36,760 nucleotides of DNA from Bryobacteraceae bacterium (lineage in GTDB: Bacteria; Acidobacteriota; Terriglobia; Bryobacterales; Bryobacteraceae): positions 1 to 36,760 of the forward strand of contig JASHOO010000424.1 in NCBI GenBank assembly GCA_030041035.1, written 5' to 3'. This document shows positions 1 through 36,760 of the stretch, one piece after another. The notes under the pieces were generated by a model that was not told the DNA's origin, did not search any database, and saw nothing but the letters and a program-made list of their open reading frames with translations. Both the position numbers and the translations under genes were made by a program. Every line of letters begins with the position of its first letter. The stretch's first letter is position 1.

Positions 1-578
1 GCGAAGCGCGCTACCGCAAGTTGGGCGAGTATTCGCTCGGTATGCGGCAGCTCGCCAAGCTGGCGCAAGCCATCGCGCACGGGCCGAAGCTGCTGATTCT
101 TGATGAGCCCACCAACGGGCTCGATCCACCGGCGCGTCAGCGCATGATCCGCCTGATTCGCGAGATGCGGGAATCGGGCGACATGCACATGATCCTCTGC
201 TCGCACCTGCTGCGCGACGTCGAGGAGACCTGCGAGGAAGTCATGATTCTCAAACAGGGGCGGATCGTCCACTACGCGAACCTGGAGGAAGAGCGGCGCG
301 CCAACCGCAAGTTCATCGAAATGGAAACCGTGGGCGCCAATGGAACGTTTACCAGCGCCATCGAGAAACTGGGATGTGCCTGCGCGATTGCGCCCAACAA
401 CCGGATCAAGCTGATTCTGTCGGAAGGGGTTGCGATCCGGGATCTCTACCGTGTGGCGGCCGAGCGCAACGTGCAGATCCGGCGGCTCAACTACCGGCGC
501 GACAGCTTGGAAGATATTTTCCTCAAAGCCATGGAATCGGACCTGACGCAGAACGGAGCAACCAATGGCCGTTTATAA
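1..578 (+). CDS. ABC transporter ATP-binding protein, C-terminal part (5' end outside window)
   Basis: This is the C-terminal part of an ABC ATPase that powers an ABC-2 type exporter. The reading frame is open from base 3 to the stop at 578, so the gene starts before the window; the in-frame TTG at 21 lies inside the protein and is not its start. Visible motifs are the ABC signature (YSLGMRQ), Walker B with the catalytic glutamate (LLILDEP), the D-loop (NGLDPP) and the switch histidine (LCSHLL). The Walker A motif is upstream of the window. About 110 residues follow the nucleotide-binding core, as is common in ABC-2 ATPases. The stop overlaps the next permease gene by 14 bases, which implies translational coupling. 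The substrate cannot be told from sequence. Confidence 0.93.
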
Positions 579-1431
579 GCGCAGCTATCACGGCTACTCC
601 GGGGCGTTGACGCCCGAGTGGTCGCGCTTCGCCATCATTCCGCGGTACGCCTACCGCCGCCTGTTTCAATCCAAGATCATGACGGCGTTTTTCGTGCTGT
701 GCTTCGTCTCGCCGCTGGTATTCCTGTCGCTCATTTACGTGGCCAACAGCTTCGGTTCGATCGCGGGGTTGTTCGGCGCCAAGGGCGCAAGATCGCCCAT
801 TACGATTGATGGCGAATTCTTCCTGATTTATCTGGGCGTGCAGTCCCCCCTGGCTTTCATCCTGGCTTCCTTCGTCGGCCCGGGCCTGGTCTCGACCGAC
901 CTCTCGAACCGCGCCCTCACTCTGTATCTCGCGCGGCCGTTTTCGCGAGTCGAGTACGTGATCGGAAAAATGTCGGTGCTGCTGGTTCTGCTTTCCACCA
1001 TTACCTGGATTCCCGGCTTGATTTTGTTCGGCGTGCAATCCGCGCTGGCCGGAGGCGGATGGCTCATCCATAACCTATGGGTTGCCTGGGCGATCTTTGC
1101 CGGGTTTTGGATCTGGATCCTCGTAATCGCCCTGACGGCGTTGGCGCTCTCGGCTTGGGTCAAGTGGAAGATCGCCGCGGGCGCCCTGCTCTTGGGCGTT
1201 TTCTTTGTGGGCGCCGGACTTGGCCAGGCCATCAATGCCGTGCTCGATGTGCGCTGGGGCCGGCTGATCAACTTGAGCGACGTGTTCGCCGCCGTGTGGA
1301 GCAATCTGTTCCGCATGCCGAACGGACGCGACATCTCCCCAACTTCCGCCTGGATCATGTTGGCGCTCGTCTGCGCGAGCTGCATCTGGCTGCTCTATCG
1401 CAAGCTGCGCGCCGTCGAGGTGGTGCGATGA
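565..1431 (+). CDS. ABC-2 type transporter permease (first of two)
   Basis: A 288-residue integral membrane protein with about six hydrophobic segments (roughly residues 35-57, 88-108, 133-155, 170-193, 200-220 and 265-282). A short polar cytoplasmic N-terminus precedes the first segment. The stretch around residues 108-130 ([19 protein letters not shown]) matches the 'released/degraded, low-conservation loop then RP-S/L-R' pattern common in ABC-2 permeases of the NosY/GldF kind. It overlaps the preceding ATPase gene by 14 bases and the next ATPase start by four bases (ATGA), so it belongs to the same operon. Family assignment rests on topology and context; no substrate can be inferred. Confidence 0.85.
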
Positions 1432-2369
1432 CGGGGAATGAAATCGTCTTCGAGAACGTTTCGCGATTCTACGGCGACGTGCTGGGTGTCAATCGCGTGA
1501 ACCTCGCCATTCCGCCGGGCATCACCAGCCTGGTCGGGCCGAACGGCTCCGGCAAAACCACGCTCATGAATCTCATGACCGGCCTGCTGCGCCCCTCGCA
1601 AGGCCGCATCGATATTCTGGGTGTCGCGCCCGACGATCCCGAACGCCTCTTCCGCTTCGTGGGCTACTGCACCCAATTCGATTCCTTCCCGCGCGGCATG
1701 ACCGGGTACCAGTTCATCTACGCCTATCTGCGGCTGCATGGCAAGCCGCACGCCGAAGCCGACGAAATGACGTGGCGCGCTATCGATCGCGTGAAGCTCA
1801 CCGACGCCGCCGCGCGCAAAATCGCCGGCTACAGCAAAGGCATGCGGCAGCGCATCAAGCTGGCCCAGGCTATCTGCCACAATCCCACCGTGCTGGTGCT
1901 CGATGAGCCGCTCAACGGCCTCGATCCCTTGGTACGCGCCGAGACCATCGCGCTATTCCGTTCGCTCGCCGAAACCGGCAAGCATGTCATCATTTCCAGC
2001 CACATCCTGCATGAGGTAGACGCGATTTCCGACCAGGTGATTCTGCTCTCGAGCGGATATGTCGTGGCCGAGGGCCAGATTCACGGTGTCCGCACTGAGG
2101 TCGAGGATCATCCCATGCAGATTCTGATCCGCTGCAACCGGCCGGGCGCGCTGGCCTCGCGAATCTTCGAGCTCGATACGGTGGTGGAAGCGTGCGTGCA
2201 CAACGATGGCAAGGGCCTGCTGGTGCGTACCCGCGACCCTGATCGCTTCTACCTGATGCTGAACCGCCTGGTGGTCGATGGCGTCGATCTGGAATCGGTC
2301 GCGCCTGCCGACGACGATGTGAATTCGGTCTACGAATACCTGATCGGGCCGGATGGAGGATCGATATGA
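1428..2369 (+). CDS. ABC transporter ATP-binding protein (second of two)
   Basis: A complete 313-residue ABC ATPase. The start is the ATG at 1428, which overlaps the upstream stop; the open frame extends further upstream but the protein similarity begins here. Walker A is at residues 37-44 (GPNGSGKT), the Q-loop glutamine near 83, the signature YSKGMRQR at 135-142, Walker B with catalytic Glu at 155-160 (VLVLDE), and the switch histidine at 192 (SSH). The C-terminal about 100 residues form the accessory domain typical of drug/lipid exporters of the CcmA class. The gene overlaps the next permease gene by ATGA. It probably pairs with that permease, either as a second exporter or as a heteromeric complex with the first pair. 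Confidence 0.95.
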
Positions 2370-3205
2370 ACCACGATTCCTGGAGCCTCTGGCGCGCACA
2401 GGTGGCCGCCATCCTGCGCCTCGAGATCAAAAAGAATTTTCTGGCGAAGCGCGGCCTGTGGATTTATCTGCTGGCCGCGGCGCCCGTGGTGCTCATGTGG
2501 GTGCACGCAGCACTGAATCTGCGCGATCATCGCGTCTGCGATCTGGGGCATGACAGCCTCATCTTCGCTGCCATGTTTCAGTTCTTTTACTTGCGCCTCG
2601 CCATCTTCTTCGGTTGCGTGGGCGTATTTCTGAGACTCTTTCGCGGCGAGATGATGGAGAAGAGCCTCCACTATTACCTGCTCGCGCCTGTGCGCCGCGA
2701 AGTCTTACTGGTCGGAAAGTACCTCGCCGGCGTGATCACCACGTCCATCATCTTCTGCACTGGCACCGCGCTGGCGCTCATCGCGCTGCTGGTCCATGTT
2801 CCCCGCACCGCAGCCGAACAGTACCTGTTCGCGGGCGGTGGACTGGGCCACGTCCTTGCATACATCGGCACGGCTGCGCTGGCCTGCATCGGATACGGTG
2901 GCGTGTTTCTGCTCATGGGCTTTCTGTTTCGCAATCCCGTGGTTCCGGTGGTGCTGGTGTTCCTGTGGGAGGGCGCCAATCCTTTTCTGCCGGCGTTGCT
3001 CAAGCGGCTCAGTGTGATTTTCTATCTACATTCGCTGATTCCGATTTCGGTGCCGGCGCAGGGCGATTTTGCATTCCTCGCCATTCTCAGCACCCCCACG
3101 CCTGCATATCTGGCCGTTGCCGGCCTGCTGCTGATCGCCTTGGCCGGCCTTTGGCTCGCCGCTCGGCAAGTGCGTAAGCTCGAAATCAACTACGGCGTCG
3201 AATAG
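2366..3205 (+). CDS. ABC-2 type transporter permease (second of two)
   Basis: A 279-residue membrane protein, start ATG overlapping the upstream ATPase stop (ATGA). A polar N-terminus with the sequence [13 protein letters not shown], typical of the amphipathic entry of ABC-2 permeases, precedes about six hydrophobic segments. The loop near residues 92-112 ([20 protein letters not shown]) followed by [13 protein letters not shown] is characteristic of ABC-2 permeases. It is the last gene of the exporter operon; about 120 bases without any gene follow. No substrate-specific feature was recognised. Confidence 0.87.
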
Positions 3206-3328
3206 GCCCTCCAACTGCTGTAACCGACGGCAATGTTCCGGCGTCGATACACCTTTTCAGTGGGACTCCGTCCGCCGACAGCAGAATTCCCGAAGCGGCC
3301 CGGCTACAGCTAAACTCGTTTGTTGGCA

Positions 3329-4270
3329 ATGATGATACGAAAATTCCAGATCCGTTTCTTGTCCTTATGCATGATCCTGCCGTTTCAAGCGGCCCTCACC
3401 TATGCTCAGGGGGCTGCGCAGCAGCAAACTCCTCCCAGCATGGCGCAACAGCAGCCCGTACCGTCTCAGCAGCCGATTCCGGCCGCACCGCCGGAGACGC
3501 CTCTCAACACCAGTGACGGCCAACTGTCGATCCAGCTTTTTTACTGGCTGACCTCGGCTCAACCTGATCTACTCGGCGGAGCAGGCAACGTTGGCCCGTA
3601 TCTAGGCGATCTCAGATATCCCGGCAGGCCGAGGCCGGCGCCGGGAGCCGTGATCAGCATGCCGGTGGGCCGCAATAGCACGCTGCGGTTTTCCTATTTC
3701 CGCATCCAGGGCGACGGCAATACGTTTGCGCCTTCCAATCTCACTTTGTTCAATACCGACTTCAGTCCGGGCAATTATCTGGTCACCAGCTATAATTTGC
3801 AAAACGTCAAGATCTCCTACGACTTTCTCTCTTATCCATACCCTCCTAATCCGTCGCGGTTCCGATTGAAGACTCTGTGGGAGGTGCAATACACAACCAT
3901 TCAATCCAGCATCGATGCGCCGCTGGTGCCCATTACCTACGATGCCAACGGCAACGAGATACCGACCACCGGAACCGGAACGAGATGGTTCATCTATCCG
4001 AGCTTCGGGCTGGCGATCGAGAAGGCGGTTTCGTCCCACTTTCGATTCGAAGCCAGAGCTTCAGGATTCGCCTTTCCCCACCATGACGTAATTTGGGATG
4101 CCGACGCATCGGCAGTGTACCGGAAGGGACGTTATGAGATTGCTCTGGGAGCGAGAGCATTCCATTTGAAAACATCTCCGCAAAATCCACAGTATCTTGC
4201 CGCCACCTTTCCCGGTGCGTATGTAGCCCTGCGCTACTATCCGAAATGGCCGCCAGGCAAGGGCCGGTAG
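3329..4270 (+). CDS. Secreted protein, probable outer-membrane beta-barrel, function unknown
   Basis: A 313-residue protein with a clear Sec signal peptide (MMIRKFQIRF, then a hydrophobic run ending TYAQ). A Gln/Pro-rich spacer (residues about 28-60) follows. The rest alternates polar and aromatic residues in short beta-strand-like stretches (for example STLRFSYFRI, NVKISYDFLSY, AYVALRYYP) and ends close to an aromatic strand, as in outer-membrane beta-barrels. I chose the ATG at 3329; TTG at 3320 and ATG at 3332 are alternatives and there is no strong ribosome binding site to decide. No family was recognised. It is convergent with the HAD gene and appears to be a single-gene unit. Confidence 0.75.
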   Translation: MMIRKFQIRFLSLCMILPFQAALTYAQGAAQQQTPPSMAQQQPVPSQQPIPAAPPETPLNTSDGQLSIQLFYWLTSAQPDLLGGAGNVGPYLGDLRYPGRPRPAPGAVISMPVGRNSTLRFSYFRIQGDGNTFAPSNLTLFNTDFSPGNYLVTSYNLQNVKISYDFLSYPYPPNPSRFRLKTLWEVQYTTIQSSIDAPLVPITYDANGNEIPTTGTGTRWFIYPSFGLAIEKAVSSHFRFEARASGFAFPHHDVIWDADASAVYRKGRYEIALGARAFHLKTSPQNPQYLAATFPGAYVALRYYPKWPPGKGR

Positions 4271-4292
4271 GGGTGCAGCATGCCGTGCGCGG

Positions 4293-4901
4293 CTAGTCCC
4301 AGGTAACGCCCCGAGCGCGGAGCTCGCGCTCGATCTGGGCGCTGGATTCGAATTGCACGGCATCGATACCTTCGCGCCGGGCGGCGGCGACGTAATCGGG
4401 GATGTCGTCAGTGAAGAAGATCTCTTCAGGGGCGCAGCCGGCGCGGGCGATAGCGGCCTGATAAATGGCAGGAGAGGGCTTCATGGCGCGGACGACGTGC
4501 GAGAGAATTCTGTCATGGAAATGGCGCAGAATCGGATATGTGCGCTCCAGCATCTCGAAGTGAATGGCGTTGGTATTAGAAAGCAGCAGCAAGAGGTAGC
4601 GGCGGCTGAGAGCCTGGAGCAAACTGTCCGGGACCAGTGGGTCGGGGAGGAAGATGGAGCTCCAAATCCGGCAGAACTGATCGTAGCTGATGTCGAGATC
4701 GAGCGTGCGCGAGAGCTGGGCGACGAAGTCCTGGGGATCGACCATGCCGGTTTCGAAACGCTGCACGAGGTCGGTCGAAGCAATGCGGCGGCGGATTTCG
4801 GCGACAGAAAGGCTGGAGATCGCTTCCAGGCCCTGGTAGCCGCGCATGAAGTCGAAGGGGATAATGACTTTGCCCAGGTCGAAGATGACGGTTTTTATCA
4901 T
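4293..4901 (-). CDS. HAD superfamily phosphatase, YihX-like
   Basis: A 202-residue HAD subfamily IA hydrolase, probably a cytoplasmic sugar-phosphate or similar phosphatase. Motif I is FDLGKV with Asp8 as the nucleophile; the usual second Asp (DxD) is Gly, exactly as in E. coli YihX (alpha-D-glucose-1-phosphate phosphatase), which the whole protein resembles. Motif II is LLLSNTN, the motif III lysine is in AMKPSPAIYQ, and motif IV is FFTDD. The cap is the small helical type. It lies ten bases downstream of the anion transporter gene on the same strand, so the two are likely co-transcribed. The true substrate is unknown. Confidence 0.88.
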   Translation of the reverse strand: MIKTVIFDLGKVIIPFDFMRGYQGLEAISSLSVAEIRRRIASTDLVQRFETGMVDPQDFVAQLSRTLDLDISYDQFCRIWSSIFLPDPLVPDSLLQALSRRYLLLLLSNTNAIHFEMLERTYPILRHFHDRILSHVVRAMKPSPAIYQAAIARAGCAPEEIFFTDDIPDYVAAARREGIDAVQFESSAQIERELRARGVTWD

Positions 4902-4911
4902 AGAGTTGTGA

Positions 4912-6393
4912 TCACCAGATGCCGATCAGCTTCCACCAGGCGAATCCGACCGTGGACCAGATGGCGAGGTTCACCAGCGACACCACGAAGCCGATACGCC
5001 ACCACTTCTGAAACGAGACGTAGCCGTGCGCGTAGAACATGGGCGAGGGCGTAGTGCCGTAGTTGGTTAGACCGGCGGCGAAGTTGGCGAAGCAGGCGAA
5101 GCTGAAAATGACCAGGCCGGCGGGGGCCTTTCTCGCGACCAAAAGCGCGGCGAACGGTGGAAACATAGCGAGCATGTGGGCCGTGATGCTGGCGAAGCCG
5201 TAGTGAGCGTAGAAATAGATCACCAGCGCGGCAGCGAGTACGACAACCCAGTTCGCTGTACCGAACATTCCGCCGACGCTGCGCGCGAACTCGCGGGTGA
5301 CTCCGGCATCATTGAGTGACTTGCCGAGCTGCAGCAGCCCGCCGTACCAGATGAAGATGTCCCATGCGGCGCGATCGCTGACGACATCGTTCCAGGTGAG
5401 GACGCCGGTAAGAAGGAGCGCAGCCGATCCGAGCAGCGCCGTCACGGTGATGTCCAGATGATGGAACGCCGAAGTGATCCAGAGTGCGCACACGGAGATG
5501 AAGATGCCGCCGGCGATTTTTTGGCTGCGGGCCGCAGGTCCCATGCGCTCCAACTCGCGGGCCGCAAATGTGGCGGCTTCGGGGGTTTTGCGGATGACTG
5601 GCGGATCCAAACGGTAAACGACCCATGGGACGACCGCGAGCGAGCAGAGGCCGGGCACGATCCCGGCGGCGAACCACAAAGCCCAGGTTACCGGATAGTG
5701 AAACATGTCGGCGGCCATCTTGGCCGCCAGCGGATTGCTGGCTTGCCCGGTGAAGAACATCGCAGCCGTAATGCAGATTCCCTGGTAGACGCCGGTAACG
5801 AGAAATGAGCCAACCAGGGCGGCGCTGGGGCCGGGAAGGGAACCGTAGAGTTCAGCGACCGAACGCACAATCGGCAGTACCACACCGCCGGAGCGCGCGC
5901 CATTCGAGGGGATGACCGAAGCAAGCACCATGTCGGTGGCGGACAGAGCGTAACAAACCCCGAGCGAGGTCTGCCCCACGGTGCGAATGAACAGTAGCGC
6001 GATGCGCCGCGCCAAGCCGGTCTTGATGAGTGCATTGGAGATGGTAAATGCGGCCATAACCAGCCAGACGGTGGGATCACCGTATCCGCCGAGCGCCTGC
6101 TGGATCGTAAGTCCGCCAAAAATGGATGCGAGGATAACGGCGATCAAGACCGCGGCGCCGCCGGGAATGGGACGGAGCATAAGCGCACCGATGGCCGCGA
6201 CGAAGATGCCAAGCAGACGCCATCCTGCGGGCGCGACCGATGCCGGCCGGGGCAGAAGAAATTGGATCGCCAGGTACAACGCGACCAGAACCAGGGCGCT
6301 CAAGATGCGGTGACGGGTGTCTGGCGAATCCGGTGCTGGCGTCGTGCTAGAGTCGCGGTCGGAGGATATCGTCGTCGAGTCCAAATAAGCCAT
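4912..6393 (-). CDS. DASS/SLC13-type dicarboxylate or anion transporter (CitT-like)
   Basis: A 493-residue inner-membrane transporter with a soluble N-terminal tail (about 25 residues) and about a dozen hydrophobic segments. Two re-entrant-loop motifs mark the CitT/TtdT/2-oxoglutarate-malate branch of the DASS family: IPSNGARSGG (canonical SNTAR-GG) and LTNYGTTPSPMFYAHGYV (canonical T-YGTGPAP). It ends with the family's WWK-G-W pattern. The start is the ATG at 6393; the open frame runs on to 6822 but that part overlaps the divergent FecR-domain gene and lacks transporter similarity. Substrates in the family are di- and tricarboxylates or sulfate; which applies here is not visible. The gene is upstream of and probably co-transcribed with the HAD phosphatase gene. 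Confidence 0.9.
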   Translation of the reverse strand: MAYLDSTTISSDRDSSTTPAPDSPDTRHRILSALVLVALYLAIQFLLPRPASVAPAGWRLLGIFVAAIGALMLRPIPGGAAVLIAVILASIFGGLTIQQALGGYGDPTVWLVMAAFTISNALIKTGLARRIALLFIRTVGQTSLGVCYALSATDMVLASVIPSNGARSGGVVLPIVRSVAELYGSLPGPSAALVGSFLVTGVYQGICITAAMFFTGQASNPLAAKMAADMFHYPVTWALWFAAGIVPGLCSLAVVPWVVYRLDPPVIRKTPEAATFAARELERMGPAARSQKIAGGIFISVCALWITSAFHHLDITVTALLGSAALLLTGVLTWNDVVSDRAAWDIFIWYGGLLQLGKSLNDAGVTREFARSVGGMFGTANWVVVLAAALVIYFYAHYGFASITAHMLAMFPPFAALLVARKAPAGLVIFSFACFANFAAGLTNYGTTPSPMFYAHGYVSFQKWWRIGFVVSLVNLAIWSTVGFAWWKLIGIW

Positions 6394-6489
6394 CTTCGCA
6401 TGTATTGCCGCATTCCCCACATGGGATATCGGGACCAATGCAGAAATTCGTGAGCTGTGCTGGAATTGTGGCGGCAGGAGTGAAACGTG

Positions 6490-7506
6490 ATGCGAACGGC
6501 CATAATCATTTTGGCGACGGCGATGGCGTGCAGTGCCGAGCCGCGCTACATCGGGACAGCCAGCAGTGCAGGGAGCTTCTGGGTGGACAGCGCGGGTGTT
6601 TCCAACCACGCGACCATATTCGAGAACAGCGTAGTAGAGACTGAGAGCGCGGCTGTGAAGTTGCAGATCGGGGGCGGGGTGCGGATTCTGCTCGATGCGC
6701 ATTCGCGCGCGCAGGTGGAAGCGGACCGGCTGATGCTGGAAAGAGGCCGTGCACAAATGCAGGGTGGCATAGATTACAGAATCGAAGCGCGGGGCATGCG
6801 CATTTCCCCGGGCAAGTCGCAATCACGGGCGATTGTGTCGATCGGTGTGTCGGGTGCAGTTGAAGTTGCCGCGTTGGGCGGGGTTGTGCGTGTGGCGAAT
6901 GCCGAAGGCGTGATGGTGGCGAACGTCGCAGCGGGCCGGGCAGTGGAACTTCGGCTAGGGGAAACGACCGAAGCGGCTGTGCTCACAGGTTGTATCGTGA
7001 GGGCCGGTGGCGGGTACACGCTGCGCGATGAAGCCTCCGCCGTCACGGTAGAGTTGCGCGGGACAGATGTCGCCTACCTGGTAGGGAAGCGAGTGCACGT
7101 TTCGGGAGAGATTGCGCCTGCACAGCGCGCCTTGGCGCCGGCCGATGAAGTGGTCCGGGCGAAGGCGATCCAAATTCTGGGTTCCTCGTGTAGTGAGGCG
7201 GCAGGCACCGCCGCGATGACGGAATCGCGCGCGAGAATGGCGCCGCAGCCGGACAGTACGGGCACGGGCGCAAGTAATGATGCGAGTGACGCCGGGCCGG
7301 CGGGTGACACGAGCGCAGGGAGTACGGCGGGCTCAACGGGGACGGCAGGCACAGCCGGAACCGCAGGTGCGGCGGGATCTGCATCGGCGGGCATCGGGGT
7401 TTCAACGGCGGTGATTGCAGGGGTCGCAGTTGCGGCAGCGGCGGGGACGGTGGCGGCGGTGGTCGCGACACAACATCACAAAGCGCCCATCAGCCCGGGG
7501 CGGTAA
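6490..7506 (+). CDS. FecR-domain secreted protein with low-complexity tail
   Basis: A 338-residue protein, start ATG 6490 behind a good ribosome binding site (GGCAGGAG; a GTG one codon earlier is less likely). It has a signal peptide (about residues 1-17). Residues about 20-155 look like a FecR-type beta domain: the pattern V-L--G-R----DA-S-A-V--DRL-LE-GRA-------Y-I followed by G-V-VA---GGVVRVAN. Known FecR domains sense or scaffold in the periplasm, but the partners FecI and FecA are not in the window. Residues about 235-300 are rich in Ala, Gly, Thr and Ser, and a hydrophobic Val/Ala segment (about 302-328) close to the C-terminus may anchor it. The role is unknown. The stop is four bases from the convergent nuoH stop. 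Confidence 0.8.
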   Translation: MRTAIIILATAMACSAEPRYIGTASSAGSFWVDSAGVSNHATIFENSVVETESAAVKLQIGGGVRILLDAHSRAQVEADRLMLERGRAQMQGGIDYRIEARGMRISPGKSQSRAIVSIGVSGAVEVAALGGVVRVANAEGVMVANVAAGRAVELRLGETTEAAVLTGCIVRAGGGYTLRDEASAVTVELRGTDVAYLVGKRVHVSGEIAPAQRALAPADEVVRAKAIQILGSSCSEAAGTAAMTESRARMAPQPDSTGTGASNDASDAGPAGDTSAGSTAGSTGTAGTAGTAGAAGSASAGIGVSTAVIAGVAVAAAAGTVAAVVATQHHKAPISPGR

Positions 7507-7510
7507 CTTC

Positions 7511-8680
7511 CTAAGTCATCCCCAACAGCGCATTTACCAGCACGGCGGCCATACCGATGGGGATCATGTATTTCCAGCCGATATTCATGAGCTGATCGTA
7601 GCGGAAGCGCGGGAAGGTGCCGCGGAACCAGACCAGCAGATAAATGATCACGGCGACCTTCAGCAGAAACCAGAACAAGCCGATCACGGCGTGATTCACC
7701 TGTGGCACCAGGAACACGAGGCCCGAGAGGATGAGCAGGAGCGCGACTAGTATGAGCACTTTCTGCTGAAGCGGATCGGGCAGGCGCTTGACGAGCAGGA
7801 AGCTGCCGGCCCCGGAGCCGAAGAACAAGAGGAACGGCAGGACGTAGTTAATGGGATCGAGCCATGCCACGCTGGGAAAGGGCCTGAGCCAGCCGCCCCA
7901 GAACAAGGTGACGGCGACGCTTGAAGCGACGAACATGTTGGCGTATTCAGCCAGGAAATAGAGCGCCCAGCGAAAGCCGCTGTATTCGGTGTGAAAGCCG
8001 GCCACCAGTTCTGATTCGGCTTCGGGAAGATCAAATGGAGCGCGATTGGTTTCGGCGGTAGCGGAAATCAGGTAGACGACGAATGGCACCAGCATGAAGC
8101 CATAGTTGGAAAAAGCGAACCAGACGCCGTGGGAAAGCTGGGCCTTTATGATCCCTTGCATGCTGAGGGTTCCGGCAACCATCAGGCCAGAAAGTAAGGC
8201 GAACGAAAGCGCCACTTCGTAGCTGACCAATTGCGCCGCACTGCGCAACGCGCCGAGCAGCGGATAGTGGCTGTTCGAAGCCCACCCGCCCAAGATGATT
8301 CCCAGAATTCCGACTGCCGACATAGCCATAATGACCAGGATGCCGACGTTGACATCGGCCACGTACAACAACTGGCTGAATGGCAGCACGGCGAACGAGG
8401 TGAGGGCAGTGAAGGTGGAGATGACGGGCGCCATCCAAAAGATCCACTGGTCGGCATCGGTGGGGATGATGTCTTCCTTGAGCATCAGCTTCAAAGCGTC
8501 GGCGATGGGTTGGAGCAGACCGTGCGGACCAACGCGCATGGGGCCGAGGCGGACCTGAAAATCGGCCAGCACCTTGCGCTCGACCAGCGTCAGATAGCCC
8601 GCCACCAGCGGGAACACCGCGATGATGACGATCGTGACCGCCAGCGGGATGAAGAGCGGACTTTGAAGGATGGTCTGCAT
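7511..8680 (-). CDS. nuoH: NADH-quinone oxidoreductase subunit H
   Basis: A 389-residue membrane subunit of complex I, which forms much of the quinone chamber and links the peripheral arm to the proton-pumping arm. Diagnostic sequences are ERKVLADFQVRLGPMRVGP near the N-terminus, GLLQPIADALKL, and the quinone-site loop FDLPEAESELVAGFHTEYSG. It has about eight hydrophobic segments and the usual family length with a modest C-terminal extension. It is the last gene of the cluster, one base after nuoN, whereas in most bacteria nuoH sits between nuoG and nuoI. Confidence 0.97.
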   Translation of the reverse strand: MQTILQSPLFIPLAVTIVIIAVFPLVAGYLTLVERKVLADFQVRLGPMRVGPHGLLQPIADALKLMLKEDIIPTDADQWIFWMAPVISTFTALTSFAVLPFSQLLYVADVNVGILVIMAMSAVGILGIILGGWASNSHYPLLGALRSAAQLVSYEVALSFALLSGLMVAGTLSMQGIIKAQLSHGVWFAFSNYGFMLVPFVVYLISATAETNRAPFDLPEAESELVAGFHTEYSGFRWALYFLAEYANMFVASSVAVTLFWGGWLRPFPSVAWLDPINYVLPFLLFFGSGAGSFLLVKRLPDPLQQKVLILVALLLILSGLVFLVPQVNHAVIGLFWFLLKVAVIIYLLVWFRGTFPRFRYDQLMNIGWKYMIPIGMAAVLVNALLGMT

Positions 8681-8681
8681 G

Positions 8682-10148
8682 CTATCTCAGGAATGAATTC
8701 TGGGCCAAGCGCAGCACCGGCTCGGGATAGACGCCAACCGCCAGTGTCAGCACGCCGGTGATGCCGAGCGCCACGCGCAATCCGAAGCTGGTAGCCAGGG
8801 GCGCTTTCTCGGTCAGTTCACCGACAAACATGGTTTTCACGATGCGGAAGTAATAGTAAATGGCCACGGCTACATAAAGAGTTGCGATCACCGCGAGGAG
8901 GTAGTGGTGCGTTTCAATGAGCGACAGGAAGATGTAGTACTTGCCGAGGAAGCCGGCGGTAGGCGGAATTCCGGCGAGCGAGAGCAGAAAGATGAGCATC
9001 AAGACGGCGTAGCCAGGGCTTCTGTACATCAGTCCGGCCATGTCGTCGACATCATCGCCAATGATATTTTTCCGCCGCAACGCGATTACCACGAGGAATG
9101 CGCCAAGATTCATGAAGGCGTAGACCATGACGTAAACCGCGATGCCCTGGATGCCGGTGTCATTACCAGCGATCAGGCCGAGCAGCATGTAGCCGGCATG
9201 GGAGATCGAGCTATAGGCCAGCAGGCGTTTGATGTTCGTTTGGCTGATGGCGGCGAGGTTGCCGATGGTCATGGTTAAAATCGCGACGGCAGCCAGCAGG
9301 GGCTCCCAGGCGTCACGGGCAGGTGCAAGCGGACCAAGGAAGATACGCAACAAAAATGCGAATGATGCGGCTTTCGAAGCCACCGAGAGATAAGCCGTGA
9401 TGGTGGTGGGTGCGCCTTCGTAAGCGTCGGGTGCCCACATATGGAACGGGGCCGCGGAAATCTTGAACAACAGGCCGACGGCGGTGGTAGTCATGGCCAA
9501 AAAGACGAGAGGATCCCAGGCCGGGCGGGCAGCGATGGCGGCGGCGACATCGGTGAGGCGTGTCGAACCGGCGAGGCCGTACATGATGGAGAAGCCATAG
9601 ACGAGAAAGCCGCTGGAAAACGCACCGAGCAGCAGATATTTGATGGCGGCTTCGTTGGAGCGCTTGTCGCCGCGCAAGAAACCGACCATCACATAGAAGC
9701 ACAGAGCCATGAGCTCGAGGCCGATGAAGAGCGTGACAAGATCGGTGCCGGCCGCGAGAAAGAACATGCCGCACTGCGCGAACAGTAGGAGGGCGTAGTA
9801 TTCGCCGTGATGCTCGCCCTCGATCTCGAGATAGTTATAGGACACGAGCGCCACGATGAGGGTGGCCAGCTCGAAGACCCAGTTGAAATACAGGGCGAAT
9901 CGGTCGATGGTGAGTGCACCGCTGAAGGCGATGATGGAGCTGTCGCCGCTGGTCGCAAGAAAGGCTTGCTGCCGGTACAATCCGACACCAGCGAAAATCA
10001 ATCCTGCAACGACGACGAGGGCAAAGTAACGCTTCTGCTTCGAGTTTGCAAACAAAAAATCAAAAACCAGAATCCAGCAGCCAAATAGCGCCAGGGTGAG
10101 GGCGGGAGTGAGGGCGAAAGCTTCGTTCGTGGAGTAGTATTGGCTCAT
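8682..10148 (-). CDS. nuoN: NADH-quinone oxidoreductase subunit N
   Basis: A 488-residue antiporter-like proton-pumping subunit of complex I with about 14 hydrophobic helices. Characteristic residues are visible: the TM5 glutamate in FIGLELMALC, the TM7 lysine in AIKYLLLGAFSSG, and the TM8 lysine in LLFKISAAPFHMWAPDAYEGAP, followed by the conserved LAAISQTNIKRLLAYSSISH. The start overlaps the nuoM stop by four bases and its stop is one base from the nuoH start, so all are translated from one message. Confidence 0.97.
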   Translation of the reverse strand: MSQYYSTNEAFALTPALTLALFGCWILVFDFLFANSKQKRYFALVVVAGLIFAGVGLYRQQAFLATSGDSSIIAFSGALTIDRFALYFNWVFELATLIVALVSYNYLEIEGEHHGEYYALLLFAQCGMFFLAAGTDLVTLFIGLELMALCFYVMVGFLRGDKRSNEAAIKYLLLGAFSSGFLVYGFSIMYGLAGSTRLTDVAAAIAARPAWDPLVFLAMTTTAVGLLFKISAAPFHMWAPDAYEGAPTTITAYLSVASKAASFAFLLRIFLGPLAPARDAWEPLLAAVAILTMTIGNLAAISQTNIKRLLAYSSISHAGYMLLGLIAGNDTGIQGIAVYVMVYAFMNLGAFLVVIALRRKNIIGDDVDDMAGLMYRSPGYAVLMLIFLLSLAGIPPTAGFLGKYYIFLSLIETHHYLLAVIATLYVAVAIYYYFRIVKTMFVGELTEKAPLATSFGLRVALGITGVLTLAVGVYPEPVLRLAQNSFLR

Positions 10149-11704
10149 TGCGCTGCTCCCGCCTCGACGGCTCGAGGCTTTGCTGACGCGACCCGCTGCG
10201 CGCCTCCCTGATAATAATCGGGACGCACGCGCTCCACGATTTGTTGGACTGGTTTATCGAGCAGATCAAAATAAGGCTTGGGGTAGATGCCGATCCAGAA
10301 GCCCCAGGCGATCAACGGCACGAAGACGACCAGCTCCCGGAGGCTGAGATCAGGAAGATGCAAATTGCGGCCATTGGTGACCTGACCGAGCATGGTGCGC
10401 TGGTAGAGCCACAGTAGGTACGCGGCGCCGAGGATCACCCCCATCACACTGAACGCCGCCCAGGCATGGCTGGCTTCAAACGCGCCTTGGAGAATAGCGA
10501 ACTCGCCGACGAATCCGTTCAACAGGGGAAGCCCAGCGGAGCTAAGCATGGCGATGGCGAAAACGGTGGCGAACTTCGGCATTACGTGTGCGAGGCCACC
10601 GTATTCAGCGATCTCTCGCGTGTGTCGGCGCTCGTAGATCACGCCGATGATCAAGAAGAGCATGCCGGTCGAGATGCCGTGGTTGACCTGCTGGAGCACA
10701 CTGCCGGCCAGACCGTTGGGATTCAGGGCAAAAATTCCGAGCGTGCAGAATCCAAGGTGACTGACTGAAGAGTAAGCCACCAGCTTTTTCCAATCCTGCT
10801 GCATCAGGCTCACCAGAGCGCCGTAAATGATGCCGATGATGGAGAGTACGGCGAGCACCTGCACGATGGTCTGATCCACCGAGGCCTTCGGCAGCAAGGG
10901 GAGTGAAAATCGGATGAAACCGTAAGTTCCCATTTTCAACAGCACGCTGGCCAGGATCACGGAGCCCGCGGTAGGAGCTTCGACGTGCGCATCCGGCAGC
11001 CAAGTGTGGAAGGGGAACATCGGAACTTTGATGGCGAAGCCGATGAAGAAGGACCAAAAGACCCACTGTTGCAGGCCGAGCGGGAGATCGAGCTTCATGA
11101 GCTCGGCGATCTCGAATGTGTAGGCGCCGAACTGCTGATGATATTGGAAATACAGTGTCAAGATGCCGAGAAGCATCAGGACTGAACCGGCTAGGGTGTA
11201 GAGGAAGAATTTGATCGCGGCATAGAGTTTTCGCGGGCCGCCCCACACACCGATGATGAAATACATCGGCACGAGCACCAGCTCCCAAAATACGTAGAAC
11301 AGAAAGAAATCCAGCGAGACGAAGACGCCGATCATTCCCGTTTGCAACAGCAGGAACATGGCGTAGTACTCTTTGACGCGTTCGTCGATGGCGTTCCAGG
11401 AACAGAGGATGGCCAGGAACCCGACGAGGGTGGTCAGCATGATCAGCAGCAGGCTGATGCCATCGATACCAATGTGAAAGTGCGCGCCGATGGAGGGAAT
11501 CCAGTCCGTGCTTTCCTGAAACTGGAATCCGGAGATACCTTTATCGAATCGCGAGACCAGCGGGAGCGAGATCAGAAATCCCACGAATCCCACCAGGTTG
11601 GCCCAGACTTTGATCAGATCTTTCTGCTTTCCGGGAATCAGCAGCAGGATGAGGAAGCCGGCGAGCGGTGTGAAGAGGACGATGCTGAGTAAGTGCTGAT
11701 CCAT
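10145..11704 (-). CDS. nuoM: NADH-quinone oxidoreductase subunit M
   Basis: A 519-residue antiporter-like subunit of complex I. The start is the ATG at 11704 (MDQHLLSIVLFTPL); the frame is open further upstream but there overlaps nuoL. Key features are the TM5 glutamate in YVFWELVLVPMYFIIGVWGG, the TM7 lysine in AAIKFFLYTLAGS, the TM8 region AIKVPMFPFHTWLPDAHVEAPT, and LMQQDWKKLVAYSSVSHLGF. Two bases separate it from nuoL. The C-terminus carries a basic tail of about 40 residues not usual in short NuoM proteins. Confidence 0.97.
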   Translation of the reverse strand: MDQHLLSIVLFTPLAGFLILLLIPGKQKDLIKVWANLVGFVGFLISLPLVSRFDKGISGFQFQESTDWIPSIGAHFHIGIDGISLLLIMLTTLVGFLAILCSWNAIDERVKEYYAMFLLLQTGMIGVFVSLDFFLFYVFWELVLVPMYFIIGVWGGPRKLYAAIKFFLYTLAGSVLMLLGILTLYFQYHQQFGAYTFEIAELMKLDLPLGLQQWVFWSFFIGFAIKVPMFPFHTWLPDAHVEAPTAGSVILASVLLKMGTYGFIRFSLPLLPKASVDQTIVQVLAVLSIIGIIYGALVSLMQQDWKKLVAYSSVSHLGFCTLGIFALNPNGLAGSVLQQVNHGISTGMLFLIIGVIYERRHTREIAEYGGLAHVMPKFATVFAIAMLSSAGLPLLNGFVGEFAILQGAFEASHAWAAFSVMGVILGAAYLLWLYQRTMLGQVTNGRNLHLPDLSLRELVVFVPLIAWGFWIGIYPKPYFDLLDKPVQQIVERVRPDYYQGGAQRVASAKPRAVEAGAAQ

Positions 11705-11706
11705 AG

Positions 11707-13905
11707 TTAACGCGCCAGGTAGTAACCGAAGAATGCCAGAGCGCCCACAACCACGAAGAGGGCATAGGCCTGGACGCGCCCGGTCTGGACGATGCGCACC
11801 GGGTACGACGACACCTTGACGAGCAGTGAGGTCAGGCGTACAGTGCCATCGACGATCCAGGTGTCCCACCAGATGGAGAACGACGAAGAAAAGCGCGTAA
11901 ACCATCCGGCGCCATTGACGCCGCCATCGATCACGTTGCGATCAAACGCTCCCAGTAGCGTGCCGCCGCCTTTGGCGAAGCCATTCACGAAGAGGAAATC
12001 GTAAATTTCGTCGACGTACCACTTGTTTGACAGAGTGCGATGAATGGGTCCGCACCGGGCTTCAATGGCGCCGGGAATCTCAGGGCGTATGTGATAACAA
12101 TAGCGGGCGATGCCGATGCCGATGAGCGCCAGGGCGATCGAGACGCCCATGAGAATTCCCTCGGTTGAGGCGTCGTGCGCGCCTTCTTTAACAGCTTCTA
12201 CAGCGGCAGAGGCAAAGGATGGCTCCAGCCACTGCTCGAATCCGCGGAACCAACCGGACATGCCCCAAAGTCTCGGCGTCCCGATCCAGCCGGCCAGGAC
12301 GCTGCCTATTGCCAAGAGCGTGAGCGGGACGGTCATGGACGCGGGCGATTCGTGGATGTGGGCTTCGATTTCAGGCGCCACGCGAGACCTGCCGTAGAAC
12401 GTCATGTGCATCAGCCGCCACATATAGAACGCCGTCAGTCCAGCGGTCAGCAGGCCAACCACGTAGAGTGCGTTCGAGCCTTGCTGTGAACTGTAGGCCT
12501 GCCAGAGGATTTCGTCCTTCGAGAAGAAGCCTGCGAAGCCGGGAATGCCGGCAATGGCGAGCGCCGCGACGAACATGGTCCAGTGCGTGATTGGGATCTT
12601 GTCTTTCAGTCCGCCCATACGGCGCATGTCCTGCTCCCCGCTGACGGCGTGGATGACGGACCCGGATCCGAGGAAGAGCAGAGCCTTGAAGAAAGCGTGG
12701 GTGAACAGATGGAAGATGGCTACCCAATATGCGCCGACACCAAGCGCCAGGAACATGTAGCCGAGCTGGCTCACTGTCGAGTAAGCGAGCACGCGCTTGA
12801 TGTCGTTCTGTACGAGAGCAATCGTTGCCGCGAGAATGGCTGTGAACGCGCCGACCGAAGCTACGATGGTGGAGGTATGCGGCGTTAACTGGTAAAGTGC
12901 TGCCGACCGCGCCACCATGTACACGCCAGCCGTCACCATAGTGGCCGCGTGGATGAGTGCGGATACGGGCGTGGGACCTTCCATGGCGTCCGGCAACCAG
13001 ACGTATAGAGGAATCTGCGCTGATTTTCCGGTTGCGCCGATGAACAAAAGCAGGGCCATTGTGCTCAACACGCCGAACCCGGCCGTCTCGGCCCGAAAAT
13101 TACCGCTTCCCAGGATCTGTCTTACATCAACGAACTTGACCGTCCCGAGCACGCTGAACATCAACAGCATGCCGAGGATGAATCCAGCGTCACCCACTCG
13201 ATTTACGACAAATGCTTTCTTTCCTGCGTCGCCCGCTGACTTCTTATGAAAGTAGAAGCCGATCAGCAGGTAACTGCATAGGCCCACGCCTTCCCAGCCA
13301 ACGAACATCAACGCGTAGTTGTTGGCCAGCACCAGCATGAGCATGAAAAAAACGAACAGGTTTAGATAGCCGAAGAAACGGTAGTAGCCGTTGTCGTGAG
13401 CCATGTAGCCGGTGGAGTAGACGTGAATTAAGAATCCAATACCGGTGACCACCAGAATCATGACGGAGCTGAGGGGGTCGAGCAGAAAGCCCCAATCGGC
13501 GGAAAACGTCGCCAGGCGTCCGCCGGCCATGTGGAACGGCAGCCCGGCGAGCCAGGTGAACTGGATCACCTCGTGCGATCGTTCGGGAACATTCGCGAGT
13601 TGCAGGACGGCGCCAGCCGACCAGATCAAGGACAGCAACACCATGCCCGGGCAGAGAAGGCTCACGACGGTCTTGAGGCCGCCGCCGTGATGATCGTGCC
13701 CGGTGACATGTTCGTGCGCGTGTTCGTGGGTATGGCCGTGGTGGTGATGCGCGGCTTCATGACCATCGTGAGTGAGTTCGACGCCGGGAGCCACGGCTAC
13801 GTCGGATGCCGGCTGCGGATCGAGTTTACTGCCGAACAGCAGCATAACAACCGCGCCGAATAGCGGAAAAAGTGGAATCAGCCAGATCTGGTCGAGAAAA
13901 TTCAT
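11707..13905 (-). CDS. nuoL: NADH-quinone oxidoreductase subunit L with His-rich insert
   Basis: A 732-residue distal antiporter-like subunit of complex I; E. coli NuoL is about 610 residues. Diagnostic segments are FVGWEGVGLCSYLLIGFY (TM5 glutamate), GKSAQIPLYVWLPDAMEGPT (TM8), and VQNDIKRVLAYSTVSQLGYM. The C-terminal part contains the long lateral-helix region and final transmembrane helix (YYLAR end). The unusual feature is a loop after the first membrane segment: residues 46-73 contain 14 histidines interspersed with Gly, Glu and Thr. It starts four bases downstream of nuoK. Confidence 0.97.
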   Translation of the reverse strand: MNFLDQIWLIPLFPLFGAVVMLLFGSKLDPQPASDVAVAPGVELTHDGHEAAHHHHGHTHEHAHEHVTGHDHHGGGLKTVVSLLCPGMVLLSLIWSAGAVLQLANVPERSHEVIQFTWLAGLPFHMAGGRLATFSADWGFLLDPLSSVMILVVTGIGFLIHVYSTGYMAHDNGYYRFFGYLNLFVFFMLMLVLANNYALMFVGWEGVGLCSYLLIGFYFHKKSAGDAGKKAFVVNRVGDAGFILGMLLMFSVLGTVKFVDVRQILGSGNFRAETAGFGVLSTMALLLFIGATGKSAQIPLYVWLPDAMEGPTPVSALIHAATMVTAGVYMVARSAALYQLTPHTSTIVASVGAFTAILAATIALVQNDIKRVLAYSTVSQLGYMFLALGVGAYWVAIFHLFTHAFFKALLFLGSGSVIHAVSGEQDMRRMGGLKDKIPITHWTMFVAALAIAGIPGFAGFFSKDEILWQAYSSQQGSNALYVVGLLTAGLTAFYMWRLMHMTFYGRSRVAPEIEAHIHESPASMTVPLTLLAIGSVLAGWIGTPRLWGMSGWFRGFEQWLEPSFASAAVEAVKEGAHDASTEGILMGVSIALALIGIGIARYCYHIRPEIPGAIEARCGPIHRTLSNKWYVDEIYDFLFVNGFAKGGGTLLGAFDRNVIDGGVNGAGWFTRFSSSFSIWWDTWIVDGTVRLTSLLVKVSSYPVRIVQTGRVQAYALFVVVGALAFFGYYLAR

Positions 13906-13909
13906 GCCG

Positions 13910-14218
13910 TCACCACTTCAGTAAGTCCACCTCGTCTGCCAGCACGGTTTCTTTGTTGCGGAAAAGGGCAATCAGAATGCCCAGCCCGACGGCTGCTTCA
14001 GCCACGGCGTCTGTAATGACGAAAATGGCGAAGATCTGGCCGTTCACGTTGTGCAAATTGTGCGAGAAGGCGATGAGGTTGATGTTCACTGCGTTGAGGA
14101 TCAGCTCGATGGACATGAGCACGATGACGATGTTGCGCCGGGTGAGCACACCGATTGTGCCAATGAGCAGCAGTGCGGCGCTTAACGCAATGTAGTGAGT
14201 GGTGGTGATGGGGCCCAT
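13910..14218 (-). CDS. nuoK: NADH-quinone oxidoreductase subunit K
   Basis: A 102-residue, three-helix membrane subunit of complex I (homologue of ND4L). The two buried glutamates of the proton path are present: Glu38 in [11 protein letters not shown] and Glu74 in [13 protein letters not shown], spaced as in E. coli NuoK (36 and 72). The length is the family's normal length. Two bases separate it from nuoJ and four from nuoL. Confidence 0.97.
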
Positions 14219-14220
14219 GT

Positions 14221-14733
14221 TCAGATCCTTTTTTTCGCCATCACGACCGATCCGACCACGGCTACCAACAGCAGCACGGAGGCGATCTCAAACGGCAACA
14301 GATACTGGCGGAACAGCACGTCAGCGATCTGCTCGGTATTGCCGCCTGCATTCGCCACGGCGGCAACCGGCGGCCGGGCCATGCTGAACGCGCTCGCGCC
14401 CTTGCGCACGAAGTAAGCGATCTCGACTCCCACCGCCGTGACGCAGAGCAGTGCGATCCACCATTGGCGGTTGAACCGCCGCTGTTTGGCGGCCTGGTCC
14501 AGATTCACCAGCATAATTACAAACAGAAAAAGCACCATGATGCCGCCCACGTACAGAACAATCTGGACGGCAAACAGAAATTCGGCCTGTTGCAGCAGAT
14601 ACAAGCCGGCCACGCCAATCAGGGAAACGATGAGGCTGATGGCGCTATGGACGGCGTTGCGACGCGTGACCGTTAAGATCGCACCTCCCAGCACCAGTGT
14701 GGCGAACAAGTAGAAGAACAGCGCGTCCATCAT
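14221..14733 (-). CDS. nuoJ: NADH-quinone oxidoreductase subunit J
   Basis: A 170-residue membrane subunit of complex I (ND6 homologue) with five hydrophobic segments. Typical motifs are [24 protein letters not shown] and [22 protein letters not shown]; the latter includes the TM3 pi-bulge region ([14 protein letters not shown]). Two adjacent ATGs are possible starts (14733 and 14730). It sits 19 bases downstream of nuoI and two bases upstream of nuoK. Confidence 0.96.
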
Positions 14734-14752
14734 TGGCAGCCCGCTCTCCAGG

Positions 14753-15208
14753 TCAACATTTGTATGGGGTGGGCTTCGGGCCTTCCTCGAGCATCTGCCG
14801 GTCCCAGATCCAGCCTTCCCGCGTGTAGCTGGCCAGTTCGAAGTCCTGCGTCAGCTCGAGCGCATCTACCGGGCAGGCGTCTTCGCACAGGCCGCAGAAC
14901 ATGCACCGCGACAGGTCGTAAGTAAAGGTGGTGAGCTCTTTGCGCCGTGTCTGCTCGTTGCGTTCGCTGCCCACCACGATCAGATTTTCCGGGCAAGCCA
15001 GCGCGCAAAGGTTGCAGGCGATGCACAGAGTCTCGCCATTGTCCGGGTTGATGTTCAGGCGCGGCGCACCACGATAGCGCTCGGCTACTTTGGGGCGCTC
15101 GGCGGGATACTGCTCGGTGTAAATGTTCTTGGGATTCTGATTGCGAAATGTTACCCAGAGGCCCTGAAACAGGTCGACCAGGAAAATTGTCCTAAAAAAT
15201 TTTCCCAT
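14753..15208 (-). CDS. nuoI: NADH-quinone oxidoreductase subunit I, 2x[4Fe-4S] ferredoxin
   Basis: A 151-residue peripheral-arm subunit carrying clusters N6a and N6b. Two complete CxxCxxCxxxCP motifs are visible: Cys62, 65, 68 and 72 (CIACNLCALACP) and Cys102, 105, 108 and 112 (CMFCGLCEDACP). The N-terminal amphipathic helix (MGKFFRTIFLVDLFQGL) lies on the membrane in known structures. It directly follows nuoD by five bases; nuoE, nuoF, nuoG and nuoH, which normally lie between them, are missing here. Confidence 0.97.
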   Translation of the reverse strand: MGKFFRTIFLVDLFQGLWVTFRNQNPKNIYTEQYPAERPKVAERYRGAPRLNINPDNGETLCIACNLCALACPENLIVVGSERNEQTRRKELTTFTYDLSRCMFCGLCEDACPVDALELTQDFELASYTREGWIWDRQMLEEGPKPTPYKC

Positions 15209-15213
15209 AGGTT

Positions 15214-16323
15214 CTATCGATCCACTTCCCCTAACACAATATCTAATGTTCCAATAATCGCGACCACGTCCGCCACTAATCCCCCCCGCACCATGCGATC
15301 GAGCGCCTGGAGATTCACGAACGAGGGCGGGCGGACGCGCATTCGATAAGGCTGCGTGGAATTGTCACTCACGACGAAGTATCCCAGTTCGCCCTTCGGT
15401 GCTTCGATGGACACGTACACTTCGCCCGTGGCCGGCTTGATTACCTTCGGAGTTTTGCCGATAGGACCTGCGGGAATTCTGTCCACTGCCTGCCGGATGA
15501 TGCGGACCGATTGCCGCATCTCCTGCATCCGCACGATATAACGGTCGTAGGTATCGCCGTTTTCGCCAGTGGGGACGTCAAAATCGTACTGCTCGTAACC
15601 GGAATAAGGCTGAGCTTTGCGCAAATCCCATTTCACGCCTGCAGCGCGCAGCACCGGGCCGGTGACGCCGAATTCCTTGCACTCATCGCCGGTTAGAATG
15701 CCCACGCCTTTGAGCCGTGCCACCCAGATACGGTTGTTGGTAAGGAGTTCCTCGTACTCATCCACCTTCGGCAGGAACATGTCGCAGAAAGCTTTCACCT
15801 GCTGTTCGAAGCCGTCGTACAGCTCGTATTGCAGGCCGCCGACGCGGAAAGCGTGCGTGGTAAGCCGGGCACCGCAGTAGTTCTCGAAAATCTTGAGCAC
15901 TTCCTCGCGCTCGCGGAAGCAGTAGAAGACCGGGGTAATGGCACCGATGTCGAGTGCATGCGTGCCCAGCCAAAGAAGGTGGCTCGCGATGCGGTTCAGC
16001 TCCGTTAGGATCACCCTCGTGACCTGGGCACGGGGCGGCGCCTCAATGTTGAGTAGTTTCTCTACGGCAAGGCAATAGCCGAGGCCGTTTGAGACCGCGG
16101 CGACGTAGTCCATGCGGTCCACGTAGGGCGCGAACTGCTGGTAGGTGCGATTCTCGCCGATCTTCTCCACGCCGCGGTGCAGATAACCGATCACGCACTC
16201 CGTGCCGATGACCTTTTCACCATCGAGCTTCAGGATGACGCGCAGCACTCCGTGCGTTGAGGGGTGCTGCGGCCCCATGTTGAGGACCAATTCCGTGGAG
16301 TCGAGAAAAGTGGTTTCCGGCAT
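15214..16323 (-). CDS. nuoD: NADH-quinone oxidoreductase subunit D
   Basis: A 369-residue peripheral-arm subunit (49-kDa homologue) that shapes the quinone site with NuoB and NuoH. The quinone-site loop [14 protein letters not shown] has the key histidine (His20 here), and [27 protein letters not shown] is the conserved core. The C-terminus ends LGEVDR, the usual family end. It is separate from nuoC, not fused as in E. coli. Six bases separate it from nuoC. Confidence 0.97.
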
Positions 16324-16329
16324 CGATGG

Positions 16330-16977
16330 TTATTGGCCGCTTTCGATCCCCAGGTTCTCCCGGACCCAACGGTTGTCCTGCTGGATAATAGACATCTCTT
16401 TGCGCAACGGGAACCCTTGCCATTCCTCCGGCAGCAGGATACGCCGCATGTCGGGGTGCCCTGCGAACTGGATGCCGAACATGTCGAACACTTCGCGCTC
16501 CAACCAGTTGGCGCCAGTATGCACGGGCACAGCGCTCCGAGGCTGCGCGGCGTCAGTAATCATGGTCTTGATACGAACACGCTCGTTTCGCCGAAAGCTG
16601 TAGAGAATGTACACGAGGTCGAAGCGCTCGGCGCGGTTCGGATAATCGACCGCGGTGATGTCGACCAGATAATCGAAGTCGGCTTCAAGCTTCAAGAACT
16701 CGAGAACGGGGATAACCGCTTCTGGTTGGACGACCGCGAAGTTCTGACCAAGATAGCTCGAACAGGCCGTGAGCTGATCGCCAAAGCGCTCCTTGAGTTG
16801 GTTTGGAAGCTCGCCTTCCCAAGCTGTGGCCGCCATGGGCGGCGGCGGTTTCGGGGCCGCGTGTGCCGGAGGCTTGGCAGCAGCCGGCTTCGGAGCGTCC
16901 TTTTGTTTAGGAGGTTCGGAAACCCCGCCCGAAGCGGGTGGCGGCGCGGAGCCCTCGGCGTTTTGCTCGTCTGCCAT
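16330..16977 (-). CDS. nuoC: NADH-quinone oxidoreductase subunit C with Pro/Ala-rich N-terminal extension
   Basis: A 215-residue peripheral-arm subunit (30-kDa homologue). The start is the ATG at 16977 (MADEQNAEGS); the open frame continues upstream through the promoter region but that part is not protein-like. The diagnostic C-terminal block is LEREVFDMFGIQFAGHPDMRRILLPEEWQGFPLRKE. Residues about 1-50 are a low-complexity Pro/Ala/Lys-rich tail not found in most NuoC proteins. It is the first gene of the cluster; no nuoA or nuoB precedes it, and the next gene upstream is the divergent Rieske gene. Confidence 0.96.
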   Translation of the reverse strand: MADEQNAEGSAPPPASGGVSEPPKQKDAPKPAAAKPPAHAAPKPPPPMAATAWEGELPNQLKERFGDQLTACSSYLGQNFAVVQPEAVIPVLEFLKLEADFDYLVDITAVDYPNRAERFDLVYILYSFRRNERVRIKTMITDAAQPRSAVPVHTGANWLEREVFDMFGIQFAGHPDMRRILLPEEWQGFPLRKEMSIIQQDNRWVRENLGIESGQ

Positions 16978-17004
16978 CCGGTGTTCCGTGTGAAGATCCC
17001 TACG

Positions 17005-17031
17005 ATTAGCACAGCGTCCTTGGCGAGTCAA
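17005..17031 (-). promoter_or_regulatory. Candidate sigma-70 promoter for the nuo cluster
   Basis: On the minus strand, TTGACT (17026-17031) is followed after 15 bases by GCTAAT (17005-17010). The -35 element is close to consensus, the -10 matches four of six positions, and the spacer is two bases short of the optimum. A transcript would start about 20 bases before the nuoC ATG. Seen by eye only. Confidence 0.35.
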
Positions 17032-17086
17032 ATAGGACGCGCATACACCCGCTTGGCGCCCACCGGAGTATCCCGGAAAGGCGGTA

Positions 17087-17114
17087 TTGCAAATCCGTTC
17101 CAGGGGTGTACAAT
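17087..17114 (+). promoter_or_regulatory. Candidate sigma-70 promoter for the Rieske/cytochrome operon
   Basis: TTGCAA (17087-17092), a 16-base spacer, and TACAAT (17109-17114) make a good sigma-70-like promoter on the plus strand. Transcription would start near 17121, giving a 5' leader of about 240 bases before the Rieske ATG. The leader is long, so a closer second promoter is possible, but I found none as good. Confidence 0.45.
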
Positions 17115-17333
17115 AATCGGTCGATACAAAAAACGATACGAGGCTGCCGGGGAGGTGGGGACTGAACCGGTTGGGCGGGAGAGCAGAATACGGGCTTTCG
17201 CAACGTCTGTTTATAAGTGCAGTACGATTTACTACATCAGGCTTTCCATAACCTACATAACGAAGCCTGCTGCTTTTGCCACTCATCCACCCTGTTTCTC
17301 TGGAGCCGCGGTGTCCACTTATTCCAGAAGGGG

Positions 17334-17350
17334 ACCGGGCACATCCCGGT
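17334..17350 (+). other. Short hairpin next to the Rieske ribosome binding site
   Basis: ACCGGG (17334-17339) and CCCGGT (17345-17350) form a perfect six-base-pair stem with a five-base loop; two G-U pairs could extend it. It ends three bases before the likely ribosome binding site AGGG (17353-17356). It could modulate translation or be incidental. Confidence 0.4.
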
Positions 17351-17362
17351 TTAGGGCACGAC

Positions 17363-17959
17363 ATGGCTACCCTCGAAACGCCTCCGGGCGCGCATGCGCC
17401 GGAAACCAAACCCAATCCTAAACCCAGCTTAGCTGATGCACTCAAAAAGATTTTCACCAGCGACGATCCCGACCCTGAGCGCATAATCGCGCGCCGCCGG
17501 CGCTTCGTCATGGCGGGCATTCTAGGTTTCCTGGGCGTAAATTTCCTGATGTTCCTCCGGTTCTTTTTTCCGCGGGCGCTTTACGAGCCAAAGACCAGAT
17601 TTCTGATCGGCTATCCCTCCGATTTCGGTTACGGAGTCGATACCAAGTTCCAGAACACGCACCGCATCTGGGTGGTGCGCAACACGGAGGGCATCTTTGT
17701 GATTTCTGCGGTCTGCACGCACCTCGGCTGCACGCCTGACTGGAAGCCGGCCGAGAACAAGTTCAAATGCCCGTGTCACGGCTCGGGTTACGATCCCGAG
17801 GGCATCAACTTCGAAGGGCCGGCGCCGCGCCCCATGGACCGTGCGCACGTGGAACTGACCCCCGAAGGGCAGATTGAAGTGGATCTCAGCCACCTCTACC
17901 GGTGGCCCAAAGGAGAGCGCGATGAATTCAACGACCCCGGCGCGATCCTCCACGTTTAA
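17363..17959 (+). CDS. Rieske [2Fe-2S] protein of a cytochrome b complex
   Basis: A 198-residue membrane-anchored iron-sulfur protein that takes the first electron from quinol in a cytochrome bc/b6f-type complex. The start is the ATG at 17363 behind AGGG. A polar N-terminal tail (1-45) is followed by one membrane anchor (about 47-70) and a periplasmic Rieske fold. Cluster ligands are Cys118 and His120 (CTHLGC) and Cys136 and His139 (CPCHGS); Cys123 and Cys138 would form the stabilising disulfide. The two boxes are separated by the usual 15 residues. It is the first gene of a nine-gene operon and is followed after 17 bases by cytochrome b. Confidence 0.96.
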
Positions 17960-17976
17960 CAATCCGGAGACAAACC

Positions 17977-18912
17977 ATGGCTGAAGGAAATGGAAGCAAG
18001 GGAACGGGCGGCAACGGAGCCGGCGGTTCTGGCCAGAACGGCGGCAAGAAGAGCCCGGTCAGCGTGCTGGTGGAAGGCGCCAAAGCAGTCGGAGCGCAGG
18101 CCGCTGAAGAGATCAAGGCACTCCAACAGCCCGAGAAGACCGATGTGTGGAAGTCCGTGCTGCGGGTCAAGCACGATGAGACCCCGCGCAGCCGTGCACT
18201 GGGTGTTCTCAGCAACGTCTTTCTGCACCTGCATCCGGCGAAGATCAACCGCGATGCTGTAGCCTACAGCTACACCTGGGGCATGGGCGGTATGACGTTC
18301 TACGTTTACATCACGCTGGTGTTCACGGGAACGCTGTTAATGTTCTACTACCACCCTTCGAAGGTCGTGGCCTTCCGCGACATTTTGTACCTGGAGCATG
18401 ACGTGCCTTTCGGCAAGCTGCTGCGCAACATGCACCGCTGGGGCGCGCACCTGATGGTCATCATGGTGGAGCTGCACATGTTCCGCGTGTTCCTGACGGG
18501 ATCGTACAAAAAGCCGCGGCAGTTCAACTGGGTGGTGGGCGTGATTCTCCTGGTGCTGACTTTGCTGCTGAGCTTCACCGGGTATCTGCTGCCTGACGAT
18601 CAGCTCGGCTTCTGGGCCGTCACCGTGGGAACCAACATGGCGCGCGCCACCCCGCTTTTAGGCCACGACGGGCCGTTCGGACATCAGTTCGGCATGACCC
18701 CCTTTAACGATGTCCGATTTGGATTGCTGGGAGGCTCCATCGTCGATTCGAACGCGCTGCTGCGCGCTTACATCTGGCACTGCGTGGCCATCCCCATCAT
18801 TGCCTCGGCCTTCATGGTGGTGCACTTCTGGCGCGTGCGGAAGGACGGCGGCATCTCCGGACCTGCGCCCGTGCAGCTCGAGAGCGAGATCAAAGAGCCG
18901 CGAAAACTCTAG
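17977..18912 (+). CDS. Cytochrome b, N-terminal (b6-like) half
   Basis: A 311-residue diheme cytochrome b corresponding to cytochrome b6 or the N-terminal half of cytochrome b. The first about 90 residues are a polar Gly-rich, then charged extension, starting MAEGNGSKG. Heme ligand pairs are His153/His167 (13 residues between) and His268/His283 (14 between); the 14-residue spacing is the b6-type signature. The region equivalent to the cytochrome b6 heme c(i) Cys35 reads TWGMGG, with no Cys, so covalent heme c(i) attachment is not expected. [21 protein letters not shown] and [15 protein letters not shown] align readily with b6. The stop is 12 bases before the subunit IV-like gene. Confidence 0.95.
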
Positions 18913-18924
18913 GGAGAAAGCGCA

Positions 18925-19860
18925 ATGGATTTCCATCAACTCTGGAGCATCTTCAGCACACCGGACAATGTCCCCATCGTGCTGCTCATGATCGTGGTGC
19001 CGTTTTACACCTGGTACGGCCTGCGGCAGGCCTTTGCCAACGACAAGTTGATCGGGGAACTCGAGGCAAATCCCGCCCTGGCCAAGACGCACCATCGCAA
19101 GACACAACCCTGGAAACCGGGCTGGGTCAAGGAAGTGCACGTTTGGCCGTATCTGCTGCGTATCGAGTTTCTGGCAGCCATCATTGTGACCCTCATTCTG
19201 ATGGTGTGGTCGATCACGCTGAATGCGCCGCTCGAAGAGCCCTCCAACCCAACCCTGACTATGAATCCCGCCAAGGCGCCCTGGTACTTCCTCGGGTTGC
19301 AGGAGATGCTGGTGTACTTCGATCCCTGGATCGCCGGCGTGATGATGCCAAGCCTCATCATTGTCGGCCTGATGGTGATCCCCTATATCGACGAGAACCC
19401 GCTCGGCAACGGCTATTACACCTACAAGCAGCGCAAATTCGCCATCTGGACTTTTATTTTCGGTTTCATCATTTTGTGGGTCACCATGATTGTTATCGGC
19501 ACGCTGATCCGCGGCCCCGGCTGGATGTGGTTCTGGCCCGGCACTACCTGGGACCACAATCGCCTGGAGTTCACGGTGAACCGCGATCTGCCGGATGTTT
19601 TCGGAATCAAGGGCCGGATCGCGAAAATTATTTTTGGTGCGATTGTAGTGGGCATTTACGGCGTGGTGGCGGCTATCGGCATTCACAAGCTGATGAACGT
19701 GACGTCGTTCGCCAAGAAGATTTACAAGCGCATGAGCCTGCTTCAGGTGGCCACCATGCAGTTGTTCCTGATCTGCATGCTGGCGCTGCCCATCAAGATG
19801 ATCGCGCGCCTGCTATTCCGCATCAAGTACGTTTGGGTGACGCCCTGGTTTAACGTATGA
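18925..19860 (+). CDS. Cytochrome b C-terminal half, subunit IV-like, with C-terminal extension
   Basis: A 311-residue membrane protein equivalent to cytochrome b6f subunit IV (about 160 residues), so it is nearly twice as long. The quinol-site motif PEWY of the family is APWY here (residues 118-121, in NPAKAPWYFLGLQEMLVYFDPW), lacking the glutamate. The core has a first hydrophobic segment near residues 15-33 and further ones at about 77-97, 132-152 and 173-195. An extra C-terminal part (about 230-311) carries two more hydrophobic segments. It overlaps the octaheme cytochrome gene by ATGA. Together with the previous gene it makes a split cytochrome b, as in b6f complexes and many menaquinol-oxidising bacteria. 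Confidence 0.93.
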   Translation: MDFHQLWSIFSTPDNVPIVLLMIVVPFYTWYGLRQAFANDKLIGELEANPALAKTHHRKTQPWKPGWVKEVHVWPYLLRIEFLAAIIVTLILMVWSITLNAPLEEPSNPTLTMNPAKAPWYFLGLQEMLVYFDPWIAGVMMPSLIIVGLMVIPYIDENPLGNGYYTYKQRKFAIWTFIFGFIILWVTMIVIGTLIRGPGWMWFWPGTTWDHNRLEFTVNRDLPDVFGIKGRIAKIIFGAIVVGIYGVVAAIGIHKLMNVTSFAKKIYKRMSLLQVATMQLFLICMLALPIKMIARLLFRIKYVWVTPWFNV

Positions 19861-22800
19861 GCGACCAACCGCGACAGGACCAAGATCAAGACCCGGTGGT
19901 CAATTCTTCGCTGAGCCGCGCCCTCTTTATTTGGTCGGCTTTGGCGTTGCTCTCGCTCGGCTGGGGGCTCTACGACGAGATCTACGGCATCCGGCCTTGG
20001 AAAACCTATGAGAGCCGGTTCGTTACGCTGTATACGCATTATCTGCGGAGCGTCCGGCCCCATGAAACAGCCTTCGAGAAGCAAATCAAGGCCGAGCCCG
20101 ACTACCAGAAACTCGACCACGAGGCGGAGGCCGCGCGCCTGGCGGTTGCCGATAAGGTCAAAGCGATTGACTTCGAAGTGACCCAGGTGCTGGTGCCCCA
20201 GACCCTGGCGCTCAACGATCCGTTCCAGGAAGTGCGCAGCCACATCGGCTCATTGACCTATCAGATTGAAACTACCGATAGTGAGAGCTCGAAGGAATCG
20301 AAGCGGCGCGAGATCGCCGAGATTCAGAAGGAGGTGCGCCAGGTAAAGCTGCCGCTGCCAGACGGCTCGACGAAAACCGTATCCTACACGTTCGGGCAGA
20401 TGGACCACGACCTCACCGCCTGGAAAGCGAGAAAGGCGGAGATACTACAGCAACGGGTGGAACTGCTTAAGCCTTACACCGAACTGGCCGCCGAGCGCGA
20501 CCAGTATCTCTCCGACCGCATCGCCGACGTGAGCTCCGCCACTTTGACCGGCCTCGTGAACAAGATGCAGGACTTCGACATCCGGATCATCCAGATTCAT
20601 ATCAAGGACATTGACTTGGTTGATCGCTGCGAATCCTGCCATCTCGGGACCCGCGAGCCCGTCACGCTGACCAAGGCGGCCATGGGAGGCGAGGAGGTTT
20701 ACGTCAGCCATCCCGAAAAGGAACTCTTGAAGATTCACGATCCCGAGAAATTCGGCTGCACGCCTTGCCACGGTGGCAACGGCGTGGCGGTGGATTCGAT
20801 CGAGAAAGCGCACGGATTGAACGAACACTGGCTGTGGCCGCTCTATACGCGCGCCAACTTTGACGCCGGTTGCCAGCAGTGCCACGTGAAGGAAATCGTC
20901 ACCGAGATGGCGGATACGCTGAATGCGGGGCGCGAAACCTTCCGCCGGCGCGGCTGCATGGGCTGCCATCGGTACGAGGGTTTCGACCGCGAACCCGACG
21001 AGATGACCGCGGTCACGCAACAGATCCGCCAGCTCGAGCAGCAAAAGGCCGAATGGACGCGTGAGATCGGCTTCACCACCGACAAAGCCGATAAGACGCG
21101 CAGCAACGAGGAAGCCGAGCGGCTCTATCAGCACGCCAACGATTTGAAAGTTCGCATTACCGGACTGGATGCCCAGATCGAGCAGGCTGATATGCGCTCA
21201 AGCGACCTGATTAAAGAAGTGAAGAAGGTCGGACCCAGCCTCAAAGAAGTCCGCATGAAGATGCACAAGGAGTGGATTCCGGTCTGGCTGGAGGATCCAC
21301 ACAAGTGGCGGCCCGGAACAAAAATGCCCACGTTCCGTCTGGATCAGGAGGAGATCCATGCCATCGCCGCATTCATCTGGCAGTCGGGCGCAACGGGCAA
21401 CTTGCCGTCGCAGCCACCAGGCGACCCCGTGAAAGGGAAAGAAGCTTTTGAGACCCGCGGCTGTATGGCCTGCCATTCGATGGGAGAAGGTAGCGGCCGC
21501 CAGGGTGGGGACTTTGCCGCCAACCTGAGCCGCGTGGGCGAGAAGGACAACTATGACTATCTCGTGCGGTGGATTCACAATCCACGAGAGCGCACGCTGC
21601 CCTACTGCCCGTTCGAGAAGCGAGACCTGACGGAGGAAGACTATAAGAGGAAGGGCCTGCCGTTCGTCTTCGACATGGATCACGACAAGTGCCCCAATGA
21701 CGGCCACCAACTGCAGGTCGAGCAGATGACTCCCATGCCCAGTTTGCGCCTCAGCATCGAGGAAGCACGCGATATCGCCAGCTACCTGATGACGCGCAAG
21801 CATGAAGGAGCAACCTATGCTGCCGCCGGCTACCTGGATGATCCGAAACTCAAGGCGCGTGGCCTGTTTCTGGTTCGCTATTACGGCTGCGCCGCTTGCC
21901 ACGAGATTGCGGGCCTGGAGGAAGAGCAACGCATCGGCACCGAGCTGACCAAAGAGGGTTCCAAGCCGATCGAGCGCTTGGATTTCGCCCTGCTCGGGCA
22001 CGAAGCCGAACGCGAGGGCTGGTATACGCATAAGGGCTTCTTCGAGCACAAGCTTGAAAATCCGGCCGTGTATGACCAGGGCAAGGAGAAGCCGAACAAG
22101 CTCGACCGGCTGAAGATGCCGAACTTCAACCTCTCGAAGCCGGAGATCGATCAGGTCACGACTTTCCTGCTCGGTTCGGTGGATTCCGCATTGCCCGAGC
22201 GTTACCAGTTCAACCCTACCGATCAGCGCCAGGACATCATTGAAGGCTGGTGGGTGATTCGCAAATACAACTGCATGGGCTGCCACCAGGTGCATGTCGG
22301 TCAGACCACGGTTTTCATGACATTGCCCCGTTATCAGGATCCCGACTGGAAGGATCAGAAGCCGCCTAGCCTCATTGGCGAGGGTGCACGCGTCAATCCG
22401 CAGTGGCTGATGCGCTTCCTGTCCAATCCGTCGTTGAACGATACCGATACAAACCGCGACGGCGTGCGACAATATCTCAAAGCCCGCATGCCAACTTTCT
22501 ACTTCTCCAGCGGAGAGATCCAGAAATTGGTGCGCTTCTTTGCAGCCATGTCGTACCAGGCGTCGCCTTACATCGCACCCAAAATGGAAGTGGTGACCGA
22601 CCAGGAGCGCACCATGGCGCGACAGTTGTTCTCGAGCGAAGGCGCGCCGTGCCTGAAATGTCACATGACCGGCGATGCGAAGCATGATGCACACGCCACC
22701 GCCCCCAACTTCTTGATAGCCCGGGAAAGACTCAAGGCCGGCTGGACCGAGCGCTGGATTGTGCATCCCGAAATGATGCAGCCCGGCACGGCGATGCCGT

Positions 22801-22973
22801 CGGGCCTGTTCCGCCGGGATGGAGACCGCTGGATCTTTGCCGGGCCGACGCCCGCCAGTTTCCAGCATTACACCGGCGATCACGCCGATCTGCTGGTGCG
22901 TTACATGTTCCAGTTCACTCCGGACGAGCTGAATCGCCTGCGTGTCAGTGCTGGCTCGGGAGCCGGACGTTGA
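19857..22973 (+). CDS. Membrane-anchored octaheme cytochrome c, 1038 residues
   Basis: A large c-type cytochrome with eight CxxCH heme sites at Cys258, 301, 339, 367, 536, 678, 806 and 932. Residues about 20-43 are one hydrophobic anchor without a cleavage site; residues about 75-250 are charged and helical or coiled-coil. Hemes 1-3 lie close together and lack nearby Met ligands. Hemes 4-8 each look like class I cytochrome c domains, with later Met ligands Met490, 627, 754, 878 and 980 (in KMPTF, PMPSL, KMPNF, RMPTF and AMPSG), most followed by a typical C-terminal helix. Heme 4's domain contains a coiled-coil insertion (about 380-475). Its place directly after the split cytochrome b, overlapping by four bases, suggests it replaces cytochrome c1 or f as the electron exit. 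Confidence 0.93.
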   Translation: MSDQPRQDQDQDPVVNSSLSRALFIWSALALLSLGWGLYDEIYGIRPWKTYESRFVTLYTHYLRSVRPHETAFEKQIKAEPDYQKLDHEAEAARLAVADKVKAIDFEVTQVLVPQTLALNDPFQEVRSHIGSLTYQIETTDSESSKESKRREIAEIQKEVRQVKLPLPDGSTKTVSYTFGQMDHDLTAWKARKAEILQQRVELLKPYTELAAERDQYLSDRIADVSSATLTGLVNKMQDFDIRIIQIHIKDIDLVDRCESCHLGTREPVTLTKAAMGGEEVYVSHPEKELLKIHDPEKFGCTPCHGGNGVAVDSIEKAHGLNEHWLWPLYTRANFDAGCQQCHVKEIVTEMADTLNAGRETFRRRGCMGCHRYEGFDREPDEMTAVTQQIRQLEQQKAEWTREIGFTTDKADKTRSNEEAERLYQHANDLKVRITGLDAQIEQADMRSSDLIKEVKKVGPSLKEVRMKMHKEWIPVWLEDPHKWRPGTKMPTFRLDQEEIHAIAAFIWQSGATGNLPSQPPGDPVKGKEAFETRGCMACHSMGEGSGRQGGDFAANLSRVGEKDNYDYLVRWIHNPRERTLPYCPFEKRDLTEEDYKRKGLPFVFDMDHDKCPNDGHQLQVEQMTPMPSLRLSIEEARDIASYLMTRKHEGATYAAAGYLDDPKLKARGLFLVRYYGCAACHEIAGLEEEQRIGTELTKEGSKPIERLDFALLGHEAEREGWYTHKGFFEHKLENPAVYDQGKEKPNKLDRLKMPNFNLSKPEIDQVTTFLLGSVDSALPERYQFNPTDQRQDIIEGWWVIRKYNCMGCHQVHVGQTTVFMTLPRYQDPDWKDQKPPSLIGEGARVNPQWLMRFLSNPSLNDTDTNRDGVRQYLKARMPTFYFSSGEIQKLVRFFAAMSYQASPYIAPKMEVVTDQERTMARQLFSSEGAPCLKCHMTGDAKHDAHATAPNFLIARERLKAGWTERWIVHPEMMQPGTAMPSGLFRRDGDRWIFAGPTPASFQHYTGDHADLLVRYMFQFTPDELNRLRVSAGSGAGR

Positions 22974-23006
22974 TGATGTCTTTTAGAAGAGGAGAAGCTA
23001 CCTGAA

Positions 23007-23795
23007 ATGAACAGCATTTTTGTGAGTGTCCTGGCTGCGTCCGCGCTGTTTGTGGCCGGCTGCGGCGGAAGCAAGGCACCCGAGACCGCGAAAGAGGAGT
23101 CCGCCGCACCCGCGGCTACCGCTCCGCCCATCGACGAGGCCAATGCCGCGACCATCACCGGGAAAGTTGCATTCACCGGCGACAAGCCTACGATGCGGGC
23201 GATTGATATGTCGGCCAATCCCATTTGCGCACGTGCGCATGCGGGTTCGCCGCAGCATTCCGAGGAAGTGGTGGTCAACGGCAACGGCACCTTGAAGAAT
23301 GTTTTTGTCTGGATTAAGACCGGTGTGCCCGATCGCCAATGGCCCGTTCCCAGCACACCCGTGGAAATTGCGCAGAAGGGCTGCACCTACGGGCCGCACG
23401 TGATCGGTGTGATGGCGGGCCAGGATATCAAGATCGTCAATGATGATCCGACCAACCACAACATTCACCCCATGCCCAAGGTCAATCAGGAGTGGAATGA
23501 ATCGCAGCCGCCCAACGGCGATCCCAAGCTGAAGAAGTTCGCCCGCGAGGAAGTCATGATTCCGGTGAAGTGCAATGTGCACCCCTGGATGCGCGCCTAT
23601 ATCGGCGTTGTCAACCATCCCTTCTTCGCGATCACCGGCGACGACGGCACGTTCACGATCAAAGGTCTGCCGCCGGGCAAGTACACCATCGAAGCCTGGC
23701 ATGAGAAGTACGGCACGCAAGACGTCGACATCACCGTGGGTGCCAAGGAAAGCAAGACGCAGGACTTCGATTCCGCTCAGATGAAGACGAGCTAA
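23007..23795 (+). CDS. Cupredoxin-like lipoprotein, possible electron carrier
   Basis: A 262-residue predicted lipoprotein: short signal peptide with lipobox ending FVAGC (Cys19). After a charged linker comes a beta-rich region. Possible type 1 copper ligands are a histidine in TNHNIHP (His151 or His154), and Cys189, His192 and Met195 in KCNVHPWM; the C-x2-HPxM spacing is like amicyanin. The C-terminal part (about 205-262) resembles a carboxypeptidase regulatory-like beta domain (DDGTFTIKGLPPGKYTIEAWH). It lies 33 bases after the octaheme gene and two bases before ctaA. As the only likely mobile or tethered copper protein here it could accept electrons from the complex or serve copper delivery. 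Copper binding is inferred, not shown. Confidence 0.82.
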   Translation: MNSIFVSVLAASALFVAGCGGSKAPETAKEESAAPAATAPPIDEANAATITGKVAFTGDKPTMRAIDMSANPICARAHAGSPQHSEEVVVNGNGTLKNVFVWIKTGVPDRQWPVPSTPVEIAQKGCTYGPHVIGVMAGQDIKIVNDDPTNHNIHPMPKVNQEWNESQPPNGDPKLKKFAREEVMIPVKCNVHPWMRAYIGVVNHPFFAITGDDGTFTIKGLPPGKYTIEAWHEKYGTQDVDITVGAKESKTQDFDSAQMKTS

Positions 23796-23797
23796 GC

Positions 23798-24703
23798 ATG
23801 AACCAGGTTTTGCTGCACCGTTACGCGGTGCTGTGGTCGTTTTGCACGCTGTTTCTGGTTGTAGCGGGAGGTCTCGTCACCAGTAACGACGCGGGCCTCT
23901 CCGTTCCCGATTGGCCGCTCTCCTACGGCAAACTCATGCCGCCCATGGAAGGGAACATCTTCTACGAGCACGGTCACCGCATGGTGGCAACCACGGTCGG
24001 CCTGCTGACCATCGGGATGGTTGTCTGGCTCATGTGTGCCGAGCGCCGGCGCTGGTTGAAGAATCTGGGTTGGATCTCGCTTCTGGCGGTAATCGCGCAA
24101 GGCGTCCTGGGCGGCATGACGGTCATTTTCCTGCTGCCCAAGCCGGTCAGCATCGGCCACGCGTGCCTGGCGCAGCTTTTCTTTTCCACTACGGTGGCTA
24201 TTGCGCTTTTCACCTCCGGGGGCTGGCAACGCGGCCGCCAGTTTGTTGATGATTCCGGTGCGCCACCCCTGCACTGGCTCGCGCTGGCTGCGGCGGCGTG
24301 TGTGTTCCTGCAACTTGCCCTCGGCGCTGCCGCTCGCCATCAGGCCATCGGCATTCTTCCGCATGTAATCGGCGCGCTGCTGGCTACCGGTATGGTACTG
24401 TGGGTGACTGTGCGTGTCTTAATGCGCCATGCCGGGCACGATGCACTGCGCCGGTCCGCTTTGGCTGTACTATTCATTACAATCCTTCAGGTATTTCTCG
24501 GCATCGCAGCTTATATGAGCCGTGTTGCAACTGCCGAAGCTCCGCAACCCATGCCCGTGATGGTTGGGTTCACCGTAGCTCACGTTGCGGTGGGCGCGCT
24601 GACGCTCGCCTCGAGCGTCGTGCTGGCGATTCAGATTTTCCGCCATGTGCGGCGGCCGCTGGCTGAACTGCAGACGGAAGGCGTGGCGGTCCCATCTGCA
24701 TGA
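23798..24703 (+). CDS. ctaA: Heme A synthase (COX15/CtaA)
   Basis: A 301-residue membrane enzyme that oxidises the C8 methyl of heme O to the formyl group of heme A, needed for aa3-type oxidases. Eight hydrophobic segments in two homologous four-helix halves are visible. Conserved histidines that bind the two hemes lie at His60 (FYEHGHRM), His121 (IGHACLAQ), about His189 (ILPHVIGA) and His262 (VAHVAVGA). The N-terminal signature GGLVTSNDAGLSVPDWP is diagnostic. It overlaps ctaB by ATGA. Confidence 0.95.
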   Translation: MNQVLLHRYAVLWSFCTLFLVVAGGLVTSNDAGLSVPDWPLSYGKLMPPMEGNIFYEHGHRMVATTVGLLTIGMVVWLMCAERRRWLKNLGWISLLAVIAQGVLGGMTVIFLLPKPVSIGHACLAQLFFSTTVAIALFTSGGWQRGRQFVDDSGAPPLHWLALAAAACVFLQLALGAAARHQAIGILPHVIGALLATGMVLWVTVRVLMRHAGHDALRRSALAVLFITILQVFLGIAAYMSRVATAEAPQPMPVMVGFTVAHVAVGALTLASSVVLAIQIFRHVRRPLAELQTEGVAVPSA

Positions 24704-25563
24704 GAGACTACATCAGTCTCACCAAGCCGCGCATCACATGGCTCATCCTCATGAGCACGGGTGTGGGCTATTTCTTCGGCCTGCGCGGTTTGCCTCTTAC
24801 CCAGATCCATTGGTGGGCGTTGCTGCATACCATCATCGGAACGGGCCTCATTGCCTCCGGCACAGCCGCGCTCAATCAGTGGTACGAGCGTGAGGCCGAT
24901 GCGAAGATGCGGCGAACGTCGGATCGCCCGCTTCCTGCCGGGCGGCTCGACGCGAATCAGGCATTGGCGTTTGGTATCGCCTTGGCGTTTGCCGGCTTCG
25001 CCGAACTAGCCTGGTTTGTCAACGTACTGTCCGGCGTGCTCGGCATCGCAACGCTATTCGCTTACCTCTTCGTTTACACGCCGCTCAAGCAGCGCTCCTG
25101 GCTTTCCACCGCCGTGGGTGCTTTTCCCGGCGCCATGCCTCCCATCATCGGCTTCGCGGCTGCAGCGGGCACGCTCACCTCGCAAGCGTGGGTCTTGTTC
25201 GCGATCCTCTTTCTCTGGCAGTTTCCTCATTTCTATGCCATCGCCTGGATGTACCGCGATGACTACGCGCGCGCCGGCATTCGCATGCTGCCCGTGGTCG
25301 AGCCGGATGGCCACTCTACCGCGCGCCAAATCGTTCTATGTGCGTCGTTGCTGATTCCCGTCAGCCTGGCGCCAGGTTTGGTCGGCATGTCGGGTCGGAT
25401 GTATTTGCTCGGCGCGCTCGCCCTTGGTGTTTGGTTCCTTTATTCCGGCGTCCGCGCCGCCACCGAGCGGTCGCTTTTGCGGGCGCGCGGCGTGCTGCTG
25501 GCTTCCGTATTTTATCTTCCCCTGTTGTATGGCATCATGCTGCTCGACAGGCCTGGCCTGTAA
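24700..25563 (+). CDS. ctaB: Heme O synthase (protoheme IX farnesyltransferase, COX10/CtaB)
   Basis: A 287-residue UbiA-superfamily prenyltransferase that attaches farnesyl to heme B to make heme O, the substrate of the preceding ctaA product. The first Asp-rich motif is complete: Asn59, Glu63, Asp67, Met70, Arg72 and Thr73 in NQWYEREADAKMRRT, followed by SDRPLP. The second motif is in MYRDDYARAGIRMLPVV. About nine hydrophobic helices are present. The start overlaps the ctaA stop and the gene ends seven bases before the SCO gene. Confidence 0.96.
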   Translation: MRDYISLTKPRITWLILMSTGVGYFFGLRGLPLTQIHWWALLHTIIGTGLIASGTAALNQWYEREADAKMRRTSDRPLPAGRLDANQALAFGIALAFAGFAELAWFVNVLSGVLGIATLFAYLFVYTPLKQRSWLSTAVGAFPGAMPPIIGFAAAAGTLTSQAWVLFAILFLWQFPHFYAIAWMYRDDYARAGIRMLPVVEPDGHSTARQIVLCASLLIPVSLAPGLVGMSGRMYLLGALALGVWFLYSGVRAATERSLLRARGVLLASVFYLPLLYGIMLLDRPGL

Positions 25564-25570
25564 TTTTGAA

Positions 25571-26128
25571 TTGAAATCCCCGCTCATCCTCGTGGTTCTC
25601 GCTTGCTCATTCACCACTGGATGCTCTACCCGCCCTCTGCCAGTCTACGGCAGCGTGCCGGACTTCCATTTGATCTCGCAAACTGGTGCACCCTTCGATC
25701 GCCAGTCGCTCGACGGGAAGATCTGGGTGGCGGACTTCATTTTCACGCATTGCATGAGCTCCTGCCCACGTATGAGCTCGCGGATGACCCGTCTACAACC
25801 GCTGCTGTCGGAATATCCAGATGTGCGCCTCATTTCTTTTTCTGTCGATCCGCAGCGCGATTCGCCTCAGGCTCTCGCCGATTATGCGAAGCGCTACCGT
25901 GCCCAGGCCGGGCTCTGGTATTTCCTCACCGGGGATCAGAAAACGCTCGATGCGCTCGATCGCCGCTCGTTCATGCTCGGCAACGTCGATGGCTCGCTCG
26001 AGCACAGCACGCGCTTCGTGCTGGTGGACCGCAAGGGCAAAATTCGTGGTTACTATGGCGCCGCCGAGGACGACCCCACACCCGGCTTGATCGTCGACAT
26101 CCGCCGCCTGGAGCGCGAACATTCATGA
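25571..26128 (+). CDS. SCO1/SenC family copper chaperone
   Basis: A 185-residue thioredoxin-fold protein that delivers copper to, or reduces, the CuA site of cytochrome c oxidase. Metal ligands are Cys61 and Cys65 (HCMSSCP) and His145 (LEHSTRF). The start is most likely the TTG at 25571, which gives a lipoprotein-like signal (KSPLILVVLACSFTTGC); the open frame runs upstream into ctaB but no ATG gives a sensible N-terminus. The stop overlaps the next start by ATGA. Its presence with ctaA and ctaB implies a copper-containing aa3-type oxidase somewhere in the genome. Confidence 0.9.
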   Translation: MKSPLILVVLACSFTTGCSTRPLPVYGSVPDFHLISQTGAPFDRQSLDGKIWVADFIFTHCMSSCPRMSSRMTRLQPLLSEYPDVRLISFSVDPQRDSPQALADYAKRYRAQAGLWYFLTGDQKTLDALDRRSFMLGNVDGSLEHSTRFVLVDRKGKIRGYYGAAEDDPTPGLIVDIRRLEREHS

Positions 26129-26556
26129 TCACGATCCACGATCTTCCGGCCGTCAATGCTTTTCTGAACGGCGCGGCCGCTTTACTGCTCGTGACCGGCT
26201 ACATTTTGATTCGCCGGCACCGGCCGAATACACACAAGAAGGTCATGCTGGCCGCCTTCGTAACCTCTTGCGCCTTCTTGACCTGTTACCTGATCTACCA
26301 TGCGCATGTCGGCTCGGTACCGTTCGGACATGCCGGCGTTCTTCGCGCCGTCTATCTCAGCATTCTCGCTACTCACACCCTGCTGGCGGCTGCGGTTCCT
26401 CCGCTCGCCATCATCACGTTGAGCCGCGGCCTATCATCCCGCTTCGACAGGCACCGTACCATCGCCCGCTGGACGTTGCCCATCTGGCTTTATGTAAGTG
26501 TCACCGGCGTGGTTGTCTATCTGATGCTGTACAAGCTGTTTCCCTCACCGCGATAA
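26125..26556 (+). CDS. DUF420 family membrane protein
   Basis: A 143-residue membrane protein with four to five hydrophobic segments. Typical DUF420 features are LPAVNAFLNGAAALLLVTGYILI, RRHRPNTHKKVMLAAFVTS, YLIYHAHVGSVPF and THTLLAA. Members of this family occur next to cytochrome oxidase assembly genes, and one (CtaM in Staphylococcus) is needed for oxidase activity. It starts at an ATGA overlap with the SCO gene. Its last 12 bases overlap the 3' end of the convergent methyltransferase gene. It is the last gene of the nine-gene respiratory operon. Confidence 0.9.
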   Translation: MITIHDLPAVNAFLNGAAALLLVTGYILIRRHRPNTHKKVMLAAFVTSCAFLTCYLIYHAHVGSVPFGHAGVLRAVYLSILATHTLLAAAVPPLAIITLSRGLSSRFDRHRTIARWTLPIWLYVSVTGVVVYLMLYKLFPSPR

Positions 26557-27753
26557 CTGCGCGATCGCTTCCACGTGGTACGTCTGCGGAAATAGGTCGA
26601 GCATCGTGACCTTCCCGAGCTTGTAGCCGCCTGCAATCAGCGCGGCAAGATCTCGCGCCATTGTTGCCGGATCGCATGCGACAATCGTGATGGCTGCCGG
26701 CTTCAACCGCAGCAGCTCGCGTACGGCAACTTTCCCCAGCCCTGCCCGCGGCGGATCGGCCAGTACGAGATCCGGCGGTGCGCTTAAAGCAGCCAGAAAC
26801 TGGTCGACATTGTTCTGACGTGCTTCAATCGCGACTCCTGCGCGCTCGGCGTTGAAGCGCAAATCACGTGCCGCGCCAGAGCCCGACTCGACTGCCGTCA
26901 CATGCGCGAACTTCTTCGCCAAAGGCAAGGAAAACAATCCAACGCCCGCAAAAAGATCCAGCGCCCATTGGCCCGCCGCGTTCTGAAGTGCCCGCTCGAC
27001 CATCAAATCGGCGAGAAACCGATTCACCTGAAAAAACGACCCGCCGCTCACCCGGTATGTTTCACCGGCGGCACAGTAGTCCAGGGCGCCGGGTACGAAC
27101 CCCGGAATCGCTTCCGCGCACCAGTCGAAGAAACGCCGGGCCACTGGCCGTGCAGCCTGGAGTACGTTCAGCTGCACTTGCTGTTCGTTCGTGAACAGCT
27201 CCAGCGACCGCACGAAGCGCGGCCAGCGCGTGTCGCGAAGCATCGCCCGCAAAATCGCAATCACCAGGTTGATGTGCGGAGAGCTGATCGGGCAATGCTC
27301 AATGCCGCACAGTCGCTTCGAACGGGCCTCCAGATAGCCGATCTCGGTTCCTTCAATGTGAAGTTGCGCGCGGTTACGGTAATGCCAAGGCTCGGCTGCA
27401 ATCACCGGCAGTTCCTCCGGCGGCTCGATTTTCCCTACGCGGCGCAGCGTTTCCACAAAAATGGCGCGCTTGAAACCCACCTGGGCTTCATAATCCGCAT
27501 GTTGGTAATGACAACCGCCACACCGTCCGAAGTACGGGCAACGTGCGTCCACGCGATCACCAGAAACTTCGTGTAACTCGGTCAGCTTTGATCGCACCAG
27601 CCCCGGCTTCTCTTCCATCGTCTCGACCGTCGCCCGCTCTCCCGGCAGTACAAAAGGCGTCAATACCACCTGTCCATTCAGCCGCGCGAGACCATCGCCG
27701 CCGTAGATCAGCTTTTCAATCGTTACGTCCAGTTTGGTTGCCGAATGCGCCAT
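26545..27753 (-). CDS. RlmD/TrmA-family RNA (uracil-5-)-methyltransferase
   Basis: A 402-residue SAM-dependent enzyme that methylates C5 of a uridine in 23S rRNA or tRNA. An N-terminal TRAM RNA-binding domain (about 1-60) is followed by [4Fe-4S] cysteines Cys72, 78 and 81 (CPYFGRCGGC) with the fourth near Cys149 or Cys154. The SAM motif is DLFAGVGLFSLPLA at 267-280, ADPPRAGL at 332-339, and the catalytic Cys360 is in VACDPATMARDL. The glutamine at 242 in SFFQVN is conserved. Which base it modifies (RlmD-like or RlmC-like) cannot be told. It is divergent from trpS with only 35 bases between. Confidence 0.94.
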   Translation of the reverse strand: MAHSATKLDVTIEKLIYGGDGLARLNGQVVLTPFVLPGERATVETMEEKPGLVRSKLTELHEVSGDRVDARCPYFGRCGGCHYQHADYEAQVGFKRAIFVETLRRVGKIEPPEELPVIAAEPWHYRNRAQLHIEGTEIGYLEARSKRLCGIEHCPISSPHINLVIAILRAMLRDTRWPRFVRSLELFTNEQQVQLNVLQAARPVARRFFDWCAEAIPGFVPGALDYCAAGETYRVSGGSFFQVNRFLADLMVERALQNAAGQWALDLFAGVGLFSLPLAKKFAHVTAVESGSGAARDLRFNAERAGVAIEARQNNVDQFLAALSAPPDLVLADPPRAGLGKVAVRELLRLKPAAITIVACDPATMARDLAALIAGGYKLGKVTMLDLFPQTYHVEAIAQLSR

Positions 27754-27788
27754 CGCGTACGATAAAGAACTACCGTCCTACCCTAATC

Positions 27789-28781
27789 ATGAAAGCACGC
27801 GTCTTCTCCGGCGTCCAACCGTCGGGCAATCTTCACATCGGGAACTACCTGGGTGCGCTGTCGCCCTGGGTCGGATACCAGCAGCAGTTCGAAACTATTT
27901 TCTGCATCGTCGACCTGCACGCGATAACCGTTTACCAATCACCTGCGGAGTTGCGCTCGAAAATCGAAGAGACCGCAGCATTATTTCTCGCCGCAGGCAT
28001 CGACCCCAAACATTCGAGCATCATGGTGCAGTCCGCTGTCCCCGCTCATTCCGAGCTCGCCTGGATGCTGACCTGCGTAACCCCCGTCGGCTGGCTCGAG
28101 CGCATGACACAGTACAAAGCCAAGGCCGCGGCCCAGCAGACTGTCGGCGACGGCCTCCTGCAGTATCCCGTGCTCATGGCTGCCGACATCCTCCTCTATC
28201 AGGCCGCCATTGTTCCCGTCGGTGAAGACCAGGCCCAGCACCTCGAACTCACGCGCGACGTCGCGCAGCGCTTCAATTCCCTGTACGGCGAAACCTTCGT
28301 CGTTCCCCAGACCGGCCTACCATCGGTAGGCGCGCGCATCATGGGCCTCGACGATCCCACGGTAAAAATGAGCAAGTCCGCGACCGGTGCGGGTCACGCC
28401 GTGGGCCTGCTCGATCCCCCGGATAAAATCCGCAAGAGCATTATGCGGGCCACAACCGACTCGAATCCTGCGGTCGATTTCGCCATACTCAGCCCCGGCG
28501 TAGAAAACCTGTTGAACATCTTCCAGGCCTTCAGCCGCTGGAGCGACGAAAAGATGCGCGCGCACTTCACCGGCATACGCTACGGTGACTTGAAAAAGCA
28601 AGTTGCCGAGATGGTTATCGCGCATATCGAGCCTTTTCAGCAGCGCTATCGCGAAATCACGTCTGACCCCGGCTACGTCGCTCGGATTCTGCGCGAAGGT
28701 GCCGAGCGCGTCGCTCCCATCGCCAACTCCACCGTCGAACTGGTGAAAAGCCGCATGGGCCTCTACACCGAATCCCGCTGA
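27789..28781 (+). CDS. trpS: Tryptophanyl-tRNA synthetase
   Basis: A 330-residue class I aminoacyl-tRNA synthetase that charges tRNA-Trp in the cytoplasm. The HIGH motif is at 16-19 within GVQPSGNLHIGNYLGAL and KMSKS is at 193-197. The length is normal for bacterial TrpS. The start is the ATG at 27789; the frame is open upstream but there runs antisense to the methyltransferase gene. No T-box or leader is visible in the 35-base upstream gap. Confidence 0.97.
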   Translation: MKARVFSGVQPSGNLHIGNYLGALSPWVGYQQQFETIFCIVDLHAITVYQSPAELRSKIEETAALFLAAGIDPKHSSIMVQSAVPAHSELAWMLTCVTPVGWLERMTQYKAKAAAQQTVGDGLLQYPVLMAADILLYQAAIVPVGEDQAQHLELTRDVAQRFNSLYGETFVVPQTGLPSVGARIMGLDDPTVKMSKSATGAGHAVGLLDPPDKIRKSIMRATTDSNPAVDFAILSPGVENLLNIFQAFSRWSDEKMRAHFTGIRYGDLKKQVAEMVIAHIEPFQQRYREITSDPGYVARILREGAERVAPIANSTVELVKSRMGLYTESR

Positions 28782-28866
28782 TCGCTCGCCGTGACGCTCG
28801 GATCGCGCCCCACACTCACCTGGCTATAGGCGATGCGCCCGGCGGAGATCGCGAACTCCCTGAATT

Positions 28867-29544
28867 CTAAGCCCTCGCGCGCTTGATCGATGCGGCAACC
28901 AGGCACCCCAGACCGGTGCCCAACAGAACGACTGAGCCAGGCTCAGGGATCGTCGACGACGCCGTGCTCACCACAGCGTTGTCAAATTGATAGGCAGTGT
29001 CCTGCGTTTCAAAGAAACCGATGTTTGTGCCTTGAGTGAAAGTTACATTCACGAGATCGGTAAAGCCTGAGAATGTAAATGTCTGTAGCGCCGGCGAAGC
29101 TGATCCGGAATCGTTCACGGTAAAGGTCTGAGTGACGATGGACGAGTCCGGGTGCGTGCCCGTGAAGGTTACGGTGAACGTTCCGGGCCCACATATCGCG
29201 CACGCTAGCGGTGGGCCTGCAAGAACTGGCGCCAGATCAATGGAGTTCAGCGAGAAGGCGCTCCCACCATCGGACAGCGTGGTAGTCGACCCCGCAAAGA
29301 ACTCAAAAAGAGAAGTATCGGCGGGATTCAGGCTCGGCAGGTTGGGGCTGGAAGCCTCCCATATGTCAAAAGCGGCATCTTCACTCGTAAACTCGAAACC
29401 GTCGACGCTGACGCTGCCTCCCTCGCTGTTCATGCCGCTGCCGGATACCGAGAGCGAGGCGAAACTGAGTATCTCCGCGCTCGCCATACTCACTCCAGCC
29501 GTGAAAAGAACCGCCATCAATACTACCGTTGACCTAAGTCGCAT
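28867..29544 (-). CDS. PEP-CTERM anchored secreted protein
   Basis: A 225-residue exported protein, start ATG 29544 behind GGGAGAG. It has a signal peptide (about 1-24, ending MASAEI), a Ser/Thr/Gly-rich beta-type body with little similarity to named domains, and a PEP-CTERM sorting tag: IPEPG, a hydrophobic stretch (SVVLLGTGLGCLVAAS) and a basic end (IKRARA). PEP-CTERM proteins are processed by an exosortase and go to the cell surface or matrix; no exosortase lies in this window. The body has one CAIC pair (residues about 139-142). The gene is downstream of the acylase on the same strand, but 140 bases apart and with its own candidate promoter. Confidence 0.88.
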   Translation of the reverse strand: MRLRSTVVLMAVLFTAGVSMASAEILSFASLSVSGSGMNSEGGSVSVDGFEFTSEDAAFDIWEASSPNLPSLNPADTSLFEFFAGSTTTLSDGGSAFSLNSIDLAPVLAGPPLACAICGPGTFTVTFTGTHPDSSIVTQTFTVNDSGSASPALQTFTFSGFTDLVNVTFTQGTNIGFFETQDTAYQFDNAVVSTASSTIPEPGSVVLLGTGLGCLVAASIKRARA

Positions 29545-29583
29545 CGCGGGACTCTCTCCCTTCGCCGCCCAATTAATCAAAGT

Positions 29584-29631
29584 CGCCCTGCCGCAACCGC
29601 GGCACTGCACACGGGCAGGGCGGGAGTGCCG
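29584..29631. repeat. Two interleaved inverted repeats upstream of a PEP-CTERM gene
   Basis: Repeat A is nine bases, CGCCCTGCC (29584-29592) with GGCAGGGCG (29614-29622). Repeat B is seven bases, CGGCACT (29600-29606) with AGTGCCG (29625-29631). All pairs are perfect Watson-Crick. The arms alternate A-B-A-B, so as RNA they would form either an H-type pseudoknot (loops of 2, 7 and 7) or one of two exclusive hairpins. The near end is 40 bases before the ATG at 29544. Confidence 0.7.
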
Positions 29632-29634
29632 TTC

Positions 29635-29663
29635 ATGATGTCACAGATAAGAATCATCGGCAA
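29635..29663 (-). promoter_or_regulatory. Candidate sigma-70 promoter for the PEP-CTERM gene
   Basis: On the minus strand TTGCCG (29658-29663), a 17-base spacer and CATCAT (29635-29640) each match four of six consensus bases. The start point would fall at about 29628, within or at the first arm of the interleaved repeats. Weak, by eye only. Confidence 0.25.
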
Positions 29664-29684
29664 GTACCTTCGCCCCAAAAACTA

Positions 29685-31898
29685 CTACCTTCCTCCTGGC
29701 ACAAATTCCAGTGTACTCACCGGATCCACTTGCCGAAACTGCATCGGGAAGCTTGTTCCGTTGTAGTAGGCATCCCACTGGTCTTTGTAATGTCGCGAAA
29801 GTACATGTCCAGACTCCCCAATCGGCAGGTTCATCAGCGAACGGTCCCAATCCCCAAGATCCGCATTCATCCGCATGGAGGGCCCTAGAAGCCGCGTGGT
29901 CTGCTTCACGGTGGTTGACGAGCCGCTCATCCAGACCGGTCCGATATCGAAGTACCCGGCAACCAGCGGCAATCGATGCCCAATCGGATGCGCGATCGTC
30001 ACCGTCAGGTAGGCGCCATACGCCCACTTCTTGACATCCGGCCCCTGCATCCGCCGCCCTTCCTCCACCGCGTCCGCGAGAGTTTGCAGCAGCGTTTCGT
30101 CGTAATTGCGAAACCACCCCGCCGGCCGCGCTCGCAGCAGGTTCTCAATCACGGCGGGCGCAATCTGAATTTCGTATGCCGCGCCCTTGCCGGGTGATGC
30201 AGAATCCGCCATGGCTCTCCGGAAATGCGTGTACGCGAGCCAAGTCATCAGCGGCTCCGGCCTGTCCTTGTCCATCTGTCCGTTCCACGTGCGCAGCAGC
30301 GCGATCGCATCGGCCAGATCCTTGTGTCCCCCCAACCGGTCATACGCTGCCACCACAGCTGCCGCAAGGTACCGATGGAATCCCGAATACACATCCTTTT
30401 GCACCGCCAGCGTATCCTCGGGCCGCAAGCCGTTCCGGCCCTTCAACATGTCGCGAATCTGATTGGAACGATACTGCGATGCGAAAATGCCGTTGACCGT
30501 ATATGGATAATCGGCCGGAAATGGGTTCTGGTTAGAAGTAACAATCAACCCGCTCGGCGGATTGAATGCCACCGGCAACTGATCGAACGGTATAAATCCC
30601 TGCCATTCGAAATTCCCCGATGCCCCGTCTACTGGCACATCCCCCAGGAAGCCCTTGCGGATCGGCAACCGGCCGCTCGCGTGATAGCCGATGTTCCCGT
30701 CTACGTCTCCATAAACAAAGTTCTGGGCGGGGCCGGGAAAACGCGAAATCGCTTTCGTGAATTCCTGCCAGTTGCCGGCCCGATCCACGTCCAGAAACGG
30801 AAACTGAAAGCTTCCGGGCTCCGCGGCAGACCACCGCAGCGCCAGCCGCAGTTTGCCAACTGCCCTCACCGGACCGTGCACCGTCAGCCAGTTGACCAGT
30901 TCCACCCGCGGCCCGTTTTTGACGGGAATCAACTCGCGTTCCTGCCGTGCCTGCAACACTTGGCCGCGGAACTCATAACGACCCGTCCGATCGTCAAATC
31001 TCTCGATGTAGAGGTCCTGCACGTCAAAGTGCAGGTTCGTCACGCCCCAAGCGACCCGCTCGTTGTGCCCGACAATCACACCCGGCACTCCCGGTAGCGA
31101 AACTCCCGCAACGTTCAACCCCGGTGCCCGGAGGTGCACCAGGAACCAAATGCCGGGAATTGAGAATTCGAGGTGCATGTCGTTGGAAACTATGGGCTTA
31201 CCCGATGCCGTGTGCGCCCCCGCAATGGCCCATGCGTTTGACCCCGGTTGCATCTCCCAGCCCGTCCGCACCGGAAACAGAAAATCCACTTTCGCCCGAT
31301 CCCCGCCGTTCAGCATCTGTCCCTTCAGCACATCGTCTGGATACGAATTCGTCAGATCCCGAAACATGTACAGCCCGATCAGAATCGTGTCCACCACGCT
31401 CCAAGGCCGCGGATCATAGCCCAATAATGTAAACTCCAGCGGCAGCCGCCCCCGGTGTGAATCGATGTAAGCATTCACGCCGCGCGCGTAGGCCGCGAAA
31501 GCTGCATGGTCACCGGCCGGCATGGTCACAGCGGCTTCTTCGGCGATGCGTCGCATCCGTAGACGGCGCGCCTCTTCATCCAGCTCCAGTGCCGCACTGC
31601 CCACAATCTCGCACAGATCCCCCGCCGCTCTCCGGCGCAGTGCGTCCATCTGCCACATCCGTTCCTGCGCTGTCAGATAACCCTGGGCGAATAGAAGATC
31701 GTCCTGATTCGCGGCAGTGATGTGCGGTTCCCCCAGGCGATCGAACGAAACCGTGACCTTATCTGCAACGTTGGCCGCGATCGTTCCCGATGTTCGTGGC
31801 AGTGGCCGCCATGCCATCCACCAAACGCCTAGGCCGGCTAGGATTACCAGGACTGCAATCGCCGTGTTGATGTACCGGATTAGCCGATTCAATCGCAC
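29685..31898 (-). CDS. Penicillin acylase family (peptidase S45) N-terminal nucleophile hydrolase
   Basis: A 737-residue amidase precursor. Residues about 13-30 form an N-terminal membrane signal or anchor. The maturation site is Gly219-Ser220 in QPGSNAWAI; Ser220 would become the nucleophile at the N-terminus of the large beta chain after self-cleavage, giving an alpha chain of about 190 residues and a beta chain of about 518. Other family marks are GYLTAQERMWQMDALRR, ASGKPIVSNDMHLEF, GHNERVAWGVTN and TSNQNPF. Family members hydrolyse penicillin G, acyl-homoserine lactones or other amides; the substrate here is unknown. It lies between two PEP-CTERM genes, and its start is 307 bases from the divergent one. 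Confidence 0.93.
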   Translation of the reverse strand: MRLNRLIRYINTAIAVLVILAGLGVWWMAWRPLPRTSGTIAANVADKVTVSFDRLGEPHITAANQDDLLFAQGYLTAQERMWQMDALRRRAAGDLCEIVGSAALELDEEARRLRMRRIAEEAAVTMPAGDHAAFAAYARGVNAYIDSHRGRLPLEFTLLGYDPRPWSVVDTILIGLYMFRDLTNSYPDDVLKGQMLNGGDRAKVDFLFPVRTGWEMQPGSNAWAIAGAHTASGKPIVSNDMHLEFSIPGIWFLVHLRAPGLNVAGVSLPGVPGVIVGHNERVAWGVTNLHFDVQDLYIERFDDRTGRYEFRGQVLQARQERELIPVKNGPRVELVNWLTVHGPVRAVGKLRLALRWSAAEPGSFQFPFLDVDRAGNWQEFTKAISRFPGPAQNFVYGDVDGNIGYHASGRLPIRKGFLGDVPVDGASGNFEWQGFIPFDQLPVAFNPPSGLIVTSNQNPFPADYPYTVNGIFASQYRSNQIRDMLKGRNGLRPEDTLAVQKDVYSGFHRYLAAAVVAAYDRLGGHKDLADAIALLRTWNGQMDKDRPEPLMTWLAYTHFRRAMADSASPGKGAAYEIQIAPAVIENLLRARPAGWFRNYDETLLQTLADAVEEGRRMQGPDVKKWAYGAYLTVTIAHPIGHRLPLVAGYFDIGPVWMSGSSTTVKQTTRLLGPSMRMNADLGDWDRSLMNLPIGESGHVLSRHYKDQWDAYYNGTSFPMQFRQVDPVSTLEFVPGGR

Positions 31899-32042
31899 TG
31901 AGGAATTGTATCGAACCCAGTACGCGGTTATTGGCGGACGTTCCTCAGAAACCGATTAACGGACTCCGTACTGAATTTTGCGACCATAAAGCTATAGATT
32001 TGCCCTTAATCCCAAAACTCTGGAACATGTGACAGGTGCAAT

Positions 32043-32062
32043 TATGTAACATGTATGTAACA
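32043..32062 (+). repeat. Tandem direct repeats TATGTAACA, possible activator site
   Basis: TATGTAACA occurs at 32043-32051 and 32054-32062, 11 bases apart, so both copies face the same side of the helix. They lie about 27 bases upstream of the sigma-54-like -24 element. A related AACATGTGACA lies just before (from about 32021). They could bind an enhancer-type activator. Confidence 0.4.
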
Positions 32063-32087
32063 CAAACAAATCAAAGCACTAATTATT

Positions 32088-32104
32088 TTGGTGCCTCCCG
32101 TGCT
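32088..32104 (+). promoter_or_regulatory. Candidate sigma-54 (-24/-12) promoter
   Basis: TTGG ends at 32091 and GC lies at 32102-32103, with exactly ten bases between the GG and GC dinucleotides, as sigma-54 requires. Other consensus positions match in part (TTGGTGC, and TGCT at the -12). Transcription would start near 32115, leaving a 90-base leader. PEP-CTERM systems commonly carry a sigma-54-dependent regulator (PrsR), which supports the reading. Confidence 0.5.
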
Positions 32105-32205
32105 TGTTTTAGGCGCTGGATAATGCTGTCATTGTCGCCTTGCATTACGAGCGTACGGCAGCCTACACGGCTACAAACATTGCGATTCCGGGGGTATTTC
32201 GGGTT

Positions 32206-32988
32206 ATGACTCGTACTAAATGGATGTTCCTGGGAGCTGCGTTGCTCCTGATCGCACCCACGTGGGCAGACAATGTTTTTTACGTCGGTTTTAAGGATCT
32301 GGTAAACGGCGACTACGATTATCAGGATCTAGTACTTCAACTGAGTGCTCCAGGGTTAAATGTGGTTATTCCCAACAACGATGGAGCGTGGTTCTCGTTT
32401 TCGCCATCGGAGCTCGGCACAAACGATATACCCTTTTGGAACAATCTTTCGGACGATGGTCCTAATAAGAACGTGGGCAACTGCATTTACGGCGGAGCTT
32501 GTCCGGCACCCGCCGGCTCTTCGGGGCTGGCGCCCAATGACAAATACCTGGCTGCTGGCTCAGGCCCTGGTGCAGGAATAGACTCGGTAGCCGATGTGTA
32601 TTTTTCCGTGCCCGTGGGTGTGACCGTTGATGCCAGTGTTCTTCTGCATATCGCGGCCGACCCGGACGTGATCGGGTGGTATCCGGTCGGGGATCCCTCC
32701 GACATTACTTGGATTAATAGTGCCTCGACGGAGTTGGACACACTGGACTTTACCCCGGGAGGCGAGTTCGGTTTAGTTGCGGAAAATATCAAAAACGTAC
32801 AGTTCTTCTACTCCAACACGAGTGACGGTGGAACCACGGATACCGGTGAACATGTTTCGCACTTCGCTGTCTTCGGCGATCCCAGCGGCGACCCCATCCC
32901 GGAACCGGGAACGGTGATGCTGATGGGTACTGCATTGTTGGGAATCAGCGTCATGCTCCGCCGCCGTAAGAAGGAAAACGCGGATTAA
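32206..32988 (+). CDS. PEP-CTERM protein with DUF4114-like domain
   Basis: A 260-residue exported protein. The start is the ATG at 32206 (MTRTKWMFLG); the signal peptide ends near PTWA-DN. The body begins FYVGFKDLVNGDYDYQDLVLQL, an acidic repeat typical of DUF4114-like surface domains and probably calcium-binding, and the domain is closed by HFAVFGD. The C-terminus is a PEP-CTERM tag: IPEPG, hydrophobic TVMLMGTALLGISVML, then RRRKK. The product would be sorted by an exosortase encoded elsewhere. It is a single-gene unit with a sigma-54-like promoter upstream and a strong terminator downstream. Confidence 0.9.
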   Translation: MTRTKWMFLGAALLLIAPTWADNVFYVGFKDLVNGDYDYQDLVLQLSAPGLNVVIPNNDGAWFSFSPSELGTNDIPFWNNLSDDGPNKNVGNCIYGGACPAPAGSSGLAPNDKYLAAGSGPGAGIDSVADVYFSVPVGVTVDASVLLHIAADPDVIGWYPVGDPSDITWINSASTELDTLDFTPGGEFGLVAENIKNVQFFYSNTSDGGTTDTGEHVSHFAVFGDPSGDPIPEPGTVMLMGTALLGISVMLRRRKKENAD

Positions 32989-33013
32989 GTAAGCGTTCAT
33001 TCGTTCTCTCAAC

Positions 33014-33058
33014 GGCCCGGGCCTCTGCTAGCGCAGAAAGTCCGGGCCTTTTCAGTTT
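33014..33058 (+). terminator. Rho-independent terminator after the DUF4114/PEP-CTERM gene
   Basis: GGCCCGG (33014-33020) pairs with CCGGGCC (33042-33048). A smaller nested CTGC/GCAG stem (33025-33036) sits inside. The outer stem is followed by TTTTCAGTTTT. The hairpin begins 25 bases after the stop codon. Confidence 0.75.
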
Positions 33059-33088
33059 TCCACACCCAGCAACTCCCTCTGCGCCGAT

Positions 33089-33097
33089 TGCTATAGT
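33089..33097 (+). promoter_or_regulatory. Candidate extended -10 promoter for the CBS-domain gene
   Basis: TGCTATAGT fits an extended -10 (TGn followed by TATAGT at 33092-33097). No good -35 element is present. The start would be near 33104, 17 bases before the ATG at 33121. Confidence 0.35.
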
Positions 33098-33120
33098 TGA
33101 AAAGCCGATGCCGCGGCCAA

Positions 33121-34452
33121 ATGAGTGAGCACTACGGATTTCGCATTCTCTTGCTGCTGGTGATCTTGGGGGTAAATGCATTTTTCGCCGCAGCGGAGGT
33201 GGCCCTGGTCTCTGTCCGCGAGTCGCGCCTCAGACAATTGGCGGAAGAGGGCCAGGCAGGCGCGCAGGCGGCCCTCAATCTGTTATCCAATCCTGAGCGG
33301 CTGTTGTCGGTCACACAAATCGGCGTGACCTTGGCCAGCCTCGGACTCGGCTGGGCCGGGCAGGGCACGCTCTACTCCCTATTCGTCGCCGTCTTTCAGC
33401 CGGCTACTACGCCGGTGACCGCCCGTGTTCTGCACGCGGCGAGCTTTGCCCTCGCCTTCCTCGTGATGACGTATTTTCACGTCGTCATGGGAGAGGTGGG
33501 CCCCAAGAATCTCGCCATAGAACGCGCCGACCGCCTGGCAGTGATCGTAGCGCCGGCTCTGCTGCTGTTTTTCCGCATCTCACAACCATTCGTTTGGGTG
33601 ATTGAAAAATCCAGCGCAGTCGCTACGCGCGCCCTGGGTGCGGGAGCCGGCGCACGCGGCGGCGGGCATTCGGCCGAAGAGCTGAAACTGATTGTCAGCT
33701 CCAGCCGCGGGCTGGGTCACCTGCCCGAAATGCAGGAAGACCTCATCCACAATGTGCTCGACCTTGAGAATCTCTCCGTGCGCGAGATCATGGTGCCGCG
33801 CAACGATATCGTCTCGGTATCGGTGGATGCCTCTCTCGACCAGGTGCTTGCCGTGATGATCGAGGGCAAGCATTCCCGCCTGCCCGTCTATCAGGACAAA
33901 CCCGAGCAGATCATCGGCATCCTCTATTACAAAGATCTCTTGCCGGTCTGGGAGGAACGCCGCGCCGCCATCCGTGTCGGCCGCCCGCCGCGTGTGTTCC
34001 GCGTGCGGCGCCTCATGCGTCAACACATCGTGGTTCCCGAAACGAAACCCCTCTCTCAAATGCTCGCGGAATTCCAGAAGGGACATTCGCACATGGCCGC
34101 GGTTGTCGATGAGTTCGGCACCATCGTGGGTCTCCTCACGGTCGAAGATGTGCTCGAGCAGATCGTGGGCGAAATTGCCGACGAATACGATGAGAAGACT
34201 GCCCCGGCGTCTGCCGACTCTGACGATCTGGAACTCGAAGGAACCACTAAGATCCGCGATCTTGAGACCCAGTACGGCATTGAGTTGCCGGCCGAGGGAG
34301 GCTTCGAAACCCTGGCCGGTTTCTTACTGATGCGCTTCGGCAACATTCCCGCGGCCGGGCAGAGCATCGAACACGACGGCCGCCGTTACACCGTGCTGGA
34401 GATGGACCGCAATCGCATCGCCAGGGTCCGGGTGGAAAAGCTGGAGCCGTAA
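33121..34452 (+). CDS. CorC/HlyC (CNNM) family protein with DUF21 and CBS domains
   Basis: A 443-residue inner-membrane protein. The DUF21/CNNM membrane domain covers about residues 1-190 with NAFFAAAEVALVSVRESRL, an Ala/Gly helix (QIGVTLASLGLGWAGQ) and the conserved E-GPKNLA motif (VVMGEVGPKNLAIERAD). A CBS pair follows (about 208-335; VREIMVPRNDIV, SRLPVYQDKPEQIIGILYYKDLL, and HMAAVVDEFGTIVGLLTVEDVLEQIVGEI). The C-terminal transporter-associated CorC_HlyC domain ends at about residue 440. The start is the ATG at 33121; TTG at 33097 is the alternative. Family members are linked to magnesium or cobalt efflux; substrate is not provable here. Confidence 0.93.
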   Translation: MSEHYGFRILLLLVILGVNAFFAAAEVALVSVRESRLRQLAEEGQAGAQAALNLLSNPERLLSVTQIGVTLASLGLGWAGQGTLYSLFVAVFQPATTPVTARVLHAASFALAFLVMTYFHVVMGEVGPKNLAIERADRLAVIVAPALLLFFRISQPFVWVIEKSSAVATRALGAGAGARGGGHSAEELKLIVSSSRGLGHLPEMQEDLIHNVLDLENLSVREIMVPRNDIVSVSVDASLDQVLAVMIEGKHSRLPVYQDKPEQIIGILYYKDLLPVWEERRAAIRVGRPPRVFRVRRLMRQHIVVPETKPLSQMLAEFQKGHSHMAAVVDEFGTIVGLLTVEDVLEQIVGEIADEYDEKTAPASADSDDLELEGTTKIRDLETQYGIELPAEGGFETLAGFLLMRFGNIPAAGQSIEHDGRRYTVLEMDRNRIARVRVEKLEP

Positions 34453-34518
34453 CGGTGCCGTGCGGCAACGCCGCCTCCATCTCCCTGTCTTGCCTCTGGC
34501 CTTTGGTTATGATGGGGC

Positions 34519-35565
34519 ATGCTCGGTATCGACCAGCGCGCGGCTCGATACACCTGGACCGCCGCGGCCATTCTCCTGCTGCTCGCAACCATCTACCTGG
34601 TCCGCAAAACGCTGTTTGTATTCGTCGTCGCCTTGTTGTTTGCCTATTTGCTCTCGCCGCTGGTCAATCTACTCGACCGCATTCTGCCCACAAGACGCAC
34701 CCGCACGCCCGCGCTCGTGATTGCCTACGCCATCGTCATTGGCGGCCTGGTTTTCGGCGCCATCGGTCTCGGCTCCCGCGTCGCCGATGAAGCCAAGACT
34801 CTCGGTGAGCGATTCCAGCAGCTCAGTGGCGAGACGCCGGTCGCGTCCACCAACCAGCCCTACGTCGACCGCACCCTCGTCTATCTCCAAACCCAAATCC
34901 GCGAACATGCCGGAGACATCGCCGCTTTTCTCCCCCGCCTCGGTTTACGTGCCCTCTCGGCCGCCGGCGATCTCCTCTACATCATCATCGTTCCCATTCT
35001 GAGCTTCTTCTTCCTGAAGGATGGCCGCGCTATGTGGAATATGCTGCTCGGCCTGGTGGAGGAAGGCCCGCTGCGCGCCCTTGCCGAGAACATCGCTCGC
35101 GATGTCAATGTGCTGCTCGCGCAGTACATGCGCGCCCTCACCGTGCTCAGTCTGTTTACTCTTGCCTTCTTCAGCTTCTACTTCTCCGTAACCCACGTTC
35201 CCTACGGGCTCTTGCTCGCCGCCATTGCCGGAATCCTGGAGTTTATCCCCATGGTCGGACCCTTCAGTGCGGCCGTCGTCGTGCTCCTGGTATCAGCATT
35301 CAGCGGCTATCCCCATCTGCTCTGGATCCTGGTCTTTCTCGGCGTCTATCGCCTGTTCCAGGATTACGTGCTCTCCCCGCGCCTGATGAGTCGCGGCATG
35401 GAATTGCATCCCCTGCTCGTGATGTTCGGCGTCTTCGCCGGCGGCGAAATCGGCGGCGTCGCCGGGACTTTTCTCTCTGTGCCCCTGTTGGCGCTGATCC
35501 GCATTCTCTACACGCGACTCGAGAAAACCCGGCACCCGGTCGAACTGACGCAGGTCCGCTCGTGA
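34519..35565 (+). CDS. AI-2E family transporter (PerM-like)
   Basis: A 348-residue membrane protein of the AI-2E/PerM family (formerly UPF0118). Seven or eight hydrophobic helices are visible, with a soluble segment between them at about 85-140. Family marks are FAYLLSPLVNLLDR near residue 45, IIVPILSFFFLKDG at about 157, and the C-terminal GILEFIPMVGPFSAAVVVLL with FQDYVLSPRLMSRGMELHPLLVMF. Family members export various small molecules or act as sodium/proton antiporters. The ATG at 34519 follows a TATGAT box (34508-34513) closely, so a leaderless transcript is conceivable. It overlaps the next gene by one base (TGATG). Confidence 0.92.
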   Translation: MLGIDQRAARYTWTAAAILLLLATIYLVRKTLFVFVVALLFAYLLSPLVNLLDRILPTRRTRTPALVIAYAIVIGGLVFGAIGLGSRVADEAKTLGERFQQLSGETPVASTNQPYVDRTLVYLQTQIREHAGDIAAFLPRLGLRALSAAGDLLYIIIVPILSFFFLKDGRAMWNMLLGLVEEGPLRALAENIARDVNVLLAQYMRALTVLSLFTLAFFSFYFSVTHVPYGLLLAAIAGILEFIPMVGPFSAAVVVLLVSAFSGYPHLLWILVFLGVYRLFQDYVLSPRLMSRGMELHPLLVMFGVFAGGEIGGVAGTFLSVPLLALIRILYTRLEKTRHPVELTQVRS

Positions 35566-36530
35566 TGCCCGCTTGCCGTGCCTTGGGTTTCTGGGTGTTG
35601 GCCGCTCCCGCCTTTGCCCACGTCATGAGCATGAGCACCGGCGATCTCACAATCGAAGGCAGCCGCGCCCGCTACGAACTGCGTATGCCGCTCTATGAGA
35701 TGTCGCACGTCGCCAATGCCGAACAGACGCTGCTCGACCACATCCAGTTCTCCAGCGCCGGCGCCACCGCGAAGCTCATCCGGAAAGATTGCCATGCGGA
35801 CCCTGGCCAGGCAACTTATTTCTGCGCGGCGGATTACGAGTTTCCCCAACCTGTCGACCGGCTCGACGTCGTTTGCACGTTCTACGCCGTCACAGTTCCC
35901 AACCATGTGCATCTGCTCCGCGCAGTGAACGGCACGCGGCGCGATCAGGCCATCTTCGATCTCTCGTTCGCCAAAGCCACGCTTCGCTTCCGCCCGCCCA
36001 CACCGGCCGAAATCGCCATCACGGAAGCAGGCGCCGGAATCATGCGTGCGGTCGGCAGCGTCGTGCCTGTGCTGTTCCTGGCAAGCCTGGTAATAGCTTC
36101 ACGCAGCCGTGCCGAGCTTGGAGCCATCAGCGGCATGTTCCTGGCCGGGCAAATCGCCTCGGCCCTCGTTGTTGCCCGCACTAATTGGCAGCCTGCGCCG
36201 CGCTTTGTGGAAGCTGCTACTGCGCTGACACTCGCTTACCTCGCCGTTGAAATCCTCCTCCTTCCCCGTGCCGGCGGGCGCTGGGCCATCGCCGCCCTTC
36301 TCGGAGCTTTTCACGGCTTGTATTTCGTGCTCTTCATCCAAAGTACAGCGTATGCACCGGGACTCGTGCTCGCCGGTGCCGCAGCCGCCCAACTCATCCT
36401 CGTCGCTCTGTTTGCCTTCGCCTTCTCCCGCCTCAGCCGCGTTGCCGCGGCGCTGCGCCCCGTACAGGTCTCCGCTTCCGCGCTCCTGGTCGTGGGCATG
36501 GTCTGGTTCTTTCTCCGCCTGCGTAGCTGA
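35565..36530 (+). CDS. HupE/UreJ_2-like membrane protein with N-terminal periplasmic domain
   Basis: A 321-residue protein: signal peptide (about 1-18, LAAPAFA), a beta-rich exported domain (about 19-155; includes LTIEGSRARYELRMPLYEMSHV) and six or so hydrophobic helices in the C-terminal half. The helix LLGAFHGLYFVLF recalls the FGxxHGLGFA motif of HupE/UreJ_2 proteins, and the layout matches that family's larger members. These proteins are sometimes linked to metal (nickel or cobalt) supply, but most are uncharacterised. The start ATG overlaps the upstream stop (TGATG), so it is co-translated with the AI-2E gene. Assignment is by motif and layout. Confidence 0.72.
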   Translation: MPACRALGFWVLAAPAFAHVMSMSTGDLTIEGSRARYELRMPLYEMSHVANAEQTLLDHIQFSSAGATAKLIRKDCHADPGQATYFCAADYEFPQPVDRLDVVCTFYAVTVPNHVHLLRAVNGTRRDQAIFDLSFAKATLRFRPPTPAEIAITEAGAGIMRAVGSVVPVLFLASLVIASRSRAELGAISGMFLAGQIASALVVARTNWQPAPRFVEAATALTLAYLAVEILLLPRAGGRWAIAALLGAFHGLYFVLFIQSTAYAPGLVLAGAAAAQLILVALFAFAFSRLSRVAAALRPVQVSASALLVVGMVWFFLRLRS

Positions 36531-36541
36531 CGCTCGCCGTG

Positions 36542-36760
36542 TCACCGGCATTTTGCAACCGTCAGGGTAATGTCGTCGTGCTGCTCCTCCCCGCTGAATT
36601 GACACACTTCATCCGCTATGGCTGATATGATTCCCTGTGCCGGCAAACGCCGGTGGCGCCGCAGCGCCGCGATCAGCCGCCGTTCGCCGAATTCCTCGCC
36701 CCCGCCGTTCAGCGCTTCCGTCACGCCGTCGGTATAGATCAACAGCGTGTCTCCCGAGTG
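36542..36760 (-). CDS. SpoIIE/RsbU-type PP2C phosphatase, C-terminal fragment
   Basis: The last 72 residues of a protein whose 5' part lies beyond the right window edge. The frame is open to the window end and reads HSGDTLLIYTDGVTEALN, the C-terminal motif of SpoIIE/RsbU PP2C domains (the Asp in YTDGVTEA binds metal). It ends EEQHDDITLTVAKCR, the usual QxDDxTLxV close. Such proteins dephosphorylate anti-sigma-factor antagonists in signalling; upstream sensor domains are not visible. It is convergent with the HupE-like gene. Confidence 0.88.
   Translation of the reverse strand, partial: HSGDTLLIYTDGVTEALNGGGEEFGERRLIAALRRHRRLPAQGIISAIADEVCQFSGEEQHDDITLTVAKCR

Follow-up and report, generated by a model that had tools for sequence, protein, structure and literature searches.

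A histidine-rich TM1-TM2 loop in NuoL of a Bryobacteraceae bacterium and its possible role as a proton-collecting antenna of complex I

The nuoL locus and its histidine-rich stretch

The DNA analyzed here, hereafter the window, is a stretch of 36,760 nucleotides from a Bryobacteraceae genome. Its complex I cluster occupies 7511-17520 on the minus strand in the order C-D-I-J-K-L-M-N-H, with nuoH last; the C, D, L, M/N-type and H products were checked by Pfam, and the other members were named by eye from the list of open reading frames. Inspection of the same list by eye revealed no nuoA, nuoB, nuoE, nuoF or nuoG in this cluster; elsewhere in the genome, nuoF was matched twice, on contigs C403 and C526. 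Divergent from the cluster, at 17276-22973 on the plus strand, are genes for a Rieske protein, a split cytochrome b (two 311-residue subunits) and a 1038-residue protein with cytochrome c and multihaem-type domains, a set that looks like an alternative complex III.

The nuoL product scored 726.5 bits against NCBIfam TIGR01974 (NuoL), for which the cut-off is 407.5. A Pfam scan returned PF00361 and PF00662, only complex I/Mrp proton-antiporter families, and detected no ZIP or cation-efflux domain in the protein. The AlphaFold2 model, computed from an alignment of 51 NuoLs, reached a pLDDT of 85.3 and a pTM of 0.83, and the best 50 Foldseek matches listed for it were antiporter-like subunits from structures of complex I or NDH, with chain labels that were nearly all L, F or 5 and TM-scores by query of 0.63-0.76. 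The protein is a member of the NuoL/ND5 family; a short TM1-TM2 loop is no defining feature of that family, and the membership stands.

Translation bore out the original prediction of a segment with 14 histidines in 28 residues, exactly at 13687-13770. The stretch, HDGHEAAHHHHGHTHEHAHEHVTGHDHH, comprises 14 His, 3 Gly, 3 Glu, 3 Ala, 2 Asp, 2 Thr and 1 Val. At a background of 2.7% His, taken from the remainder of loop-bearing NuoLs outside the loop, the binomial probability of at least 14 His in 28 residues is 3e-15, a crude figure for a stretch that was chosen for its His. Six alternating His codons were found at three sites in the 6.85-Mb genome, namely the NuoL loop, a 71-residue His-rich open reading frame (ORF) and one spurious-looking frame, and the reversed pattern at none. 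The features discussed below are collected in Table 1.

Table 1. Features of the window NuoL, with positions in the window
Feature	Residues	Position	Strand	Basis
nuoL, NADH-quinone oxidoreductase subunit L	732 aa	11707..13905	-	TIGR01974; PF00361, PF00662; fold match
Transmembrane helix 1	9-28	13822..13881	-	AlphaFold2, block pLDDT 90 or more; hydropathy peak
Conserved lead-in of TM1-TM2 loop, LDPQPASDVAVAPGVE	28-43	13777..13824	-	conservation in relatives
Expanded TM1-TM2 loop, predicted disordered	29-75	13681..13821	-	pLDDT; missing from most homologues
Histidine-rich stretch, 14 His in 28	46-73	13687..13770	-	translation
Transmembrane helix 2	76-103	13597..13680	-	AlphaFold2 model
Beta-hairpin between TM2 and TM3	111-142	13480..13575	-	model strands 111-125, 131-142
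TM13-TM14 loop with near-invariant H516-x-H518-E-S-P	504-521	12343..12396	-	alignment of 51 rows

Layout and membrane side of the TM1-TM2 loop

The loop that carries the stretch measures 47 residues in the window protein, compared with the short basic turn of canonical NuoL. In the AlphaFold2 model, pLDDT stays below 50 across residues 37-74, and the TM1-TM2 loop is therefore predicted to be disordered. The stretch had been placed right after the first membrane segment; it does lie between helices 1 and 2, but the His-free residues 28-43 separate it from helix 1, whose end is near residue 28. In contrast to the His part, which shows no residue-by-residue conservation, this lead-in is conserved among relatives. 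An LDPQ-like signature in the lead-in marks the loop-bearing Bryobacterales NuoLs, and its VAVAPGVE part is present in most Solibacteraceae-like ones.

The side of the membrane, for which the original prediction had called for a topology analysis, was read from the distribution of basic residues and from the position of the hairpin. Among the 51 NuoLs, Lys and Arg per residue amounted to 0.15-0.17 in the odd-numbered loops TM1-2, TM5-6, TM9-10 and TM11-12 and to 0.09 in TM3-4 and TM13-14, with none in TM7-8, and to 0.00-0.09 in the even-numbered loops. The short TM1-TM2 loops of 268 homologues carry on average 2.95 Lys and Arg and 0.34 Asp and Glu. The beta-hairpins of Mrp and complex I are assigned to the periplasmic side in a study of Mrp (PMC7419157). 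Because Lys and Arg gather in the odd-numbered loops and a hairpin of this periplasmic type comes after TM2, we infer with good support that the His loop lies on the cytoplasmic, proton-uptake side.

Distribution of expanded TM1-TM2 loops

NuoL sequences were collected from 40 relatives together with the window's own genome, 80 named genome contigs, 297 genomes of the window's phylum and 150 of its order, as well as from 148 genomes in the phylum to which the deltaproteobacterial MAG G452 belongs and 198 in that of the 'Ignavibacteriae' MAG G455. The phylum of G454 was represented by two genomes and that of G456 by the same Acidobacteriota genomes again, so that neither broadened the sample, and the genome survey did not extend to Pseudomonadota, Cyanobacteriota or further phyla. 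DNA was read for the best matches of each search only (the loci returned plus 140 stretches). The 407 loci read yielded 337 usable, non-redundant NuoL N-termini after removal of 50 duplicates, 15 rows in which the N-terminus was short or truncated (loopless NuoLs in several cases) and 5 with low scores, 70 rows altogether. Long His-rich loops were present in 48 of 78 sequences from relatives and order, 11 of 77 from the named contigs, 5 of 84 from the phylum sample, 4 of 47 from the phylum of G452, 0 of 49 from the phylum of G455 and neither of the last 2 of the 337 N-termini, which come from the phylum of G454; the first two of these sets are enriched in close kin of the query, and the fractions per source are no prevalences.

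Three or more His occurred in 68 of the 69 expanded TM1-TM2 loops versus none of the 268 short ones, of which 13 contained any His at all. The sole expanded loop below this number (L203) has 13 loop residues and no His. The short basic loop of these 268 among 337 sequences, together with the absence of an insertion at this place from the five solved NuoL/ND5 chains aligned, upholds the earlier statement that such a loop is not part of canonical NuoL. After subtraction of 5 helix residues, the 68 His-rich loops are about 17-72 residues long. They comprise 53 Bryobacterales NuoLs of the window's type with an LDPQ-like flank, 7 around G452 in a clade of deltaproteobacterial MAGs with an ERPLLL-like flank, two other acidobacterial clades of 3 (L120, L125 and L063) and 4 members (L114, L368, L372 and L282), and a single sequence, L204 (G383:C64), which is the other NuoL paralogue in a Bryobacterales genome and has a loop of 40 residues, 13 of them His. 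The remaining copies read of that other paralogue have no loop, and the L204 loop is apparently an independent case, suited to a study of origin.

A loop confined to this strain and of random length in close relatives had been named as evidence against a meaningful feature. A strain-specific oddity was ruled out by the 53 Bryobacterales NuoLs that share the loop, while the length does vary widely among close relatives, with the His content kept. Trees of 102 rows and of all 337 each required 11 state changes, 4 of which were forced by strongly supported branches in the former; such counts cannot separate gains from losses. Loop losses are likely within Bryobacterales, because loopless members exist there. 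At least five lineages that stand apart on the trees carry His-rich expansions, and the differences between their flanking sequences suggest that the five groups had separate origins.

The conserved lead-in raises the question of a docking or assembly role, in which the LDPQ...VAVAPGVE segment and the loop would be the contact site for a lipid surface, a second respiratory complex or some other partner protein. The conservation of the lead-in next to a variable His part would fit such a role, as would the split cytochrome b, Rieske protein and large multihaem-type cytochrome that adjoin the complex I genes. However, the model has low confidence for most of this segment (mean pLDDT per block of 53, falling to 40 from residue 31 onward), and the segment is missing in the other His-loop lineages, whose flanks are of the ERPLLL type and others. 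We consider docking improbable.

Composition, selection and drift

The expanded loops contain 16.9% His, 7.7% Asp, 5.2% Glu, 12.8% Gly and 0.1% Cys, compared with 2.7% His elsewhere in these proteins. His content is tied to the reading frame, at 16.0% in frame versus 0.7% and 1.8% in the two alternatives and 3.3% once the bases are shuffled, and 38 of the 68 loops exceeded all 200 of their own base shuffles in His. In H-x-H pairs, both His codons were identical in 122 of 206 cases (0.59, with 0.57 expected), a match so close to expectation that recent copying or repeat slippage is not the source of the His. For the window loop itself, recent slippage was ruled out by a repeat finder, which returned two minor runs of 3-4-bp units and no 6-bp repeat. 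Loops L194 and L041 contain imperfect tandem DNA repeats of 18 and 24 bp, and duplication contributes in these two.

Comparison of the His part with the next 200 codons gave pN/pS values of 0.10 versus 0.11 in a genus of six genomes and 0.11 versus 0.12 in one of three. In genus g25 (ten genomes), where the loop is poor in His, the values were 0.65 versus 0.18, which speaks against tight constraint on the His part. Among 244 full-length proteins, expanded cytoplasmic loops held 21.6% His in TM1-2 (43 rows) and 16.9% in TM13-14 (11 rows; 17.2% where unexpanded), whereas expanded periplasmic loops held 4.5% in TM2-3 (21 rows), 3.6% in TM6-7 (3 rows) and 7.9% in TM14-15 (23 rows; 8.7% where unexpanded).

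These data bear on the possibility of a tolerated low-complexity expansion, in which the TM1-TM2 turn would accept disorder, and a bias of tolerance toward uncharged to acidic, flexible and soluble residues, with occasional duplication, would leave a functionless His-rich text. The spread of loop lengths (17 to 72 residues in the 68 loops), the repeats in L194 and L041, the loopless paralogues and relatives, and the drift in genus g25 would all be expected of such a process. It accounts poorly for the His-richness of 68 of 69 expansions across five lineages, for the frame-specific His, for the synonymous drift in two genera and for the much lower His content of periplasmic-loop expansions in the same proteins. 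The neutral expansion that had been offered as one option thus fits poorly with the separate lineages and with synonymous His-codon drift in two of three genera, and better with the third; we regard idle drift as rather unlikely, though it ranks third among the readings. We infer with good support that selection probably acts on loop composition, with His content kept while length and sequence drift.

Comparison with other histidine-rich segments

His-rich loops are familiar from ZIP and CDF zinc transporters, where they are cytoplasmic, and from HypB and SlyD, as disordered H-x repeats with Asp, Glu, Gly and Ser. The likeness to such metal-binding loops that had been pointed out holds for make-up alone (His with Asp, Glu, Gly and Ser, 0.1% Cys), and the window NuoL contains no domain of these proteins.

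Closer relatives are found within complex I itself. Cyanobacterial NdhF1, the NuoL homologue of NDH-1L, has like the window NuoL a native, solvent-exposed His-rich segment; in T. elongatus NdhF1 (6hum chain F) the run lies in the TM13-TM14 loop before HESP, whereas in the window protein it lies in TM1-TM2. Native cyanobacterial NDH-1L has been isolated via the His-rich area of NdhF1, according to two papers (PMC4131877, PMC6992706), one of which names Ni affinity chromatography. On our reading, this Ni-binding area would be the TM13-TM14 loop. Binding to a Ni column is experimental for the native NdhF1 complex, whereas the window loop is known from its sequence. NuoL of Paracoccus denitrificans (8qby chain L) likewise carries a short His-rich run in the TM13-TM14 loop, GDHHAHDHAHESP, and, unlike the window NuoL, has no TM1-TM2 insertion in the profile alignment. 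His-rich segments in NuoL homologues are already known; no description of a His-rich TM1-TM2 loop of NuoL was found in open PMC papers.

By helix count, the TM13-TM14 loop lies on the same side of the membrane as the His-rich TM1-TM2 loop. In the 51-row alignment, H516 and H518 are present in 90% or more, and E519 and P521 are invariant. With 89 of the 337 rows unusable for this comparison, at least one His was found in the TM13-TM14 loop of all 248 usable homologues, and 12 of 15 expanded loops there had 4 or more. In the window protein this loop, YGRSRVAPEIEAHIHESP, contains 2 His and lacks an NdhF1-type His-rich run. A His-rich TM13-14 loop accompanied a long TM1-2 loop in 1 of 63 NuoLs, compared with 33 of 185 others. 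Mutual exclusion of the two was considered on this basis (Fisher p 0.0005) and rejected, as independent pairs on the tree give no support.

The comparison with NdhF1 bears on metal binding, in which the (H-x)n stretch would bind Zn, Ni, Co or Cu on the cytoplasmic face and thereby shield the proton inlet from inhibitory metal, sense metal or store it. The composition of the loops, the Ni-column binding of the native NdhF1 complex and the free-standing 71-residue His-rich ORF in the same genome are consistent with such a role. Affinity-column binding, however, attests capacity rather than function, the ligand spacing is not conserved as length and order drift, and the choice of NuoL, and of these two loops, is left without a reason. 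We consider metal binding a possible explanation, if not a probable one.

A proton-collecting antenna as the favored explanation

How the antiporter-like subunits of complex I obtain their protons from the cytoplasm, and what limits this supply, is a matter of debate. Our first choice, with a probability of roughly 0.35, metal binding being a close rival, is that the TM1-TM2 loop serves as a local proton-collecting and buffering antenna. Among the proton-pumping subunits NuoL is the most distal, and the His stretch is the variable portion of its predicted disordered, probably cytoplasmic loop, in which a long acid/His segment (His with Asp, Glu, Gly and Ser) replaces the short basic turn. Its carboxylates and imidazoles would titrate around pH 6-7 and, net negative at cytoplasmic pH, could take protons from the bulk and hand them to the pump inlet. 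Such a function would depend solely on how densely titratable groups are packed, so that drift in sequence and length could be tolerated while His is kept.

With textbook pKa values, the calculated charge of the window loop changes from -6.3 at pH 7.5 to +5.0 at pH 5.5. Over the same range an average long loop shifts from -2.8 to +3.0, and the charge of short loops remains at about +1.8. An antenna would need an uptake-side surface that is both negative and titratable, and we count this shift in its favor; for Mrp, a relative of complex I, a negative uptake-side surface was proposed to gather protons, by a similar argument (PMC7419157). Against an antenna, there are loopless NuoLs, which presumably still pump, and in some Bryobacterales the loop was either lost or never present. 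The second NuoL of the same genome (G000:C343), 57% identical to the window NuoL over the matched part, has no loop, and the loop is therefore not needed for every complex I of the cell. Binding of Ni or Zn by the loop in vitro would be expected, and would not by itself separate an antenna from metal binding, because any such peptide would be expected to bind.

A broader and more doubtful extension is that NuoL in general carries a titratable antenna on its cytoplasmic face, in which a core of H-x-H-E-S-P is supplemented independently in many lineages by His/acid-rich disorder in TM13-TM14 or TM1-TM2, tuning the proton feed of the distal pump (or a metal or pH response). If so, complex I would have an evolvable proton-supply element that structures have missed because it is disordered. 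As a recurrent titratable loop on the uptake side of one pump subunit, the TM1-TM2 loop is a well-defined target for deletion or grafting; should it bind metal instead, complex I would be tied to metal stress, and if it does nothing, it would caution that a strongly biased, recurrent sequence can be idle.

Further histidine-rich sequences

Several other His-rich sequences were encountered. Long TM13-TM14 expansions are present in L068, L100, L118, L145, L066 and L072, several of them His-rich (up to 11 His in 53 residues), and that of L100 is an APSH(P/L) repeat. The TM14-TM15 loop, predicted to be periplasmic (residues 543-578, about 12172-12279 on the minus strand), is variable in length and holds 8-9% His across homologues; His enrichment is therefore not strictly one-sided. 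A search of the flanks for His-rich ORFs gave 66 matches; those listed, 30 in number, resemble translations in a wrong frame or of the antisense strand and were left aside. The 71-residue ORF, located near 6200-6300 on the minus strand of G000:C504 (L151 and L153), consists largely of His, Glu, Asp and Lys and is the only other convincing site in the genome with six alternating His codons; its composition is reminiscent of small His-rich metal-storage proteins.
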